From Roseimaritima ulvae (GTDB lineage Bacteria; Planctomycetota; Planctomycetia; Pirellulales; Pirellulaceae): a DNA stretch of 64,000 bases. Below, piece by piece: positions 1-64,000 of the stretch. The notes beneath the pieces are model-generated. The model made no database searches. It was not told the origin of the DNA and saw only the letters and a program-made list of their open reading frames with translations. The stretch spans positions 7,173,404-7,237,403 of the forward strand of contig NZ_CP042914.1 in assembly GCF_008065135.1 (NCBI RefSeq), given 5' to 3'. A program made the position numbers and the translations under genes. Within the stretch, counting starts at the first letter, position 1, and every line of letters begins with the position of its first letter.

Positions 1-2379
1 GCGGACAAGCTGGATGCTTACTGGCGGGCGTTGAACTACCTGTCCGTTGGTCAGATCTACCTGCTCGATAACCCGCTGCTGACCGAACCGCTGCGCCGCG
101 AGCACATCAAACCGCGGTTGCTGGGACACTGGGGCACGTCGCCGGGTTTGAACATGTTATGTGTTCACATGAACCGCGTGATCAAACGCGACGATTTGAA
201 CATGATCTATATCATCGGCCCCGGACACGGCGGCCCCTCGCTGGTAGCCCACGCCTATCTGGAAGGCACCTACAGCGAAATCTATCCGGACATCAGCCAA
301 GACGCCGAAGGCATGCAGCGGCTGTTCAAACAGTTCAGTTTCCCCGGCGGCATTCCCAGCCATGTGGCGCCCGAGACGCCCGGCAGTATTCACGAAGGCG
401 GTGAACTCGGTTACGCGCTCAGCCATGCCTACGGTGCGGCATTTGACAATCCGGATTTGATTGTCTCCTGCGTGGTCGGTGATGGCGAAGCCGAAACCGG
501 CCCCCTGGCCACCGGATGGCACGGCAATAAATTCCTTAATCCGGCCCGCGATGGCGCCGTCCTGCCGATCCTGCATCTGAACGGTTACAAGATCGCTAAC
601 CCTTGTTTCTTGGCTCGCATTCCCAAAGCGGAACTATCCAAGCTGTTCGAAGGCATGGGCTACAAGCCGTACTTCGTCGAAGGCAGCGACCCCGCGGCGG
701 TTCACCAGCAATTGGCCGCCGTGATGGATACCGCGACCGCCGAAATCAAACAGATCTGGGCCGATGCCCGCTCCGGCGGTGATGTCACTCGACCGGCCTG
801 GCCGATGATTGTCTTCCGCACGCCCAAAGGCTGGACCTGCCCCGCCGAAATCGATGGCAAGAAATGCGAAGGCTATTGGCGAAGCCACCAGGTGCCGATG
901 AGCGATATGGACAACGAAGAACATATTCGCATCCTCGAACAATGGATGAACAGCTACCGCCCGCGGGAACTGTTTGACGAGGATGGCCGCCTGATCCCCG
1001 AACTTGCTGAATTGGCCCCCCAAGGCCATCGCCGCATGAGCGACAACCCGCACGCCAACGGTGGGCTGCTGATGCGCAACCTGAAACTGCCGGACTTCCG
1101 CGACTACGCCGTGGACGTGCCCAGCCCCGGCACCACGATTGCCGAATCCGCTCGAGTAATGGGCAGCTATCTGCGCGATGTCATGCAGCGGAACATGGAC
1201 AGCCGTAACTTTCGCTTGTTCAGCCCCGACGAGAACAACTCCAATCGCTGGCAGGACGTGCTGGAAGTCACCAACCGCTGCTACATGGCGGACATCTATC
1301 CCGAAGACGATCATCTATCGCCCGATGGTCGTGTCATGGAAGTGCTCAGCGAGCATCAATGTCAGGGCTGGTTGGAAGGCTACCTGCTGACCGGACGGCA
1401 CGGTTTCTTCTCCTGCTATGAAGCCTTCATTCACATCATCGATTCGATGTTCAACCAGCACGCCAAGTGGTTGAAAACGTGTAACCACATTCCCTGGCGG
1501 CGGCCCATCGCATCGCTGAACTATTTCCTCAGCTCCCACGTTTGGCGACAGGACCACAACGGCCTGAGTCATCAGGATCCGGGCTTCATCGATCACGTGG
1601 TCAACAAAAAGGCCGAGGTGATCCGCATCTACCTGCCGCCGGACGCCAACTGCCTGCTGTCGGTCACCGAGCACTGCCTGCGCAGCCGCAACTACGTCAA
1701 CGTGGTGGTTTCGGGCAAGCAACCCGAACCGCAGTGGCTGACCATGGACCAAGCCATCAAACACTGTTCGGCCGGACTGGGCATCTGGGAATGGGCCAGC
1801 AACGACATCGGTTCGGAACCCGACGTGGTGATGGCTTGCTGTGGCGATGTGCCAACGCTGGAAACGCTGGCCGCCGTCGACCTGCTGCGGACGCATTTGC
1901 CGGAATTAAAAGTTCGCGTGATCAATATCGTCAACCTGATGAAGTTGCAGCCTGACAGCGAGCACCCGCACGGGTTGTCCGATCACGACTTTGACGCCCT
2001 GTTCACCAAAGACAAGCCGATCATCTTTGCCTTCCACGGCTATCCCTGGTTGATCCATCGACTGACCTACCGGCGGACCAATCACCGAAACCTGCACGTC
2101 CGCGGTTACAAAGAAGAAGGCACGACCACGACGCCTTTTGACATGGTGGTGATGAACGAAATCGATCGTTTTCATTTATGCGAAGACGTCATCGATCGCC
2201 TGCCGCAACTGGGCGCCCGGGCCGCGTACTTCAAGCAAAAAATCCACGAAAAGCTGATCGATCACAAGCAGTACGTCGAGCGTTACGGCGACGACATGCC
2301 GGAGATCAGCGGCTGGACCTGGGGACATCGCCCCACCACCGGACCGCTGCGCACCTCCACCGAAGGAGACAACGTGTGA
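1..2379 (+). CDS. xfp: Phosphoketolase (X5P/F6P), 5' end outside window
   Basis: Thiamine-diphosphate enzyme that splits xylulose 5-phosphate or fructose 6-phosphate with phosphate into acetyl-phosphate plus glyceraldehyde 3-phosphate or erythrose 4-phosphate in the cytosol. The frame is open from base 1: the codons before the TTG at 31 read [10 protein letters not shown], which fits the family N-terminus, so the gene begins to the left and probably only some 20 residues are missing. Family blocks seen in order are [35 protein letters not shown], the TPP-binding [41 protein letters not shown] and the C-terminal [16 protein letters not shown]. Nothing is broken. Acetate kinase lies 5.4 kb downstream on the same strand, which supplies the usual next step (acetyl-phosphate to acetate with ATP). 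Identity is very secure; whether X5P or F6P is preferred cannot be read from the sequence. Confidence 0.97.
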
Positions 2380-2500
2380 CACCGTCTGCCCCTGCCGCCG
2401 CGGTATTGTTCGCGACCGTGTATCCCAACTGCGTGTCGCTCGCGGACCTGCCGCCCCATTCCTCTTTTCCCTATCACCACCACGCAACACGACGAAATCC

Positions 2501-3223
2501 ATGAGTACAACCAAGCAAGCAAACATCAGCCTGGCCGATGAGGACGCGGTCAAGGAAGTGCTTTCCGAAGCCGTGTTGGGCTTGTGGGAGGTGGTCAATA
2601 GCTTGACCCGACTGCGTCCATCCAAGAAAGATCGCTACCGCGTGACGATTTTTGGTTCGGCTCGCGTGCAGCCCGGCACCTTCGGCTACGAAGAAACCAA
2701 ACGCTGCGCCGCGGCCTTGGCGGAAATGGGCTGTGACATCATCACCGGAGGCGGTCCCGGGTTGATGCAGGCTGCCAACGAGGGCGCGTCGAGTGCACCG
2801 GAGCGAGCCAAGTCGATCGGGATCCGGGTCGACCTGCCCTTCGAACAGGAAATCAATACGTTCGTCAACCAAACCTTCGAACACCGCACGTTCTTCACAC
2901 GCCTGCATCAATTTGTACTGACCTCCGATGCCTTCGTGGTGGCTCCCGGCGGGATCGGCACCGTCTTGGAAACGCTGATGGTGTGGCAGCTGCTACAAGT
3001 GCACCACCTCAACGACACCCCGCTGATCCTGGTCGGCGACATGTGGCCGGGATTAGTTGAATGGGCCAGGACCTCGATGCTGTCCGCCGATTCGCCCCTG
3101 GCTAGCCCCGAGGACATGAACATCCCGCAATGTGTGGACAACGCCGAACAAGCTCTGGCCGTTATTGAGAAACACCGCGCGGCGTGGCTGCAAAACCAGG
3201 ACGACAAACCGAACCCGTCATAA
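2501..3223 (+). CDS. LOG-family (TIGR00730-like) nucleotide-binding protein
   Basis: A 240-residue Rossmann-fold protein of the lysine-decarboxylase-like/LOG family. Members that have been tested are often nucleoside 5'-monophosphate phosphoribohydrolases that release a free base. Seen: a helical N-terminal extension (about residues 1-45), then TIFGSARVQPG, the glycine-rich ITGGGPGLMQAANEG, and the family signature PGGIGTVLETLMVWQ near residue 150. The ATG at 2501 is 121 bases after the phosphoketolase stop and is the first good in-frame start. It lies between phosphoketolase and a receptor kinase on the same strand, so co-expression is plausible. Its substrate and its role in this carbon/energy cluster are not evident; the family assignment is firm, the enzymatic activity is inference. 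Confidence 0.85.
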   Translation: MSTTKQANISLADEDAVKEVLSEAVLGLWEVVNSLTRLRPSKKDRYRVTIFGSARVQPGTFGYEETKRCAAALAEMGCDIITGGGPGLMQAANEGASSAPERAKSIGIRVDLPFEQEINTFVNQTFEHRTFFTRLHQFVLTSDAFVVAPGGIGTVLETLMVWQLLQVHHLNDTPLILVGDMWPGLVEWARTSMLSADSPLASPEDMNIPQCVDNAEQALAVIEKHRAAWLQNQDDKPNPS

Positions 3224-3327
3224 GCGGCTCGAATACGATGGCCACTAGAGGCCTTCCATCAACATAACTCTCCGGCCTGGGCAAGGCAGCCGCCTCGCCG
3301 GAGCAGCTGAGACGAACTGAGACCGTT

Positions 3328-5655
3328 ATGTCATCAGACGAAAAAAATTCAATCGACCAACCTGATGACCGGGAAGTCGCTGCGGACGAACAGCTGGGAG
3401 AAACCCACAGTCTGGCCGCCGCTTCGGGCGATACCGCGCCGATTGCGCCTAGCAACCGCCCGGTGCAGGACTGGGTCGGCAAGACGCTGGGCAAATACCA
3501 GATCACCGGCGTGCTGGGACAAGGCGGCATGGGGACGGTCCTGCGGGCACACGATCCCACCTTAGAACGCGACGTGGCGATCAAAATTCTGGCCGAACAT
3601 TTGGCCGCCAATCCCACGGCTCTTGCTCGCTTTCAATCGGAAGCCAAGGCGGCGGGAAAACTGAGTCATGCCCACGTGGCAGCGATCCATGAAATCGGGC
3701 AGGACGGCGCGTGCCACTACCTGGTCATGGAATTGCTGACCGGTGGCAGTGTGGCGGCCGAAATCCAGTCCCACGGCGCGTCCACTCCGCTGCAAGCCAC
3801 TCGCACCATGATCGACGCCTGCCAGGGTATCGCCGCCGCACACGCCGCAGGTCTGATCCACCGCGACATCAAACCAGCCAACCTGGTTCGTGCCGCAGAC
3901 GGCGCGGTCAAATTGACCGATTTCGGCTTGGCCAAACTATCGGCGGCCAACTCGGGTCTGCAACTGACCCAAACCGGCACGGTGATCGGAACGCCGTACT
4001 TCATGAGTCCCGAACAATGCCAGAGCCATGACGTCGATGCGCGCACCGACATCTATGCCCTGGGTGCGACCTACTACTGTCTGTTGACCGGCCGCCAGCC
4101 GTACGACGAATCCGACAGTGTGGTGCAGGTGATGTACGCCCACTGCAACAAGGACATTCCCGATCCGCGCGAGGTCGACGCGTCGATCCCGGCCGCCTGT
4201 GCAGCGATCGTTCAACGCGCCATGGCCAAAGCTCCGGACGATCGCTATCCGTCCGCCGAGGTTATGTTGCGGGACTTGCAAACCGTCACCGCGACGCTGT
4301 CAGGTGCCACGCCCATCGATCTGCCCAGCCTTTCGGGAACGACTCGCCCGGCGATTGCGCCGACCGCACCGCAGGCTTGGCCTCGCTGGCTGGTCGGTGG
4401 CCTAGCCGGCCTGTTGTTGCTGTTGGTGATCGGTTTTTCGCTGCGAAGTTTCTTCTCCTCCTCGCCGCCGCTGACTCCGCAGGGCGAACCCATCAAGGTT
4501 GGTGTGCTGCAAGCGCTCAGCGGCACGATGTCGACCAGCGGGAACAGCGTGGTGGATGCCACGCTGCTGGCAATCGAAGAAATCAATCAAGCCGGCGGCC
4601 TGTTGGGTCGGCCCGTCCAAGCGGTTGTGGCCGACGGTCGCTCGAATACCGAAACTTTTGCGCAAGAAGCTCAGCGGCTGATCGTGGACGAACAGGTCAG
4701 CACGGTGTTTGGTTGCTGGACGTCCGCCTCTCGCAAAACCGTCCGACCGATTTTTGAACGCCACGATCACTTGCTGGTCTATCCCGTTCAATACGAAGGC
4801 ATGGAACTTTCACCCAACATTGTTTACATGGGAGCCGCCCCCAACCAGCAGATCATACCAGCCCTCTCCTGGGCCACCGAACAACTGCACAAGAGGCGGT
4901 TCTTCCTGGTCGGTTCCGATTATGTGTTTCCACGCACCTCCGGTCAGGTCATCAAAGACCAACTGCAGAACACTGAGGCGGAAATTGTCGGCGAACAGTA
5001 CGTGCCGCTGGGCAGCGCGCACTTCGAGTCGGTCGTAGAAGCGATTTTGGAAGCCAAACCGGACATGATCCTGAACACATTAAACGGGGACTCCAATGTG
5101 GCCTTCTTCCGCGAGCTGCGAAAAGCCGGCGTGCAGCGAGATGCCATCCCCTGCTTGTCCTTCAGTATCGGCGAACAGGAACTGCGCAGCTTGAATATCG
5201 CCGATATCGAAGGCGACTACGCGGCTTCGACGTATTTCCAATCGCTCGATACCGAAGCCAACCGAGCCTTCGTCGCCCGTTTTAAAGCCAAACACCCCCA
5301 TCGCGTGATTTCGGATCCCATGCAGGACGCCTACGTGGGAGTTCACCTGTGGGCGCAGGCGGTGCGAGAAACGCAGAGCACCGATCCCAAACAGATCCGC
5401 CGGGCAATGCGGGGCCAACGCATCACCGCACCCGAAGGCGATATCCGCATCGATCCCGAAACCCAGCATTGTTTTAAAACCCCGCGTGTGGGCCAAATTC
5501 GCGGCGATGGACAATTCCAGATCGTCTGGAGTGCCGACCAACCGCTGGCTCCCGAACCGTATCCCGCCAGCCGCACGGCCGCAGACTGGAAAGCCTTCCT
5601 ACACGATCTGTACGTCGGCTGGGGGAACCAGTGGATGTCCCGTGCAACCGATTGA
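3328..5655 (+). CDS. Transmembrane Ser/Thr kinase fused to a UrtA-like urea/amide-binding domain
   Basis: A 775-residue fusion. Residues about 55-320 are a Hanks-type Ser/Thr kinase with glycine loop GQGGMG (65-70), VAIK lysine 86, HRDIKPAN with catalytic Asp180, DFG Asp198-Gly200 and GTPYFMSPEQ. A Pro/Ala linker leads to one membrane segment (about 354-371). Residues about 388-765 are a complete periplasmic-binding fold of the UrtA/AmiC group, with SGTMSTSGNSVVDATLLAIE, FGCWTSASRK (461-470), YPVQYEG (485-491) and NTLNGDSN (583-590), close to urea ABC transporter binding proteins. Topology should put the kinase in the cytoplasm and the binding domain outside the inner membrane, so it reads as a one-protein receptor for urea or a short amide. 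No urtBCDE genes are in the window. It begins 104 bases after the LOG gene and ends 12 bases before glgX, which suggests shared transcription with glycogen breakdown. Domain calls are firm; ligand and targets are inferred. Confidence 0.93.
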   Translation: MSSDEKNSIDQPDDREVAADEQLGETHSLAAASGDTAPIAPSNRPVQDWVGKTLGKYQITGVLGQGGMGTVLRAHDPTLERDVAIKILAEHLAANPTALARFQSEAKAAGKLSHAHVAAIHEIGQDGACHYLVMELLTGGSVAAEIQSHGASTPLQATRTMIDACQGIAAAHAAGLIHRDIKPANLVRAADGAVKLTDFGLAKLSAANSGLQLTQTGTVIGTPYFMSPEQCQSHDVDARTDIYALGATYYCLLTGRQPYDESDSVVQVMYAHCNKDIPDPREVDASIPAACAAIVQRAMAKAPDDRYPSAEVMLRDLQTVTATLSGATPIDLPSLSGTTRPAIAPTAPQAWPRWLVGGLAGLLLLLVIGFSLRSFFSSSPPLTPQGEPIKVGVLQALSGTMSTSGNSVVDATLLAIEEINQAGGLLGRPVQAVVADGRSNTETFAQEAQRLIVDEQVSTVFGCWTSASRKTVRPIFERHDHLLVYPVQYEGMELSPNIVYMGAAPNQQIIPALSWATEQLHKRRFFLVGSDYVFPRTSGQVIKDQLQNTEAEIVGEQYVPLGSAHFESVVEAILEAKPDMILNTLNGDSNVAFFRELRKAGVQRDAIPCLSFSIGEQELRSLNIADIEGDYAASTYFQSLDTEANRAFVARFKAKHPHRVISDPMQDAYVGVHLWAQAVRETQSTDPKQIRRAMRGQRITAPEGDIRIDPETQHCFKTPRVGQIRGDGQFQIVWSADQPLAPEPYPASRTAADWKAFLHDLYVGWGNQWMSRATD

Positions 5656-5667
5656 ATCGGACATGAT

Positions 5668-7752
5668 ATGACACAAGCCAACCTGATCGGTCAAAGTTCG
5701 CCCCTGGGCGCCACCGTCGTGGAGGGCGGCGTCAACTTCAGTCTCTTCTCGCGGACGGCCACGTCCGTCGAATTGCTGTTGTTCGATCACACCGACGCCG
5801 CAGCCCCCGCACGTGTGATTCCGATCAAGCCCAAATCGAATCGGACCTATCACTACTGGCATACCTTTGTTCCCGAAATCCATGCCGGGCAACTGTATGG
5901 TTATCGCGTGCACGGCCCCTGCGATCCCGGCCGGGGAATCCGCATGGATGCGAACAAAGTTCTGCTGGATCCCTACGGCCGTGGCGTGGTCGTGCCCACG
6001 GGATACGATCGTGAGGCGGCGTCAGAACCCGGCGACAACGCGGCCACCGCGCTGAAGAGCGTCGTCGTCGATCCGGCAGCATACGATTGGGAAGGTGATC
6101 AACCGCTACAGCGAGCGGCATCGCAAACGATTATTTACGAGATGCACGTGCGTGGGTTCACGCGTCACCCCAGTTCCGGCATCGAAGAATCCAAACGCGG
6201 AACCTACGCCGGTCTGATTGAGAAAATTCCGTACCTAAAACAACTCGGGATCACCGCTGTCGAACTGCTGCCGGTCTTCCAGTTTGACGCAGGCGATGCA
6301 CCTCGGGGAAAAATCAACTACTGGGGCTACGCGCCGATTTCGTTCTTCGCGCCCCATGCCGCCTACAGTTCTGGACAGCAACCGTTGGCCGCGGTCGATG
6401 AATTTCGCGACATGGTCAAAGCCCTGCACCGGGCGGGCATCGAAGTCATTCTAGACGTGGTCTTCAATCACACCGCCGAAGGCGACCAACGGGGTCCGAA
6501 GCTGTGTTTTCGCGGCGTCGACAACCCCACCTACTACATGCTGGAAAACGGCGGCGAGCGTTACGCGAATTACTCCGGTTGCGGCAACACGGTCAACGCC
6601 AATCACCCCATCGTGCGCCGAATGATCGTCGACAGCCTCCGCTATTGGGTGCAAGAGATGCACGTCGACGGCTTTCGCTTTGACCTGGCATCCATCCTGT
6701 CACGCGATCCGGCGGGACATCCGCTGCCCAATCCTCCGGTGCTTTGGGACATCGAATCCGATCCGGCGCTGGCCGGCACTAAACTGTTGGCCGAAGCTTG
6801 GGACGCGGCCGGGCTGTATCAGGTGGGCAGCTTTGTCGGTGACGCCTGGCGAGAATGGAATGGCCGCTTCCGAGACGACGTCCGCGACTTCTTTCGCGGC
6901 CAACCAGGTTCCGTCAGACGGGTCGCGGACCGGATTGTCGGCAGCCCCGAAATCTATGGGCACAAAGAACGCGAAGCGGAACAGAGCGTCAACTTTGTGA
7001 CCTGCCACGACGGTTTTACCCTGAACGATCTGGTTTCCTACAACGGCAAACACAACGAGGACAACGGCGAACAAAATCGCGACGGCGGCGACGACAATCG
7101 CAGCTGGAATTGCGGCGTCGAAGGCCCCAGCGACGCCCCTCAGGTGACCGCCCTCCGCGACCGCCAGGTGAAAAACTTTCTCACCACCACGCTGTTATCC
7201 CTGGGCGTTCCGATGATCCTAATGGGCGACGAAGTTCGCCACACCCAGCGCGGTAACAACAACGCCTACTGCCAGGACAATGAACTCAGTTGGTTCGATT
7301 GGTCCAATCTGGATCGGCACGCGGACCTGCGACGCTTTGTGTCCCTGCTGTGCGCACGCCGCATGCTTCGCAATGTCGATCCTGATCGCCAGCGGATCAG
7401 CGTGATCCGTTTGCTGCGTGAAGCGAACAAGGCATGGCACGGCGTGCGGTTGCATCAGCCCGATTGGGGCGACGCCTCTCACTGCATCGCCTTTGGTGGC
7501 GAATTACGCCGCGCGGGTCTGCGTTTTCATCTAATCCTAAACGCTTACTGGGAACCGCTGGAATTTGAACTACCGGAATTGGATCACGGTCGCTGGCGGC
7601 GGTGGATCGACACCGGATGCGAGTCTCCCGATGACATCGTTCCCTGGGAACAGGCACCACAAATCAGCGGTAACTCATATCGTGCCATCGATCGTTCGGT
7701 TGTGATGCTGTACGCCAACACGAACCAGCCGGAAGGAGTTGGTAACGAATGA
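5668..7752 (+). CDS. glgX: Glycogen debranching enzyme GlgX (isoamylase type)
   Basis: Hydrolyses alpha-1,6 branch points of phosphorylase-limited glycogen. At 694 residues it has the normal GlgX length. An N-terminal CBM48-like domain (about 1-120, starting GQSSPLGATVVEGGVNFSLF) is followed by a GH13 barrel. Catalytic blocks are seen: DVVFNHTAEG, nucleophile region DGFRFDLASIL, acid/base region KLLAEAWDAAG and NFVTCHDGFTLNDLVSYN, then GDEVRHTQRGNNNAYCQDNE typical of this group. ATG at 5668 is 12 bases after the kinase stop. The last codons overlap the ackA start by 4 bases, so the two are translationally coupled. With glgP at 9148 it completes glycogen mobilisation. No defects are visible. 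Confidence 0.96.
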   Translation: MTQANLIGQSSPLGATVVEGGVNFSLFSRTATSVELLLFDHTDAAAPARVIPIKPKSNRTYHYWHTFVPEIHAGQLYGYRVHGPCDPGRGIRMDANKVLLDPYGRGVVVPTGYDREAASEPGDNAATALKSVVVDPAAYDWEGDQPLQRAASQTIIYEMHVRGFTRHPSSGIEESKRGTYAGLIEKIPYLKQLGITAVELLPVFQFDAGDAPRGKINYWGYAPISFFAPHAAYSSGQQPLAAVDEFRDMVKALHRAGIEVILDVVFNHTAEGDQRGPKLCFRGVDNPTYYMLENGGERYANYSGCGNTVNANHPIVRRMIVDSLRYWVQEMHVDGFRFDLASILSRDPAGHPLPNPPVLWDIESDPALAGTKLLAEAWDAAGLYQVGSFVGDAWREWNGRFRDDVRDFFRGQPGSVRRVADRIVGSPEIYGHKEREAEQSVNFVTCHDGFTLNDLVSYNGKHNEDNGEQNRDGGDDNRSWNCGVEGPSDAPQVTALRDRQVKNFLTTTLLSLGVPMILMGDEVRHTQRGNNNAYCQDNELSWFDWSNLDRHADLRRFVSLLCARRMLRNVDPDRQRISVIRLLREANKAWHGVRLHQPDWGDASHCIAFGGELRRAGLRFHLILNAYWEPLEFELPELDHGRWRRWIDTGCESPDDIVPWEQAPQISGNSYRAIDRSVVMLYANTNQPEGVGNE

Positions 7753-8987
7753 ACCTGCTGATACTGAATGCGGGCTCAAGCAGTCTGAAATGCACTCTGA
7801 TGGATGCGGAACAGGACGCCGTGCTCGCCCGCGGCATGGCGGACTGGGCGGGAGCCGAAACCCAATATCGCTATCAAGGCCCTGAGCATAACGAGAACAC
7901 CGAACACACCGGTCGCGGCAACCACGCCGACCCCGTGCAAGTCGATTGGAAGGGGCACGCCGCCGCGGTCCGTCGGTTTATCTCCGACCTGCAACACGTC
8001 GAACCGCTGGCCTTGCCGGATCCATCGTCGCTGGTCGCCGTTGGACATCGGATCGTTCATGGCGGCGAATTTACTTCTTCGGTTCGCATCACGGCCGAAG
8101 TGCGCTCACGGATCGCGGCCCTGGCCGAATTGGCGCCGCTGCATAATCGGCCCAGCCTGGAAACGCTGGCGGCGGCCGAAGCGGAACTGCCGCGGGTGCC
8201 GCACATCGCCGTCTTCGACACCACCTTCCATGCCAGCTTGTCGCCCGAGGCCTTCACGTATCCGATTCCCCATCAGTGGACCCAGCGATGGGGAATCCGG
8301 CGTTACGGCTTTCACGGGCTCAGCCACGCCTATTGCGCCCGCCGCGCCGCGGAGATGTTGAATCGCCCGGCGAGCGATTTGCGACTGGTGATCTGCCATC
8401 TGGGACACGGTTGTTCGGCCGCCGCCGTGCGGGGAGGCCGCAGCGTCGACACCACCATGGGCTTCACGCCCCTGGAAGGATTGATGATGGCCACCCGCAG
8501 CGGTTCGATCGATCCGGAAATCGTGGCCTACATGCAGCATCATCAGGGACTGAGCGCCGAACAAGTCGAACATGCTCTCCAACGGGAATCCGGTTTGTGG
8601 GGCGTCTCGGGCGTTTCGGCGGACATGCGCGAAGTGTTGGCGGCGGCCCAAAGCGGTCACCAACAATCTCGGCTGGCGGTGGCAATCTACACACGGCGAA
8701 TCCGACAAGCCGTGGGAGCTTTCGCCGTCACGATGGGCGGCATCGATGCGTTGGTGTTCACCGCCGGAGTGGGGGAACACGCCGCCGAGGTCCGGGCTTC
8801 GGTTTGCGATGGGCTGGAGTGTCTGGGTTTGGAACTGGACGCCCAAGCCAACGCAACATGCCAACCGGACGCCGACATCGCCCTGCCCCACTCACCGGGC
8901 CGCATCCTGATCATCTCCACCCGAGAAGACCTCACGATCCTGCGTGAAGTCCGCGACGTGCTTTCCACTAACCCACTAACCAACTAA
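7749..8987 (+). CDS. ackA: Acetate kinase
   Basis: Interconverts acetyl-phosphate + ADP and acetate + ATP. The protein is 412 residues, the usual length. ASKHA-family acetate kinase blocks are present: NAGSSSLKC at the N-terminus, VGHRIVHGG, FDTTFHASL, RYGFHGLSHAYCARRAAE, HLGHGCSAAAVRGGRSVDTT, MGFTPLEGLMMATRSGSIDP and FTAGVGEHAAEVRA. The start overlaps the glgX stop (ATGA). Because a phosphoketolase gene sits in the same block and no phosphotransacetylase is visible here, the simplest role is ATP formation from phosphoketolase-derived acetyl-phosphate. An insertion around residues 50-75 (an His/Asn-rich stretch after WKG-like sequence) makes the N-terminal domain slightly longer than in enteric enzymes. 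Confidence 0.97.
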   Translation: MNLLILNAGSSSLKCTLMDAEQDAVLARGMADWAGAETQYRYQGPEHNENTEHTGRGNHADPVQVDWKGHAAAVRRFISDLQHVEPLALPDPSSLVAVGHRIVHGGEFTSSVRITAEVRSRIAALAELAPLHNRPSLETLAAAEAELPRVPHIAVFDTTFHASLSPEAFTYPIPHQWTQRWGIRRYGFHGLSHAYCARRAAEMLNRPASDLRLVICHLGHGCSAAAVRGGRSVDTTMGFTPLEGLMMATRSGSIDPEIVAYMQHHQGLSAEQVEHALQRESGLWGVSGVSADMREVLAAAQSGHQQSRLAVAIYTRRIRQAVGAFAVTMGGIDALVFTAGVGEHAAEVRASVCDGLECLGLELDAQANATCQPDADIALPHSPGRILIISTREDLTILREVRDVLSTNPLTN

Positions 8988-9111
8988 GGACTTATCCGCA
9001 AATAAGGTACCCGATTAGCCGTAACGCGCTAGCGTCCGGTTCCCACAACAACCGTGTGCTAGCGCACTTCGGCTGATACGCGATGAAGTAGTTTATTTGT
9101 GGCCAAGTCCT
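8987..9111. repeat. Nested inverted-repeat element between ackA and glgP
   Basis: A 125-base intergenic element with two nested pairs of inverted arms. The outer arms, 8987-9005 (AGGACTTATCCGCAAATAA) and 9093-9111, match in inverted orientation with about four differences. The inner arms, 9017-9033 (AGCCGTAACGCGCTAGC) and 9058-9074, also match in inverted orientation with three differences. The transcript could fold into one long hairpin. It begins at the last base of the ackA stop codon and ends 36 bases before the glgP start, so it may act as an attenuator or RNA-stability element, or may simply be a miniature mobile repeat. There is no T-run for a standard terminator. Confidence 0.75.
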
Positions 9112-9147
9112 ACAGCGCTCCCTCGTCCCCAAAACCAAGGCAATGTC

Positions 9148-11640
9148 ATGAGCGATACAGCGACCAAGCGAAACGTCAAATCTTACGCCTGCGGCACCGC
9201 GGACTTTACCGACGACGCGGGACAAGAGTGCTACCAGCGGCACCTGATGTACGATCACGTCGTACCGTCCCATGAGGCCAGTCAGCGGGAACGTTTTGAG
9301 GCGGTCGCCCGTTCGCTCCGCGATCTGCTGACCCAGCGATGGTTGCTGACACAACAAACCCACGATCAAGAAAATCCTAAGCGTGTTTACTATCTGTCGA
9401 TGGAGTTTCTGATCGGTCGGGCGTTGTCCAACAATATTATCAATCTGGGCATTGAGCCGTTTGTTCGGCGGGAACTGCAAGCCGATCCGCGTCAGGACTG
9501 GCAGGAAGTTATCGAGACCGAACCGGATGCCGGGTTGGGCAACGGCGGCCTGGGGCGTCTGGCCGCTTGCTTCATCGAATCGCTAGCCACATTGCAAATC
9601 CCCGCTATGGGCTACGGACTGCGATACGAGTACGGCATCTTTCGTCAGACGATTGAAAACGGCTTCCAAATGGAGCAACCCGATCACTGGCTGGCAGAAG
9701 GCGACCCCTGGGAAGTCGCTCGACCACGCCAGACGGTTCAGATCCCGGTGGGCTGCCGATTTGAACTGCATGATGGGGTGCTCCGCGCCGCCCCCGGTCA
9801 CACCACACACCTGTTGGGCGTTCCCTATGATCGGCCCGTGGTTGGCTACGGTGGCCGGACCATTAACACGCTGCGACTGTGGGGCGCCGCATCGCCGGAC
9901 TTCTTTGACTTTGGCGAGTTCAGTTCGGGCGATTTTGTGGGTGCGATCGTCGACAGCATTTTGGCCGAGACAGTCACTCGGGTCTTGTACCCCGATGATT
10001 CCACCCGAGCCGGCCAGGCGCTGCGGTTTGTCCAGGAATACTTCTTGGTCGGCTGTTCGCTAGCCGACATCGTGGCCCGCTTCCGTCGCGGAAACGATGA
10101 TTGGCAAATGCTTCCCGAGAAAGTCGCCATCCAAATGAATGACACCCACCCGGCGATGGCGGTGGCCGAGTTGATGCGGATCCTGCTGGATGAAGCTCAG
10201 CTGGGATGGGACGAGGCCTGGGACCTGACCGTCCGCACCCTGGCCTATACCAATCACACGCTGTTGCCCGAGGCGTTGGAAAAGTGGCCGGTACGATTTT
10301 TTGAACTGGTCTGTCCACGGCTGTTGGAAATCGTCTTCGAAATCAACCGCCGGTTCCTCGCCGACGTTCAGCAGCGTTACCCCGACGACCCGCGGCGGGC
10401 AGCCGGCATGAGTCTGATCGAGGAAGACGGCGAACGGCAGATTCGGATGGCGAACCTGGCCATCGTCGGATCACATAGCACCAACGGTGTGGCTCAGATT
10501 CATTCCGATTTGCTGCGCACGCGGGTGGTGGCCGATTTTGCGGAGATGTTCCCCCAGCGGTTTAACAACAAGACCAACGGCGTCACGCCGCGTCGCTGGT
10601 TGCTGGCCGCCAATCGCGACCTAGCGGAATTGATTACCGAATCGATCGGCGACGGCTGGGTCACCGACCTGAGTGAATTGCGGCAGTTGCTGCCGCTGGC
10701 CGACGATGCGGCGTTCCGCCAGCGATTTTGGGAAACCAAGCAAACGGCCAAGACACGCTTTGCCCAGTGGCTGCAAACCAGTACCGGGCAGGTCGTCGAT
10801 CCCAACTCGATTTTCGACAGCCAGATCAAGCGGATTCACGAATACAAGCGGCAGTTGCTGAACATCCTGCACGTCGTCGTGCTCTACAACCGGCTGCGTG
10901 AGAATCCAGCGTTGGAGATCCCGTCGCGGACGTTCTTCTTTGCCGGCAAGGCGGCGCCGGCCTATCAGTTGGCCAAACTAATCATCAAGCTGATCAATAA
11001 CGTTGGCCGCGTGATCGACGAAGACCCGGCTTCGGCAGGCCGCATCAAGGTGGCTTTTGTACCCAACTACAACGTGTCCTTAGCCGAACGGCTGATCCCC
11101 GCCAGCGACGTGTCGGAACAGATTTCCACGGCCGGTTACGAAGCCAGCGGCACGGGCAACATGAAGTTCATGATGAACGGGGCCCTGACCATCGGCACGC
11201 GCGACGGAGCCACGATCGAAATGGCCGAGGAAGCCGGCGAGGAAAACTTCTTCCTGTTCGGACTGACCGCCCAGCAAGTGGCGGATAGTCGCGGCTACTA
11301 CAACCCACACTGGCACTACCAAAACGAACCGGAAACCCGCGCGGCGTTGGACCTGATCTTCGGCGATCACTTCAGCCGCGACGAACCCGGCATCTTTACT
11401 CCCATTCGCGAAGCCCTATTGGATCGCGGCGACTACTTCATGCACCTGGCCGACCTGACCTCCTACGCCCAGGCTCAGCAACAACTAGGGCAGCTTTACG
11501 CCGACCGCGATGCCTGGACCCGCAAGGCGATCCTCAACGTGGCCTGCTCCGGAAAGTTTTCCAGCGACCGCACGATTGCCCAATATGCCGAAGAAATTTG
11601 GAATGCCGTGCCCTGCCCCGTAGCCGAAGGAGACAGCTGA
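9148..11640 (+). CDS. glgP: Glycogen phosphorylase
   Basis: PLP enzyme (GT35) that releases glucose 1-phosphate from alpha-1,4-glucan ends. It has 830 residues from the ATG at 9148. A longer in-frame TTG reading at 9097 runs through the upstream inverted repeat and is rejected. Seen: VYYLSMEFLIGRAL, DAGLGNGGLGRLAACFIES, GYGLRYEYGIFRQ, VAIQMNDTHPAMAVAELMR, NKTNGVTPRRWLLAANR, KRIHEYKRQLLNI and the cofactor-lysine block EASGTGNMKFMMNGALTIGT. Length and motifs are complete. It is the last glycogen gene of the block; the following ppk2 is separated by 209 bases containing an inverted repeat. Confidence 0.97.
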   Translation: MSDTATKRNVKSYACGTADFTDDAGQECYQRHLMYDHVVPSHEASQRERFEAVARSLRDLLTQRWLLTQQTHDQENPKRVYYLSMEFLIGRALSNNIINLGIEPFVRRELQADPRQDWQEVIETEPDAGLGNGGLGRLAACFIESLATLQIPAMGYGLRYEYGIFRQTIENGFQMEQPDHWLAEGDPWEVARPRQTVQIPVGCRFELHDGVLRAAPGHTTHLLGVPYDRPVVGYGGRTINTLRLWGAASPDFFDFGEFSSGDFVGAIVDSILAETVTRVLYPDDSTRAGQALRFVQEYFLVGCSLADIVARFRRGNDDWQMLPEKVAIQMNDTHPAMAVAELMRILLDEAQLGWDEAWDLTVRTLAYTNHTLLPEALEKWPVRFFELVCPRLLEIVFEINRRFLADVQQRYPDDPRRAAGMSLIEEDGERQIRMANLAIVGSHSTNGVAQIHSDLLRTRVVADFAEMFPQRFNNKTNGVTPRRWLLAANRDLAELITESIGDGWVTDLSELRQLLPLADDAAFRQRFWETKQTAKTRFAQWLQTSTGQVVDPNSIFDSQIKRIHEYKRQLLNILHVVVLYNRLRENPALEIPSRTFFFAGKAAPAYQLAKLIIKLINNVGRVIDEDPASAGRIKVAFVPNYNVSLAERLIPASDVSEQISTAGYEASGTGNMKFMMNGALTIGTRDGATIEMAEEAGEENFFLFGLTAQQVADSRGYYNPHWHYQNEPETRAALDLIFGDHFSRDEPGIFTPIREALLDRGDYFMHLADLTSYAQAQQQLGQLYADRDAWTRKAILNVACSGKFSSDRTIAQYAEEIWNAVPCPVAEGDS

Positions 11641-11651
11641 CATTGTAGTGC

Positions 11652-11785
11652 TTCACCCTCCCCCTGGTAGGGTCGAGCGTCAGCGAGGGGAGGGTTTTTC
11701 GGCTGCGGACAATCCTTCTAACGACCTGCAAGTCCCACGAACCCTCCCCGCTCGTTCCTCGCGACCCTCCCTGAGGGAGGGTGAA
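11652..11785. repeat. Inverted-repeat element, family A copy 1
   Basis: A 134-base palindrome-like element between glgP and ppk2. The left end TTCACCCTCCCCCTGGTAGG and right end CCTCCCTGAGGGAGGGTGAA are inverted copies. Each arm carries a distinct core: the left arm reads TCGAGCGTCAGCGAGG and the right arm, on the opposite strand, TCGCGAGGAACGAGCGGG. Further copies lie at 27072-27205, 28244-28360 and 37947-38040. There is no coding capacity of its own; short ORFs through it are by-products. It resembles a miniature inverted-repeat element. Confidence 0.85.
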
Positions 11786-11849
11786 ATGCATTTAAGCCAG
11801 CGATCATCGAAGCCGGCGAATACGTTGCCCAACCCTTGAAGCAAGTCCC

Positions 11850-12656
11850 ATGTCCAAAAACCACTCCCACGCGCCGAAAAAAATGAAACGCAAAGACTAC
11901 GAAAAAGAACTGCGTAGACTGCAGGCGGAAGTCTGCAAGCTGCAGGAATGGGTCAAGCACAAGGGCTTGCGGGTGATCGTCATCTTTGAAGGTCGCGACG
12001 CTGCGGGCAAAGGCGGCACCATCCGGGCGCTCACCGAACGCGTCAGCCCTCGCGTGTTTCGCACCGTCGCGCTGCCCGCGCCGTCGGACCGCGAAAAATC
12101 GCAAATGTACATCCAACGCTACATGGCCCACTTCCCCGCCGCCGGCGAAGTCGTGATCTTCGACCGCAGTTGGTACAACCGCGCCGGTGTGGAACCGGTG
12201 ATGGGATTTTGCACGGCTGAACAGCACCAGCGTTTTCTGGAACTCTGTCCGGTGGTCGAAAAATACATCACCGATGGCGGCATCCAGCTGATCAAATTCT
12301 GGTTGGAGGTCGGCGACGAAGAACAGAAACGGCGGTTCGAAGCTCGTATCAGTGACCCGCTGCGGCAATGGAAACTGAGTGCGATGGACTTGCCCTCGCG
12401 GAGCAAGTGGTTCGAGTACTCCAGGGCCCGCGACAGGATGCTGGAAGCTACCGACACCGAGCACGCGCCGTGGTACATTCTGCCCTCCGATGACAAACGT
12501 CGCGCCCGGCTGAACTGCATCGATCATCTGCTCAGTTTGATCCCCTACGAAGATGTTCCCCGCGACGAGATCAAACTTCCCAAACGTTCGATGAAGGGAA
12601 AGTACGACGATTCGGCGTCGCTGGAAGGGCGGCAGTTCGTGCCATCACGCTACTAA
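11850..12656 (+). CDS. ppk2: Polyphosphate kinase 2 (class I-like)
   Basis: PPK2-family enzyme that transfers phosphate between polyphosphate and nucleoside diphosphates, mostly regenerating GTP/ATP from polyphosphate. It has 268 residues with one domain. The N-terminal helix is Lys/Glu-rich (residues 1-35). Walker A-type FEGRDAAGKGGTIRAL lies near residue 48, the lid region follows, and Walker B-type VVIFDRSWYNRAGVEPVMGF near residue 105. The single domain and the length fit class I. Start ATG at 11850. It follows the glycogen genes and lies 33 bases before a GltS-type carrier gene; the context suggests a second high-energy reserve handled beside glycogen, which is inference. Confidence 0.94.
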   Translation: MSKNHSHAPKKMKRKDYEKELRRLQAEVCKLQEWVKHKGLRVIVIFEGRDAAGKGGTIRALTERVSPRVFRTVALPAPSDREKSQMYIQRYMAHFPAAGEVVIFDRSWYNRAGVEPVMGFCTAEQHQRFLELCPVVEKYITDGGIQLIKFWLEVGDEEQKRRFEARISDPLRQWKLSAMDLPSRSKWFEYSRARDRMLEATDTEHAPWYILPSDDKRRARLNCIDHLLSLIPYEDVPRDEIKLPKRSMKGKYDDSASLEGRQFVPSRY

Positions 12657-12689
12657 GTTGCCTCACGTTCCCTGCTAGGAAAAAAATCA

Positions 12690-13910
12690 ATGGAAGAATT
12701 TGTCGTCAAAGGTCCCGACCTGATTATCGGAGCCATCGCGGTGCTGGCCGTGGGTGCCGCGATCACCAAACGGGTCGATGTGCTCAGCCGCTTCAGCATT
12801 CCCATCGCGGTCACCGGAGGCTTGCTGTGCAGCATCCTGGTGGCGGTTGTCGGAGCCTTCGGCGGCCCCAAAATCACCTTTGACATGGCCCTTCGTGACA
12901 CGCTGTTGATGGTCTTCTTCACCACCATCGGCATCTCCGCAAAATTCTCGCGACTCAAAGCCGGCGGCAAAGCGTTGGGAATCTTGGTGGCCTGCGCAGG
13001 GATCTTTCTGGTCGTGCAAAACGGCACCGGTGTGCTGCTGGCCAAGGCCTTCGGCGTGCACCCGGGCTATGGGCTGTTCTCGGGCAGTGTCTCCTTGGCG
13101 GGCGGCCACGGTACGGCCATCGCTTGGGGGCAGGAAGCCGACGCTGCTGGACTGCCCAACGCCGGCCTGATCGGCATCGCCTTCGCCACCTTCGGTCTGG
13201 TCGCCGGCGGCATCGTTGGCGGCCCCGTCGCCGAACGTTTGATCAAAAAACATAATCTGACACCGGAGGACTCTCATACCGCGGCGACCGGCGATTCCGA
13301 ATCGCCGGAACCGCTCCGGCCTTACTCCCTGGAACGCGCGCTGAGTGTGATGTTGGTGCTGGCCGTTTGCCTGTCGTTTGGCGAAATCATCAATCGTTGG
13401 CTGTTTTCCAACAACATCAAACTGCCGGGCTTTCTGACCGCCATGCTGGTCGGCATCCTGATCACCAATTTGGCCGATAAATTGCAGCGGTCTCTGGAGG
13501 TAAAGGTTTACGACAAGGTCGGCGAAGTCGCGTTGCAATTGTTCCTGGCAATGAGCTTGATGAGCATGGACCTGTCGTCGCTGGCCGGCGCCTTCAGCAC
13601 CATCTTTGTGGTGCTGTGTGTGCAGATCTTGGTGATCTCGTTGTTTGCCGTGTTTGTGATCTTTCGAGCCATGGGATCGAACTACGACGCGGCCGTGATC
13701 GCCGGTGGCTTCTGCGGGCTGGGCATGGGCGCCACGCCGGTCGCGATCGCCAACATGAACGCCATCACCGCCAAACATGGAGCCTCGTTCAAAGCCTTTC
13801 TGACGATCCCCTTGGTGGGCGCGTTTTTTATCGACCTGCTGAATGCCATGGTGATCAAGTTCTTCATCGGCCTGCCGATGCTGCAACAGGCACCGCTGCC
13901 GGGCAGCTGA
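12690..13910 (+). CDS. gltS: Sodium/glutamate symporter, GltS family
   Basis: Integral inner-membrane carrier of 406 residues, the usual GltS length, expected to import glutamate with Na+. Two homologous halves of hydrophobic helices are separated by a charged cytoplasmic linker (about residues 185-210, rich in Glu/Ser). Family motifs include IPIAVTGGL near residue 35, FFTTIGISAKFSRL, the re-entrant loop GSVSLAGGHGTAIAWG, and the second-half pair LFLAMSLMSMDL and GFCGLGMGATPVAIANMNAI. It starts 33 bases after ppk2, so probably the same transcript. Substrate is inferred from family. Confidence 0.92.
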   Translation: MEEFVVKGPDLIIGAIAVLAVGAAITKRVDVLSRFSIPIAVTGGLLCSILVAVVGAFGGPKITFDMALRDTLLMVFFTTIGISAKFSRLKAGGKALGILVACAGIFLVVQNGTGVLLAKAFGVHPGYGLFSGSVSLAGGHGTAIAWGQEADAAGLPNAGLIGIAFATFGLVAGGIVGGPVAERLIKKHNLTPEDSHTAATGDSESPEPLRPYSLERALSVMLVLAVCLSFGEIINRWLFSNNIKLPGFLTAMLVGILITNLADKLQRSLEVKVYDKVGEVALQLFLAMSLMSMDLSSLAGAFSTIFVVLCVQILVISLFAVFVIFRAMGSNYDAAVIAGGFCGLGMGATPVAIANMNAITAKHGASFKAFLTIPLVGAFFIDLLNAMVIKFFIGLPMLQQAPLPGS

Positions 13911-13978
13911 CGCGTTCGCTTGGTGGGCGGAGTCAGCGGTCGCATAAAGCTTGCGGCGCGTCTCAGGCGTGGGGGTGC

Positions 13979-14187
13979 TAGGCCCGGAGGGCCGACATAA
14001 TCACTGCCGGGGGTGTGAACCCCCGGAACGAAGGTGACGAGGCCTCAAAGGCCCGCAGGGCCGACACAGTTCTGCCGATGCGCTGCACCGTATTCCATTG
14101 TGTCGGCCCTCCGGGCCTTTGTTTTGTTGAGGGCGGGTACCGGGGCTTGACAGCCCCGGCAGAGATTATGCCGGCCCTCCGGGCCTA
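13979..14187. repeat. 209-base inverted-repeat element, family B
   Basis: This element fills most of the gap between gltS and the amidohydrolase gene (13911-14204). The ends are inverted copies: TAGGCCCGGAGGGCCGACAT at the left, and the reverse of the right end reads the same with one change. The match continues inward through TAATC and the TGCCGGGG core. Internal copies of the GGCCCGGAGGGCC module lie near 14051-14062 and 14101-14118, again in opposite orientation. It can fold into a cruciform with several branches. It has no coding potential, and no second copy was seen in the window. It could end transcription from both convergent genes. Confidence 0.8.
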
Positions 14188-14204
14188 AGGTCCACTTTGC
14201 CCCT

Positions 14205-15302
14205 CTACCGCTGCCGGTTGGCGGCTTCCCATTGCCGGACGCTTCGGCGGGCTTCGTCGAAGATCCGCTCGTAGTTGCCCTTCAGCAGCAGATGTTTGGC
14301 TTCCGGCGTCAACCGCGCGAATAACGGTTCGTAGATTTGATAGGTCTTCAGGTACGCCTCCTGGGTTTTCGGCGCGACGCTGTCGGTGCCGAACAGGAAC
14401 CGCTTTGGAAAGCGGTTGATCAGGTTCGCCGTGGCTTCGATCGTTTCCGGCGATCCCACCAGGTACTTCGCCGTCTCGTCCCAGGAGATGTCGAAGTAGA
14501 TGTTCTTGGACTCGGGGTCACTCAATCCGCGTTCCACCATTGCCAACTGATCTTTGACGGGCCGCACCACACGCCCCAGACCGATATGGGCCCAGATAAT
14601 CGTGGCGTCTCGGTGCCGACCGGCTAACTCTCTTAATTTTTGAGCGATGTAGGGATCTTGATTGGGCCGTGGAAAGGGCGTGTTGACGTCGCAGTGCAGC
14701 ACGACCGGCATCCCCACTTCGGCGGCAAAATCCAGGATCCGGTCCAGTGCCTTGTTTTCCAAAGTCGCCACCTCGCCGGCGACCTTGGAAGACACAAACT
14801 CTTTATGGATCGAAAACTCACCGATTCCCGAAAACACGCCGGGAAAGGTCATCAGCACACGGCGTATGTGATCGGCCGCGTACATGTCGGTGGGATTAAA
14901 ACCGGTGACCATGGGATCAAAACGCTGTCGATCTTCGGGCTTTAACCGCAGGTAAGCGTGGGCGATGATCGCGTCGGTAAAGGAGTAGTAGTACAGCGGC
15001 GCATCGGTCTGGGTGTAATAGGTGGGCGCGAATTCGCCTGTGTTGGCGTACATCCACTGTTGCTGCAATGGAATCCCGCTCAGCATGCTGCGTCCTACCT
15101 TGTCGCCCATGATCTCTAAAAAATCCTCCAGGTCCGTGCCCTCCTGAACGTAGTTGGTCAGGTGAAAGTGCGAATCGTGAAACAGGTACCCGTCCTCCTC
15201 CTGCTGTGTGGGTTGAGCCGTCGCGGGCGACGACGCCAACACCCCGCACAGCAGAAGCAATACGAACCAGGCAGACGAAGCCGTACAAATGGGTTTCAAC
15301 AT
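14205..15302 (-). CDS. Exported amidohydrolase-family metal-dependent hydrolase
   Basis: A 365-residue protein beginning with a signal peptide (MLKPICTASSAWFVLLLLCG..., cleavage probably after ATA). The ATG at 15302 is preferred to an upstream in-frame start because it places the signal sequence at the N-terminus. Metal-ligand features of the amidohydrolase TIM barrel are seen: HDSHFHL (HxH) near mature residue 10, VVLHCDVNT, IIWAHIGLGR and FGTDSVAPK with the terminal Asp. These suggest a periplasmic hydrolase or decarboxylase/lactonase of the Amidohydro_2 type, but the substrate cannot be deduced. It is convergent with gltS across the family B repeat and has no obvious operon partner. Confidence 0.8.
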   Translation of the reverse strand: MLKPICTASSAWFVLLLLCGVLASSPATAQPTQQEEDGYLFHDSHFHLTNYVQEGTDLEDFLEIMGDKVGRSMLSGIPLQQQWMYANTGEFAPTYYTQTDAPLYYYSFTDAIIAHAYLRLKPEDRQRFDPMVTGFNPTDMYAADHIRRVLMTFPGVFSGIGEFSIHKEFVSSKVAGEVATLENKALDRILDFAAEVGMPVVLHCDVNTPFPRPNQDPYIAQKLRELAGRHRDATIIWAHIGLGRVVRPVKDQLAMVERGLSDPESKNIYFDISWDETAKYLVGSPETIEATANLINRFPKRFLFGTDSVAPKTQEAYLKTYQIYEPLFARLTPEAKHLLLKGNYERIFDEARRSVRQWEAANRQR

Positions 15303-15470
15303 GGGGTGCTCTAAGATGTTTAATCGAGGTCTCGCGAACCGCAAATGGTCGAGCTTCGCGACAGCCGCTTGTTCCTTGGAATGCTATTATTTTTCGATGG
15401 CTGCGACCCTTGCAACCTCTTATCATAACAGCTGGGGATTCTTGGAACCCTCTCCGCTTGGAACACGGTC

Positions 15471-15578
15471 ATGATCACCAGAGAAAAGCAACACACTGCC
15501 GAACGGATCGCCCGCTGGTCGCACTACGCCTATCCGCTGCTGCTGATTGCCGTACTGGTTTATTCGTTTGCCGTGTAA
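15471..15578 (+). CDS. Possible 35-residue single-pass membrane peptide
   Basis: An ATG at 15471 opens a 35-codon frame: a charged N-terminus (MITREKQHTAERIARW) followed by one hydrophobic helix (YPLLLIAVLVYSFAV) and a stop at 15576-15578. The layout (basic amphipathic head, one membrane helix at the C-terminus) is typical of small membrane proteins. It lies alone in the 283 bases between the divergent amidohydrolase start and the end of the oxidoreductase gene. There is no clear Shine-Dalgarno. No homologue is recognised, so this could be chance. Confidence 0.35.
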   Translation: MITREKQHTAERIARWSHYAYPLLLIAVLVYSFAV

Positions 15579-15585
15579 GCTGCCT

Positions 15586-16938
15586 TTACAGCATTTGGCG
15601 CACGTCAGAGGCAAAGGTTGGAAACACGAACAAAGTCGACTTAATGTCCGCGGCCGTCAGATCGTGTTTCATCGCCAGCGCAAACAGATTGATCGTCTCT
15701 TCGGCGGCGGGGCCCAGCAGGTGAGCCCCTAGAATACGATCGGTGTTGCCATCGATCAGAATTTTGTACGCCGCGACGGTGCCTCCCGTCTTGCGAACAC
15801 TGCCCCACGAGGACATATCATCGGCGTGAACTCGCAACTTGTCGCATTGCTTGCGTGCCTCCGCTTCGCTCAAACCGATCGACGCGATACTGGGCGTGGT
15901 AAACGCGACGCTGGGCACCACGCCATAGTCCGCCACGGCGTGAGGCTCGTCGGCGGCCAAATTAACCACCACCGCTCGAGCTTCTTCGTTTGCGACCGGG
16001 GTCAGACGCGGCACGTCCGAATCGGCGCAATCCCCCGTGGCGTAGACCCGCGGATTGGAAACGCTTCTTAGATATTGATCGACAGCGACGCCTTGCTTAC
16101 CGAACTCAACTTCGCCGGCGTCCAAATTCAATTTGTCGATATTGGGCACGCGACCGGCACCGTGAATCACCATGTCCGTCGCGATGGATTGCCCATCGGA
16201 CAACACGGCGCGAAGCCCACCTCCATCTTGACGTTCAACCGCTGTGACACTGGCGTCCAGATGAAATCGAATGCCCTGCTCGCGTGAGTAGCGTGTCAAC
16301 GATTCCACCATATCCGCATCAAACCCGGTCAAGATCCGCGAATCATTTTGTACGACGGCAACCGTGCGCCCACAGCGTGCGACCACATGGGCGAACTCCA
16401 TCGAGACGTACCCACCGCCGATGAATAAAATCCGCTCCGGCAATTCCGATAGACCGAGGAAATCATCGCTGTGGAGAATATGCTGTTCGCCGTCGATGCC
16501 CAACGGCACCGGTTTGGCTCCCGTTGCGATCAGCACGCGTTTCGCTTGCAACTCTGCGTCTTCGATTCGCAATCGCGACGGCGACAAAAACTCAGCCGCC
16601 CCGTGGTAGGTCGCAATACCGGCGTCACGATACTTGTCTTCGCTGCTGTCCAACACCGGTTGCGTGAATTGCCGCTTGAACTGATGCAGTTGGGACCAGT
16701 CAATGCTCGCCTCGCCCTGCGACAGCAAACTTCCTTGCGCGCGACGAACCTGATCGACCACCGCACCGGCGTTAACATACACCTTCTTGGGGTTGCAACC
16801 GCGTAGTGCGCACACTCCGCCGAACTCACGAGCGTCAACGATCGCCACACGCTGTCCTCGTTCAGCGATCTGACGAGCGACGGTACCCCCGGATGGTCCC
16901 GTCCCCAAGACAACCAGATCAAATTCCGTAGAACTCAT
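15586..16938 (-). CDS. FAD-dependent pyridine nucleotide-disulfide oxidoreductase with altered C-terminal base
   Basis: A 450-residue class I flavoprotein of the glutathione reductase/dihydrolipoamide dehydrogenase group. FAD-binding LGTGPSGGTVARQIAERG is at residue 11. The redox pair Cys43/Cys48 is in FGGVCALRGCNPKKVY. A second nucleotide-binding block FIGGGYVSMEFAHVVARCG and ATGDCADSDVPRLTPVA follow. The C-terminal interface contains GAHLLGPAAEETINLFALAM. The end reads FPTFASDVRQML: where glutathione reductases have HPT..E, Phe439 replaces the catalytic His and Ser444/Asp445 stand in the Glu position, so it should not be annotated as a standard glutathione reductase. The start overlaps the stop of the upstream CAP-domain gene by 4 bases, so the two are coupled. 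The substrate is unknown. Confidence 0.88.
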   Translation of the reverse strand: MSSTEFDLVVLGTGPSGGTVARQIAERGQRVAIVDAREFGGVCALRGCNPKKVYVNAGAVVDQVRRAQGSLLSQGEASIDWSQLHQFKRQFTQPVLDSSEDKYRDAGIATYHGAAEFLSPSRLRIEDAELQAKRVLIATGAKPVPLGIDGEQHILHSDDFLGLSELPERILFIGGGYVSMEFAHVVARCGRTVAVVQNDSRILTGFDADMVESLTRYSREQGIRFHLDASVTAVERQDGGGLRAVLSDGQSIATDMVIHGAGRVPNIDKLNLDAGEVEFGKQGVAVDQYLRSVSNPRVYATGDCADSDVPRLTPVANEEARAVVVNLAADEPHAVADYGVVPSVAFTTPSIASIGLSEAEARKQCDKLRVHADDMSSWGSVRKTGGTVAAYKILIDGNTDRILGAHLLGPAAEETINLFALAMKHDLTAADIKSTLFVFPTFASDVRQML

Positions 16939-17702
16939 GGCGAAGCCGCCTGCAGTTGCTGGTCTTCGATGACCAAACGAACCGACTCAGAATATGTCTG
17001 GCCCGCGTCGTCGCCCTCCAACCGAACCGTGGTGGGGAAGCAGCGTTTCATCCGCACGATTCCCCGTGGCGGCAACTCAATTTCATCCTCGCTGTCATTT
17101 GCCGCAACGATCACCACTTCGGCTTGTTCGGACCGATTGCTAATTTCGATTTCGAACGCCGCCGATTTGTCTCGCCCAAACAACTGAACGGCGTAGTAGG
17201 TAATCCCATCGGTTGTAGCCACGGCGACGCCGGTATGGGTGACATAATCGGCCAGCATGTTTTCACGATGCGGCGGGGAGTCGATCCAGCCCTGCACAAA
17301 AACGTCGAGCAAACTCTCGACGGTAACTTCGCCGGTGTTGGTCCGATACGCGATATTCTCTCGGACCACGCAATACTCGTACCCCGCCGCTTTGGCGCGT
17401 TCCGCGGGCGTGCGACCATCGGCACGGTGTCCGTATTTACCAGACTTTGCCATGAATTCGGCGAACTCCGTCGCGGCCTTGGTTAGGTGTTGATTGTTGA
17501 CAACCCCGTCCAGTTCATTCCGCTCGCGAAACGCATTTGTTTGTTTCACGATCGCCGACTCGACCTCATCCAGATCGACATCGCTTGCCGCCTGCTCGGC
17601 AGCCGCCCCATAGGAACCGAGCAAACAGACACAGATCATCAAAGGAAGCAGCAGCACACGGGATATCGGTACCGGACGCATGGATAGGCAATTTATCGGC
17701 AT
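16935..17702 (-). CDS. Secreted CAP-domain (SCP/PR-1-like) protein
   Basis: Up to 255 residues. The ATG at 17702 gives a short lead before a second ATG at 17681; both leave a signal peptide (RVLLLPLMICVCLLGSYGAAA). The CAP fold covers about residues 45-180: IVKQTNAFRERNELDGV, KSGKYGHRADGRTPAERAKA, ENIAYRTNTG and GWIDSPPHRENMLADYVTHT carry the conserved His/Glu cavity residues. A C-terminal beta domain (about 185-255) follows. CAP proteins in bacteria are exported and poorly characterised. The gene overlaps the downstream disulfide oxidoreductase by 4 bases, so the two are probably made together; a functional link is not obvious. Confidence 0.85.
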   Translation of the reverse strand: MPINCLSMRPVPISRVLLLPLMICVCLLGSYGAAAEQAASDVDLDEVESAIVKQTNAFRERNELDGVVNNQHLTKAATEFAEFMAKSGKYGHRADGRTPAERAKAAGYEYCVVRENIAYRTNTGEVTVESLLDVFVQGWIDSPPHRENMLADYVTHTGVAVATTDGITYYAVQLFGRDKSAAFEIEISNRSEQAEVVIVAANDSEDEIELPPRGIVRMKRCFPTTVRLEGDDAGQTYSESVRLVIEDQQLQAASP

Positions 17703-17917
17703 GGCGTGTCGACGTGGGTGCGAGGATGGAACGGATTAGCAGTGCATGCCGATCCGTGCAAACACCGTGCCTACTTCCCAACCTCCCGCTCACGATGCCG
17801 TCTGACTCGATGCCTTGGTATGCAGATTGCACCATCTAAAGCTTTGCAAAAGCGTTTGGTTCGACCGGGGTCGGCCGACCAAGCCGCATCGTATCGTCGT
17901 TGCCAGGGAGTCAAATC

Positions 17918-18097
17918 ATGGAATATTCACGGTTATTGTTTGCGTTCATCCTTCCCCCCGTTTCGGTCTATATGCAGTTTGGGATCGGCAAGCACTTTTG
18001 GATTAACTGTGTACTAACGCTGATGGGATTTGTGCCTGGGGTGGTGCATGCCGTCCTTGCGATGGCTCAAAATCGACCAGGTCTGAAACGCTTGTAA
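17918..18097 (+). CDS. Pmp3/YqaE-family small membrane protein
   Basis: A 59-residue protein with two membrane helices. Seen: LPPVSVYMQFGIGKHFWINC then VLTLMGFVPGVVHAVLAM, the Pmp3/UPF0057 signature (LPP.....G, FWIN, LTLxGxxPGxxHA). In yeast and plants these proteins stabilise membrane potential under salt or cold stress; the bacterial role is less clear. The ATG at 17918 fits the family start, and a TTG at 17900 is ignored. It lies 14 bases before the AI-2E family gene and is probably co-transcribed with it and dedA. Confidence 0.88.
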   Translation: MEYSRLLFAFILPPVSVYMQFGIGKHFWINCVLTLMGFVPGVVHAVLAMAQNRPGLKRL

Positions 18098-18111
18098 GGT
18101 CTTGGACATCC

Positions 18112-19260
18112 ATGCCCCGCCATTTCTCCTTTTGGTTGCTGGTCGGATTTGTAGCCGCCATCGGCTTTCTATTCTTCCACATCATCAAACCGTTCATCGT
18201 GGCGATCTTTATCGCGATCGTCTTGGCGGTGTTGTTTACACCCGTGCATCGCTGGGTCGCCGATCGCTTAGCCGGCCATGACCGGATCGCAGCGGGGATC
18301 ACGACGGCTTTGGTGATGTTGCTGATCCTGTTGCCAATCGGCACCACGCTGTTGATGGCGGGCACCCAAATCATGCAGGTCAGCGAGAACGTGGCGGCAT
18401 GGTTTAATGGCCAGTCCACCGACGGGATTGAAATAACGATCGACAAAATCGAAAGGACAAAGTTCGGCGCCACGGTCAGCGAGCTGTATGCCGACTTGCC
18501 GAATGGCCAGCAGGAACAGGTCCGCCAAACGGTCGCCAAGGTCGGTGACGGTGTGACGGCCGACCTATACGCAAAAACGCGAGGCTTGCTAACCGATGTG
18601 TTTACCTTCGCGCTCAGCCTCAGCATCATGACGCTGGGCTTGTATTATTTCCTCGCCGACCGTGATTTATTCACGCGAGAGATCCACCGCTTGCTGCCAT
18701 TTCATGACGAGGAAGAGGAACGACTGACGGAAAAGTTTCAGTCCGTTTGCCAAGGCGTCGTGTTGGGAACGATTGTCGCAGGAGTGGTCCAGGCAACGTT
18801 GTCCGGCATCGCCTTCGGCGTCTTGGGTGTACCCAACGTTTGGGTACTAATTGTCCTCACCATGTTTTGTTCATTTATACCCTTTGTCGGCGCGGCAGCG
18901 GTTTGGGCACCGGTTTCGCTGTGGTTGTTCGCCGAAGGACGGTACGCCGCCGGCATTGGATTGCTGACTTATGGAGCGGCGGTCGTTTCCACATCCGACA
19001 ATCTGGTGCGAGCCTACGTGATCGGCAACCAAGCCAAATTGCATCCGCTGGTCGCCCTGATTTCCGTCCTGGGAGCCCTCAAACTGATGGGGCTATGGGG
19101 GATTTTCGTCGGACCAATGGTCGCCGCCTTCTTGTACGCGTTGCTCAATATCACCAAGGAACGCGCGCGATACGCGCAACACCGACAGACAGAACCTCGC
19201 CAAACAGCCCGCAGCCAAACAGAACAAATTGGAGTTATCGTAGATGGAAAGCTGGATTAA
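18112..19260 (+). CDS. AI-2E family transporter (PerM/YdiK-like)
   Basis: A 382-residue polytopic membrane protein. Two N-terminal helices (FWLLVGFVAAIGFLFFHII and FIVAIFIAIVLAVLFTPV) and a third are followed by a periplasmic/amphipathic middle region (about residues 90-165). The conserved C-terminal bundle contains IVLTMFCSFIPFVGAAAVWA and DNLVRAYVIGNQAKLHPLVA, then GALKLMGLWGIFVGPMVAAF. Family members include the AI-2 exporter TqsA and Na+/H+ antiporters, so the substrate cannot be assigned. The hydrophilic C-terminal tail is Gln/Arg-rich. It overlaps dedA by 17 bases. Confidence 0.88.
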   Translation: MPRHFSFWLLVGFVAAIGFLFFHIIKPFIVAIFIAIVLAVLFTPVHRWVADRLAGHDRIAAGITTALVMLLILLPIGTTLLMAGTQIMQVSENVAAWFNGQSTDGIEITIDKIERTKFGATVSELYADLPNGQQEQVRQTVAKVGDGVTADLYAKTRGLLTDVFTFALSLSIMTLGLYYFLADRDLFTREIHRLLPFHDEEEERLTEKFQSVCQGVVLGTIVAGVVQATLSGIAFGVLGVPNVWVLIVLTMFCSFIPFVGAAAVWAPVSLWLFAEGRYAAGIGLLTYGAAVVSTSDNLVRAYVIGNQAKLHPLVALISVLGALKLMGLWGIFVGPMVAAFLYALLNITKERARYAQHRQTEPRQTARSQTEQIGVIVDGKLD

Positions 19261-19855
19261 AGAGACGCTCGACCAACTCGGTGTGTTTGGCGTGGGTGTA
19301 CTGATGCTGATCGAAAACATCTTTCCACCGATTCCCTCCGAGGTGGTGATGCCGTGGGCCGGCTATTCGGTCAGCCAGGGCAACTCGTCGTTTATCGGCG
19401 TGGTCGTGGCTGGCAGCATCGGATCGTTTATCGGCGCCGCCGTGTGGTATTACCTGGCACGTTGGATCGGCAAGGAACGACTGGCCGGTTGGGTGGAACG
19501 GCATGGTGCCTGGCTGACGATATCGCCAAAAGACTTGGATAGCGTCGACGCTTGGTTCGAACGCTGGGGGGCCGCCGCCGTACTGGGCTGCCGATTGATC
19601 CCCGGGCTGCGGACTCTGATCAGTGTCCCAGCCGGTTTTGCCGACATGCCGCAGGGTCGCTTCCTCCTGTACACGGCGATCGGAACCGTAATCTGGACCG
19701 CGGCACTGGCGGGCCTGGGATGGTGGTTGGGCGATAACTACGGAGATCTGGCCGGCCCCTTAGGCTGGGTCAGCACGGCCGTCGTTGCCGGTTTGCTGCT
19801 GATTTGGCTGTGGCGACTCGTCGGACAGCACGCTGGACGGAAATCGACCAACTGA
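19244..19855 (+). CDS. DedA-family membrane protein
   Basis: A 203-residue inner-membrane protein of the DedA/SNARE-associated (VTT) superfamily, implicated in lipid-carrier flipping and membrane homeostasis. Seen: LMLIENIFPPIPSEVVMPWA with the conserved Glu and Pro pair, WYYLARWIG, then FERWGAAAVLGCRLIPGLRT (the key Arg and PG) and SVPAGFADMPQGRFLLYTAI. The start lies 17 bases inside the AI-2E family gene. The family call is firm; cargo is unknown. Confidence 0.92.
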   Translation: MESWIKETLDQLGVFGVGVLMLIENIFPPIPSEVVMPWAGYSVSQGNSSFIGVVVAGSIGSFIGAAVWYYLARWIGKERLAGWVERHGAWLTISPKDLDSVDAWFERWGAAAVLGCRLIPGLRTLISVPAGFADMPQGRFLLYTAIGTVIWTAALAGLGWWLGDNYGDLAGPLGWVSTAVVAGLLLIWLWRLVGQHAGRKSTN

Positions 19856-19871
19856 CCGATCGGAAACCAAC

Positions 19872-20357
19872 TTACTCCGAATCATCTTCTCCGTTCCGCT
19901 TCGCCCGCTGGGCGATTTTGTGCTCTACAAAACCAACGACCAATAGAATCACCGCTGCCATGACCGTCACGCTTAGCGCCAATGAAGTACGGTCCACCGC
20001 GGCGGCCACGCCGATGCCCGCGGTTAAATAAATCGTTGCGGCGGTGGTCAATCCTTCGACGCCCTCCCCTCGCTGATGCACAATCGTACCGGCACCCAAA
20101 AAGCTGATTCCCACTACGATCGCCTGCAACGCTCGAATCGGATCGGTGCTTAGAATCGAATTGCTTTCCTGCTCCTGAAACTGATTCACGATTTCCTGAC
20201 CGAGGATCATCATCAAAGCCGAACCGGCGCAGACAAAAATGTGCGTGCGAAGCCCAGCCGGTTTGCGAGCAAATTCTCGCTCCAAGCCCAGCACGGCGCC
20301 GCAGCCGGCCGCGATCGCGATTGTAGATAAGTCTTTCAGAACAAGTGCGTCAAACAT
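19872..20357 (-). CDS. MgtC/SapB-family membrane protein
   Basis: A 161-residue protein with four or five predicted helices: LSTIAIAAGCGAVLGLEREF, AGLRTHIFVCAGSALMMILG, ALQAIVVGISFLGAGTIVHQ, GLTTAATIYLTAGIGVAAAV and a final helix ending in a hydrophilic tail (HKIAQRAKRNGEDD). GLERE, RTHI, GxxFLGAG and TTAA..W/Y are MgtC family marks. MgtC modulates F-type ATP synthase and Mg2+ stress survival in pathogens; here it is a short form without the C-terminal ACT-like domain. It is convergent with dedA, with 16 bases between the stops, and divergent from the oxidase operon. Confidence 0.9.
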   Translation of the reverse strand: MFDALVLKDLSTIAIAAGCGAVLGLEREFARKPAGLRTHIFVCAGSALMMILGQEIVNQFQEQESNSILSTDPIRALQAIVVGISFLGAGTIVHQRGEGVEGLTTAATIYLTAGIGVAAAVDRTSLALSVTVMAAVILLVVGFVEHKIAQRAKRNGEDDSE

Positions 20358-20474
20358 AACTCGTTACTTTAAGCAATCTTTATGCCCAAACCCTAAAACC
20401 GCACTGGCACGAAACCTGCAATGGTGGCTGCTCACCAACCAGTTTCTGCAATCGAATGATGACCGACCAAGCAC

Positions 20475-21398
20475 ATGAATGACTCGCCTTCTCAATCCGC
20501 ACTGAACCCGGCCGGGGCCGGAGCGGAAGAGATTGCGAACCTGTTTTATGTCATGGCTGTGGGAGCTGGGATTATTTGGACGATCGTGATTGGCGTGGCG
20601 ATTTATGCCTTGTTCTATCCCGGCAAGCACGACGCTCGCAAAACTCGATTCCTGGTCATCGGCGGCGGGGCCGTGTTTCCCACCGTGGTGCTCACCGCCC
20701 TGCTGACGTACGGCCTGGCGATGTTGCCCGAACTGCAGCGTCCGGCGCCCGAGGGCAACCAAGTTATCGAAGTGGCCGGCGTGCGTTGGTGGTGGCGAGT
20801 CCACTACCGGCTGGACGATGGGCGAACGATTGAATCGGCCAACGAGATCTATCTACCGGTCGACGAAGCCGTCGAATTCAAGCTGACCAGTGAAGATGTT
20901 ATTCATGCGTTTTGGATTCCCTCGCTCGGTGGCAAGACCGATATGATTCCGGGTCGTGAAACCCGTCTAAAACTGCTGCCGAATCGACCGGGGACCTATC
21001 GCGGCGTATGTGCTGAATTCTGTGGAGCCGCTCATACACAGATGGCGTTGGATGTGGTCGTCGTGTCTCGAGAGGATTTCGAACGCTATCTCAATCGCCT
21101 GGCCCAGCCTGCCGATAGCTTCTCATCACCGGGCTGGACCGTGTTTCAACGACGTGGCTGCGCCGCTTGCCATGCGATTCGCGGCAGCCAAGCCGATGGC
21201 AGCGTGGGGCCCGACTTGACCCATTTTGGCAGCCGACGCAGCATTGGTGCCGCAACGCTGCCCAACACCCCGGACAACCTCAAACGCTGGATCACCGAAA
21301 CGCACGCAGTGAAACCCGGCGTGGAAATGCCCGCCTTTGAAACCATCGAAGACGCTCAGCTGCAAGACCTGGTGGACTTCCTGGGAGAGCTGCAATGA
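20475..21398 (+). CDS. coxB: Cytochrome c oxidase subunit II with fused haem c domain (caa3 type)
   Basis: A 307-residue subunit that accepts electrons into the oxidase. Two membrane helices (about 22-47 and 58-84) precede a cupredoxin domain with all CuA ligands: His144, Cys179, Glu181, Cys183, His187 and Met190 within GVCAEFCGAAHTQM. A C-terminal cytochrome c domain has haem motif CAACH (229-233) and a distal Met probably in VEMPAFETIE. This is the caa3 arrangement. No signal peptide or lipobox is obvious. It is the first gene of a five-gene set and overlaps the next gene by 4 bases. Confidence 0.96.
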   Translation: MNDSPSQSALNPAGAGAEEIANLFYVMAVGAGIIWTIVIGVAIYALFYPGKHDARKTRFLVIGGGAVFPTVVLTALLTYGLAMLPELQRPAPEGNQVIEVAGVRWWWRVHYRLDDGRTIESANEIYLPVDEAVEFKLTSEDVIHAFWIPSLGGKTDMIPGRETRLKLLPNRPGTYRGVCAEFCGAAHTQMALDVVVVSREDFERYLNRLAQPADSFSSPGWTVFQRRGCAACHAIRGSQADGSVGPDLTHFGSRRSIGAATLPNTPDNLKRWITETHAVKPGVEMPAFETIEDAQLQDLVDFLGELQ

Positions 21399-23899
21399 GC
21401 ACGGAAGAGCAGACGGAACGATTGCTAAAAGCCTGGGAAACGCCCCGAGGTTGGCGGTATTGGTCGGCTGTAAACAATAGCGAAGTCGGGTTGTGGTACA
21501 CGCTGACGGCTTTCGCGTTCTTCCTGTTCGGGGGCGTGCTGGCGTTGATCATGCGGATCCAGCTGGCGGTCCCGGACAACAACTGGCTGACGCCCGACCA
21601 GTACAACCAAATCTTCACGATGCATGGCAGCGTGATGATGTTTTTGTTTGCCGTGCCGATTTTGGAAGCCATTTCGATCATGCTGCTTCCCGAAATGATG
21701 GGGGCCCGAGACCTGCCGTTCCCCCGGCTATCGGCGTACGGCTTTTGGTGCTTTTTGATCGGCGGCATCTTTGTCTGTGGGTCGCTATTCTTCGGCGTTG
21801 GCCCGCGTGGCGGTTGGTTCATGTATCCGCCCATGACGACCGAATACCAGACGGGTGTGGGCCCGGACATCTGGCTGCTGGGATTGTCGTTTATCGAAGT
21901 CGCCTCGATCGCAGCGGCGGTCGAATTGATCGTGGGGGCCCTCAAGTGCCGACCGCCGGGCATGCGGCTGAACCTGATCCCGCTGTACGCTTGGTACATC
22001 TTGGTCGTGGCGGTGATGATTCTGTTCGCCTTTCCGCCCTTGATTGCCGGCGATCTGCTGATGGAACTGGAACGCGCCCTCGATTGGCCGTTCTTTGATG
22101 CTGATCGCGGGGGTGACCCGATGCTCTGGCAGCACTTATTTTGGATCTTCGGCCATCCGGAAGTTTATATCGTCTTCCTGCCATCGATCGCTTTGGTAGC
22201 GATGATCGTGCCCACGTTTGCCAAAACGCCGATGGCCGGCTACGGCTGGATCGTACTGGCGGCCGTGGGCACAGGCTTCTTAAGTTTTGGCTTGTGGGTT
22301 CACCACATGTTCACGACCGGTCTGCCCGGTATCACCATCGGCATCTTCTCCGCCGCTTCCGAAGCCGTCGCAATTCCCACGGGCGTGCAAATTTTCTGCT
22401 TCATCGCCACGCTGCTGATCGGACGGGTGACCAAAAGCGTTTGCCTGCTGTTCGTGCTGGCGGGACTGGCAACCTTCATCATCGGCGGTTTAACCGGCGT
22501 GATGGTGGCGATCGCTCCTTTCGACTACCAGGCCCACGACACGTACTTCATCGTCGGCCATCTGCACTATGTGCTGGTCGGTGGCACGATCTTTCCCATC
22601 GTCGCCGGCTTCTATTACTACTACCCCTTCGTTACCGGCAAGCAACTTTCAGAACGACTGGGAACGCTAGCGTTCTGGTTGATGTTGATCGGGTTTAACG
22701 TGGCGTTCTTTCCCATGCACCTGAGCGGGTTGTGGGGCATGCCGCGTCGCGTCTACACCTATCCCGGCGGCATGGGGTTCGACCTGCCCAATCTGATTTC
22801 ATCGGGGGGCGCCTTTGTGCTGGGAGCCGGATTTGTCGTGCTGCTGTGGGACGTGTTGCGTCCGAAAGGAAAACAGCCGCTGGTCAAACGCAATCTGTGG
22901 AACGCGGGAACGTTGGAATGGAGTGGTCAGGTGCCTGACAAACCCTGGGGCATTCGCAGCATTCCGATCATCACGACCCGCTACCCACTGTGGGAACAGG
23001 AAAACCTCCTGACGGACATCGACGAAGGCAAATTCTATCTGCCGGACGCCGAGGAAGGCCTTCGCGAAACGATGGTCACCAGTACGGTCGATGCCGAGCC
23101 GATGCAATGTCTGCGAGTGCCTGGGCCGACATTCCTGACCATGTTCGCGGCTCTATTCACCGGCGGCGTATTTATCTTTTCGACCTATCACTGGTGGATC
23201 GCCGCGGGCATCAGTGGGCTGTTGTCCTTCGGCACCATCGTGACCTGGCTGTGGACCGGAACGGCGTTGATTCCCGAGAAAGCCACAAAGGATGTCGGCC
23301 GGGGCTTAACCCTTCCCACCTATGTATCGGGACCGTCCGCGGTGGGTTGGTGGGCGATGTTCATCACCATGCTGGGTGACATGACGGCCTTTGTTTCCCT
23401 GGTGTTTGGCTACTTCTTCTACTGGACCGTGCACGATACCTTTCCGCCCACGGAATTTGACGGCCGCTCGGTCGCCGGCCCCGGGGTGTTCTGGCCTCTG
23501 GCTACGATTGGGCTGAGTGTTATCGCTTGGGGCAGCGTGATCGCAGCCCGGCATTTAAACCGCCGCGACCGCCCGGTCGGGTTTTACCTGTCGCTGACGG
23601 TGTCGGTAACATCTGCCGGTCTGGCGGCGGCAAGCTTGTTCTGGGGTCCTTACGCCAACGGTATGGACCCCACGCACCACGTTTATTCCGCATCGGTCTG
23701 TGTCCTGGTGCTGTGGACCATCGTACATCTGGTCGTGGGCGTCGTGATGCTGCTCTACTGCGGAGCTCGTCGCTTGGCGGGGCGTATGGATGCAACGCAC
23801 GATGCCGACATCGTCAACGTGACGCTGTACTGGCATTTCCTTGTATTAACGGTGGCCATGACCGGCTGTGTCATCGGCTTGTTTCCTCTGGTGGCATGA
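21395..23899 (+). CDS. ctaD: Cytochrome c oxidase subunit I fused to subunit III
   Basis: An 834-residue fusion. The N-terminal part (about 1-540) is haem-copper oxidase subunit I: FTMHGSVMMFLF with a haem a His, IFGHPEVYIVFLPS (CuB His, cross-linked Tyr and the proton-channel Glu), WVHHMF (two CuB His) and HDTYFIVGHLHYVLVGGT (haem a3 and haem a His). These mark an A-type enzyme that pumps protons. After a soluble linker (about 540-585, KFYLPDAEEGLRETM) the C-terminal part (about 590-834) has the helices of subunit III (GDMTAFVSLVFGYFFYW, HVYSASVCVLVLWTIVHL). The start overlaps coxB and the stop overlaps the next gene, each by 4 bases (ATGA). Confidence 0.95.
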   Translation: MSTEEQTERLLKAWETPRGWRYWSAVNNSEVGLWYTLTAFAFFLFGGVLALIMRIQLAVPDNNWLTPDQYNQIFTMHGSVMMFLFAVPILEAISIMLLPEMMGARDLPFPRLSAYGFWCFLIGGIFVCGSLFFGVGPRGGWFMYPPMTTEYQTGVGPDIWLLGLSFIEVASIAAAVELIVGALKCRPPGMRLNLIPLYAWYILVVAVMILFAFPPLIAGDLLMELERALDWPFFDADRGGDPMLWQHLFWIFGHPEVYIVFLPSIALVAMIVPTFAKTPMAGYGWIVLAAVGTGFLSFGLWVHHMFTTGLPGITIGIFSAASEAVAIPTGVQIFCFIATLLIGRVTKSVCLLFVLAGLATFIIGGLTGVMVAIAPFDYQAHDTYFIVGHLHYVLVGGTIFPIVAGFYYYYPFVTGKQLSERLGTLAFWLMLIGFNVAFFPMHLSGLWGMPRRVYTYPGGMGFDLPNLISSGGAFVLGAGFVVLLWDVLRPKGKQPLVKRNLWNAGTLEWSGQVPDKPWGIRSIPIITTRYPLWEQENLLTDIDEGKFYLPDAEEGLRETMVTSTVDAEPMQCLRVPGPTFLTMFAALFTGGVFIFSTYHWWIAAGISGLLSFGTIVTWLWTGTALIPEKATKDVGRGLTLPTYVSGPSAVGWWAMFITMLGDMTAFVSLVFGYFFYWTVHDTFPPTEFDGRSVAGPGVFWPLATIGLSVIAWGSVIAARHLNRRDRPVGFYLSLTVSVTSAGLAAASLFWGPYANGMDPTHHVYSASVCVLVLWTIVHLVVGVVMLLYCGARRLAGRMDATHDADIVNVTLYWHFLVLTVAMTGCVIGLFPLVA

Positions 23900-24300
23900 T
23901 GACAGGAAGCATTAGGAAACACGACGAATCGCGGCCCAAGCCGATTCGTGATCGGCTGTGGTGGGTGGTGAGCGCGCCCTCGCTGTGGGCCCTGCATTTT
24001 TTGGCTTGTTATATCACGGCGGCGATTTGGTGCGAGAAAGCTTCGCACCCCGAACAGATGAGCTTCCTGTACGCCTTGATCACTGGCTATTCGGTCGTCG
24101 CCTTGGTTGGAATTGCGGCGGTGGGTTGGCTGAGCTATCGCAATTTTCGTCGTGGCGATCCGCCGCTTCCCTACGATTTCGATGACCCTCAAGACCGCAC
24201 GCACTTCATCGGCTTCACGACCTTCCTGCTCGCCGCACTCAGTGGCATCGCGACCTTGTTCACAGTGCTGGTCTTTGTTTTGGTGGGGACGTGTGACTGA
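23896..24300 (+). CDS. Small membrane protein of the caa3 oxidase operon
   Basis: A 134-residue protein with three predicted helices: LWALHFLACYITAAIWCEKA, ITGYSVVALVGIAAVGWLSY and FLLAALSGIATLFTVLVFVL. A charged N-terminus and a short cytoplasmic loop rich in Asp/Pro (PYDFDDPQDRTHF) complete it. The ATG at 23896 lies in an ATGATG; the first overlaps the upstream stop by 4 bases. Its stop shares one base with the ctaG start. Position between subunit I/III and ctaG suggests an assembly factor or a small subunit of the oxidase. No named family is recognised. Confidence 0.82.
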   Translation: MMTGSIRKHDESRPKPIRDRLWWVVSAPSLWALHFLACYITAAIWCEKASHPEQMSFLYALITGYSVVALVGIAAVGWLSYRNFRRGDPPLPYDFDDPQDRTHFIGFTTFLLAALSGIATLFTVLVFVLVGTCD

Positions 24301-24932
24301 TGAAACTGTGGTTGTGGAATTTGGGATGGGTGGTGCTGATGGTGGCTTGGTTCGGGCCGCTACCGCAACTCGCGCAAACATCGTTCGCCGCTCACATGAC
24401 GCTGCATATGGCGGTTGTCGCGATCGCCGCCCCGCTGCTTTCGATCGGCGCCGCGGGACTGCGATACGATCCGGTCAAACTTTTCCCCAACGGCTTTGCT
24501 CCCGTCCCCGCCTCGGTCGGTGAACTCTTAATCGTGTGGGCATGGCATGCCCCGGGGCTGCACCACTTCGCCCGCCACACGACGATCGGTTTTGTGATCG
24601 AACAATCGATGTTCCTAGCCGCGGGCGTTTGGGTTTGGATATCAGCATTCGGCGGCGAACAACCACGTACGCAGGCCCGCAGCGGTGCCGGCGTAATCGG
24701 GCTGCTGCTGACGTCCATGCACATGACCCTGCTGGGCGCCTTGCTGACGATGTCTCCACGCTTGTTGTACAGCCATCATCATGTCGGCGCCGGACTGGAT
24801 CCGATCACCGACCAACACCTTGGCGGCGCGGTGATGCTGGTGGTGGGAGGCGCGGCGTTTCTGGCGGGCGGTTTGTGGCTGACACGAGATCTGGTGCACT
24901 CAACCGTTTTGGAAACACAGAAGCAAACGTAG
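24300..24932 (+). CDS. ctaG: caa3-type cytochrome oxidase assembly protein CtaG
   Basis: A 210-residue polytopic membrane protein of the Bacillus-type caa3_CtaG family. This is distinct from the Cox11-like copper chaperone also named CtaG. Conserved His-containing stretches are seen: SFAAHMTLHMAVVAIAAPLL, VWAWHAPGLHHFARH, FLAAGVWVWISAF, LLTSMHMTLLGALLTMSPR and YSHHH near the C-terminus, ending with DQHLGGAVMLVVGGAAFLAG. The histidines are probably involved in metal or haem delivery to the oxidase. TGATG coupling links it to the upstream small membrane gene. Confidence 0.9.
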   Translation: MKLWLWNLGWVVLMVAWFGPLPQLAQTSFAAHMTLHMAVVAIAAPLLSIGAAGLRYDPVKLFPNGFAPVPASVGELLIVWAWHAPGLHHFARHTTIGFVIEQSMFLAAGVWVWISAFGGEQPRTQARSGAGVIGLLLTSMHMTLLGALLTMSPRLLYSHHHVGAGLDPITDQHLGGAVMLVVGGAAFLAGGLWLTRDLVHSTVLETQKQT

Positions 24933-24992
24933 CCTTCCATCCCTTGGTGACTTCGATCGATATACACGAAACACGATTGCAATTGCGAGAAC

Positions 24993-26066
24993 ATGGTTAT
25001 GAAGATCACACTACGTCGAGCCGCTGCCGGGGTTTCGGTGATCGCAGTTTTAGGCGTGATCGTGTTGGTATCGGGCGTGTTTCCGATCAAAGCCAGCAGT
25101 GGTCACTGGCCCGTCACCCGTTGGCTGCTGGACTTTGCCAGCGATCGCTCCGTCGCCTTTCATGCCCGAGGGATTCAGCCTCCAGCACTGGACGGTGAGC
25201 CGATGCTGATTTTGGGAGCGGCCACCTACGAATCCAATTGCGCATTTTGTCACGGCCGTCCGGGAGAAAGCCAGCCACCGGTTGCTCTGGCCATGACGCC
25301 GACGCCACCCCACCTATCGGGTGCGGTACAAGACAAGCACGCCAACGAGTTGTTCTACATCGTCAAGCACGGGATCAAGTTTGCCGGCATGCCCGCTTGG
25401 CCCACCCAGCGACGCGATGATGAAGTCTGGCCGGTGGTGGCCTTGCTTGAACGCTTCCCCGATCTAAGCGGTGATGAATATCGTCGGCTGATCGATGTGC
25501 AACTTCCGGCGGACACCCCACAAGTCGTTAGCCATTGTGCGGCTTGCCACGGTGTGGACGGGAACGGACGCGGTGGCGAAAGAGTGCCCGTGCTGGCCGG
25601 CCAAAGTGAAGCTTACCTCCGCAAATCGCTGCTCGCCTACCGATCCGGCCAGCGGTACAGCGGAGTCATGATGCCGGTTGCGCATCGCCTGACCGACCAG
25701 GACATCACCGTGCTGTCGGCTTATTATGCAAATCAAGCACGGGCCGCGCAGGAAGCCCCAAACCCAGACGATCGGATCCGTTTCGAAGAAGGGCAAACGC
25801 TGGCACTTGAAGGCCACACCCAAGACAAAATTCCGTCCTGTGTGGATTGTCATGGACCAACCGACAATCCACGCAGCGAGGACTATCCCTCGCTCGTCGG
25901 ACAATCGCAGTGGTACATCATCCGGCAACTCGAATTGCTCGCCCGGCAAGACCGTGGCGGTTCGGAAGACGTTTCATTGATGCACCCGGTTGCCGACAAG
26001 CTCACCGCGCAACAACGTCGCGCTTTGGCAATCTACTATGCCGCGGCCAAGTCAGAATCGAAATAG
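24993..26066 (+). CDS. Three-haem membrane-anchored cytochrome c
   Basis: A 357-residue protein. An N-terminal uncleaved anchor or signal (about 10-30, AAGVSVIAVLGVIVLVSGVF) precedes three c-type domains with haem motifs CAFCH (Cys83-His87), CAACH (near 180) and CVDCH (near 282). Each has a probable distal Met (FAGMPAW, GVMMPVAH, SLMHPVADK). The second and third domains resemble the c553/c4 type. It begins 60 bases after ctaG and closes the oxidase operon, so it is probably the electron donor to CoxB. Start may be ATG 24993 or 24999. Confidence 0.88.
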   Translation: MVMKITLRRAAAGVSVIAVLGVIVLVSGVFPIKASSGHWPVTRWLLDFASDRSVAFHARGIQPPALDGEPMLILGAATYESNCAFCHGRPGESQPPVALAMTPTPPHLSGAVQDKHANELFYIVKHGIKFAGMPAWPTQRRDDEVWPVVALLERFPDLSGDEYRRLIDVQLPADTPQVVSHCAACHGVDGNGRGGERVPVLAGQSEAYLRKSLLAYRSGQRYSGVMMPVAHRLTDQDITVLSAYYANQARAAQEAPNPDDRIRFEEGQTLALEGHTQDKIPSCVDCHGPTDNPRSEDYPSLVGQSQWYIIRQLELLARQDRGGSEDVSLMHPVADKLTAQQRRALAIYYAAAKSESK

Positions 26067-26081
26067 GCCGCGCTGTGCCGG

Positions 26082-26984
26082 TTACACCGGCGTCCGGCCA
26101 CCGGTGCAGCCAAAGACTTCTCCGGTAACGTAGCTGGCGTCCGGACTGGCCAGCCATACGTACAACGGCGCCAATTCGATCGGCTGAGCCGGACGGCCGA
26201 ACAGCGTGTTCGCGCCGAACTGTTCGACCTTGTCGGCCGGCATCGATCCGGGGATCAGCGGCGTCCAGACAGGCCCGGGCGCGACCGCATTGACGCGCAC
26301 GCCCTGCTTCATGGCCAGCTTGGCCAACCCTTTGGTCATCCCCAACATCGCCGACTTGGTGGACGAGTAGGGCAACAAATACGCCGAGGGATCGTAGCCC
26401 TGAATCGAGGCCGTATTGATGATGCTGCCGCCAGCGGGCAGATACTGCATGGCGGCTTTTGAAAGCCAAAACGGCGCGTAGACGTTCGTCTTAAAAATTC
26501 GGTCGAACAGCTCGCTCGAAAACTCGTCGATCTCATTGGCGGTTTCCTGGTAGCCTGCGTTGTTGACGAGGATGTCCAACCCACCCAGCTCTTCGCGAGC
26601 GTTGTCGATCAAACTCTTGCAAAACGCTTCTTCTCGCAAGTCGCCGCCGAACGCCGCAGCCTTGCCTCCAGCTTGTTTGACCAATTCGGCTGTCTCGTTG
26701 GCGTCGCTGTCTTCGGATAGGTAGTTGATCGCCACGTTGGCGCCTTCCCGAGCAAAGCAAAGCGAGACAGCTCGCCCGATCCCACTGTCTCCGCCGGTAA
26801 CCAAGGCTGACAGGCCGGCCAGCTTGCCCGACCCCTGATACGATTCTTCGCCGTGGTTCGGCTTGGGATTCATCCGCGCCGTGCTACCGGGCATTTCAAG
26901 CGCCTGTTGCTGATCGAACGGTGGCGATTGATAGCTCTGACGGGGATCGGTTAGTTTGACTTTGTTCTCGGTGGCAGTAGCCAT
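26082..26984 (-). CDS. SDR-family oxidoreductase (YhxC/YdaD-like)
   Basis: A 300-residue short-chain dehydrogenase with a family-typical extension of about 45 residues. Seen: ALVTGGDSGIGRAVSLCFAR (TGxxxGIG cofactor loop), NVAINYLSEDSDA, ILVNNAGYQ, the catalytic Ser in INTASIQGYDP, YxxxK in PYSSTKSAM, and the PGPVWTPLIP loop. The C-terminal SYVTGEVFGCTGG is typical. Close relatives are general-stress dehydrogenases. ATG at 26984 has AAGGA about 11 bases upstream; an earlier TTG is rejected. It is convergent with the cytochrome c gene, 15 bases between the stops. Confidence 0.93.
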   Translation of the reverse strand: MATATENKVKLTDPRQSYQSPPFDQQQALEMPGSTARMNPKPNHGEESYQGSGKLAGLSALVTGGDSGIGRAVSLCFAREGANVAINYLSEDSDANETAELVKQAGGKAAAFGGDLREEAFCKSLIDNAREELGGLDILVNNAGYQETANEIDEFSSELFDRIFKTNVYAPFWLSKAAMQYLPAGGSIINTASIQGYDPSAYLLPYSSTKSAMLGMTKGLAKLAMKQGVRVNAVAPGPVWTPLIPGSMPADKVEQFGANTLFGRPAQPIELAPLYVWLASPDASYVTGEVFGCTGGRTPV

Positions 26985-27071
26985 GTTCAAAAATCCTTTT
27001 GCATAAGTGGAAACTGATTTACTTCACTCTCTCTCTGGGCATTGGTATCTACACAAGGCGCACCACCCCAT

Positions 27072-27205
27072 TTCACCCTCCCTCCGGGAGGGTCGCGAGG
27101 AACGAGCGGGGAGGGCTTTTCGGTTTGCAAGATGCCATTTACAGTTGCCCACATCCAGAAAACCCTCCCCTCGCTAAGGCTCGACCCTCCCGGAGGGAGG
27201 GTGAA
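27072..27205. repeat. Inverted-repeat element, family A copy 2
   Basis: A 134-base element with ends TTCACCCTCCCTCCGGGAGG and its inverted copy. The left arm carries the TCGCGAGGAACGAGCGGG core and the right arm, on the other strand, TCGAGCCTTAGCGAGG. This is the same pair of cores as copy 1 (11652-11785) but in the reverse order, so the element sits in the opposite orientation. It lies between the SDR promoter side and the end of the DUF1206 gene. Confidence 0.85.
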
Positions 27206-27235
27206 GGAAGAGGCTCCGCAGCAACTAATGTTCCG

Positions 27236-28099
27236 CTAGGAAGTGACATTGAAACGGCGGTAACGTGCCATCAAGAACATATGCACCGCGTAACACATCA
27301 GCCCAAAGCCGGTGATCCCGATCAGAACTTTGCCGTAGGTTTGAGCCGCAATGGCAGCCAGTGCGTCGCTCATCCCGGCGATCTCGCCATCAGAAGTTCC
27401 ACGGATCGCGGACATCAAGATAAACCCGCCGATGATCGCAAACGCCACGCCACGTGTCGACAAGCCGATGCGACCAGCGTTCAACGCGGCTTTCCTCGCT
27501 CCTTCGCTCATCTCGCCGATTTTGTACTTTGTCATGAACTTGGCCTGATATGCCTTGTAAATGAAATACAAAGCGACTCCGATCGTGATCACCGCAGCAA
27601 TACCCAGCAGCACTCGCCCCCAAACCGAATCGAGCAAACTGCTGGCGGCGCTGTCGCCCGAGCCCGATGAACCGCCCATCCCTAATGCCAACGAACCGGC
27701 ATACAGTCCCAGCGAGAGGTAAGCAATTCCGCTGATCGCATACCCGATGCGTTTGAAGATTCCCTTCGCTTCACCGCCCTCCCCTTCGGTATCTTTTGCC
27801 GCCTGCACCCATCGCCATACGGTGTAGCCGATCAATCCAATCGCGGTCAGGCCAAGCAGAACCTGACCAAAAGGCTGTTGCCCGATTTCGCGGATCGCTT
27901 CGCGTGATCCAGAGATTTCACCGCCCGCCCCGATGGCCAGCTTGAATGCTAAAAACCCAATGATGAAGTACACGACTCCTTTGGCAACGTGCCCTGCCCT
28001 GCCCAATGGCTCCACCCACGCCGGAACTTCGGGAAGCTCGCGGGCCTTAAAACCGTGCCAAGAAGGGGTCGATGAAGAGTGAGAGGAGGAGGCGGACAT
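27236..28099 (-). CDS. DUF1206 membrane protein
   Basis: A 287-residue protein built of three repeated two-helix units, the DUF1206 pattern: LGRAGHVAKGVVYFIIGFLA, then FKRIGYAISGIAYLSLGLYA, then AGRIGLSTRGVAFAIIGGFI. Each repeat has R.G...(K/S/R)G...(F/L)..IG and is followed by a GKVLIG- or GQVLLG-type helix. The N-terminal tail is Ser-rich. ATG at 28099 is chosen over upstream starts because the family begins near it; the first 19 codons of the longer reading look non-coding. Function of the family is unknown. It is flanked by two family A repeats. Confidence 0.88.
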   Translation of the reverse strand: MSASSSHSSSTPSWHGFKARELPEVPAWVEPLGRAGHVAKGVVYFIIGFLAFKLAIGAGGEISGSREAIREIGQQPFGQVLLGLTAIGLIGYTVWRWVQAAKDTEGEGGEAKGIFKRIGYAISGIAYLSLGLYAGSLALGMGGSSGSGDSAASSLLDSVWGRVLLGIAAVITIGVALYFIYKAYQAKFMTKYKIGEMSEGARKAALNAGRIGLSTRGVAFAIIGGFILMSAIRGTSDGEIAGMSDALAAIAAQTYGKVLIGITGFGLMCYAVHMFLMARYRRFNVTS

Positions 28100-28243
28100 A
28101 AGATTGCTCAATGGTTTGAAGGAGATGGTCAGACGCATGTGCAAGCCTATGCACATAGCGTGCCGATGCCGTCTTATCCTGATTTCCTCCCAGCTTGCCC
28201 TGCGAATCGCCTCGGGACGTGAAGAGGATTAATGACGGATTCA

Positions 28244-28360
28244 CTTCACTCTCCCTCTGGGAGAGTCGAGCGTCAGCGAGGAGAGGGCGACCGCGCCGCT
28301 GCAAAAAGCAAAAGAACCTCCCCTCGCTGACGCTCGACCCTCCTTAACAAGGAGGGTGAA
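28244..28360. repeat. Inverted-repeat element, family A copy 3
   Basis: A 117-base element, CTTCACTCTCCCTCTGGGAG at the left and an inverted counterpart ending GGAGGGTGAAG-like at the right. Both arms carry the TCGAGCGTCAGCGAGG-type core, so unlike copies 1 and 2 the arms are of one kind. It lies between the DUF1206 promoter side and the end of the phosphatidyltransferase gene. Confidence 0.8.
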
Positions 28361-28450
28361 GCAAGCGGCCCCAAGGTCCAATGCTGCAGTAATACCTTTC
28401 ACGTCCCACGCGGTTGAGAGTGGCCCCCAAACTCTGGGGCTGGCGCCAAC

Positions 28451-29179
28451 CTACATACTGTCGCTGCTCCGCAGCTGATCATCCCGCGTCGCCCGTGCGT
28501 GCTGCAAGGACGCGAAGCTATAGAAAGCCGGATAGACCAGAGAGCCCAACACCAACCACAGCGGCGTGCGAGGGTAGTCCCACAACAGGATTGCGACCAA
28601 GCAAATCGTCCACAACAGCCCACCCAGAAAGACCGGTTTTTTCCAAGGTTTTGGGGCAAGATTGGGGTATAGCACCCAGATCGGCGTCACCGTTAGAACG
28701 GTCAACATCCACAACGTGATCGCGGTCAACCAGGGACTGATTTGAACCGAAAACACGCCCGCATAGATGGCGTACAAATTCCAATACGAGGGAAAGCCAC
28801 GAAACACGCCGCGGCGTTCGTCTTTGGCTTCTCGGTGCGCGAAACCCATCAAGCTGGCCACCATCGCCAGCGTCACGGTAAATCCCAGTCCCGCGGGCAT
28901 CCACTCCATCCGCCAGATCAGCATCAAGGGGATAAAGGCGAACGTCAGATAGTCCAGCAGATCGTCGATCGTGCGACCGTCCACATTCCCCGCCTTGGCC
29001 TTCACATCGAATCGACGCGCCAGCGGTCCATCGATCGCGTCGATGAATGTGGTCAGGAGCAAATAGGCAAACACGATTCGCGGGTCACAGTCGCGACGCG
29101 TCAGTTCCCACGTCGCCAACGCCGCCGGAATCACTCCAGATGCCGTCAGCACATGGACTAGATAAGCAGGCTTGAACAC
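28451..29179 (-). CDS. CDP-alcohol phosphatidyltransferase, possibly phosphatidylcholine synthase-like
   Basis: A 242-residue membrane enzyme. The CDP-alcohol transferase motif appears as DAIDGPLARRFDVKAKAG, followed by NVDGRTIDDLLDYLTFAFIP in place of the usual spacing of the last two Asp. That arrangement, the length and the following eight or so helices are closest to the Pcs family, which makes phosphatidylcholine directly from CDP-diacylglycerol and choline. The start codon is GTG (29177-29179). Close family members without choline specificity cannot be excluded. It is downstream of the DUF11 gene on the same strand but separated from it by a strong terminator. Confidence 0.78.
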   Translation of the reverse strand: MFKPAYLVHVLTASGVIPAALATWELTRRDCDPRIVFAYLLLTTFIDAIDGPLARRFDVKAKAGNVDGRTIDDLLDYLTFAFIPLMLIWRMEWMPAGLGFTVTLAMVASLMGFAHREAKDERRGVFRGFPSYWNLYAIYAGVFSVQISPWLTAITLWMLTVLTVTPIWVLYPNLAPKPWKKPVFLGGLLWTICLVAILLWDYPRTPLWLVLGSLVYPAFYSFASLQHARATRDDQLRSSDSM

Positions 29180-29205
29180 AGCTCGACTCCGGCTGGTGTA
29201 TTCAT

Positions 29206-29235
29206 AAAAAAACCTCGCCGGTGTTTCCGGCGAGG
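29206..29235 (-). terminator. Intrinsic terminator after the DUF11 gene
   Basis: Read on the minus strand, CCTCGCCGG pairs with CCGGCGAGG around a short AAACA loop and is followed by seven T residues. It lies 26 bases after the DUF11 gene stop and 27 bases before the GTG of the phosphatidyltransferase gene, so it should insulate the two. Confidence 0.88.
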
Positions 29236-29260
29236 CTGCACATTTTAGGTCAAACCAAGC

Positions 29261-31030
29261 TTAGTTGTTCGAGGGGTCGAACAACCGCGTTGGTTCCTCA
29301 CTGACCACTTCGCTCGTCAGCATCTTGCTTTTCAAAGCGGCCTCGAAACGAGCGTTTCCAGTACCGGTCGGTTTCGCGGTCACGGTGTACTCGACGCGAG
29401 CACCGGGCTTCATCGATTTGATCGGACTGAACGTTACCGTATCACCTTCGTTTTGAACTTCGGTGGGCCCATCGGCCGAATCGAACTTCAAGTTATCTGG
29501 CAATCTCGCGATCAGCTCCACATTGTGATCCGGCGCATCGCCTTCGTTCCAAACCTGGATGGTATACTGCACCTTCGATCCGCTCTTCACAGGATCTTCG
29601 TCATCGATGACGGCAATCTGCAAAGCGGGCAGACGGACAACCTCGGCGGTTGCCATGGCCGTAGCGGTAGCTTCGGCAGTCGACTTGGCTTGATCCTCGG
29701 CTTCATCGATCGTGCACACATGCGTGGCACGAACTTCGGTAGGAATCTCTTTCAAATTGTCGGTCCGAATCGCGTAGGTGAACTGCGCGGTTTGGCCGGG
29801 CTCTAGGCGATCGATTTCAAACGACCGATCCTGCATCTGCTGGCTATCCGAAGCGGTCTTTTCTTGACCGCCGTTCTGCTTTTTAGAATCCTGCTTGGGT
29901 GCCTTGGTTGGCTGGCCCTTCGCTTGATTCTTGTTGGACGCCTGGCTTGCCGAGTCATCCGTTTTCAGCTGAACCTCGCCCATATCGGCAAGATTTGCCT
30001 TGGAAGGCCAATGCACCGTCACATTGACCGATTCGGCGGCAACGTTTCCGGAGTTGGTGACCTTGGCGGTAAAGTTGGCCATGCCGTTTCCGTACACTCG
30101 ATCTGGACCGTCCACTTTAACGACCAAGTCCGCAGCGATCACTTTGGTGGTCGTCTCTTTACTGCGGCTCTTCAGGTCACTGTTTTCGGCCTTGGCAACC
30201 GCTCGGCTGCTGAATTCACCAGGCTTCTGTGCATAAACACGGGCTACGAATTCCCGCGTATCGCCGGCTTTCAAACCATCGACCGGGAACGACAACTCGG
30301 TGTCTCCATCGATGGTCGCTAGGCCATCGCCCAGCGAGTCCGTGACGGTGAATTTGCCAACATCGCCGCTACCACCGTTCTTGACCGTGTAGGTCAGTTC
30401 GAAGGCGTTGCAGCGATTGGCTTTCTTAGGAGCCGTCTTGGTCAGCTCTAGCTCTGGCTTGACGACTTGGCTAGTCAAACACAACGCGGGCGTATAGCTA
30501 GCAATCTCCAGGCAACTTCGCAGCTCGCCCTCTTCGTCGGCCGTGGCCTGCACCGTAAAGGTGCGGCTTTCACCCGGCTTCAGCATGTCAATCTTCATCT
30601 TGTCCTGCGACCCGCTGGATTGCTTTTGCTGCTTGTCAGACTGTTTCTGCTGCTTGTCAGCATTGTTCTGCTGCTTGTCCGCTTTGCTCTGTTGTTTGTC
30701 GGCCTGGTTTTGCTTGTCAGTCTTGTTTTGCTTGGACGACTGCTGGTCTTGTCCTTGCATCGAAACCGATTCGATACTGAAGCCTTTGGCTTTGCGTTGC
30801 TTCAACTGAATGTTGTGCAAGACAACGTTGTCCGAATGGTTCGTCACCTCCACTTGGTAAGTGAAGGACTCGCCGACCCGCGCTTGCTCGGGCATGGCGG
30901 CTCGGATACCCAACAGGCCATCACCTGTTCGGATTGAGTTTTCTGCGGCTGGCGTGTCAGCGAGCGCAGTGGTCGCTAACATGGCGGTGCAAGCAAAGGC
31001 TTGCAGGACGCAACGAGGTGTTCGTAGCAT
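29261..31030 (-). CDS. Exported DUF11/CARDB repeat protein with a Lys/Gln-rich insert
   Basis: A 589-residue protein with a signal peptide (LQAFACTAMLATTALA). At least four Ig-like conserved-repeat (DUF11/CARDB) domains follow: one starting MPEQARVGESFTYQVEVTNH, then RCNAFELTYTVKNGGSGDVG, YGNGMANFTAKVTNSGNVAA and SGSKVQYTIQVWNEGDAPDH. The first domain is interrupted by a roughly 45-residue Lys/Gln/Asp tract made of ADKQQ-like units (about residues 107-152). A second Gln/Lys/Ser tract lies near 370-400. Such proteins are cell-surface or periplasmic in planctomycetes and have no known catalytic role. An intrinsic terminator follows the stop. Confidence 0.88.
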   Translation of the reverse strand: MLRTPRCVLQAFACTAMLATTALADTPAAENSIRTGDGLLGIRAAMPEQARVGESFTYQVEVTNHSDNVVLHNIQLKQRKAKGFSIESVSMQGQDQQSSKQNKTDKQNQADKQQSKADKQQNNADKQQKQSDKQQKQSSGSQDKMKIDMLKPGESRTFTVQATADEEGELRSCLEIASYTPALCLTSQVVKPELELTKTAPKKANRCNAFELTYTVKNGGSGDVGKFTVTDSLGDGLATIDGDTELSFPVDGLKAGDTREFVARVYAQKPGEFSSRAVAKAENSDLKSRSKETTTKVIAADLVVKVDGPDRVYGNGMANFTAKVTNSGNVAAESVNVTVHWPSKANLADMGEVQLKTDDSASQASNKNQAKGQPTKAPKQDSKKQNGGQEKTASDSQQMQDRSFEIDRLEPGQTAQFTYAIRTDNLKEIPTEVRATHVCTIDEAEDQAKSTAEATATAMATAEVVRLPALQIAVIDDEDPVKSGSKVQYTIQVWNEGDAPDHNVELIARLPDNLKFDSADGPTEVQNEGDTVTFSPIKSMKPGARVEYTVTAKPTGTGNARFEAALKSKMLTSEVVSEEPTRLFDPSNN

Positions 31031-31497
31031 CGGTGTCTCCTTGGAAGGGGGTACATGGACGGAATCGTCAGAAGCCAGATGAGGCTCGATCGTTGAGTTT
31101 GCCTTCGTCGCAATGTACGTGCCAAACCAATCCCGACATTGCGAAAGGCTGGTCTTAACGCACCGACGCGTGCGAGCAGAAGGCCGCAGCTATTCATTTC
31201 ACGTCCCCTGCGACTGCAGCGTGGCACCGCGAGAATTTCCATCGAACGGCAATCGTTCGAAGTGTCAGCTGATCCACCAGCGTGCTGCGATTTCGCTGTT
31301 GAGTTCGCTCGTCGGCGAGTTTTGCAGCGTCACAGCTTGACGGCGATCACGACCCATAGGGCGAGTTCTCGCCCGGATCGTCGCCCTGCTTTTGCAGCCC
31401 GTAAACGGATGGTTCCCTCGGACACAACACGGTTGTTATGATGCGGGAACGGACAAGTGAATGAAGGAACCTGAGCAACGAACAAGAAGAACCTGTT
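31031..31497. other. Non-coding gap between divergent DUF11 and sulfatase genes
   Basis: 467 bases holding the presumed divergent promoters. Short overlapping frames occur on both strands but none has a recognisable protein, a good ribosome site or a signal sequence. No repeat or structured RNA was recognised. Confidence 0.6.
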
Positions 31498-32970
31498 ATG
31501 GAATCGATAAGACTGCTGTTGATTTGCCTAAGTTTGTGTGGCGCCGCAATTCCGGCCGCGTCGCAGGATGCACCAAACATGCCCGCCAAGCCAAATATTG
31601 TCCTGATCATGGCGGATGATTTGGGAGGCCGAGATCTGCCGGCATACGGTAATCGCTTTAACGAGGCACCCAATATTGATCGCTTGGCCGCCGAAGGAAT
31701 GCGATTTCGTAACGCTTACGCCGCTCCCGTGTGTTCGGCGACACGGGCGAGTATTCAGTCGGGGCAATATCCGGCCCGGGTGGGGATCTTTGATTTCATA
31801 CCGGGACATTGGCGTCCCTACGAGAAAGTGATTGTTCCCACACATAGAACCCAGCATTTGCCGGAGGACATTGTGACGCTTGGCGATGCCATGCAAGCGG
31901 CCGGGTACAAGACGGGGTATTTTGGAAAGTGGCATCTCCATAACGGACGGCAGAATTTACCGAACACCCGCGGCTACGATACTGCTCATATGTATGCGGG
32001 CGGCGGATTCTACTCGCCCAAATTCGTGCCCCCGTACAACGGCGGGGGCGGCCAACGTCTGAGCACGCAACTGACGGAGATGAGCATCGACTTCATGAAG
32101 GAAAACAAACAGCAGCCGTTCTTCCTTTTCCTCTCTCACTACGACGTGCATGTGCAACTGGATGCCGACAAGGACTTGATCGACAAGTATCTGAGCAAGC
32201 CGAAAGCCGCGGATTATCCCAGCAACGCCGTCTATGCCGCAATGATCGAGCACGTGGACGACAGCGTCGGCGAGATGCTGCAAGCGATCGAGGAGTTGGG
32301 GCTGGCCGACAATACGATTTTCATTTTCTATTCCGACAACGGCGGAGTGGATAATCGCTTCGATAACGTTCCATTGTTGACCGGTAAGGGTAAGGCGGCG
32401 TATCCAGAAGGACATCCCCTGACCTATATCGCCACATCGAATGCACCGTTACGCGCAGGCAAAGGGACGCTCTATGAAGGCGGAATTCGCGTGCCGCTGG
32501 TGGTGCGTTGGCCAGGCAAGGTGCCTGCGGGGTCCACCTCCGATGCTATTGTCTGCAGCGCGGATTTCTATCCAACGTTTCTGGATGTAGGCCAAGGGAA
32601 AGCACCACCGCAACAAGTACTCGATGGCGTCTCCATGCTTCCGGCGTTGACGAAAAACAGTTTTGATTCGTCGCGAGAAGTGTTCACGCATTATCCGGTC
32701 TTCCACCACGAGCAACCGATGTCGGCGCTGAGAAAAGGGGACTGGAAGATTGTGGAAAATCTAGTTTCGGGAGAGTTCGAACTTTTCAACCTGAAATACG
32801 ATGTCAACGAAATGACTGACCTGAAATTCAGCTACGCAGAAAAGACGGCTGAAATGAAAGAAGCTTTGGACAAGTGGCAACGCGACACGAATGCACAGCA
32901 TCCCGTGCCGAATCCCGACTTCGATCCGGCGCGACGTTACGAATGGGGAAAGCACCCATATCGGCAGTAA
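31498..32970 (+). CDS. Exported type I sulfatase with variant CSATR motif
   Basis: A 490-residue alkaline-phosphatase-fold sulfatase. The signal peptide (MESIRLLLICLSLCGAAIPAA) is followed by the metal site NIVLIMADDLGGRDL. The formylglycine motif is C79-S-A-T-R83 rather than C-x-P-x-R; Ala replaces the usual Pro. Later ligands are seen in YFGKWHLHN, FLSHYDVHVQLD, FYSDNGGVD and APLRAGKGTLYEGGIRVPL. Likely a periplasmic sulfate-ester hydrolase acting on sulfated polysaccharides; the substrate is unknown. It stands alone, convergent with an MDR gene 5 bases away. Confidence 0.93.
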   Translation: MESIRLLLICLSLCGAAIPAASQDAPNMPAKPNIVLIMADDLGGRDLPAYGNRFNEAPNIDRLAAEGMRFRNAYAAPVCSATRASIQSGQYPARVGIFDFIPGHWRPYEKVIVPTHRTQHLPEDIVTLGDAMQAAGYKTGYFGKWHLHNGRQNLPNTRGYDTAHMYAGGGFYSPKFVPPYNGGGGQRLSTQLTEMSIDFMKENKQQPFFLFLSHYDVHVQLDADKDLIDKYLSKPKAADYPSNAVYAAMIEHVDDSVGEMLQAIEELGLADNTIFIFYSDNGGVDNRFDNVPLLTGKGKAAYPEGHPLTYIATSNAPLRAGKGTLYEGGIRVPLVVRWPGKVPAGSTSDAIVCSADFYPTFLDVGQGKAPPQQVLDGVSMLPALTKNSFDSSREVFTHYPVFHHEQPMSALRKGDWKIVENLVSGEFELFNLKYDVNEMTDLKFSYAEKTAEMKEALDKWQRDTNAQHPVPNPDFDPARRYEWGKHPYRQ

Positions 32971-32975
32971 TGGAT

Positions 32976-34001
32976 TCACGGACCAGCACGGTCCGCCGCT
33001 TCGGCAGGCTTGACGGTGATCACGACCTTGCCATGGTCGACGCCGGACTCGATGCGGCGATGAGCCTCGGCGGTGTGGGCTAGATCGAAGCGGCTGTCGA
33101 TCGTGACGTTCAATTGGCCCGCTTCGTGTAACCGGATCAGCTCTTCCAAATCGTCGGCCTTGGGTTTGGCCAGCATCACCGTGCCGGATTTGGAAAAGGG
33201 CCAGGTCAACACGGTCATCAGCATGCCCTGGATGTCCGGTTCGGTCGAAACATAGCGTGCCCCTTCGTTCATCACCGAACGCGAATCCCAATAGCCCGAC
33301 TTGCCCGCCGCATCAAATACGATGTCCCAGTGCTGATTCAACTCGGTGAAGTCGACGTGCTCGTAATCATAGAACTGGTCCGCCCCCAAGGAGAGACAGA
33401 ATTCCTTGTTGTGCCCGCTGGCTACTGCCGAGACGGTACATCCATAAGCTTTGGCGATTTGCACGGCGAACATCCCCACACCGCCGCTGGCCCCGTTGAC
33501 CAACACGTGCTCTCCGGCCTGCATCTTCCCGTGGTCGCGGAGCGATTGCAGAGCGGTGGTTCCCGCCAGTGGCATCGCGGCGGCAATCTCCATGCTCATC
33601 GACGCCGGCAATTTGGCCACCGCGTCGACGGCACAACTGGCGTACTCCGCGCACGCTCCACCGCGCGAGTGCGTCAGAAACGCCATCACGCGGTCGCCTG
33701 GTTTCAGCGGCCCCCCGTCTTCGCCATCCACTACCACGCCGGCCACGTCGTAGCCGGGCACGCGAGGAAAGCCGCCCGGCAAAACGCCTTTCATCTCGCC
33801 GCGTCGCAACCGATAGTCGATCGGATTGACGCTGCAGGCATAGACTTCGATCAGCACCTCGCCGGTGATCCGTCTGGGGATCGAGATTTCGGCCAGCTGC
33901 AACTGCGACGGATCGCCGTAGTCTTCGTAGACGACCGCTCGCATCGTCTGCGACTCCGTTTCGATGGCGTGTTGAGTGGAATCAGGCGTCTTGGTGGACA
34001 T
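32976..34001 (-). CDS. Zinc-free MDR-family NADPH:quinone reductase-like protein
   Basis: A 341-residue medium-chain dehydrogenase/reductase of the quinone oxidoreductase (zeta-crystallin) branch. Seen: MRAVVYEDYGDPSQLQLAEI, SVNPIDYRLRRGEMKG, the conserved PRVPGYDVAGVV, GDRVMAF, MPLAGTTALQSLRD and the NADPH loop NGASGGVGMFAVQIAKAYG. The zinc ligands of alcohol dehydrogenases are absent. The ATG at 34001 is chosen because the next upstream frame (to 34070) has no family features. It reduces quinones or enones in related proteins; the substrate here is unknown. Confidence 0.88.
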   Translation of the reverse strand: MSTKTPDSTQHAIETESQTMRAVVYEDYGDPSQLQLAEISIPRRITGEVLIEVYACSVNPIDYRLRRGEMKGVLPGGFPRVPGYDVAGVVVDGEDGGPLKPGDRVMAFLTHSRGGACAEYASCAVDAVAKLPASMSMEIAAAMPLAGTTALQSLRDHGKMQAGEHVLVNGASGGVGMFAVQIAKAYGCTVSAVASGHNKEFCLSLGADQFYDYEHVDFTELNQHWDIVFDAAGKSGYWDSRSVMNEGARYVSTEPDIQGMLMTVLTWPFSKSGTVMLAKPKADDLEELIRLHEAGQLNVTIDSRFDLAHTAEAHRRIESGVDHGKVVITVKPAEAADRAGP

Positions 34002-34176
34002 GCGTAGCTCGCTCATTTGCACAGGGACGTGGGTAAACACGCCCCCCTTTATTTGCACACTGCATGCCAAAAACGCAGCCCCAGCAGGTCCCGCCGCCGG
34101 TCCACGTCACGATCGTCAAACAGCTTGACCAGATCCTATCTCCCTGAGACGGTGAAATGCTTTTAGGGAATCCGCG

Positions 34177-35493
34177 TCATTCGCCCCAAGAAGCCCGATA
34201 TTCGTTTTCCAACAAGAGCTTCATGGCGGCTTCGTCGTTGACAATGGTTTCCGTTGCGGGATTCCACTCCAGCGGCCGCCCGAGTGTGTTGGAAACGTAC
34301 CCCAAATGGCCTGGCGTGATGGAACGGTGAGTGGTTTCTGCGGGTGAGATGCAAGCTTTGCGTCTCTTGATGCAGTCCAGAAAGTTACGCATGTGATCAT
34401 CGGACCGGTAGACTTTTTTCGGCCCCGGATCAAATGCCTTGCTGGTCCACTCTTTGTTGGATGCCTGCAACTTTCCACGCGTCACAAACACCCAGCCGCT
34501 GTCGCCACGGAACATCACACCGTTTGGGTGCCGTGAACCAACGGATGTTTGCACTCCGGAAGCGTACTTGCACCGGATTTCATAATGGTGCGGTGTGTTA
34601 TAAACCGTTGTCTCGGGAAAGATCCAACCGACAGCCTCGACCGATGTGGGACCGGAAAGATCCACATCCATTGCCCAGTGTGCGATATCGTTGTGATGCC
34701 CGATCCAGTCCATCAAGACACCTCCACCAAACGCGCGATGACCTCGCCACCATCGATGATGACGGGCCCGCATGTACGGTAGCTTGGGAGCCGGACCGCA
34801 CCACATTTCATAGTCGAGACTTTCCGGTGGTTGCTGGATCGTCGGATCCCCCTGAGGCTCGCCGTAGCCCGGATGGAGTCCCACTTGGACCTCACGCAGA
34901 CTTCCCAGATGTCCGTTGCGAATGATCTCCACGGCCTTACGAAATTCGCGGGAGCTTCGTTGTTGGCTGCCGGTCTGAAAAATGGTGTTGTTCTCCTGAG
35001 TCGCCCGATAGACTCGCTGCCCTTCGGCGAAGGTGTGCGTAACCGGCTTTTCGCAGTAGACATCCTTTCCATGGGCAATCGCGTCAAGGGTTCCCAAGGC
35101 GTGCCAGTGATCGGGCGTCGCGATGACCACCGCATCCACGTCCCGCGCCGCGTCGACCTCGCGATAGTCTTGAGTGACCCGAAGCCCCTTTGTGCTTGGG
35201 TCTCTTTTTTGAACATACTGCTTGGCCGCCTCCAGGCCATACGTTTTGCCTTTGCCCCAAGGCTGATCGCGATAGTGGAGCGTATCGACGTCACAAAGCA
35301 TCGTGATTTGGGCGTCGGACTGCTGCAGCAAATTGTCGATCAGGTTGAAGCCTCGCGAGCCAAGTCCGATCACGCCGATGCTCAAGCGATCGCTGGGAGC
35401 GGTGCGTCCCTGCCCCATTGATGTTGCGGGAATAATGGTGGGTGCCACCGCCGCGGCAAAACCCGACTTTAACAGTTGGCGACGAGTGAGCAT
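34177..35493 (-). CDS. Tat-exported Gfo/Idh/MocA oxidoreductase
   Basis: A 438-residue NAD(P)-dependent sugar oxidoreductase with a Tat signal (TRRQLLKSGFAAAVAPTIIP). Rossmann loop IGVIGLGSRGFNLI, then ATPDHWHALG, and catalytic-site EKPVTHTF. A C-terminal beta domain follows with WWRGHRAFGGGVLMDWIGHH, typical of the large planctomycete paralogue family in which exported copies carry the bound cofactor across the membrane. It is followed downstream by 175 non-coding bases before the MDR gene. Upstream, 40 bases away, is a second Gfo/Idh gene without a signal, so the pair may act on the same sugar derivative in two compartments. Confidence 0.93.
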   Translation of the reverse strand: MLTRRQLLKSGFAAAVAPTIIPATSMGQGRTAPSDRLSIGVIGLGSRGFNLIDNLLQQSDAQITMLCDVDTLHYRDQPWGKGKTYGLEAAKQYVQKRDPSTKGLRVTQDYREVDAARDVDAVVIATPDHWHALGTLDAIAHGKDVYCEKPVTHTFAEGQRVYRATQENNTIFQTGSQQRSSREFRKAVEIIRNGHLGSLREVQVGLHPGYGEPQGDPTIQQPPESLDYEMWCGPAPKLPYMRARHHRWWRGHRAFGGGVLMDWIGHHNDIAHWAMDVDLSGPTSVEAVGWIFPETTVYNTPHHYEIRCKYASGVQTSVGSRHPNGVMFRGDSGWVFVTRGKLQASNKEWTSKAFDPGPKKVYRSDDHMRNFLDCIKRRKACISPAETTHRSITPGHLGYVSNTLGRPLEWNPATETIVNDEAAMKLLLENEYRASWGE

Positions 35494-35533
35494 GATTGTT
35501 CGTCCTGCTGGTTAGTTGGAAGCAAAGGGAAAA

Positions 35534-36592
35534 TTATCGCGACGCCCTCTCTGCGAATTCATCAATCCGAACGATAGATTGAGTGTCAACCGATTCTTGC
35601 GCCGCTAGGCAAAGCAGCACCGACCAGCGGCCATCGTCCGCGTTGCAGGCAATTGGCTGGTCGTGTTTCAGAACATCCGCCAGCATTTGGATTTGATCTT
35701 CCAGTTCGAACAACTCGCCCGTGACCTTGCCAACGGAAATGTCTTCCACCGCTTCACCGTTAAATCCTCGCAGCGCAAACGTCGGATGTCGCGTGCGATC
35801 GAGGGCCCCGCTCCACGATGCCCATAAGGCGCCCTTGGTGCCGGTGACTTTAACGGTTTGATGATGCTCAAAAGCGCTGAGTGTTTGGGAAACCACCGCA
35901 TACGCTCCGCCGTGGAAGTTCACCAACGCACTGAAGTTGTCCTGTAGTTCGGGGTGATCCGGCTGCCTGGAATTTGCCGACGCGACGACACTCTGAGGCT
36001 CGCCGCGGCCGCCGAGATACCAGCGAGCCAAGTCGAAGAAATGGATCGGCTCTTCCAGGATCCAATTTCCAACGCGATCGATGTCGTACCGCCAACCGTC
36101 AGAGCCTTGGCGGTACGGGTTTCGAGACAGCTCCACGAGCGCGTACTGAGGATCGCCCACGTAACCTTCGTCGATCAACGACTTCACCTTCCCCCATAAC
36201 GATGACAATCTGAATTCGTGGCCCACGGCAAGATGCAGGTTCTTTTCCTTGGCCAGCCGCACAAGGTCGTCGCACTCGCTGACCGAGACTCCCATGGGTT
36301 TTTCGAGCAGCAGATGTGCTCCGGATTCAAGCACAGCCGTTCCCATTTCATGGTGTAGATGGCTGGGTACGACCACGTCGACGAGGTCGAGATCCATGGT
36401 TTCGATCATCTTCCGGTAATCGGTGAACACGGCTGCGTTCGGAAACGCTTCCTTTGCTGCGGCTGCGGAAGCCTCACTGCGCGCTGCGATCGCGGCCAAT
36501 TCAACATCTTCGGTCTTGCGAATCGCATCCGCATGGTGTTTGCCCCATGCACCAAAGCCAATGAGTCCGAAACGAAGGCTGGTGTTATTCAT
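35534..36592 (-). CDS. Cytoplasmic Gfo/Idh/MocA oxidoreductase
   Basis: A 352-residue enzyme without signal peptide. Rossmann motif FGLIGFGAWGKHHADAIRK, cofactor-site VVVPSHLHHE, and catalytic LLLEKPMGVSVSE followed by HLAVGHEFRLS. C-terminal domain with EPIHFFDLARWYLGG. ATG at 36592 fits the family start; ten further codons upstream look unrelated. Tandem with the Tat-exported paralogue (40-base gap), so probably one transcript. Substrate not deducible; myo-inositol/sugar dehydrogenase activity is the family norm. Confidence 0.92.
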   Translation of the reverse strand: MNNTSLRFGLIGFGAWGKHHADAIRKTEDVELAAIAARSEASAAAAKEAFPNAAVFTDYRKMIETMDLDLVDVVVPSHLHHEMGTAVLESGAHLLLEKPMGVSVSECDDLVRLAKEKNLHLAVGHEFRLSSLWGKVKSLIDEGYVGDPQYALVELSRNPYRQGSDGWRYDIDRVGNWILEEPIHFFDLARWYLGGRGEPQSVVASANSRQPDHPELQDNFSALVNFHGGAYAVVSQTLSAFEHHQTVKVTGTKGALWASWSGALDRTRHPTFALRGFNGEAVEDISVGKVTGELFELEDQIQMLADVLKHDQPIACNADDGRWSVLLCLAAQESVDTQSIVRIDEFAERASR

Positions 36593-36765
36593 ACAGTCAC
36601 TTAAACATCGGGGAAGAATCACGGAACGCCATTAATTCGATTACGCAATATCTTAGGCTAAATCGTCCCGCTCGGCCCAGCAACCGCGTCCGCGAAGGTA
36701 AGATGACGCATCGACGAACAGGGCGCAGGAAAGACCAGTAGACCTTCCATCCATTCGGAACTTCG

Positions 36766-37917
36766 ATGAGCCACCCCACTATTCGTACCGAACAACGACA
36801 ATGCGAAGTCGCATGGTTTTCCGCGCTTTGCAGCGATGACTATGAATTTCTTGGCGTACCGGATGGAAAGCTGCGTTCGTCGTATGAACACTGTGGTGAA
36901 ATCGTGCGCCGCGCCGACAGCTTGGGCTATCAGAACATCCTGCTCCCGTCGGGCTGGATCGTCGGCCAAGACGCTCTGGCCTTCGCTTCGGCGATGGCTC
37001 CGCAGACCCGCCAAATCAACCAGCTCGTCGCACTTCGCATGGGCGAAGTTTGGCCGCCGATGTTGGCTCGTGCGTTGGCGACCCTTGATCACATCGCCAA
37101 GGGGCGATTGACGATCAACATCATCTCGTCAGATATGCCGGGACAAAAAGAGGATGGCATGATTCGCTATTCTCGGTCCAGCGAGATCATTCAGATCCTC
37201 AAAGGGCTGTGGAGTACGAGGGGGCCTTTCCGCTGGGAAGGCGAGCACTACCAAATTGATCTGCCCAACACGGACAGCGCCCAACCGTATCAACAGAACG
37301 GCGGACCACTGATGTACTTCGGCGGTTTTTCACCACCGGCTCAGGACTTGTGCGCTAAACACTGCGACGTCTTTTTGATGTGGCCGGACACCGAACAGGG
37401 GCTGGCGGAAACAATCGCAACGTTGAGCGAAAAAGCGGCAGGCTACCAGCGAAAAATTGATTTTGGCTTCCGTGCTCATGTGATCGTTCGCGAAACCGAG
37501 AACGAGGCCAAAGCGGCCGCTGAGCGTTTGATCAGCAAACTGGACTTGGCAAAGGGCAACGAAATCAAGCATCGGTCGATGGATGCTTCCAGCGCTGGCG
37601 TGACACGGCAGGACGAACTTCGCGAGAAGAGCGATAGCCTGTACCTGGAAGACCATCTGTGGGGCGGTATCGGCTTGGCTCGCAGTGGTTGTGGCAGCGC
37701 GATCGTTGGGGATCCCGAGCAGGTGCTTGCGAAACTCAATCGCTACATGGACATGGGGATTCGATCGTTCATCCTCAGCGGATACCCCCACCTCGACGAA
37801 TGTGACTTGTTTGCCAAGCACGTTTTGCCAAAGCTCCCGACGTGTTATTTAAACCAAGTCCAAAATCGGCTCGTGCCAGATCCTGTCACACCGCTGACGA
37901 CGGAGCAAAGAGTCTAG
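36766..37917 (+). CDS. LLM-class flavin-dependent monooxygenase (SsuD-like)
   Basis: A 383-residue luciferase-like TIM-barrel enzyme closest in outline to the alkanesulfonate monooxygenase group. Seen: VAWFSALCSDDYEFLG, GYQNILLPSGW, NQLVALRMGEVWPPMLARAL, DHIAKGRLTINIISSD, and a late MDMGIRSFILSGYPHLDE. These reduced-FMN enzymes cleave sulfonates or oxidise other small organics. It needs a flavin reductase, which is not seen nearby. It is divergent from the Gfo/Idh pair and followed by an MFS carrier, so uptake and oxidation of one organic compound is a reasonable guess. Confidence 0.87.
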   Translation: MSHPTIRTEQRQCEVAWFSALCSDDYEFLGVPDGKLRSSYEHCGEIVRRADSLGYQNILLPSGWIVGQDALAFASAMAPQTRQINQLVALRMGEVWPPMLARALATLDHIAKGRLTINIISSDMPGQKEDGMIRYSRSSEIIQILKGLWSTRGPFRWEGEHYQIDLPNTDSAQPYQQNGGPLMYFGGFSPPAQDLCAKHCDVFLMWPDTEQGLAETIATLSEKAAGYQRKIDFGFRAHVIVRETENEAKAAAERLISKLDLAKGNEIKHRSMDASSAGVTRQDELREKSDSLYLEDHLWGGIGLARSGCGSAIVGDPEQVLAKLNRYMDMGIRSFILSGYPHLDECDLFAKHVLPKLPTCYLNQVQNRLVPDPVTPLTTEQRV

Positions 37918-37946
37918 AGACGTGAAATGCATTATTGACGGATCCC

Positions 37947-38040
37947 CTTCACTCTCCCCCTGGGAGAGTCGAGCGTCAGCTAGGAGAGGGCGACCGCGAC
38001 GCTGCAAACACCCAAAAACCTCCCCTCGCTAAGGCTCGAC
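37947..38040. repeat. Inverted-repeat element, family A copy 4, right arm truncated
   Basis: It begins CCTTCACTCTCCCCCTGGGA like copy 3 and reaches the complementary arm (AACCTCCCCTCGCTAAGGCT). It stops at CTCGAC, without the terminal block that would pair with the left end. The break is 8 bases before the MFS start codon, so the element has replaced the normal upstream region of that gene. Just before it, GTGAAATGCATT at 37923-37934 also follows copy 1 (11781-11792), a shared flank. Confidence 0.82.
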
Positions 38041-38048
38041 GAATCAAC

Positions 38049-39326
38049 ATGTCCAACCAACAAACTGCCTGGTACTCCAACGTTACCCGCTACCAATGGC
38101 TGGTCCTGGTGGTCGCTTCGCTGGGCTGGATGTTTGATGCCTTCGAAGGCCAAATCTACAACCTGACTCGTAGCGACATGTTGCCGGACCTACTGGGCAC
38201 CAGCAGCGACGATCCGCTGGTCCGTATTTGGGGCGAACGGTTCTTGGGAATCTTTTTGATTGGCGGGACGTTCGGCGGATTGCTGTTTAGTTCGCTCGCG
38301 GACCGCTGGGGCAGAAACCCTGTAATGGCTCTGACGATTCTGTTCTACTCCGTGTTCTCCGGCCTGACTGCGTTCGCGGGCGAGATCTGGCAAGTGGGAG
38401 CGCTTCGTTTTTTGGTTGCCATGGGCGTCGGTGGCGAATGGGCTGTGGGAGCAGCTTTGGTCGCGGAAGTGTTCCCCAAGGAGGCTCGAGAACGCGCAGG
38501 AGGCATCTTCCATGCGACCAGTGTGGGCGGGTTATGGTTGGCCGCGGCGGCCGGCTTGTTGGTAGGAAGCGAGTGGCGGTACGCTTATTTGATTGGGGTG
38601 CTTCCCGCATTGCTGGTGTTGTGGGTCCGCCTGCTGATCAAGGAGCCTAAATCCTGGCAAGCAGCCCGAGCGACGAAGAAAGAAAGCATGGGCAGCTTTC
38701 GTGAATTACTCGGCACACCTCGCTGGCGATTGCGAGCAGTGATGGGGGCGCTGCTGGCGATGGTTGGACTGGCCACTTTCTGGGGCGTGGTCATCGCGGG
38801 TCAGGACCTGGCAGCCGACTTCTTAAAGCGCGCGGGCGACGAGAACTGGTCCAGCAAATCCAAAATTGCGTTTGGTTTCATTCAGACGGCGGGTGCGGGA
38901 CTTGGCATGTTAGCGTTTGGTCCCCTGAGTGCACGATTCGGGTCTCGCAAAACGTTTGCGATGATGCATCTGGTAGCCTTTGCATTGACTCCTATCGTTT
39001 GCTGGTTGCCTTCGTACGTGGGAAGCTATGGACTGCTGTTGTTCCTGCTGCCGCTGTTTGCATTCTTCGCACAAGGCATTCACGCTGGCTACGCGGTGTA
39101 TTTCCCAACCCTGTTTCCGACACACCTACGAGCGACCGGATCAGGGTTTTGTTTCAACGTGGGCAGATTGCTCGCGGCCCCCGTATTAATTTGGTTGAGC
39201 GCCTGGTTAAAGGCCGAATTTGACCTGCGCACGGCGATCAGTCTGCTGGGCGGATTCTTTCTGTTAGGATTATGCGTACTGGTATTTTCACCCGAGACTC
39301 AGGGCGAAGACCTAATCGATAAATAG
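38049..39326 (+). CDS. MFS transporter
   Basis: A 425-residue major facilitator with about twelve helices, of the sugar/organic-acid type. Seen: WMFDAFEGQIYNLT in helix 1, the loop motif SSLADRWGRNPVMA, and RFLVAMGVGGEWAVGAALVA. A second-half counterpart follows (GPLSARFGSRKTFAMM), then PTLFPTHLRATGSGFCFNVG. The ATG at 38049 is right at the family start; the in-frame longer reading from 37935 simply translates the truncated family A repeat. Substrate unknown; the upstream monooxygenase gene suggests a small organic compound. Confidence 0.9.
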   Translation: MSNQQTAWYSNVTRYQWLVLVVASLGWMFDAFEGQIYNLTRSDMLPDLLGTSSDDPLVRIWGERFLGIFLIGGTFGGLLFSSLADRWGRNPVMALTILFYSVFSGLTAFAGEIWQVGALRFLVAMGVGGEWAVGAALVAEVFPKEARERAGGIFHATSVGGLWLAAAAGLLVGSEWRYAYLIGVLPALLVLWVRLLIKEPKSWQAARATKKESMGSFRELLGTPRWRLRAVMGALLAMVGLATFWGVVIAGQDLAADFLKRAGDENWSSKSKIAFGFIQTAGAGLGMLAFGPLSARFGSRKTFAMMHLVAFALTPIVCWLPSYVGSYGLLLFLLPLFAFFAQGIHAGYAVYFPTLFPTHLRATGSGFCFNVGRLLAAPVLIWLSAWLKAEFDLRTAISLLGGFFLLGLCVLVFSPETQGEDLIDK

Positions 39327-39426
39327 ATTGGACTCTATGACAAACTGACCGGCCGCGACGCCGAAATCAGTCACACATTCAATCGTTTCGAGCTGTCCAT
39401 CCTCAGCTCAACTTCGCAAGACGCGC

Positions 39427-39760
39427 CCCACGGTCGTCGTCATTGGTGTGGGAATCTTAAGCCTGATCAGTGCCAGAATGCTCGCCGACCACGGCTGGAA
39501 TGTCACGGTTTACGAAAAGAGCCCTGGAGTGGGCGGTCGCTTGTCCACACGACGCGTCAATGGACACACTGAGTTTTGCTCACCGGGCTCCATTACTGCA
39601 CCGCCCGCGATCCGCGGTTGAAGCGATATGTACATTTGTGGGTCGAGTCGCCTCGATCGCCAAGGGGCATATCGGGCTGCTGGCCGAAAACGCCAGGCAG
39701 AAAAAAAATTTTCTCCGACTTTCTAACGGCCCAAAAACGAGCTCAGGCGCCAGAGAACTA
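39427..39760 (+). pseudogene. Decayed renalase-like FAD/NAD(P) oxidoreductase
   Basis: A frame at 39427 reads TVVVIGVGILSLISARMLAD and YEKSPGVGGRLSTRR, the N-terminal FAD-binding region of the renalase/NAD(P)-oxidoreductase family, then stops at 39619. In another frame from about 39590, YCTARDPRLKRYVHLWVES continues the family's YFTARDPRF...W block. A third frame from about 39650 gives KGHIGLLAENARQK. So at least two frameshifts break one gene. No start codon precedes the first part and the C-terminal two thirds are missing. Degraded, not expressed as a functional protein. Confidence 0.75.
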
Positions 39761-40174
39761 GCTCCGGCTTTGTCGTCAGCATCGCACTGCACAACGATGA
39801 TTAGCGAGCGAAAAACGGATGTTAACGCGGCGATCGCACGGTGCAGTGATCAGCCCTTGCGAGGTCGCTAACGCAACCACCATCGCCATCCGTTACAGTT
39901 CAAACGCTCGAACTCAAAGTCGATTCACGCGGGAATGACCGGCGATAGATGCACGCATGCGGAGGCGAATCCGTTCCGCCACCCCCCCTCTATGGACTGT
40001 AACACACCAGTCCTCAGCCAGGGCATCACCAACCACGCTTGCTCCGGTGCAAGCATTATTTTCTTGCAATAAAAATTTCGCCCCTTATAACAGCCCACGT
40101 ACGGCAGAGACGGCATCCCAAACTTGTCAAGCCTCTCTGCCTCCAGCTCAATTCTTCGATCTGGCGGTATTAAC
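39761..40174. other. Non-coding stretch after the renalase-like remnant
   Basis: 414 bases without a credible gene. A minus-strand frame of 88 codons (39925-40191) has no recognisable family. Nothing was found that can be named as RNA or repeat; the upstream part may be further eroded remnant sequence and the last part the leader of the lipoprotein gene. Confidence 0.5.
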
Positions 40175-40639
40175 ATGACAGCGTTTGGCATCAGGCGGAT
40201 AAGTCAATTCTCACGCCCTCTTCGATGTGCAGTACTGGTTGCGGCGCTGACGGGATTGTTCAGCGGTTGCAGCCCTGCCACTGGCGGACGAGTCCCTGTC
40301 GGCGGCACGGTTACGCTCGACGGCGCGATGCTCGACCGAGGGACGATTGAGTTTCATCCACTATCCAATGGAACGATCACCGGCGGCACCATTCGCGACG
40401 GACGGTTCGATATTCCTGCCGCGACGGGCGCGTTGCCGGGAGAGTACGAGGTTCGGATTTTCTCCACCAACGTCGACGTGGATCCGATGCCCCCTGAAGA
40501 TCTGCCGCCCGGCCCGGAATCCGAGCGACGCCCCTTGCAGCCGGAACGAATCCCCAAACGTTACAACGTCGAATCGGAACTAACCGCGGATATCCCGGAT
40601 CAGGGCACGACCGAGTTGGCTTTTCAACTGGACGCGTAA
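40175..40639 (+). CDS. Small lipoprotein with transthyretin-like domain
   Basis: A 154-residue protein with a lipoprotein signal (VLVAALTGLFSGC, lipidated Cys near residue 33). The beta domain begins VPVGGTVTLDGAMLDRGTIE and includes GRFDIPAATGALPGEYEVRI, the carboxypeptidase-regulatory/transthyretin-like pattern seen in many planctomycete lipoproteins that sit beside DUF1559 genes. The tail contains KRYNVESELTADI. ATG at 40175 gives the lipobox at the right distance. It precedes a DUF1559 gene on the same strand by 325 bases; the lipoprotein at 44844-45311 has the same design. Confidence 0.83.
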   Translation: MTAFGIRRISQFSRPLRCAVLVAALTGLFSGCSPATGGRVPVGGTVTLDGAMLDRGTIEFHPLSNGTITGGTIRDGRFDIPAATGALPGEYEVRIFSTNVDVDPMPPEDLPPGPESERRPLQPERIPKRYNVESELTADIPDQGTTELAFQLDA

Positions 40640-40964
40640 CCCACCACGGATTGCGGCATCACCGCCTGCTCGTGGACGCCTCCCCACGTCGGCAGTCATC
40701 ACATAACCACTCTTCGCAAACTTCTTTTTCCTACCTCAACAAACAACAAACGTTCAGCGTGCTCGCTGGATTGAGATGGTTTGCTGCGCGCAAACAAATA
40801 CCAAATCGTCTTCACCAAAAGACGCGTCAGCCCTCTATGCAGAGGGAATGCAACACGCCATCGACGAGAAGTCGTGTTGTTCATTTCATTGCCTTGCCGG
40901 CCCTTATTCCATTCCGTTTTTTCGGGGCCGGGCAACCAGATGTCTTCATACCGGAGCGATAGAG
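40640..40964. other. Intergenic leader between lipoprotein and DUF1559 genes
   Basis: 325 bases; an in-frame extension of the DUF1559 gene runs back to 40776 but lacks family features, so it is treated as leader. No repeat or terminator recognised. Confidence 0.5.
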
Positions 40965-41858
40965 ATGCAGATGAAACGCAGGCGAGGTTTTACACTAGTT
41001 GAGCTACTAGTGGTAATCGCAATCATTGGTGTTCTTGTTGGTTTGTTACTGCCGGCCGTGCAAGCGGCACGCGAAGCCGCAAGGCGAATGTCCTGCGGCA
41101 ACAATCTAAAACAGATCGGGCTGGCAATGCACAACTACCATGACTCGTTGGGCAAGTTCCCCACGGGATCGTCGTCGTGCTGCTGGGGCACTTGGCTGCC
41201 GCTGATCCTTCCTTACTTGGAACAAGAAAACATCTCCGACTTGTACGTCGACTGGGGCGACAGCTCCGGAGCGCGTTATTCGAGTGCTCCCAACACAACC
41301 AATGTCACCACTCGACGGCTTGCCGCGTTCAGCTGCCCGAGTGATTTGGACAACGCTCCGTTTTCGGGGATCACCAACCACAGCTACGCGGTCAACTACG
41401 GCAATACCGGATACAGCCAACAAACGACGCTTAACGGTGTCACCTTTGGGGGCGCCCCTTTTGCGCCGCGAACAGGCGTCAATTTTGGTTTCCGCGACAT
41501 CCTCGACGGCACCAGTTCGACGCTGATGGTTGCCGAAGTCAGGCAAGGTCAAGGAAGAGACCTTCGCGGGTTTTCGTGGTGGGGCGACGCGTCGGGGTTT
41601 GAAACTTACCTGGGACCAAACAGTCAACTTCCTGACCGCATCTATTCGTCCTACTACTGCAATGAGGTACGGGGGATGCCGTGTGATGTTTCCTCATCTA
41701 CCAACCCTTCAATGTTTGCTTCGCGTTCCCTACATCCCGGCGTGGTGCAGGCGGTCAATTGTGACGGTTCGGTGCATCCCTACGCCGACACCATCGACCT
41801 AAACATCTGGCGATCGATGAGTACCACCCAAGGCGGGGAAGTGGTTAGCGATAACTAA
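40965..41858 (+). CDS. DUF1559 prepilin-like protein
   Basis: A 297-residue protein with a type IV prepilin N-terminus: basic leader, cleavage after Gly8, then [20 protein letters not shown]. The planctomycete block [20 protein letters not shown] follows. The DUF1559 beta domain ends with the H-x-G motif region [18 protein letters not shown]. These proteins are expected to be processed by a prepilin peptidase and built into pseudopilus-like fibres or anchored in the inner membrane; actual function is unknown. ATG at 40965 (MQMKRRRGF) is the family start. A clear terminator follows. Confidence 0.93.
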
Positions 41859-41882
41859 CCACGCTCCCCTTTGGAAATCACG

Positions 41883-41914
41883 AAGCTAGAAGAGTGAGCT
41901 CTTCTAGCTTTTTT
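41883..41914 (+). terminator. Intrinsic terminator after the DUF1559 gene
   Basis: A perfect 12-base stem (AAGCTAGAAGAG / CTCTTCTAGCTT) with a TGAG loop, then a run of T to 41914. It is 24 bases after the stop. The convergent phosphatase gene ends inside it: its TAG stop (41904-41906, minus strand) is part of the downstream stem arm. Confidence 0.92.
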
Positions 41915-43265
41915 CGATCGCTGGTTCGCGGAGATTCTCCGAGACTTCGGGCTCCAGCTCGATCAGCTGATTGGTTTGCCCCGGTTGCTTCTTCAGTTCA
42001 AAGGCGTCGTACAGTTCACCGATCGCGGTGCGAGCTTCAAAACGCAAGCTGGCACCATCGATGTGAATCAACTGATACAGCTGAGTATCCTCGGCCAGAC
42101 GCTTCATGAAGGGCAGACGATTGTTGTTGTACATTTTCGGGCCACTGACCGAAACGACGTAGACCGTACCATGTCGCTGTTCGAAAGCTTGAACGCCCGT
42201 CGGCACGTTGGCGATGGTATCAGGAACCGCAAAGCCTGTTCGGCCATAAGTATGATCGTGGCCCTGCAGCACAATGTCGACTTTGTATTTGTCAAACAGC
42301 GGTTTCCAGAGGTCGCGTAACTCGGGATTGTCTCGGTCCTTTCCGGTGGAAAAGATGGGATGGTGAAAGGTACAAGCCACCCACTGCGAATCGTTTTTCT
42401 GCAACACGGTTTCCAACCAGGCCGCCTGTTCCGCTTGGCGTTCGTTGCTGTTCAAAGCGATGATTCGCAGGTTCTGGTAGACCATTGTGTAACAGGATTC
42501 TTCCAAACCTTCCGGACCGTTTTCAGGGAACGTGAAACTGGGCCTCCAGTGATGCGACAGACGGCGCTGGCCATCCTCTGCTTTGGCCTGCTCGTGATTG
42601 CCCGGCACGGCAACGCTGGGGATCATGGCATTCAACCATCCGCCCGAGCCGAACCATTCTCCCCATTCGGCATCCTTTTCCGCACGATTGATCAGGTCAC
42701 CGGCGTGCAGGAAGAAAGCCGCTTTGGGCAAATCGCGATGGGCTTCGCGAATCACGCGGGACCACATCGAACGCACATTGTTTTGAGCGTCGCCGAAATA
42801 GATAAAGGAAAACGGTTGCGGCGAGTCATCCGCGGTACTGAACTGAAACCACTCGCTCCAATTGGTTCCGTCTCCCACTCGGTACGCGTAACGCGTGCCC
42901 GGGGTAAGGTCGGTGAAGCTGACGCTGTGGAAATGGGCTTTGTTGATATCGGTGGTCAACGCCTCAGTGGTGGCGACGACTTGGCGAGCCTTTTCGGGAA
43001 ACCCGGGGCCGGCTTCGGCCACAGCGATTTCGGCAAGGCCTTTGGAAACCTCCTGCGAGGTCCGCCAATTGACCGCTTGAGTGGTGCGGGGATCATTGTT
43101 CCAGCACAACACAATCCGGTCCGGCATCGCCGTTGGACGATACATCTCATCGGCTTGCACTTGGACCACGTGATCATGCTCCCCTTCGTGAGCCGCCGCG
43201 GGCACGGCCAACAGGAGACAAGTCATCAGGAGGGGAGATCGAAACAGAATCGAGTGATACTTCAT
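41904..43265 (-). CDS. Exported purple-acid-phosphatase-like metallophosphoesterase
   Basis: A 453-residue protein with signal peptide (LLMTCLLLAVPAAA) and an N-terminal fibronectin-type/purple acid phosphatase domain (about 40-150, PDRIVLCWNNDPRTTQAVNW). A calcineurin-like domain follows with FIYFGDAQNN, FFLHAGDLINR, VPGNHEQ, CTFHHPIFSTG and LQGHDHTYGR, matching the metal motifs GDxx, GD, GNHE, HH and GHxH. A His/Glu-rich mature N-terminus (HEGEHDHV) could bind metal. Probably a periplasmic phosphomonoesterase or phytase-like enzyme. Its stop lies in the stem of the terminator shared with the convergent DUF1559 gene. It is 2 bases after the HTTM gene. Confidence 0.9.
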   Translation of the reverse strand: MKYHSILFRSPLLMTCLLLAVPAAAHEGEHDHVVQVQADEMYRPTAMPDRIVLCWNNDPRTTQAVNWRTSQEVSKGLAEIAVAEAGPGFPEKARQVVATTEALTTDINKAHFHSVSFTDLTPGTRYAYRVGDGTNWSEWFQFSTADDSPQPFSFIYFGDAQNNVRSMWSRVIREAHRDLPKAAFFLHAGDLINRAEKDAEWGEWFGSGGWLNAMIPSVAVPGNHEQAKAEDGQRRLSHHWRPSFTFPENGPEGLEESCYTMVYQNLRIIALNSNERQAEQAAWLETVLQKNDSQWVACTFHHPIFSTGKDRDNPELRDLWKPLFDKYKVDIVLQGHDHTYGRTGFAVPDTIANVPTGVQAFEQRHGTVYVVSVSGPKMYNNNRLPFMKRLAEDTQLYQLIHIDGASLRFEARTAIGELYDAFELKKQPGQTNQLIELEPEVSENLREPAIEKS

Positions 43266-43267
43266 GG

Positions 43268-44803
43268 CTACGGCTCTTGGTTAAACGGAGAAGAATAGGT
43301 ACCGGTCAAATCGACTGTCTGAACTTCACGAGAGTGGGGTTGCAAGAACTTCATTTCGGGTAACTCGATATGCTCGCGCCATTGGCTGATGGGCACATCC
43401 CAGGCTGGAGATCGGAGCGGTTCGCTTAATGACAACAAACATCCGGAACTCATCAAAGTGCTGGCGGAAACCGACGCCAAATCCTGGTTGGGATCCAGCA
43501 TCAACTGCGGCTTGCGACCATTCAAGGAAGCCAACACGAAGGCATGCACTTGAGGGCGGCGTCCCATTTCCTGTTCGAATTTGTCCGCGATGAAATGAGC
43601 CATCTGCAGGACCAATTGGGGATCGCGAGCGAATTTTTCGGACTGTTCCCGACTGAGGAACTGCTTGTGATCCACATTTGCGACCGCCTGGGTTGCTGGA
43701 TCGAAAACCGCAAACCCGATGCCCACCTCTTTTGCCCGCAGCATCATCCGCCAGGAAAACAGATGCCCCCGTTCGCTCCAACTGGTCGGTTCCTGATTCA
43801 ACCGACTGCGCAACGGCCAACTGATCTGGAAAACCGCAAAAACTAGGATCGCTACCACCGCGGTCCACTGCCGCCTGGAACCTCGCCAACTTGAATGGTT
43901 GGCAACATCAAGTTGTGGAGCAGACAACAAGCGGCGAGGCCAGGCGGGCGTGAAAAACAACGTGCTGGCGGCGATCATTAACCAGGGAAACACATGGATC
44001 GAAAACAGGATCGAATTCGTCACATGGAAGGCGATACACAGCACAAAGGCGTAGGGGCGGGTGCGGCGGATCAGCAATGCCGGCACGATGGCGAGATCAA
44101 AGATCATGCCGCTCCATGACATCAACAAACCAACGCCCGGCGTCGCCAACCAGCCTCCGACGATGGGCAGATCGCCTTTGGTGCTGAGGAACATTTCCAT
44201 GGGTTGTCCCAAGATCCAATCCGGCGTCCATTTCGCGATCCCTCCATAGATATAGGGGATAGCAATCTGGAACCGCAACAGCGTCAGCACCCAAGCCGGC
44301 ACGGTGGAGGACTGCAGCGCGGGCTTGCGGATCGCGTCAACCGACAGCATCCGGTTCAGCGGCAACCAGGGTAGCATCCAGCTGATCAGCAGCACCAGAT
44401 AGTAGTGGTTTTGGTAATTGGTCCTCTCCAGCAGAAACACATAGCTGAAACCAATCGCAAACAGCAGCGCCGCGGTGCGATAAAAACAACCGCACAGAAT
44501 CATCAAGGCCAGTCCCATCAGACCGATGAAATGCCAGTACATTCCATCGCCGGGCCAGGGTTGAAGCCACTGGAACCCGGCGTAAGTAAAATGGAACTGC
44601 GGCGAGACGTACAAATCCGTGACGCGTCCCGAGGCGAGGTAATTCCACGCCCACGCAACCATCAATGCGGCAAAGCTGACGCGAAAGAACGTAACGCTTG
44701 CCGCATCCACGGGGCGCATGGAATCGACCAACAACTGCCGCGGACGCAGGACGCCCGTGGAGCCCCCCGACCCCGTGGAGCTCATCGCACCCTTGGAGCT
44801 CAT
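43268..44803 (-). CDS. HTTM-domain membrane protein (vitamin K gamma-carboxylase-like)
   Basis: A 511-residue protein. Helices in about residues 30-330 belong to the HTTM family: ASVTFFRVSFAALMVAWAWN, YFGSP-like LYVSPQFHFTYAGFQWL, SYVFLLERTNYQNHYYLVLL, PLNRMLSVDA and IPYIYGGIAKWTPDWILGQP. These are the blocks shared with vertebrate vitamin K-dependent gamma-glutamyl carboxylase. A soluble C-terminal domain (about 340-511) follows. Carboxylation of Glu is possible but unproven for bacterial members. It is followed after 2 bases by the phosphatase gene and preceded by 40 bases after a lipoprotein gene, so lipoprotein, HTTM and phosphatase may form one transcript. Confidence 0.88.
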   Translation of the reverse strand: MSSKGAMSSTGSGGSTGVLRPRQLLVDSMRPVDAASVTFFRVSFAALMVAWAWNYLASGRVTDLYVSPQFHFTYAGFQWLQPWPGDGMYWHFIGLMGLALMILCGCFYRTAALLFAIGFSYVFLLERTNYQNHYYLVLLISWMLPWLPLNRMLSVDAIRKPALQSSTVPAWVLTLLRFQIAIPYIYGGIAKWTPDWILGQPMEMFLSTKGDLPIVGGWLATPGVGLLMSWSGMIFDLAIVPALLIRRTRPYAFVLCIAFHVTNSILFSIHVFPWLMIAASTLFFTPAWPRRLLSAPQLDVANHSSWRGSRRQWTAVVAILVFAVFQISWPLRSRLNQEPTSWSERGHLFSWRMMLRAKEVGIGFAVFDPATQAVANVDHKQFLSREQSEKFARDPQLVLQMAHFIADKFEQEMGRRPQVHAFVLASLNGRKPQLMLDPNQDLASVSASTLMSSGCLLSLSEPLRSPAWDVPISQWREHIELPEMKFLQPHSREVQTVDLTGTYSSPFNQEP

Positions 44804-44843
44804 CGAACTCGCCGGCGTCGCTCGCCGATGCTCTTGCCCGGCA

Positions 44844-45311
44844 CTACTCCTCGTCCTCGAGGTCTTGGTTGCGTTGTGCCATCATCCGTTCACGACTGCT
44901 GGCTTTTTTCAACACCAGTTCAAAGGTGTTGTCGGTGTCGGCTTTCACTTCCACCTGCATCAGATCCACTTCTTCGTTCATGCTGCAATCGCATTCCGCG
45001 TCACCGCGGCCCACGCGAACACGATGCTTCCCGACCACCGCGCCGTCCCCTTCCCCAGGGGCGTAGGTGGAGATTACATAACGACCTTCGCTATCGGTGA
45101 AGGCAAAGCCTTGCTTGCCCACCATTGCCGAGGCCTGATCTCCGCTACGCAGCGGTTCGAAATAGACCATTGCACCGGAGACGGGCTGGCCTTCGCAAAG
45201 CACCTGCCCGGAGACCTGGGCCGTGGGAAACGCCGCTCCATTACCGCATCCGGCGGCGAGCAAGATGCAGCAAGAACCGGCCAGAAAACCGGCGATTCGA
45301 ATCTTTGACAT
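44844..45311 (-). CDS. Small lipoprotein with transthyretin-like domain
   Basis: A 155-residue lipoprotein: signal GFLAGSCCILLAAGC with the lipidated Cys near residue 22, then VSGQVLCEGQPVSGAMVYFE and GRYVISTYAPGEGDGAVVGK, the same kind of beta domain as the lipoprotein at 40175. The tail (SSRERMMAQRNQDLEDEE) is charged and may be a short coiled segment. It lies 61 bases after a DUF1559 gene, the usual planctomycete pairing, and 40 bases before the HTTM gene. ATG at 45311 is set by the signal sequence; a longer in-frame reading overlaps the DUF1559 gene and is rejected. Confidence 0.85.
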   Translation of the reverse strand: MSKIRIAGFLAGSCCILLAAGCGNGAAFPTAQVSGQVLCEGQPVSGAMVYFEPLRSGDQASAMVGKQGFAFTDSEGRYVISTYAPGEGDGAVVGKHRVRVGRGDAECDCSMNEEVDLMQVEVKADTDNTFELVLKKASSRERMMAQRNQDLEDEE

Positions 45312-45372
45312 GGTTTCGGACTTCGCAAGAATCTCTAAAAACGGATGAAACAACGAGGCTGGTTTTCGAGGA

Positions 45373-46398
45373 TCAATCCCAGTCGCCCAGCGGAATTCCG
45401 TCGCGACGGTCATGCAGTTTGCAGTAGGTATCAATGGCGATGTTTTCGCTGATGAAATGCACCGACCCGTCGGCAAAGACGAATTGGGCACCACCGGGGT
45501 GAAAGCTAAAAGCATTGTCGTCATTGATGGCAAAATACATTTTGTTGGGATTGGTTTGAGCGTTGATCGGGCTGTTCGTGCGGCCGTTGATGCGGACGGT
45601 TTCGTCTTGCCCGCTGCCAAACGATCCGATCCACGTTGGCCAGTCGCGAAACGCCGTGGGCGGTGTGCTCTGGCGACTGGAACTGGAGGTCGTCGAAGTC
45701 ACGTAGGATGATTCGCCCGACAAGATGGTGTTGCTGAGCCCATCGGTGATGTCGGCAAAACGAGCTCCCCCGCCCTCGCGAATCTTGTGCATCACGCCGT
45801 AGTCCCCGTAGCAGCTACCTCCGCCGGCCTTGTAGTCCGAGGTACCATAGCCGATGGACATGGGAAAAGCATTGGGCACCGAACCGCCACCCACCAGATG
45901 ACTGCCAGGAATTGTCCAGCTCGCCGGAACAAAATCGGGCAGCACGGAAGACGGACAGCGGTAGCCCGGCACCACGGTATCTCCGCCAGGAATCACGGTC
46001 CCTGCCGGCACCCCCGGATACAGCATGTCTCGAATACTCTGGTTTCCCAGCGTGCCGTAGTGACCGTTGACCTGTAGCGTTTCGTACAGGTTTTGCTGTT
46101 CCACAAACGGCAGCAGTGCCACCATCCAGCCAAACCCGTCGTCGTCTTCACCGCTGGGCTCTCCGAGAGAGGTATCCGCGGCAAACAGCGCCGGCGGCAT
46201 GATTTTGTACACGCCCTCATAGTTGTGCATGGCCAGCCCAATCTGTTTCAGATTGTTGGAACATTGCATGCGGCGGGCCGCTTCACGAGCCGCCTGTACG
46301 GCCGGCAACAGCAACCCTACCAAGACCCCAATGATGGCAATCACCACCAATAACTCAACCAGCGTAAAACCCGCTCTAAGACTACCGTTACGACGCAT
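45373..46398 (-). CDS. DUF1559 prepilin-like protein
   Basis: A 341-residue paralogue of the protein at 40965. Prepilin leader ends at Gly10, then [20 protein letters not shown] and [20 protein letters not shown]. The C-terminal domain contains AFSFHPGGAQFVFADGSVHF with the family HPGG motif, and SENIAIDTYCKLHDRRDG. First gene of a minus-strand run DUF1559 - lipoprotein - HTTM - phosphatase. It is the mirror partner of the + strand lipoprotein/DUF1559 pair 3.5 kb away. Confidence 0.93.
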   Translation of the reverse strand: MRRNGSLRAGFTLVELLVVIAIIGVLVGLLLPAVQAAREAARRMQCSNNLKQIGLAMHNYEGVYKIMPPALFAADTSLGEPSGEDDDGFGWMVALLPFVEQQNLYETLQVNGHYGTLGNQSIRDMLYPGVPAGTVIPGGDTVVPGYRCPSSVLPDFVPASWTIPGSHLVGGGSVPNAFPMSIGYGTSDYKAGGGSCYGDYGVMHKIREGGGARFADITDGLSNTILSGESSYVTSTTSSSSRQSTPPTAFRDWPTWIGSFGSGQDETVRINGRTNSPINAQTNPNKMYFAINDDNAFSFHPGGAQFVFADGSVHFISENIAIDTYCKLHDRRDGIPLGDWD

Positions 46399-46706
46399 GT
46401 TCCTGCTCCAGAAGGCGAATCATTAAAAATGAATGTGGCGGGTCCGAAGCGAACCGTGAGCCCATTCAGCCTCAACTGCAGCGGGATTTTACGTAACAAG
46501 ATTTGCAAGCCATGAAGGCTGGGTGTAGGTTTCGAGATTGCGAAAAAAAACGGCTGCACTCTTCTGATGACTGGCAGGAAAATGTTGGCAGGAAGGTGAC
46601 AAGCACGATCGCTCGCGGATCTAATCGGCTCCGACTTTGGCGGATGCGTGCCAAAAGTGCGCATTGTCTCCCCATAGCCAAGACGTCCATCGCCAGGAAA
46701 ATACAG
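46399..46706. other. Divergent promoter gap with a short CAGGAA repeat
   Basis: 308 bases between the divergent DUF1559 and peroxiredoxin genes. At 46570-46598 ACTGGCAGGAAAATG is followed by TTGGCAGGAAGGTG, a direct pair of GGCAGGAA(A/G)(A/G)TG units. Related units are at 53046-53076 and 58954-58984. No other structure seen. Confidence 0.55.
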
Positions 46707-47354
46707 ATGCCCACGCTGAAAGAGCAAACCGACGCAAAATTTGCCAATACTCGCAAGAACAACCCCGAATTTGCTAAGCAAGTCGACGCCATACTCGCTT
46801 CCGCCGAGTCGTTTCAGTCGGGTGAGGCGGCACTTGATGTCGGACAGACGGCGCCCAGCTTCCAACTCCCCAACCCGCAAGGCGAGCGAGTTGCTCTGAC
46901 GGACTTGCTGCAAAACGGTCCGGTGGTGGTGACTTTTTATCGCGGCAGTTGGTGCCCTTATTGCAATCTACAACTGCGTGCGATGCAGCAACGATTGGCG
47001 GACATTCATGATCTCGGTGCCGAACTGGTCGCGATCAGCCCTCAAGTTCCAGACGACTCACTGTCGCAAGACGAACAAGAGGGTCTAGAGTTTCCGGTAC
47101 TTTCCGATCAGGACGCCCAAGTGGCAGCCGAATATGGCGTCGCCTGGAACGTGCCACAACTGATACTCGAGCACATGCGGAACGATCGAAACCTGGAATT
47201 ATCCGAGATCAATGGCGGGAACGGGAGCGTGCTGCCGATCCCGGCGACCTTTGTGTTAAATCGCGATGGCGTCGTCGTTTGGCGGTTTGTTGACGTCGAC
47301 TACCGGAACCGTGCCGAACCAGATGACATTGTCGAGGCTTTGCGGGCGTTATAG
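46707..47354 (+). CDS. Peroxiredoxin/redoxin-family protein with CPYC site
   Basis: A 215-residue AhpC/TSA-type thiol peroxidase-like protein. A helical N-terminal part (about 1-45) precedes the thioredoxin fold. The active site is FYRGSWCPYCNLQLRAM with Cys83 and Cys86. The motif resembles both the peroxidatic PxxxTxxC and a thioredoxin CxxC, as in the 'peroxiredoxin-like' branch. SPQVPDDSLSQDEQ and PATFVLNRDGVVVWRFVDVDY complete the fold. ATG at 46707; upstream in-frame codons run through the short repeats. Cytosolic, no signal. Expected to reduce peroxides. Confidence 0.88.
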   Translation: MPTLKEQTDAKFANTRKNNPEFAKQVDAILASAESFQSGEAALDVGQTAPSFQLPNPQGERVALTDLLQNGPVVVTFYRGSWCPYCNLQLRAMQQRLADIHDLGAELVAISPQVPDDSLSQDEQEGLEFPVLSDQDAQVAAEYGVAWNVPQLILEHMRNDRNLELSEINGGNGSVLPIPATFVLNRDGVVVWRFVDVDYRNRAEPDDIVEALRAL

Positions 47355-47402
47355 CATCGGCAACAAATGGGGCAGCAGACGCATTGCGTGTCCCCGCGTG
47401 CT

Positions 47403-48881
47403 CTATCGCGGTACGTAGACTTTTGATGCACCGTGGGGCGGATGATACCGAACGTTGATCAGATTATGTGGGTGTTTTGCGCCGGCTTCCAAAGTCAGAT
47501 CAAGCACGGCTTGCCATTGTCTCCAGGTATCGACTTCGCCTTGTAAGATGGCAACGCCGTCCTGCACCGTCACATCAATCTGGTTACTGGTATCAAACAA
47601 GGCAAATTTGAGCTTACGATTCAGATCTTCCCTGATTTTCTCGTCGCTCTTCTGTTCCCATTTCTTTTCCACCGCCAACGAATTGTTGACATGGACCACA
47701 CCGGTCACACCACTGGCAAGCCAGCCGGCAACTTGCTTTTCCGTCTCGCTTTCGACAACCCCGTATAAACTCACGTGGGCTCGTTGAGAGTGAACTCGCA
47801 CATCGCGACGATCAAGATACGGACTACGCCGAATGGCTGCTTGCGTTTCTTGTACGATCTCGATATCGCTGGGTGGCTGCTCGGAATACTCAACCTTCAG
47901 CTCATTCGCAACTCGCCGCACTCCAATCACGTCCATAGCCAACCGCTCGGCTTTATCCTTGATTCGCAGCCGAGTAACGGTGCCGCTTAGCGAGACCACT
48001 CCGTCAGCGACGTTCGCGGAAATTGCATCCGCGTGGCCGAATACGACCGGGTCTGCGTGAAACACGCGTTCTACCGCGTCGCTGATCTTCGCGTCCGTTA
48101 CGTCCGCGTAACGTGCTTTGCGACGCGTGCCGTCAGCCATACTAGGGTCTACTGCTACTTCGCTTACATCAACTTCCTTGACGCCCCTGACCTCCGCAAG
48201 CACCTCCAATCGATCCTTCATCTCCGCCGTACTGACTCTGCCAGCCAGCTTGACAACGTGATTTTGAACGTCCACTTGAACGTCGGCATCGTCGAGGTAG
48301 ACGGAGTGAACAACCAGGGCATTGATCTCATCTCGTAACTCATCATCGCTGCGCATCGGTAGCAGCTTAACAGTCAACTGGTTCTCAACATCGGTCACTC
48401 CCCGAACGCCCGACGCAACAAACTCGGCGATCCGCTTCTCCGTCAACGAATCCACTTTGCCAGTCATCGCCACTTGTCCCGCAGAGACATCCACGACGAT
48501 CTGAGGTTTGTCGATGCTGTCGTTCACGCGCAGCACCTTCAAAACGTCTTCGCGAATCGCATCATCGGAACGCTCCGAAGTCTTGACGAGGATTTGATTC
48601 AGGACGGCTTCGACCCCTCGAGTTCGCTTGGCAATCCGTGAGGCGAGATGCTTGTCTTGCAAACTTGTAACTTGCCCCGAAAGCGTCACCACGCCGTCGT
48701 GTATTTCAACCTTCGGTGAAACACCGGCGAGTCGCTCGGCGTCCTCTAAGTCAGCTTCGATTGCGGTGACGATATCATTAGGCTGGAGCGACGAAGTGTC
48801 AGTCTTTTCCGCGATCAAACGGTTGCTACCCAGTAACAACGAAAGAATGACGGGCAAGACGAGGCATGGATTGCGGAGCAT
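47403..48881 (-). CDS. Exported six-BON-domain protein
   Basis: A 492-residue protein with a signal peptide (LPVILSLLLGSNRLIAE). Six consecutive BON domains of about 65-75 residues are visible, each with the pattern (D)xxxxV.(G)xVxLxGxVxSxxxKxxAxxxAxxVxGVxxVxNxLxV. Clear examples are VVTLSGQVTSLQDKHLASRI, QVAMTGKVDSLTEKRIAEFV and VVSLSGTVTRLRIKDKAERL. BON domains bind phospholipids and are found in OsmY-like periplasmic proteins that protect the envelope. OsmY has two, so six in a row is long. The ATG at 48881 is chosen by the signal peptide. Convergent with the peroxiredoxin gene, 48 bases between the stops. Confidence 0.92.
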   Translation of the reverse strand: MLRNPCLVLPVILSLLLGSNRLIAEKTDTSSLQPNDIVTAIEADLEDAERLAGVSPKVEIHDGVVTLSGQVTSLQDKHLASRIAKRTRGVEAVLNQILVKTSERSDDAIREDVLKVLRVNDSIDKPQIVVDVSAGQVAMTGKVDSLTEKRIAEFVASGVRGVTDVENQLTVKLLPMRSDDELRDEINALVVHSVYLDDADVQVDVQNHVVKLAGRVSTAEMKDRLEVLAEVRGVKEVDVSEVAVDPSMADGTRRKARYADVTDAKISDAVERVFHADPVVFGHADAISANVADGVVSLSGTVTRLRIKDKAERLAMDVIGVRRVANELKVEYSEQPPSDIEIVQETQAAIRRSPYLDRRDVRVHSQRAHVSLYGVVESETEKQVAGWLASGVTGVVHVNNSLAVEKKWEQKSDEKIREDLNRKLKFALFDTSNQIDVTVQDGVAILQGEVDTWRQWQAVLDLTLEAGAKHPHNLINVRYHPPHGASKVYVPR

Positions 48882-49288
48882 TGGAATGGTCACCGTGTGT
48901 GAAGAAACTCGAGTGGACACGCTGCTCCATTACGTCCTGCAACTCGTATGCCAGCGACCGCCGACTTGACGACTGAAGAAAGAAGCGTGTGGTTCAGCGA
49001 GTTCTCATCAGGCATCGTGGTCTGCAATTGACCACATCGAGTGCCGGGTGGGGACCGACTCTTCTCTATCCAGCCTTGCCGTCAGAGCAAATCGCCCCAT
49101 CCCGCACGGTGGAAGCTGAAAATGGAAGCAGGCAGATGACCGACCACCAAGACGGCGTATACCTTTGCAACCTTCCATTTTTTCCCCTTTGGCGGCAATC
49201 TTGACTATTTTCTGATGTAGTTCCCCCGACGGACGTCACACTGGTGGTTAAACCGTCCCCAAGACTCGCTCTAGCTGGAAAGAACCGA
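48882..49288. other. Non-coding gap between divergent BON and cupin genes
   Basis: 407 bases, presumably divergent promoters. Short frames on both strands lack any recognisable protein. A GGAAGCAGGCAGATG string near 49121-49138 loosely resembles the short CAGGAA repeat but is not a clean copy. Confidence 0.5.
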
Positions 49289-50140
49289 ATGCCTATTCAT
49301 TGCCGCCCTCGTCTGCATACGCTGCTGACATTTGGCTTTCTGCTCGTCGCGCCCGGTCTCAGCTGGGCTCAAACCACCACAGAAATCGTCCTGCCCTCGG
49401 AAATCCAATGGCAGTTTCTGAATCCGGCGCGGGGTGACGCCGCGCCCTCGGCCGGCACGCTATGGGGCGATCAAACCCAAGACGGAGAATCGGGATTTCT
49501 GGTCAAATTTAAAGACGGTTTTTCATCGCCACCCCACATTCACAACATTACCTACCGTGGGATCGTGATCGCAGGCAAGCTGCACAACGACGACCCTCAA
49601 GCCGAACCGATGTGGATGCCCGCCGGTTCGTGGTGGGTTCAGCCCGCCGGTGAAGTCCACATCACCGCCGCGCAAACGCCAAGTGTGGGTTATGTCGAAA
49701 TCCAAAGCGGCCCGTATCTGGTCAAAGCTCCCGAGCAAGCCTTCGATAACGGCGAACGCCCGATCAACGTCGACGCCACGAACATTGTTTGGTTGGACGC
49801 TGCGGACACGACCTGGATTGAGGAAGAAGACTCCAGCGAGCCAACCGCAACCGCTCGGCTGACGTTTCTGTGGGGCAACCCGGATGGCGAACAAGCCGTT
49901 GGCACGATGCTCAAATTGCCGGCCGGTTTCGAGGGGCAACTGCAAACCAACAGTCCTTCGCTCCGCGTCGTGGTCATCGAAGGGCTCTTGAGTCTGCAAC
50001 TCGATGAAAGCGAAAAGGCCAAAGCGTTGCCGACCGGAAGCTACTTCGGGTCGAGCGCCCCCTCAACGCATCACTTCTACTGCGACGCCGAGTGCCTCCT
50101 CTACGTACGAACCAAGGGCAAGTTCACGCTCAAGCCGTAG
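49289..50140 (+). CDS. Exported cupin (DUF4437-like)
   Basis: A 283-residue protein with signal peptide ([19 protein letters not shown]). It has two cupin halves. The first has [20 protein letters not shown] with the metal-binding His pair and [18 protein letters not shown]; the second has [20 protein letters not shown] and PSTHHFYC. The pattern matches the DUF4437 cupin family, which is of unknown function. The start at 49289 is fixed by the signal; an in-frame ATG-less extension to 49244 is rejected. No operon partner on this strand; convergent with a sulfatase gene. Confidence 0.83.
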
Positions 50141-50232
50141 TCATCGCCACTTGTGTCGCAGCGACATCAATACGTCTTCGCGCATCGCATCGAAAGCTGC
50201 AAACATGCGTGCAGCTCAAATCCTTCGGTCGC

Positions 50233-51813
50233 TTATTGTTTCGCTCGCTCGCTGCGAACCGGAGCACGTCGGTTGATAGGCTCTTCCACGACAAATGCGG
50301 CGGGGAACGGCGCGGCGGTCTTGCCCCCCACGGCCTCCAACCGCTTGTTCAGCGATCTGCCGCGGGGCCGATTCATGGGCAGATCCATCCCGCCCGCTGC
50401 GCCCAGTTGCTGGTACAACTCCCGCTCCATTTCGATCGCGACCGACTTGTACTCGGGATCATGTAGGAGATTATGTTTCTCGCCGGGATCCTTGATCAGA
50501 TCGTACAGCTCGTCCGTATCCCAGATGCCGTAGTAGGTAATGTATTTGTAGCGATCTCCGCGAAGCGCAAACTGCGTTGGCGTGTGCGGGAAGTTCTTTT
50601 CCCAGTAGTAGACGTAAAGGAAATTCTTGCGCCAAGCCATTTCGGGCGTGTTGGGCAGGTCGAGAAAACTTTGGCCGTCGATGTAGTCGGGCGCTTGCAA
50701 ACCGGCTGCGTGCAACACGGTGGGGCCGATATCGATATTACCAATCACCTTGTCGACGACCTGGCCTCCTTCGTACAGCTCCGGGCACTGCATCATCATT
50801 GGCACTCGCATTGATGCTTCGTACGAAACCCGCTTGTCGATCAACCCGTGCTCACCCCACATAAATCCATTGTCGCCCATGTAAACGACCAACGTCTCAT
50901 CGTGGATTCCCATTTTTTTCAACTGGTCCAGCACTCGCCCGACGCTGTCGTCCACCGAAAGAACCAATTCGCAATAGCGGCGGTAAAGCGTGTCTAAGCC
51001 GATGTCGTCGTGGTAGCTGAAGTCGATACCGTGCCATGAATTCTTTTGATCGCGTACCCAGCGCGGCGCGTTCTTTTCCGCCGTGACGCCCTCGCCGCGA
51101 GGCAAGAAGCTGAGATCCTCATTCTCGTAGCGGCCGAGATGACGCTCGGCGGGAATGAAACGCCCATGAACCGCCTTGTGCGATAGATACAAAAAGAATG
51201 GCTTATCGCTGTCCTGTTGATCTTCCAACCAATTGACCGCGTAATCGGTCAGCTCATCTGTAATGTAGCCCTGTTGCTTGACGCGTTTGCCGTCGACGTT
51301 AAGCGTATAGTCGGGCGTCGGCGGCAGGTAATGGCCCTGTCCGCGAAACGAAACCCAATGATCAAATCCCGGACGCGGGTTATCGGATTGCGCACCCATG
51401 TGCCATTTACCAATGAACGCGGTCGCGTAACCGGCTCGCTGCAGATATTGAGGAAAGAAGATGGTTCCCTCGGGCACTAAACGATTGTTATCGATCACCC
51501 GATGCTTGTGCGTGTACAACCCCGTCAAGATCGATGCACGCGACGGCGAACACAACGAGGTGGTGACAAACGCGTTCTTGAGGTGCACTCCGTTGGCCGC
51601 CAATGAATCCAGATGGGGCGTCTCCAAGAAGGGATGCCCCATGAAACCCATGGCATCGTAGCGGTGATCATCGGTCAAGATGAAGACAACGTTGCGAGGC
51701 TTGACGCCGTCCCGCTTTGCCGTCACCGGCAATTCATCCGCGGACAAAGTATTGCCCACAGGAAAGGCAGCAAGACTGATCAACAGGGCAAACAGGATCA
51801 AAACGCGCAGCAT
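50233..51813 (-). CDS. Exported type I sulfatase
   Basis: A 526-residue sulfatase with signal peptide (VLILFALLISLAAFPVG). Metal site NVVFILTDDHRYDAMG, formylglycine motif C88-S-P-S-R in TTSLCSPSRASILTG, then FIGKWHMGAQSDNPRPGFDH, FLYLSHKAVHGRFIPAE and YMGDNGFMWGEHGLIDKR. The C-terminal region around GDRYKYITYYGIWDTDELYD and NLLHDPEYKS is typical. Probably hydrolyses sulfate esters of algal polysaccharide in the periplasm; requires a formylglycine-generating enzyme not present in the window. Divergent from the sulfatase remnant at 51930. Confidence 0.95.
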   Translation of the reverse strand: MLRVLILFALLISLAAFPVGNTLSADELPVTAKRDGVKPRNVVFILTDDHRYDAMGFMGHPFLETPHLDSLAANGVHLKNAFVTTSLCSPSRASILTGLYTHKHRVIDNNRLVPEGTIFFPQYLQRAGYATAFIGKWHMGAQSDNPRPGFDHWVSFRGQGHYLPPTPDYTLNVDGKRVKQQGYITDELTDYAVNWLEDQQDSDKPFFLYLSHKAVHGRFIPAERHLGRYENEDLSFLPRGEGVTAEKNAPRWVRDQKNSWHGIDFSYHDDIGLDTLYRRYCELVLSVDDSVGRVLDQLKKMGIHDETLVVYMGDNGFMWGEHGLIDKRVSYEASMRVPMMMQCPELYEGGQVVDKVIGNIDIGPTVLHAAGLQAPDYIDGQSFLDLPNTPEMAWRKNFLYVYYWEKNFPHTPTQFALRGDRYKYITYYGIWDTDELYDLIKDPGEKHNLLHDPEYKSVAIEMERELYQQLGAAGGMDLPMNRPRGRSLNKRLEAVGGKTAAPFPAAFVVEEPINRRAPVRSERAKQ

Positions 51814-51929
51814 CGATGAAGCTCAAGGTAGCGAGGAGGTTTTTAAAAACGACTGTCCGGTACCGGGGTCGGAGAGGGTCTATTGTAACCGCATTTCCAG
51901 TGAAAACGGCATCGTTCGGCAACGCATGC

Positions 51930-53075
51930 TCAAGCAACACGGCTGCTTTCGATTCTCAACGTTGGCATTCGAACCCCCGTTTTCCGCTTGCTGTCCGAAC
52001 AAGATCCGCAACAATAAGGCACAACAAGGGGCGACCAGGCGACTACGGCTACCAAACGACTGCCGGACTGTTTTCGGGCGGCGGAGGAAAATGGATGAAG
52101 CCTAATCAAGTGGATGCCCATGGCAGACCGGTCACGGGTTACACGGGGTGGATATTCCAATCGAACGATGGCAAGGAAAAGTATCCAGAACGGGGCGTTG
52201 GCTTGACCGGCGATATCAGTGAGAAATTTGCGGACGCGAGTATCGAGCTGATCGAGCAACTGCGTGAAAAACCATTCTTCATACACGTGAACTTCACCGC
52301 GCCGCACGACCCGTTGTTGATTCCTCCCGGCTTTAAGAATGCCTACGATCCCGCTACGATTCCACTGCCAATGAATTATCGGCCCAGCCATCCATTCGAT
52401 CACGGCAACCAGAACTCGCGAGACGAATCGCTATTGCCGCTACCACGCACCGAGAAAGACGTCCGCGAAGACTTGGCGGTTTACTACGCCGTGATCTCGC
52501 ACCTCGACCAACAAGTTGGTCGCATACTCATGGCTCTCGATGACAGCGGTGAGCGTGACAACACGATCGTCATTTTCACGAGCGATCATGGATTGGCGAT
52601 GGGCAGCCACGGGTTACGTGGCAAGCAGAACATGTACGAACACACGATCAACGTGCCAATGCTGATCAGCGGCCCCGGCGTTCCAAAGAACCAACGCTTC
52701 GAGGCACAGATGTATCTGCGTGACATGTATGCCACGGTCTGCGACTTGGTGGGAATTCCCGTACCGGATGTGCCCAATACTGCCGGCACGCGAGCATCGA
52801 TTGATGGTCGAAGTGTCGTGCCCGTACTGCGTGGCGATCAGGATCAGGTTCACAAATATGTCTTCGGCTACTTTCGCGATTTCCAACGAATGATTCGCGG
52901 CGAGCGTTGGAAATTGATTCACTATCCACAGATCGACAGATATCAATTGTTCGACTTGGTCAAGGAGCAGGAACCACCGAGACACTCACCCCAAGCAGGT
53001 TTGCTGGCGACCTGCAGGTACGGCCGCGGTTCCCGAGCACTGCCTGGACAGAAAAATGGATGACAGGAAGATGAG
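51930..53075 (+). pseudogene. Sulfatase remnant, N-terminus and C-terminus degraded
   Basis: A frame open to 53063 carries sulfatase middle and C-terminal blocks: PFFIHVNFTAPHDPLLIPPG, DDSGERDNTIVIFTSDHGLA, MGSHGLRGKQNMYEHTINVP and RGERWKLIHYPQIDRYQLFD. The catalytic Cys region and first metal site are absent. Upstream, family-like pieces occur in different frames (LKQHG, then FDSQRWHSN near 51948-51975), which indicates frameshifts. After FDLVKEQE the frame no longer resembles a sulfatase and ends at a CAGGAAGATG-type repeat. Not a functional sulfatase. Divergent from the intact sulfatase gene and not closely alike, so it is not a simple duplication. Confidence 0.8.
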
Positions 53076-53076
53076 C
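53046..53076. repeat. Short CAGGAAGATG-type repeat at the end of the sulfatase remnant
   Basis: GGACAGAAAAATGGATGACAGGAAGATGAGC-like sequence: two related units, ACAGAAAAATG and ACAGGAAGATG. An inverted single unit (CATCTTCCTGTC) lies at 53219-53230, and related units at 46570-46598 and 58954-58984. It is found only in intergenic or decayed DNA here. Confidence 0.6.
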
Positions 53077-53228
53077 GAGCCGAGGCCACGACCGCTTCAT
53101 TCGGCTCTTGATTTAGCAGGAAGGAATATATGAAGCTAACAAGAGCTGCGTATCACCTCCCCCGAAACGCGACACCACTACTTGCACCGAAGCGTGCACA
53201 TCCCGTACAGCTGTCGGCCATCTTCCTG

Positions 53229-53942
53229 TCACGCTTCCGCCGCCGGGACGAACCGCTGGGCGAATTGCTTTAAAGCCGAGGTCGACGACTTTGATTCAGT
53301 GAGAAACTTACACGTAAGCGTCTGCCATGTCTTGGACTTTTGACAGTCGGTGAAAATCGCCGACATATCCGTGTGGTCACGGCTCGCTTCCTCCACCAAG
53401 AATTTAACGGTTCCGGTATCACGCTTGCCCAGTGACACCAGCAAGATCAGGATGGCGACGGCGAAATGGGACCGATCCCAATCATAAAGCGGACCGGCTA
53501 GCATCCGCCAGCAAAGGAACTGCAATGCCGCCGTGGCAGTGCGATCGCCAAGTTTAATCGCACTGTCGACCAGCATCACGATCGTTGAATCTTGGCCGGT
53601 GAAGTAACCCTCGTTGGCGGGTTCGGCGTCGGCGCGCAGCAACACCGCGCAGGCAAACAGTCGAATCCAATGCCCACGTTGTCCGCTCGCCCCTGGTGCC
53701 CAAGTCGAGTCTTCCGGCTCGGACCAACGGATCAATTCCAACACTTCCCGTGGTTCCCACCGCATCGGGGCTGGGATCTTGCCTCGCTTGATCGCCCGCA
53801 ACTGCTCCAAGTGCTCCTCGGCGTCCTGCCCGTAATCGGCTTCTGCGATCTCCTGCAGCATGGAAGCGTCGACGTGCTGAAACACCAGACGCAACAGTTC
53901 GTCACAATTGGGCTTGAAGTCGTCCAGAGGGTGATTCGACAC
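53229..53942 (-). CDS. Hypothetical soluble protein
   Basis: About 237 residues if the GTG at 53942 is the start; the frame is open further upstream, but that part (to 54182) is out of frame with the DUF1080 remnant and looks non-coding. It is mostly helical: DELLRLVFQHVDASMLQEIA, EEHLEQLRAIKRGKIPAPMR, LELIRWSEPEDSTWAPGASG, then a hydrophobic core FACAVLLRADAEP and FLCWRMLAGPLYDW. No signal peptide, no known motif recognised. It ends at the inverted short repeat at 53219. Codon usage looks ordinary, so it is probably a real gene. Confidence 0.6.
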   Translation of the reverse strand: MSNHPLDDFKPNCDELLRLVFQHVDASMLQEIAEADYGQDAEEHLEQLRAIKRGKIPAPMRWEPREVLELIRWSEPEDSTWAPGASGQRGHWIRLFACAVLLRADAEPANEGYFTGQDSTIVMLVDSAIKLGDRTATAALQFLCWRMLAGPLYDWDRSHFAVAILILLVSLGKRDTGTVKFLVEEASRDHTDMSAIFTDCQKSKTWQTLTCKFLTESKSSTSALKQFAQRFVPAAEA

Positions 53943-53962
53943 GTGGCAAACACTTTCAAATT

Positions 53963-54590
53963 CTATCCATCGGTCTCTGCACGAAGCCTGCGAACGCGAA
54001 TCGATCGGAAGGAAACGTGGCGAGCTTTCTGCGGGTTCATTTTGACGCCGTGTACCTGCAGTGCAATCACCCCCGCTGGGTACATTGCGTAGGCCTCGCC
54101 ATCCGTAACATCCGCAACTTGTTCGCCATTGATCCAGGTTTGGATTCGCGGACCAACTGCCAACACACGCAGCTTGTTCCATTGCCCGTTCACCATCAGC
54201 TCATTGCGAACCAGGGCTTCCTTCGTTGTGATCCAGGCCCCGTTGCCTTGATTAAAGAGGTGGCCACTTCGTCGCCGGAGCGGTGTATGGCAAATACTTC
54301 GGATGCGGAACGTAGTTGCCTTCACCTTTCTCCCAGCGGAAGGTCTCGCCCTCAACGACAAGATCACGGCGCGGATTGAGCTTGGGTTCTGGATCGGCGA
54401 ATTCCGTCGGCGCTGACTGCCGCAACTTGGCGATCACGTCCGCATACTGCGGATCGAGCCAGCGAAACGCCTTCCAGCTGCTGATAGGTAATTGCTTCGC
54501 GTTTCTGATTCTCGTCCATACACACGCCTGATGGGAATCAACTATCCGTTGACCGTATACCGAACGCGAACGGAAATCGTTAACAAGAAA
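53963..54590 (-). pseudogene. Decayed gene with DUF1080 (3-keto-disaccharide hydrolase-like) C-terminus
   Basis: One minus-strand frame (to 53963) carries [40 protein letters not shown] and [11 protein letters not shown], the C-terminal half of a DUF1080 laminin-G-like domain. The upstream half of that domain is missing. A second frame (54590 to 54252) reads [20 protein letters not shown] and [20 protein letters not shown], which I do not recognise, and stops where the DUF1080 frame becomes recognisable. The change of frame at about 54250 suggests a frameshift or a junction between two remnants. No intact start. Confidence 0.65.
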
Positions 54591-54715
54591 CCGCAAAAAA
54601 CGTCGCTACTGCTTTGGCCCAAAACCGATTGAACGCGGCGACAAATCCTGGGACCGCAGATCAACTATCATATCACGCATTGGACGACTGGATTTACCTC
54701 TTGAATAGGTGGGCC

Positions 54716-57700
54716 ATGAAGATGTCTCATCAAGATAGCACCCGGGGATGCGAATCGACCGGGCTACAATTTCGATGTCCCAGCTGCAAACTGGCCAACC
54801 CCATCGCTGAGAGTAGCGATCTTGGGAAGGTTGCGTGCAGTGGGTGCGGAGAAGTGGTCAACCTAATCGGTCATGACGAAACGCGAAGCCTTGATGGCTC
54901 GGTTGGCAGAAGTATTGGTCACTTTGAGATGACCGAGCGGCTGGGAATGGGAGCATTTGGGGCCGTCTACAAGAGTCGAGATCATATGCTCGACCGCTGG
55001 GTAGCGATCAAGCTGCCCCGTCGAGGCCAGCTCTCGTCCTCCGAATCGGAAAAGTTTCTACGTGAGGCTCGCACCGCTGCCCAACTGAGTCATCCGAACA
55101 TTGTCAGCGTTTTCGAAGTGGGGCGAGACGGTGAACAAGTCTACATCGTGTCGGACTACATTGAGGGCGTCACGTTAGCCGATTGGCTGACCGCCAAACC
55201 TTTTCAACAACGCGACGCGGCCAAGCTATGCGTCAAGCTCTGCAGAGCCCTTGATTATGCTCACCGCTGCGGTGTGGTGCATCGGGACCTAAAGCCCGCC
55301 AACATCATGATGAACGCAGAGGGTGAGCCGCATATTATGGATTTTGGATTGGCAAAGCGGGACAGCGGCGAATTAACCATGACGCTCGAGGGGCAAGTCC
55401 TTGGATCGCCAGCGTATATGCCGCCCGAGCAAGCATCCGGAAACTCTCACACAGTCGACAATCGCGGTGACATTTATGCCCTCGGTGTGATCCTGTTCCA
55501 GTTGCTCACGTTAGAATTACCCTTTCGTGGCAACTCCGCCATGCTGCTGCATCAAGCCCTCCACGATGAACCACCCAGTCCTCGAAAGTTTAACGCGACC
55601 CTATCGCGAGACCTGGAAACGATCTGCCTAAAGTGTCTCGAAAAAAATCCGTCGCGACGCTTTGCGACGGCCAACGACTTGGCGGACGAATTGCAGCGTT
55701 TTCTCGACGGCCGGCCAATCCAAAGTCGACGGATCACCCAGGTAGAGCGAGCCTATCGTTGGGGCACTCGAAACCGTGTCCTCGCCGGCATGTTGCTCGC
55801 CTTTGTGGCTTCACTGCTGTTCGGAAGCATTGGTTCGGCAACCTTTGGATGGCTGGCGCTGCGAGAGTCCTGGCGTGCCGATGAGAGGGCGGCTTATGCC
55901 ACCAAACAGGAACAGATAGCTGCCGAACACGCGAAGGAAGCTTCCTTGCGGTCGGACCAAGCTCAACGAGTGGCGTTTTACTCACAAGCGGAATCCTCGT
56001 TGGCTCGGGGGCGATACGCCCAGGCCTTCGAGTTGAATCAGCGACTCGCCAGACAAAACCCTCGCTGGGATTACGGTTACCAAACCAGTCGATTGATTGA
56101 TGCACTCGACACAAAACGAAAGCTGATTGCCAATTTCCCCTGCCCACAAAAACCGATTTGGGCGACTCTAAATGACGGCATCCTGTTGTACCAGGAACCA
56201 AGCCCATCGCTGCGCGTGTCTGCCTACGACGTTTGGACGGACCAAATCCTTGCCTCAGTGGACGCCGCCGTGCAATGGTCGCAGGTGACTCCCGTTTCCG
56301 GCGATCAATGGATTGGAATTGCCGAAGACCAAGTGCTGACCGGTGACTTGGAAACGCTTCAAATCCAGGACTCCCTGCCTTTAAAACACTCCTCGCTTGC
56401 TCCGCCGGCAGATTCCGTCTCGCTCGAAAAAGAAATTTCGATCGTCGGTGCGCTCCACGCCAATCGCGCTGCCGTACTCTATCCCGACGGGCTGGTGGAA
56501 TTATACGATACGAAACCGCTGCAGAAACGAAGTGAATTCCAACTCAAGAATCTCAAACCGTCACAACATTCCTCCTGGTTCCAACTCTCGAACGATGGCA
56601 AGCGATTGGTCTACAAGGTTGGACAACAGGGAACCTATTTGTACGACGTTGAGCAAAACAAAGGCGTGATTTCAAAACACGACACAACGCACACTATTCA
56701 ATTCGGAACCGACCCGGACAATCTGTTTGGCATGATGTACAAGTCGAACCTGACGGACTTCATGTATTTCCAGAGGCGGCGTTGGCAGGATTCTCGCAGC
56801 GGTCCACCGTCACTTACATCGATCGGTAAGAACAAATTTGTCCGCGGCATCGGCGTCACCGGCGAACTGCTCGACATGCATGCTGGGGGTGCATCGAGCA
56901 TGGAGGAAAGTATCGTAACGCTTCGATACGAGGACAACTTGAGTACGTTTAGGGTGTCGGCACCGGATGCCGGCGAGACGCTTGCCTTTGCAGACATGTG
57001 CCCCCAGGCTGGAGCCTCCGCAACGGTGGTCGCACACGACTTAGCCGATGGCCTCGTCGTATTCCACACCGGTGGTTCGCTTCAGGCTTACCTGGTTCGG
57101 CTGCTCGCCAAACCCGCTGATGCCAATCCCGTACCACCTGTCTTGCAGGCGTCACCGAGGGGTTTTTGCGGTACGGAAAACCGATTGTTTATTGCCAACA
57201 CCAGGTCCGAACCCGTTTGGTTCGATCTCGCAACGGAAACGACTAGCCCTTGTCCGCTGGAACGACCGCCAACATCACCTGGGCGAATGATGTCGGTGTA
57301 TGACGCCAAGCTTAGTAGCGATACGGAAACGCTGTTAGTTTTGTGGAATGAAAACGACTATTTTGGATACGGGGCTGCAAATTTTTTCGGCTTGCAACTC
57401 GCTGCATACGATCTTTCCGGCGGACTAAACGAACAAGGTCAGATTCCGATAAAAACGCTCATCACATGTCCAACGGTCGGTGATAGCGCGGGACAGGGGT
57501 GGAGGGGGACGGGCATCTCATCGGACGGAACGACTGGTATCTACATCTACGGCGAAGCTGGCCCCGAGTCAATCCAAGTCGAGATCTACGACCTTTCTAC
57601 GGGAAAGCGAACTGCGGCCCTGGAACCGCAACAGTTTGTCCGCGTCGACGACAGCGGCGACTGGCTGCTGACGTATTCAATGGACAAGGTCGCACCGGTG

Positions 57701-58888
57701 AGGCTTTACGCCATCCATCAGGAAGCTCCAGTGCTTGAAGTGATGGTCGACGCGCCGGTCAGCAGAGCGGCCCTCGATCTGGCGAGGAATCAAATCCATG
57801 TGGGCCTGGAATCAGAGCGGCTATGTAGTTTTGATGTTGACAGCGGAAAGCTCGTTTCCTCGCTGGCAACCCCACTGGCCGTTGTCAAAACGATCGATGG
57901 TTCGCCGTTATTCTTCGGCGTTCAGCAAACTCAATCTAATTATGGCTCATTGGTTCTTTCTAGCTTTGAACATGGCCGCGTGATCGAGGTCTTGGACCGA
58001 ACTTTTTGGTTTAGTTCGAACGTGACACTCAGCGAAAATTCGCGTGTGGCTTCTTACGCGGAACGGAACAGCGAAGTGCGGATTTTCCGATCGTTGTCCC
58101 CAGAACAAGCGATCGCTTCCCTGGAGCGAGTCAAACGCATTCCCGCCGCATGGGAGCTTGCCAATCGCAGCTCAGCCCCAACGGCCTTTGACGACACTCG
58201 TTTCTGGCACAAGCTTCAGCGTGCCATTCGCAATCAAGATCAAAACGAAACAGCACGTCTGTCGAACAGAATCCGTTTGTTCAAGAACAACCGCGACGTT
58301 AATCGTAGACTCCGGGATATCTATGCAGGATACGGTCAGTGGAAAAAGGCCCTCGAGGCGAGCAGGCAGGCCGGATTTGGCAATCATGATCCAAGACACC
58401 TGATGCTCCTGGGACTTGCCGGGGCCCCCGGCGCTTACGAACAAGCTAGGAGTGAGTTTCTCGATCAACTGTCGTTCCCGCTTGCGGGGCATCAAAATCA
58501 TGTTGCCGCCATCGCGGTGGGCTTGACACAGATTCCCACCAAGCATCACGCGACTATCGAAGCCATGACGGAAAATGCCATGGCTGCAGAGCACAATTGG
58601 GAGTCTGCGATGGCTCTTAAACTTCGGTATCCGATGGGCGACTACCTGACAAAACGCGACGAATTGAAGAAAGCCAAAGGCATGCCTGAGGAAGCCATTG
58701 TTGTTGCGATGGCGAGATACCTAGCGAGCCCAACGGAAGCGACACGAAAACGGCTTGTTGAGTCCTACGACAAGCTGCTAGAGAAAGTAGAAGCTGTCGG
58801 GGAGCGGGACGTCCCCATGAAATATTGGCACGAGTTGGTGGAGGACCAGAGCCAGCTCAACTACGCTCGGGAACTCCTTTCAAAATAA
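54716..58888 (+). CDS. Large zinc-ribbon transmembrane Ser/Thr kinase with long C-terminal sensor region
   Basis: A 1390-residue protein. An N-terminal zinc ribbon (Cys21, Cys24, Cys41, Cys44 in FRCPSCKLAN and VACSGCGEV) precedes a Hanks kinase (about 70-335): LGMGAFGAVY, VAIK Lys99, HRDLKPANIM with Asp191, DFG Asp209-Gly211 and GSPAYMPPEQ. One membrane helix (about 355-381) follows. Then a short coiled stretch (EQIAAEHAKEASLRSDQAQ) and an alpha-helical part (SLARGRYAQAFELNQRLARQ) lead to about 700 residues of beta-rich, WD40-like repeats without a clean WD signature. A helical, TPR-like C-terminus (RRLRDIYAGYGQWKKALEAS) ends it. Planctomycetes have many such kinases; targets are unknown. ATG at 54716 is chosen just before the zinc ribbon; an earlier in-frame start at 54614 adds unrelated residues. 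Confidence 0.9.
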   Translation: MKMSHQDSTRGCESTGLQFRCPSCKLANPIAESSDLGKVACSGCGEVVNLIGHDETRSLDGSVGRSIGHFEMTERLGMGAFGAVYKSRDHMLDRWVAIKLPRRGQLSSSESEKFLREARTAAQLSHPNIVSVFEVGRDGEQVYIVSDYIEGVTLADWLTAKPFQQRDAAKLCVKLCRALDYAHRCGVVHRDLKPANIMMNAEGEPHIMDFGLAKRDSGELTMTLEGQVLGSPAYMPPEQASGNSHTVDNRGDIYALGVILFQLLTLELPFRGNSAMLLHQALHDEPPSPRKFNATLSRDLETICLKCLEKNPSRRFATANDLADELQRFLDGRPIQSRRITQVERAYRWGTRNRVLAGMLLAFVASLLFGSIGSATFGWLALRESWRADERAAYATKQEQIAAEHAKEASLRSDQAQRVAFYSQAESSLARGRYAQAFELNQRLARQNPRWDYGYQTSRLIDALDTKRKLIANFPCPQKPIWATLNDGILLYQEPSPSLRVSAYDVWTDQILASVDAAVQWSQVTPVSGDQWIGIAEDQVLTGDLETLQIQDSLPLKHSSLAPPADSVSLEKEISIVGALHANRAAVLYPDGLVELYDTKPLQKRSEFQLKNLKPSQHSSWFQLSNDGKRLVYKVGQQGTYLYDVEQNKGVISKHDTTHTIQFGTDPDNLFGMMYKSNLTDFMYFQRRRWQDSRSGPPSLTSIGKNKFVRGIGVTGELLDMHAGGASSMEESIVTLRYEDNLSTFRVSAPDAGETLAFADMCPQAGASATVVAHDLADGLVVFHTGGSLQAYLVRLLAKPADANPVPPVLQASPRGFCGTENRLFIANTRSEPVWFDLATETTSPCPLERPPTSPGRMMSVYDAKLSSDTETLLVLWNENDYFGYGAANFFGLQLAAYDLSGGLNEQGQIPIKTLITCPTVGDSAGQGWRGTGISSDGTTGIYIYGEAGPESIQVEIYDLSTGKRTAALEPQQFVRVDDSGDWLLTYSMDKVAPVRLYAIHQEAPVLEVMVDAPVSRAALDLARNQIHVGLESERLCSFDVDSGKLVSSLATPLAVVKTIDGSPLFFGVQQTQSNYGSLVLSSFEHGRVIEVLDRTFWFSSNVTLSENSRVASYAERNSEVRIFRSLSPEQAIASLERVKRIPAAWELANRSSAPTAFDDTRFWHKLQRAIRNQDQNETARLSNRIRLFKNNRDVNRRLRDIYAGYGQWKKALEASRQAGFGNHDPRHLMLLGLAGAPGAYEQARSEFLDQLSFPLAGHQNHVAAIAVGLTQIPTKHHATIEAMTENAMAAEHNWESAMALKLRYPMGDYLTKRDELKKAKGMPEEAIVVAMARYLASPTEATRKRLVESYDKLLEKVEAVGERDVPMKYWHELVEDQSQLNYARELLSK

Positions 58889-58953
58889 GCCTGCTAGACT
58901 GCACCTCCCATGCCATCCCTGTCCCCGCACAGCAAGCCAAGGGCCCGTGGATA

Positions 58954-58984
58954 GGGGCAAGATGATTGTTGCAGGAAGATGCGC
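58954..58984. repeat. Short CAGGAAGATG-type repeat after the large kinase gene
   Basis: GGGGCAAGATGATTGTTGCAGGAAGATGCGC-like sequence with two related units (GGCAAGATGAT, TGCAGGAAGATG), in the 136-base gap between the kinase stop and the convergent sulfatase stop. It is the third copy of this kind with 46570-46598 and 53046-53076. Confidence 0.5.
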
Positions 58985-59024
58985 TAGCGGGGACTCAATG
59001 CTGAACCGGAAAACCCAGCTGGCC

Positions 59025-60401
59025 TTATTCCAGGTGCCAATCGTGGGCGTCGGCCATGATGCTGGCGTTGATCTGCAGCAGCTGTTGCTTCATTCTCGCC
59101 AGAGTCTCGGGGAAGTCATCCGCAACGTTGGTCGTCTGCGCCCGGTCCTGTTCCAGATCGAACAGTTGGTAGTCTTTGTAACCGCCCGTTTTAATCATCG
59201 GGATCCAGGATTCCTTGAACATGTTGTGGTTCGACAATTCGTAGTCTCGGTGAGCGACCAATGACCACTTGCCGTCTCGCATGGCAACAATCGGTTGGCT
59301 CCGCTGCAAATGCCAGAACAACGGTTGGTGCCGTGTAAACGCATCCGCTTGTCCACGCAGGATCGGCGTCAGATTGGAGCCGTCGAGATGACGTGTGGCG
59401 GGAGGCGTGACGCCGACGAGCGAACAGATGGTCGGCAAGATATCGACAATCCCCGCCGGTTCAGCGGACACCTGCCCGGACTGCACTTGACCGGGCCACA
59501 CGAAGATACCCGGCACGCGAATCCCCCCTTCCCAGTTTGCCCCCTTGCGACCTCGCAGACCACCAGTCCGATCATCGCGATAGCTTCCGTTGTCCGATGC
59601 GTAAACGATGATCGTATCTTCCGCCGCATCAACTTCGCGCAGCTTTTTGAGGATCCGTCCAATCGCGCGATCGGTGTTGTCAATCGTGGCGCTGTAGACC
59701 GCCGCCTTGTCTTTGCGGTCCCCGTAGGTATCCACGAGTGCTTCGGGAGCGGCGATCGGCGCGTGAGGTTCGTGAAACCAGACGTTCAGAAAAAACGGAC
59801 GCTCCGTTCGACCTTCCTGGTCCAGCCAGCCGATGGCTTCGTCGGCGACCAGTTGACATGAATAGCCTTCCAAGGGGCCGACGGGCTCTCCATTGCGGAT
59901 GAAGTTGTCCGGGTTTCGATGGCTGGGCGACGCGTTATTCCAAGTCGCAAACCAGTGATCGAAGCCGTGGTCGGCGGGAGTGGGTTTTTGCCGCTGGGGC
60001 GTTGGCAGTCCTAAGTGCCACTTGCCCACGTGTGCGGTTGCATACCCTGCCCCTTTCAGCAATTCCGCAAGCGTATTTTCGCGGAGCAGCAAATGCGAGT
60101 TCTGGCTTTCATCGTGAATCCAGCTATAGACGCCGGCGCGAATGTGATGGCGACCTGTCAGCAGAGTGGCCCGAGACGGACTGCAAACGGCGCAGCCGGA
60201 GTAGAAATCCGTGAACCGAGTGCCCGCGGCGGCCAGTCCATCGATATTCGGCGTGCGTACAGGTCCGCCATAACATCCAACATCTTTGAATCCGAGATCA
60301 TCCGCCAGCAAGATCACCACGTTGGGCTGATCGGCCGCGTGCAGGCTCAGCCCACCCAAGTTCACAACCACCATCGCCAGAAACAGCAAACACATTCTCA
60401 T
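59025..60401 (-). CDS. Exported type I sulfatase
   Basis: A 458-residue sulfatase. Signal peptide MRMCLLFLAMVVVNLGGLSL; ATG at 60401 has GGAGAG about 9 bases upstream, which decides it over an earlier in-frame start. Metal site NVVILLADDLGFKDVGCYGG, formylglycine motif C73-S-P-S-R in GCAVCSPSRATLLTG, then HVGKWHLGLPTPQ, NVWFHEPHAPIAAPE, IIVYASDNGSYRDD and GRKGANWEGGIRVPGIFVWP. The C-terminus ends with YQLFDLEQDRAQTTNVADD. Convergent with the large kinase. Typical GalNAc-6-sulfatase/arylsulfatase A-like group; substrate not assignable. Confidence 0.95.
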   Translation of the reverse strand: MRMCLLFLAMVVVNLGGLSLHAADQPNVVILLADDLGFKDVGCYGGPVRTPNIDGLAAAGTRFTDFYSGCAVCSPSRATLLTGRHHIRAGVYSWIHDESQNSHLLLRENTLAELLKGAGYATAHVGKWHLGLPTPQRQKPTPADHGFDHWFATWNNASPSHRNPDNFIRNGEPVGPLEGYSCQLVADEAIGWLDQEGRTERPFFLNVWFHEPHAPIAAPEALVDTYGDRKDKAAVYSATIDNTDRAIGRILKKLREVDAAEDTIIVYASDNGSYRDDRTGGLRGRKGANWEGGIRVPGIFVWPGQVQSGQVSAEPAGIVDILPTICSLVGVTPPATRHLDGSNLTPILRGQADAFTRHQPLFWHLQRSQPIVAMRDGKWSLVAHRDYELSNHNMFKESWIPMIKTGGYKDYQLFDLEQDRAQTTNVADDFPETLARMKQQLLQINASIMADAHDWHLE

Positions 60402-60972
60402 ATCGTTTATCTCTCCAGGATTCTCTCGAACAGTCACTCTTCGTCGCCAACGTGCATAGGATACAACATTCCGGGCGTTCGGTAGTCTCCAGCTCCCTGC
60501 CGCCGCCCAACGTTGGCTTGCCTGCTTCTATGACCAGTTGCGCCGCGACTACGACCAGCCGGGGCACGGCCTTGAGAATTGACTTTCATGGAACTGTAAC
60601 TTTGGCCACTGCTTTTCCAGCGTCGCAGAAAGCCGAAGCCATCCACCAGTTTGTGACTATCCAAAGCCTAATTCCGCGTGGAACCGTTCGGTTCGATTGT
60701 GCCGCTTGTATTGATTGGGTCGTCATTCGAACCGTCGATTTCGAACAAGCCACACGAAATCGAAAAAAATCAGTTGACACTATCAAAACAGCTGTTTTGC
60801 TTTTGCGGCTGAGTCGAAATCAGTACTGAAGCGAACCAACAGTCTTCCAGACGAATCCGAATCGGTGACACGCGTCCGCAATCGAAGCCGCCAATTTGAG
60901 TGTCTCAACGGAAGATGGCATTTCGCGGAAACGGATTTACGCAGACCGATTGCTTTCTCATGTGTTGATACC
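60402..60972. other. Gap between divergent sulfatase and beta-barrel protein genes
   Basis: 571 bases. Small frames on both strands have no recognisable features. The in-frame extension of the downstream gene to 60865 lacks a signal sequence and is treated as untranslated. AT-rich runs near 60761-60805 (AAAAAAATCAG and AAAACAGCTGTTTTGC, a palindrome) could mark promoter DNA; this is a guess. Confidence 0.45.
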
Positions 60973-63135
60973 ATGACGCGAATTGTTCGAGCGTTAGGCT
61001 CACTTGCCACCTTCATCTGCATTGTCTTTACCGCCTGCAATTGCAGCGATGGCAATGATCTTTGGGGATCACACGTCGAAGTGGAGGGCGCAGCGGGAGA
61101 CGATAGCGAACGCGGCCAAATGAATTTCTTTGTGCCGATCTTTCAACACCAGAACAGTCTCGCCTTTGCCGACTTCCGCGCATCGTTCGACGATAACGCA
61201 GAGAGCGAAGGCAACTGGGGGCTCGCCTATCGGACGGTCGTGGACAACTCATTGATCTTCGGGATCAACGGCTACTTTGATTATCGCAACACCCGTTTCG
61301 ACAACAAGTTTTCACAAGGCGGCTTTGGGCTCGAAACGCTTACCAAGAATCGCGGTGCTCGGTTCAACGCCTACTTTCCCGAGGACGGCCTACAAGCGGC
61401 CGGTGCGGGTAGCGGCACGCCGGTGGCGGTGTTGGTGAACGACAATATTTTCATCGCGGGCGCCGGCTCAAACGAGGCGGCGTTTCGCGGCTTCGATGCC
61501 GATGTCGAGCAGCTTCTGTGGTACCGCGATCGAAGTGGCAACTCGCGGTCGGGCTGGTCCGTATCAGGAAATTCGGCCCCGGCGTCGGAGCTTTGGGCAT
61601 CCGCCGGTATGTATCACTTTGCGGCGACGGAATCCGGTTTTGACGACATCACCGGCCCGCGACTCCGCACCGAACTGCGTCTTTTTGATGTGCCCTATTT
61701 AGGCAATGATTCACGGGTTGTCGTCGCCGGACAGTACCAATACGACGACGTTCGCGGCTCTCAGGGCAGTGGGATGCTGGCCGTCCGGATCCCCCTCGGA
61801 AATAAACAGCGGCGGAAACGCAGCCGACTGAACTGGCTGGCCCGACGCATGGTCGACACGATTCGTCGCGATCCGCAAATCGTGACCGACACCAGCGGTT
61901 CGGACGGTATGGAACGTGCGATCAACGCGGAGTCGGGCCAGCCGATCGAAGGAGCCGTGGTTATCGACGCGAACACCGTGAACCCTGGCGATGTCATCGA
62001 AAACGCTGGCGAAGGTGCCGTCATCATCGTCGACGGTTCCGCAGGAACGGTCACCGTGCCGAAATGGGACGGGATGTCTGTTTTAGGAACCGAGGTGAGT
62101 AGCGGGCAAACGATCGTCGGTGGAGGCAGCGTGTTGCCACTCCGGGGTGCCTCATCTGGGGTCCTGGTTGCCTACAACACACCCGGGTCGCGTCCCCTGA
62201 TCAATGGCACGTTCAGCGGGAACGGGATTCGCGACTTTCAGATCCGGGGCGTCGACTTGTCGGTCACCGATGACTCGTTCGGGCCGATCTTCTTACCGAA
62301 CTCGGAGTTGCTGCTTGATGATGTCAACCTGACATATACCGCGACTTCCATCTCCAGCAATGGAGCCGTTGCGGTCTTTGGTTCGTCATTCGGTGGCTCA
62401 ACGCCGCAACCGACCGAACTCATCATTCGCAATTCACGCGTCGAAGCGATTGGCATCCAAGCGAATGCCATCGACTTTAGCGGAGGAACAATCGACATCA
62501 GCGACTCACAACTGATCTCAAGTGGAGGAGGATTATTCCCGGGAGCCGCTTTGTTCCTTCGCTCCGAGTACGACGCGACGGTACGCAATACAACATTGAC
62601 CGCAGATTCCGGCGCCCTTCGCTTTTCAACCAGTGGCGGGCTCACGACGGAACCTTCACGCCTACGATTTTTCGGCGGATCGATCGACGGCGGGGCGGGA
62701 ACAGGAGTCAACGGCCTGACCATCGGCAATGCCAGTTCGCGAGCCTTGGTTCTCTTCGACGGAACCACGATCACCAGCGGCCAGCAGTCGATCTGGCTGT
62801 ACGACTCCGACGGCGGCGGCACGGTGTTCCAAGGCACGATGGACGTGACGGTCCGCAATTCAAATCTCACCGCCGGAGCCGGGTTTGCGGAGATCGATGT
62901 GTTCAGCGATTCGTTCCTTCCCGGTGTGTTTAACCTCGACATCGCCAACAACACACTCGATGGCGGAAACGGTTCGATCCACCTGGAAGATGAAACAGCC
63001 GGCAACATTCGGGTATTCCAGAGTGCCCCGGGCAGCGGAGCCGACGGCCTCGATGCGCTCAACGGGATTCCAACCGGCAACGTCACCACTTCCGGCGGCA
63101 TCTTGTTTGATCAGCCAGCTCCGACGCTACCGTAA
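60973..63135 (+). CDS. Inverse-autotransporter-like beta-barrel protein with C-terminal beta-helix
   Basis: A 720-residue outer-membrane-type protein. The signal peptide (RALGSLATFICIVFTACN) is followed by a barrel-like region (about 45-275) with alternating strands: GQMNFFVPIFQHQNSLAFAD, WGLAYRTVVDNSLIFGINGY, FDYRNTRFDNKFSQGGFGLE and ELWASAGMYHF, the pattern of the intimin/invasin inverse autotransporter domain. After about residue 290 there is a right-handed beta-helix-like passenger with repeated short turns (ELIIRNSRVEAIGIQANAID, GLTIGNASSRALVLFDGTTI, VRNSNLTAGAGFAEIDVFSD). In planctomycetes it would lie in the outer membrane with the passenger outside. No LysM or Ig-like domains are seen. 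ATG at 60973 is set by the signal. Confidence 0.82.
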   Translation: MTRIVRALGSLATFICIVFTACNCSDGNDLWGSHVEVEGAAGDDSERGQMNFFVPIFQHQNSLAFADFRASFDDNAESEGNWGLAYRTVVDNSLIFGINGYFDYRNTRFDNKFSQGGFGLETLTKNRGARFNAYFPEDGLQAAGAGSGTPVAVLVNDNIFIAGAGSNEAAFRGFDADVEQLLWYRDRSGNSRSGWSVSGNSAPASELWASAGMYHFAATESGFDDITGPRLRTELRLFDVPYLGNDSRVVVAGQYQYDDVRGSQGSGMLAVRIPLGNKQRRKRSRLNWLARRMVDTIRRDPQIVTDTSGSDGMERAINAESGQPIEGAVVIDANTVNPGDVIENAGEGAVIIVDGSAGTVTVPKWDGMSVLGTEVSSGQTIVGGGSVLPLRGASSGVLVAYNTPGSRPLINGTFSGNGIRDFQIRGVDLSVTDDSFGPIFLPNSELLLDDVNLTYTATSISSNGAVAVFGSSFGGSTPQPTELIIRNSRVEAIGIQANAIDFSGGTIDISDSQLISSGGGLFPGAALFLRSEYDATVRNTTLTADSGALRFSTSGGLTTEPSRLRFFGGSIDGGAGTGVNGLTIGNASSRALVLFDGTTITSGQQSIWLYDSDGGGTVFQGTMDVTVRNSNLTAGAGFAEIDVFSDSFLPGVFNLDIANNTLDGGNGSIHLEDETAGNIRVFQSAPGSGADGLDALNGIPTGNVTTSGGILFDQPAPTLP

Positions 63136-63510
63136 GTGTCATCAGCATCGGCATCGGCGTCGGCAAATCCATTGGCAGGTCGTTCGCGAGCGTGAGGCTA
63201 AATCGGCCAGAGGCGTTTTTAGCGTCTCCCCCTGTCGCCGGATCAAATTCTGCGTTGAATCAGCGCTCGTCCTGGGAAGCAAGTAACCGTTCAGTCCCTG
63301 CGGTTCCGCTTTGGGGCCGCAGTAACTGTCCCCGCGTCCGTGACGGTCCCCGCGCGTCCGTTCAACGGGAAATCGCAGGACGGCGCGCGGCTTGGGGCTC
63401 ACGACCAGGGGTGGCGTGTTGAAAACCGCTGGGCAATGCTGTGGATCGAACCAACACAATCGACCGTAACGCAAGCTCGCGCACGCATCACGCCTGCCCA
63501 TTCCGACTTT
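63136..63510. other. Non-coding gap
   Basis: 375 bases after the beta-barrel gene. It starts with a short GCATCGGC-type run (63140-63164) and is otherwise without recognisable genes, terminators or repeats. Confidence 0.5.
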
Positions 63511-64000
63511 TCAGACAAGCCCTCGCACCAAAGCTGCCGTTACCAACAAGCACACGATCGCACCGGAGATGCTGATCACTCGCAAGCCTTTTGCGTTTTT
63601 AGCTCCTACCATTCTAAGTAGCGCTTGCCCCGCAACGGAGTCTTCGACTTCTCGGCCAACAAAAGCCAATCTTAAACATATTCCGGCCATCCCCGTCGGA
63701 AAACCGGTTAAGACACCGGCATACAGTGCAACCAAAAGTTCACCCCACACGTTTTCATTTCCGTTTCGCGGAAACCGCTGGACAAAGCAGTTGACCGTCA
63801 CTGGCGCTGCGGACAACAGAAACATCGCCCCACCGGCAATCAATGAGTTTCGCCAAACCAAACGAACCCCTTCGACCGACGCACCCACAGTTTTGTTTAG
63901 TTTGGCCTCTAAACTGGAAGCGATCTCGAGCTCTGATCGTGCGATCCAGTGTTCAGCAGTTCCCAGGCGTTTGTTGCAAGCGCGGAACACGTAGAGTGGG
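63511..64000 (-). CDS. Hypothetical membrane protein, 5' end possibly outside window
   Basis: At least 159 residues. The frame stays open to the right edge and the only starts are a GTG at 63990 or something beyond 64000. A charged N-terminal part (RSELEIASSLEAKLNKTVGA) is followed by three hydrophobic helices: NSLIAGGAMFLLSAAPVTVN, LLVALYAGVLTGFPTGMAGI and VISISGAIVCLLVTAALVRG. No family is recognised. Coding is supported by helix pattern only. Confidence 0.5.
   Translation of the reverse strand, partial: PLYVFRACNKRLGTAEHWIARSELEIASSLEAKLNKTVGASVEGVRLVWRNSLIAGGAMFLLSAAPVTVNCFVQRFPRNGNENVWGELLVALYAGVLTGFPTGMAGICLRLAFVGREVEDSVAGQALLRMVGAKNAKGLRVISISGAIVCLLVTAALVRGLV

Follow-up and report, generated by a model that had tools for sequence, protein, structure and literature searches.

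The window, that is, the whole 64,000-nucleotide stretch of Roseimaritima ulvae DNA analyzed here (NZ_CP042914.1, positions 7,173,404 to 7,237,403), encodes a protein that probably works as a single-pass receptor Ser/Thr kinase, with a cytoplasmic kinase and a periplasmic venus-flytrap domain that would bind a small amide, most likely urea, and whose closure would alter kinase activity via the connecting helix. The open reading frame starts with an ATG and extends over 775 codons free of internal stops. It comprises the following parts:

3328..5655, plus strand: receptor Ser/Thr kinase (kinase, single membrane helix, UrtA-type domain, C-terminal tail; 775 aa), from the ORF, Pfam, NCBIfam, AlphaFold2, and Foldseek
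3496..4266, plus strand: Hanks kinase domain, residues 57–313, from Pfam, the alignment of 29 fusions, and Foldseek
4387..4455, plus strand: single membrane helix, residues 354–376, from the AlphaFold2 helix and a hydrophobic stretch in the sequence
4492..5571, plus strand: UrtA-type binding domain, residues 389–748, with W464, S466, Y485, Q488, E490, Y532, F534, N586, and S613 forming the pocket, from Pfam, alignment, and Foldseek
5572..5634, plus strand: C-terminal tail, residues 749–769 (R749, W754, W765, W769), typical of the signaling clade described below, from alignments

Architecture of the receptor kinase

Pfam places Pkinase at residues 57–313 (E = 3.6e-43) and Peripla_BP_5 at residues 389–748, covering positions 1–360 of the 363 in the profile (E = 4.8e-148). 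Six residues of the kinase domain, K86, E105, D180, N185, D198, and E229, which we take to be the catalytic Lys, the Glu, the HRD Asp, the Asn, the DFG Asp, and the APE-site Glu, are invariant across 29 aligned fusions. An AlphaFold2 model computed from the same 29 aligned fusions (mean pLDDT 81.2) lays out the kinase, one helix at residues 354–376, the binding domain, and a C-terminal helix at residues 751–764, with the relative placement of kinase and binding domain poorly predicted (pTM 0.55). The first-ranked Foldseek match is 8tg1, a urea-binding protein from Caldicellulosiruptor (49% identity, TMt 0.95), followed by three UrtA-urea entries (42–44% identity) and then AmiC (31% identity), and the top-ranked kinase match is PknB. 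The preliminary description had read this single ORF as a Hanks kinase joined by one membrane helix to a complete UrtA/AmiC-type binding domain, and Pfam, AlphaFold2, and Foldseek all agree with that layout. Judged by its sequence, the protein is a Hanks-type Ser/Thr kinase with a helix between kinase and sensor, for which phosphotransfer is predicted.

A fusion created by sequencing error, a weakness that the same description had allowed for, is not what we found: both domains are nearly full length and kinase–binding domain fusions occur at 46 further loci, which rules out a frameshift or assembly artifact and brings the total to 47 distinct loci including the window. Some such proteins bear the NCBI name “bifunctional serine/threonine-protein kinase/ABC transporter substrate-binding protein.” In a search of plasmids, no record matched 80% of the receptor kinase at a single place. 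Against the PASTA kinase model NF033483, the protein scores 303 bits (cut-off 450) and matches with its kinase part only (profile positions 7–270 of 563), and it was therefore not assigned to that family. N-terminal to the kinase, at residues 24–36, lie threonine motifs of the form ET...GDT that are present in many of the aligned fusions; threonine motifs ahead of a kinase domain are possible phosphothreonine docking sites.

The urea-type pocket

PMC10392092, which describes a UrtA-urea structure, names nine residues near urea (W120, S122, Y141, Q144, E146, Y190, F192, N246, and S274) and reports little effect of mutating Phe192. With this Prochlorococcus UrtA as pocket reference, all nine of the contact residues named there are kept in the window protein, as W464, S466, Y485, Q488, E490, Y532, F534, N586, and S613, so that the loss of ligand-contact residues, which the preliminary description had held out as a point against itself, has not occurred. 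The nearest orthologs (loci L071–L074) likewise keep all nine. At the corresponding positions, AmiC has Y S Y P E Y Y V T, compared with W S Y Q E Y F N S in the window protein; by this alignment reading, five of nine places differ, and the pocket was not classed as AmiC-type.

Across the family the pocket is less uniform. It is complete in 30 of the 47 kinase fusions, namely, 25 of 33 in a first set (from which L092 and L096 were dropped as repeats of another row's contig) and five of 14 in a second set, while the other 17 have at least one pocket residue altered, suggesting that ligands differ within the family. Among close orthologs, position 586 changes from Asn to Val or Ala in L075, L032, L077, and L076, and Q488 is altered in L032 and L076; L076 and L077, both linked to glgX, carry Ala at this urea-bonding Asn position. 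Given the Val or Ala at N586 in these four, ligand identity is predicted to drift among family members. For the window protein, the residues present make urea the likeliest ligand, and a urea-type sensor facing outside is likely. Six other loci with binding proteins paired to dCache-type sensors (L089, L045, L105, L108, L109, and L117) share a common pocket change (Q144A, F192W, N246V in UrtA numbering), hinting at a different ligand in that subgroup.

A signaling sister clade of UrtA

The NCBIfam UrtA model TIGR03407 scores the window protein at 471.7 bits, just below its cut-off of 492.75. In a tree of 118 binding domains, the window domain falls into a clade of 56 rows (SH-aLRT 99), which consists of 33 kinase fusions, 22 proteins adjoining dCache-type sensors, and one row that is unreadable (L122, whose contig ends just behind the gene). 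A second large clade (59 rows, support 96) is made up of 53 free proteins and six rows labeled as histidine kinase fusions. Within the tree, this label was assigned by ORF length alone to L111, L114, L115, L116, L120, L132, and L167; L043 and L044 were scanned for domains. UrtB lies next door above cut-off in six of 10 canonical-clade members scanned (12 listed). These loci were picked by similarity and are not a random sample, and this tree, like the kinase tree below, is a quick search with SH-aLRT support only and long branches for some rows (L088, L042, L044).

The second set repeats this division: none of its 14 kinase fusions has a dCache neighbor, and each of the seven non-fused relatives is accompanied by a same-strand dCache-type sensor (in L226, which has two copies, the sensor of one copy sits past the other). 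Both sets together thus comprise 47 kinase fusions without an adjoining dCache-type sensor and 29 non-fused members near one, seven of which match by construction because the dCache profile was built from their loci; Pfam dCache_1 scores in an early scan were mostly below the gathering score. The domains matched in 28 partner proteins were HAMP (25), dCache_1 (24), HATPase_c (14), MCP signal (8), SpoIIE (3), and GGDEF (1). A scan of the contigs of relatives, covering the best 80 of 595, found kinase fusions in four of those 80, two of them on contigs already in the set.

A C-terminal tail with W765 and W769 is found in 55 of the 118 rows: 33 kinase fusions, 19 proteins with dCache neighbors, and three with neither (L159, L046, L047). 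Three dCache neighbors lack it (L113, L150, L162). In the second set, 20 of 21 members have the tail, the exception (L219) being cut by a contig end. The window protein has both traits of the clade, its position in the tree and the tail.

The sister clade appears to consist of binding proteins that moved from transport to signaling. The UrtA-type ligand domain of the preliminary description stands insofar as the urea pocket is intact, but the domain belongs to the signaling sister clade and not to transporter UrtA. It shares with UrtA the fold, all nine pocket residues, and the sequence identities given above; it differs in its fusion to a kinase, its tail, its separate clade, its score under the TIGR03407 cut-off, and the lack of an UrtB match above cut-off in this genome, and the last three rule out assignment as a transporter UrtA. 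Nor is it a free secreted binding protein, as kinase and helix precede it in one ORF.

Several loci, among them L093, L095, L102, L103, L045, L105, and L112, pair a UrtA-like binding protein whose N-terminus is hydrophobic with a neighboring dCache-HAMP sensor whose last domain is of the histidine kinase, MCP, SpoIIE, or GGDEF type; these look like a family of binding protein–sensor pairs spread over several phyla. At L043 and L044, hybrid histidine kinases carry a UrtA-type domain within their first 20 residues, which is perhaps a cytoplasmic amide sensor.

Kinase lineages

A kinase tree was built from 46 fused kinases (L090, which is partial, was left out), 40 further kinases from this genome, and five from relatives. 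The fused kinases form about four lineages with non-fused kinases between them: one of 32 that includes the window (support 99), one of three, one of five with L085 nearby, and another of five. The starred branches of the tree force only two such lineages. In the first set, the binding domains of the 33 fusions group together (support 93). The likeliest history would be one signaling binding domain whose kinase was swapped several times.

The glycogen-to-acetate gene cluster

The receptor gene stands between the second and third of the following genes, all on the plus strand:

31..2379, plus strand: xfp phosphoketolase, the cluster start, whose true start may precede the window (ORF, family models)
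2501..3223, plus strand: LOG-type Rossmann protein, Pfam Lysine_decarbox, TIGR00730 below cut-off (family models)
5668..7752, plus strand: glgX, the kinase-linked glycogen debranching enzyme paralog (family models, genome comparison)
7749..8987, plus strand: ackA acetate kinase, with a 4-base overlap with glgX (ORF, family models)
9097..11640, plus strand: glgP glycogen phosphorylase (ORF, family models)
11850..12656, plus strand: ppk2 polyphosphate kinase, in the same-strand run and perhaps on the same transcript (family models)
12690..13910, plus strand: gltS sodium/glutamate symporter, the last of the same-strand run (ORF, family models)

The 12 bases from the kinase stop codon to the start of glgX (TIGR02100, 718.2 bits, cut-off 640.9), and the proximity of ackA, glgP, and phosphoketolase, had been reported in the preliminary description and are borne out by the ORFs and family models. 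Promoter and terminator scans gave signals near shuffle level.

There are 10 close loci (the window, L071–L077, L032, and L094), nine of them readable downstream. In six of these nine (the window, L072, L073, L074, L076, and L077), glgX lies directly downstream, with a gap of 37 to 274 bases, measured to the match start, in the five other than the window; L071, L075, and L094 lack a glgX at that position. For the remaining 37 fusions, whose flanks are in some cases short, no glgX, glgP, ackA, or xfp match was seen alongside. The conserved linkage to glycogen genes that the preliminary description had looked to therefore holds for the six close loci but is ruled out as a family-wide trait. As far as the sequences go, the kinase–glgX link is real but narrow.

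The linked glgX itself is distinctive. Of the 15 carrier genomes examined, only six have a glgX with 74% or more identity to that of the window, always beside the kinase, and this confinement marks the kinase-linked glgX as a separate paralog. The remaining nine have glgX copies of at most 52% identity only; a further copy in genome G361 is 60% identical. The linked paralog is next to the kinase in a second family as well (G153, f7). G374, which holds the closest receptor (L071), and G191 keep the kinase and are missing the linked paralog.

Other neighbors were noted at individual loci. The LOG-type protein recurs near the kinase, upstream in L071–L074 and downstream in L075, even where glgX is absent. 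Just upstream of the kinase in L077 (11567–11830), a phosphoketolase piece matches only residues 695–782 and is perhaps a remnant of the xfp–kinase order. A protein with neurotransmitter-gated ion channel domains lies beside the kinase in G374 (L071, 10670–11866). In the cyanobacterium Scytonematopsis contorta (L093, 7447–9750), an amylo-alpha-1,6-glucosidase gene (glycogen debranching) is found just upstream of a binding protein of the signaling clade; this gene had no match at the other loci searched.

Urea use in carrier genomes

This genome contains no other Peripla_BP_5 match, and hence no second UrtA, and no family match for urease alpha, FmdA_AmdA (formamidase), or arginase. Neither UrtB nor urea carboxylase is found in it above cut-off: UrtB, the one transporter subunit besides UrtA that the search covered, gave a single match, of 34.5 bits (cut-off 250.3). 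Among 40 carrier genomes, this one included and some of them incomplete, no urease was found; the survey covers carriers only. The urease alpha model does match in four of the 40, with three scores above the Pfam cut-off, and no match spans more than 54 of its 121 positions. The four frames (L268–L271) encode large proteins with Amidohydro_3 and a beta-lactamase fold, in which Urease_alpha covers 47–54 of 121 positions and no urease model stands among the best 25 of the 74–93 NCBIfam families matched per protein, and they are not counted as urease. Should the sensor bind urea, the molecule would more plausibly act here as a cue from outside than as a nutrient; should it not, another amide would be sensed.

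Proposed mechanism and alternatives

In the mechanism that we favor, the periplasmic domain would bind a small amide, most likely urea, and its closure would be passed on by the helix to alter kinase activity, probably via a change in dimer geometry. The sensor would belong to a UrtA-family branch that serves signaling and not transport, and its ligand would more likely be an outside cue than a counted nutrient, given that no genes for urea use or import were found. The place of the gene among glycogen-to-acetate genes weakly suggests that the signal might bear on reserve use, through phosphorylation of the neighbors or through another regulator. The N-terminal Hanks kinase would face the cytoplasm, and the venus-flytrap domain at the C-terminus would project into the periplasm, an orientation that PMC11032199 also predicts for membrane Ser/Thr kinases of planctomycetes, which are single-span proteins with the kinase inside and an accessory domain outside.

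It is quite possible, if short of probable, that the protein is a general signaling receptor and that its glycogen neighbors reflect local gene order with no regulatory link. The 37 of 47 fusions outside the close clade lack the tested glycogen and acetate neighbors, the closest receptor (L071) has no adjoining glgX, and with 87 Pkinase matches in this genome a further kinase next to metabolic genes would be unremarkable; yet in every tested genome that has the linked glgX paralog, it adjoins this kinase, the second family (G153, f7) included. Somewhat unlikely, in our view, is that the domain responds to a different short amide or to some related compound, with the urea pocket being an inherited shape whose ligand drifts between orthologs. 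The changes at N586 and Q488 in close orthologs speak for it, as do the residues in which AmiC departs from UrtA at these and further positions and the failure to find urease in carriers, whereas the window protein and L071–L074 keep all nine pocket residues.

The carbon/nitrogen balance switch put forward in the preliminary description, in which urea sensed outside as a nitrogen source would lead the kinase to phosphorylate GlgX, GlgP, AckA, and Xfp and so set reserve use, now seems improbable. It could draw on the urea-type pocket, the operon-like spacing (12 bases, then a 4-base overlap), and the distinct glgX paralog seen only beside the kinase in six of 15 genomes. Its nitrogen-nutrient side is made doubtful by the search for urease in 40 carriers, which found none, and, in this genome, by the lack of urease alpha, a second UrtA, FmdA, and arginase and of UrtB and urea carboxylase above cut-off; its glycogen side conflicts with the kinase being present without the linked glgX in G374 and G191 and with a glycogen linkage not seen beyond the close clade. 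A wider proposal, unlikely when taken as a whole, is that a urea-binding branch left transport to become an exchangeable amide sensor for histidine kinases, chemoreceptors, SpoIIE phosphatases, and several Ser/Thr kinase lineages, reading urea as an outside cue where no urease is found and, here, controlling a dedicated GlgX paralog.

Relation to known systems

Returning to the receptor kinase that we favor, its kind is already known and its sensor type was not met in the literature searched, from which subscription papers are mostly absent; no report of a kinase fused to a UrtA-type sensor was found there. With PknB and the PASTA-type receptor kinases it shares the Hanks kinase, the single helix, and a sensor domain, but its sensor is a venus-flytrap small-molecule domain in place of PASTA repeats. 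AmiC, the short-amide receptor of the amidase operon, belongs to the same family and is likewise used in regulation and not in transport; it differs in its pocket and in binding AmiR, as the title of its structure entry states. AmiC/AmiR has a cytoplasmic antiterminator role. LuxP-LuxQ and TorT-TorS are pairs of binding protein and sensor in which a type I binding protein is used in signaling, as in the dCache-paired relatives, whereas the binding domain in the window lies within the kinase chain itself. The planctomycete kinases of PMC11032199 have a comparable single-span layout but differ in their accessory domains: its accessible part names WD40, TPR, sulfatase-modifying, and DUF1080 domains and no binding-protein domain, with the 307 architectures given in supplements.

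To our knowledge, ligands of bacterial receptor Ser/Thr kinases are known for few. The urea-bound solved homologs and the intact pocket make both ligand and kinase output directly testable here, and the occurrence of the same kind of binding protein beside several output types offers a natural series of one sensor with different signaling machines. Planctomycete genomes can hold many kinases, and the number of Pkinase matches in this one makes cross-talk possible. The window itself contains a second kinase domain, at about 54926–55672, within an open frame of 1434 aa.
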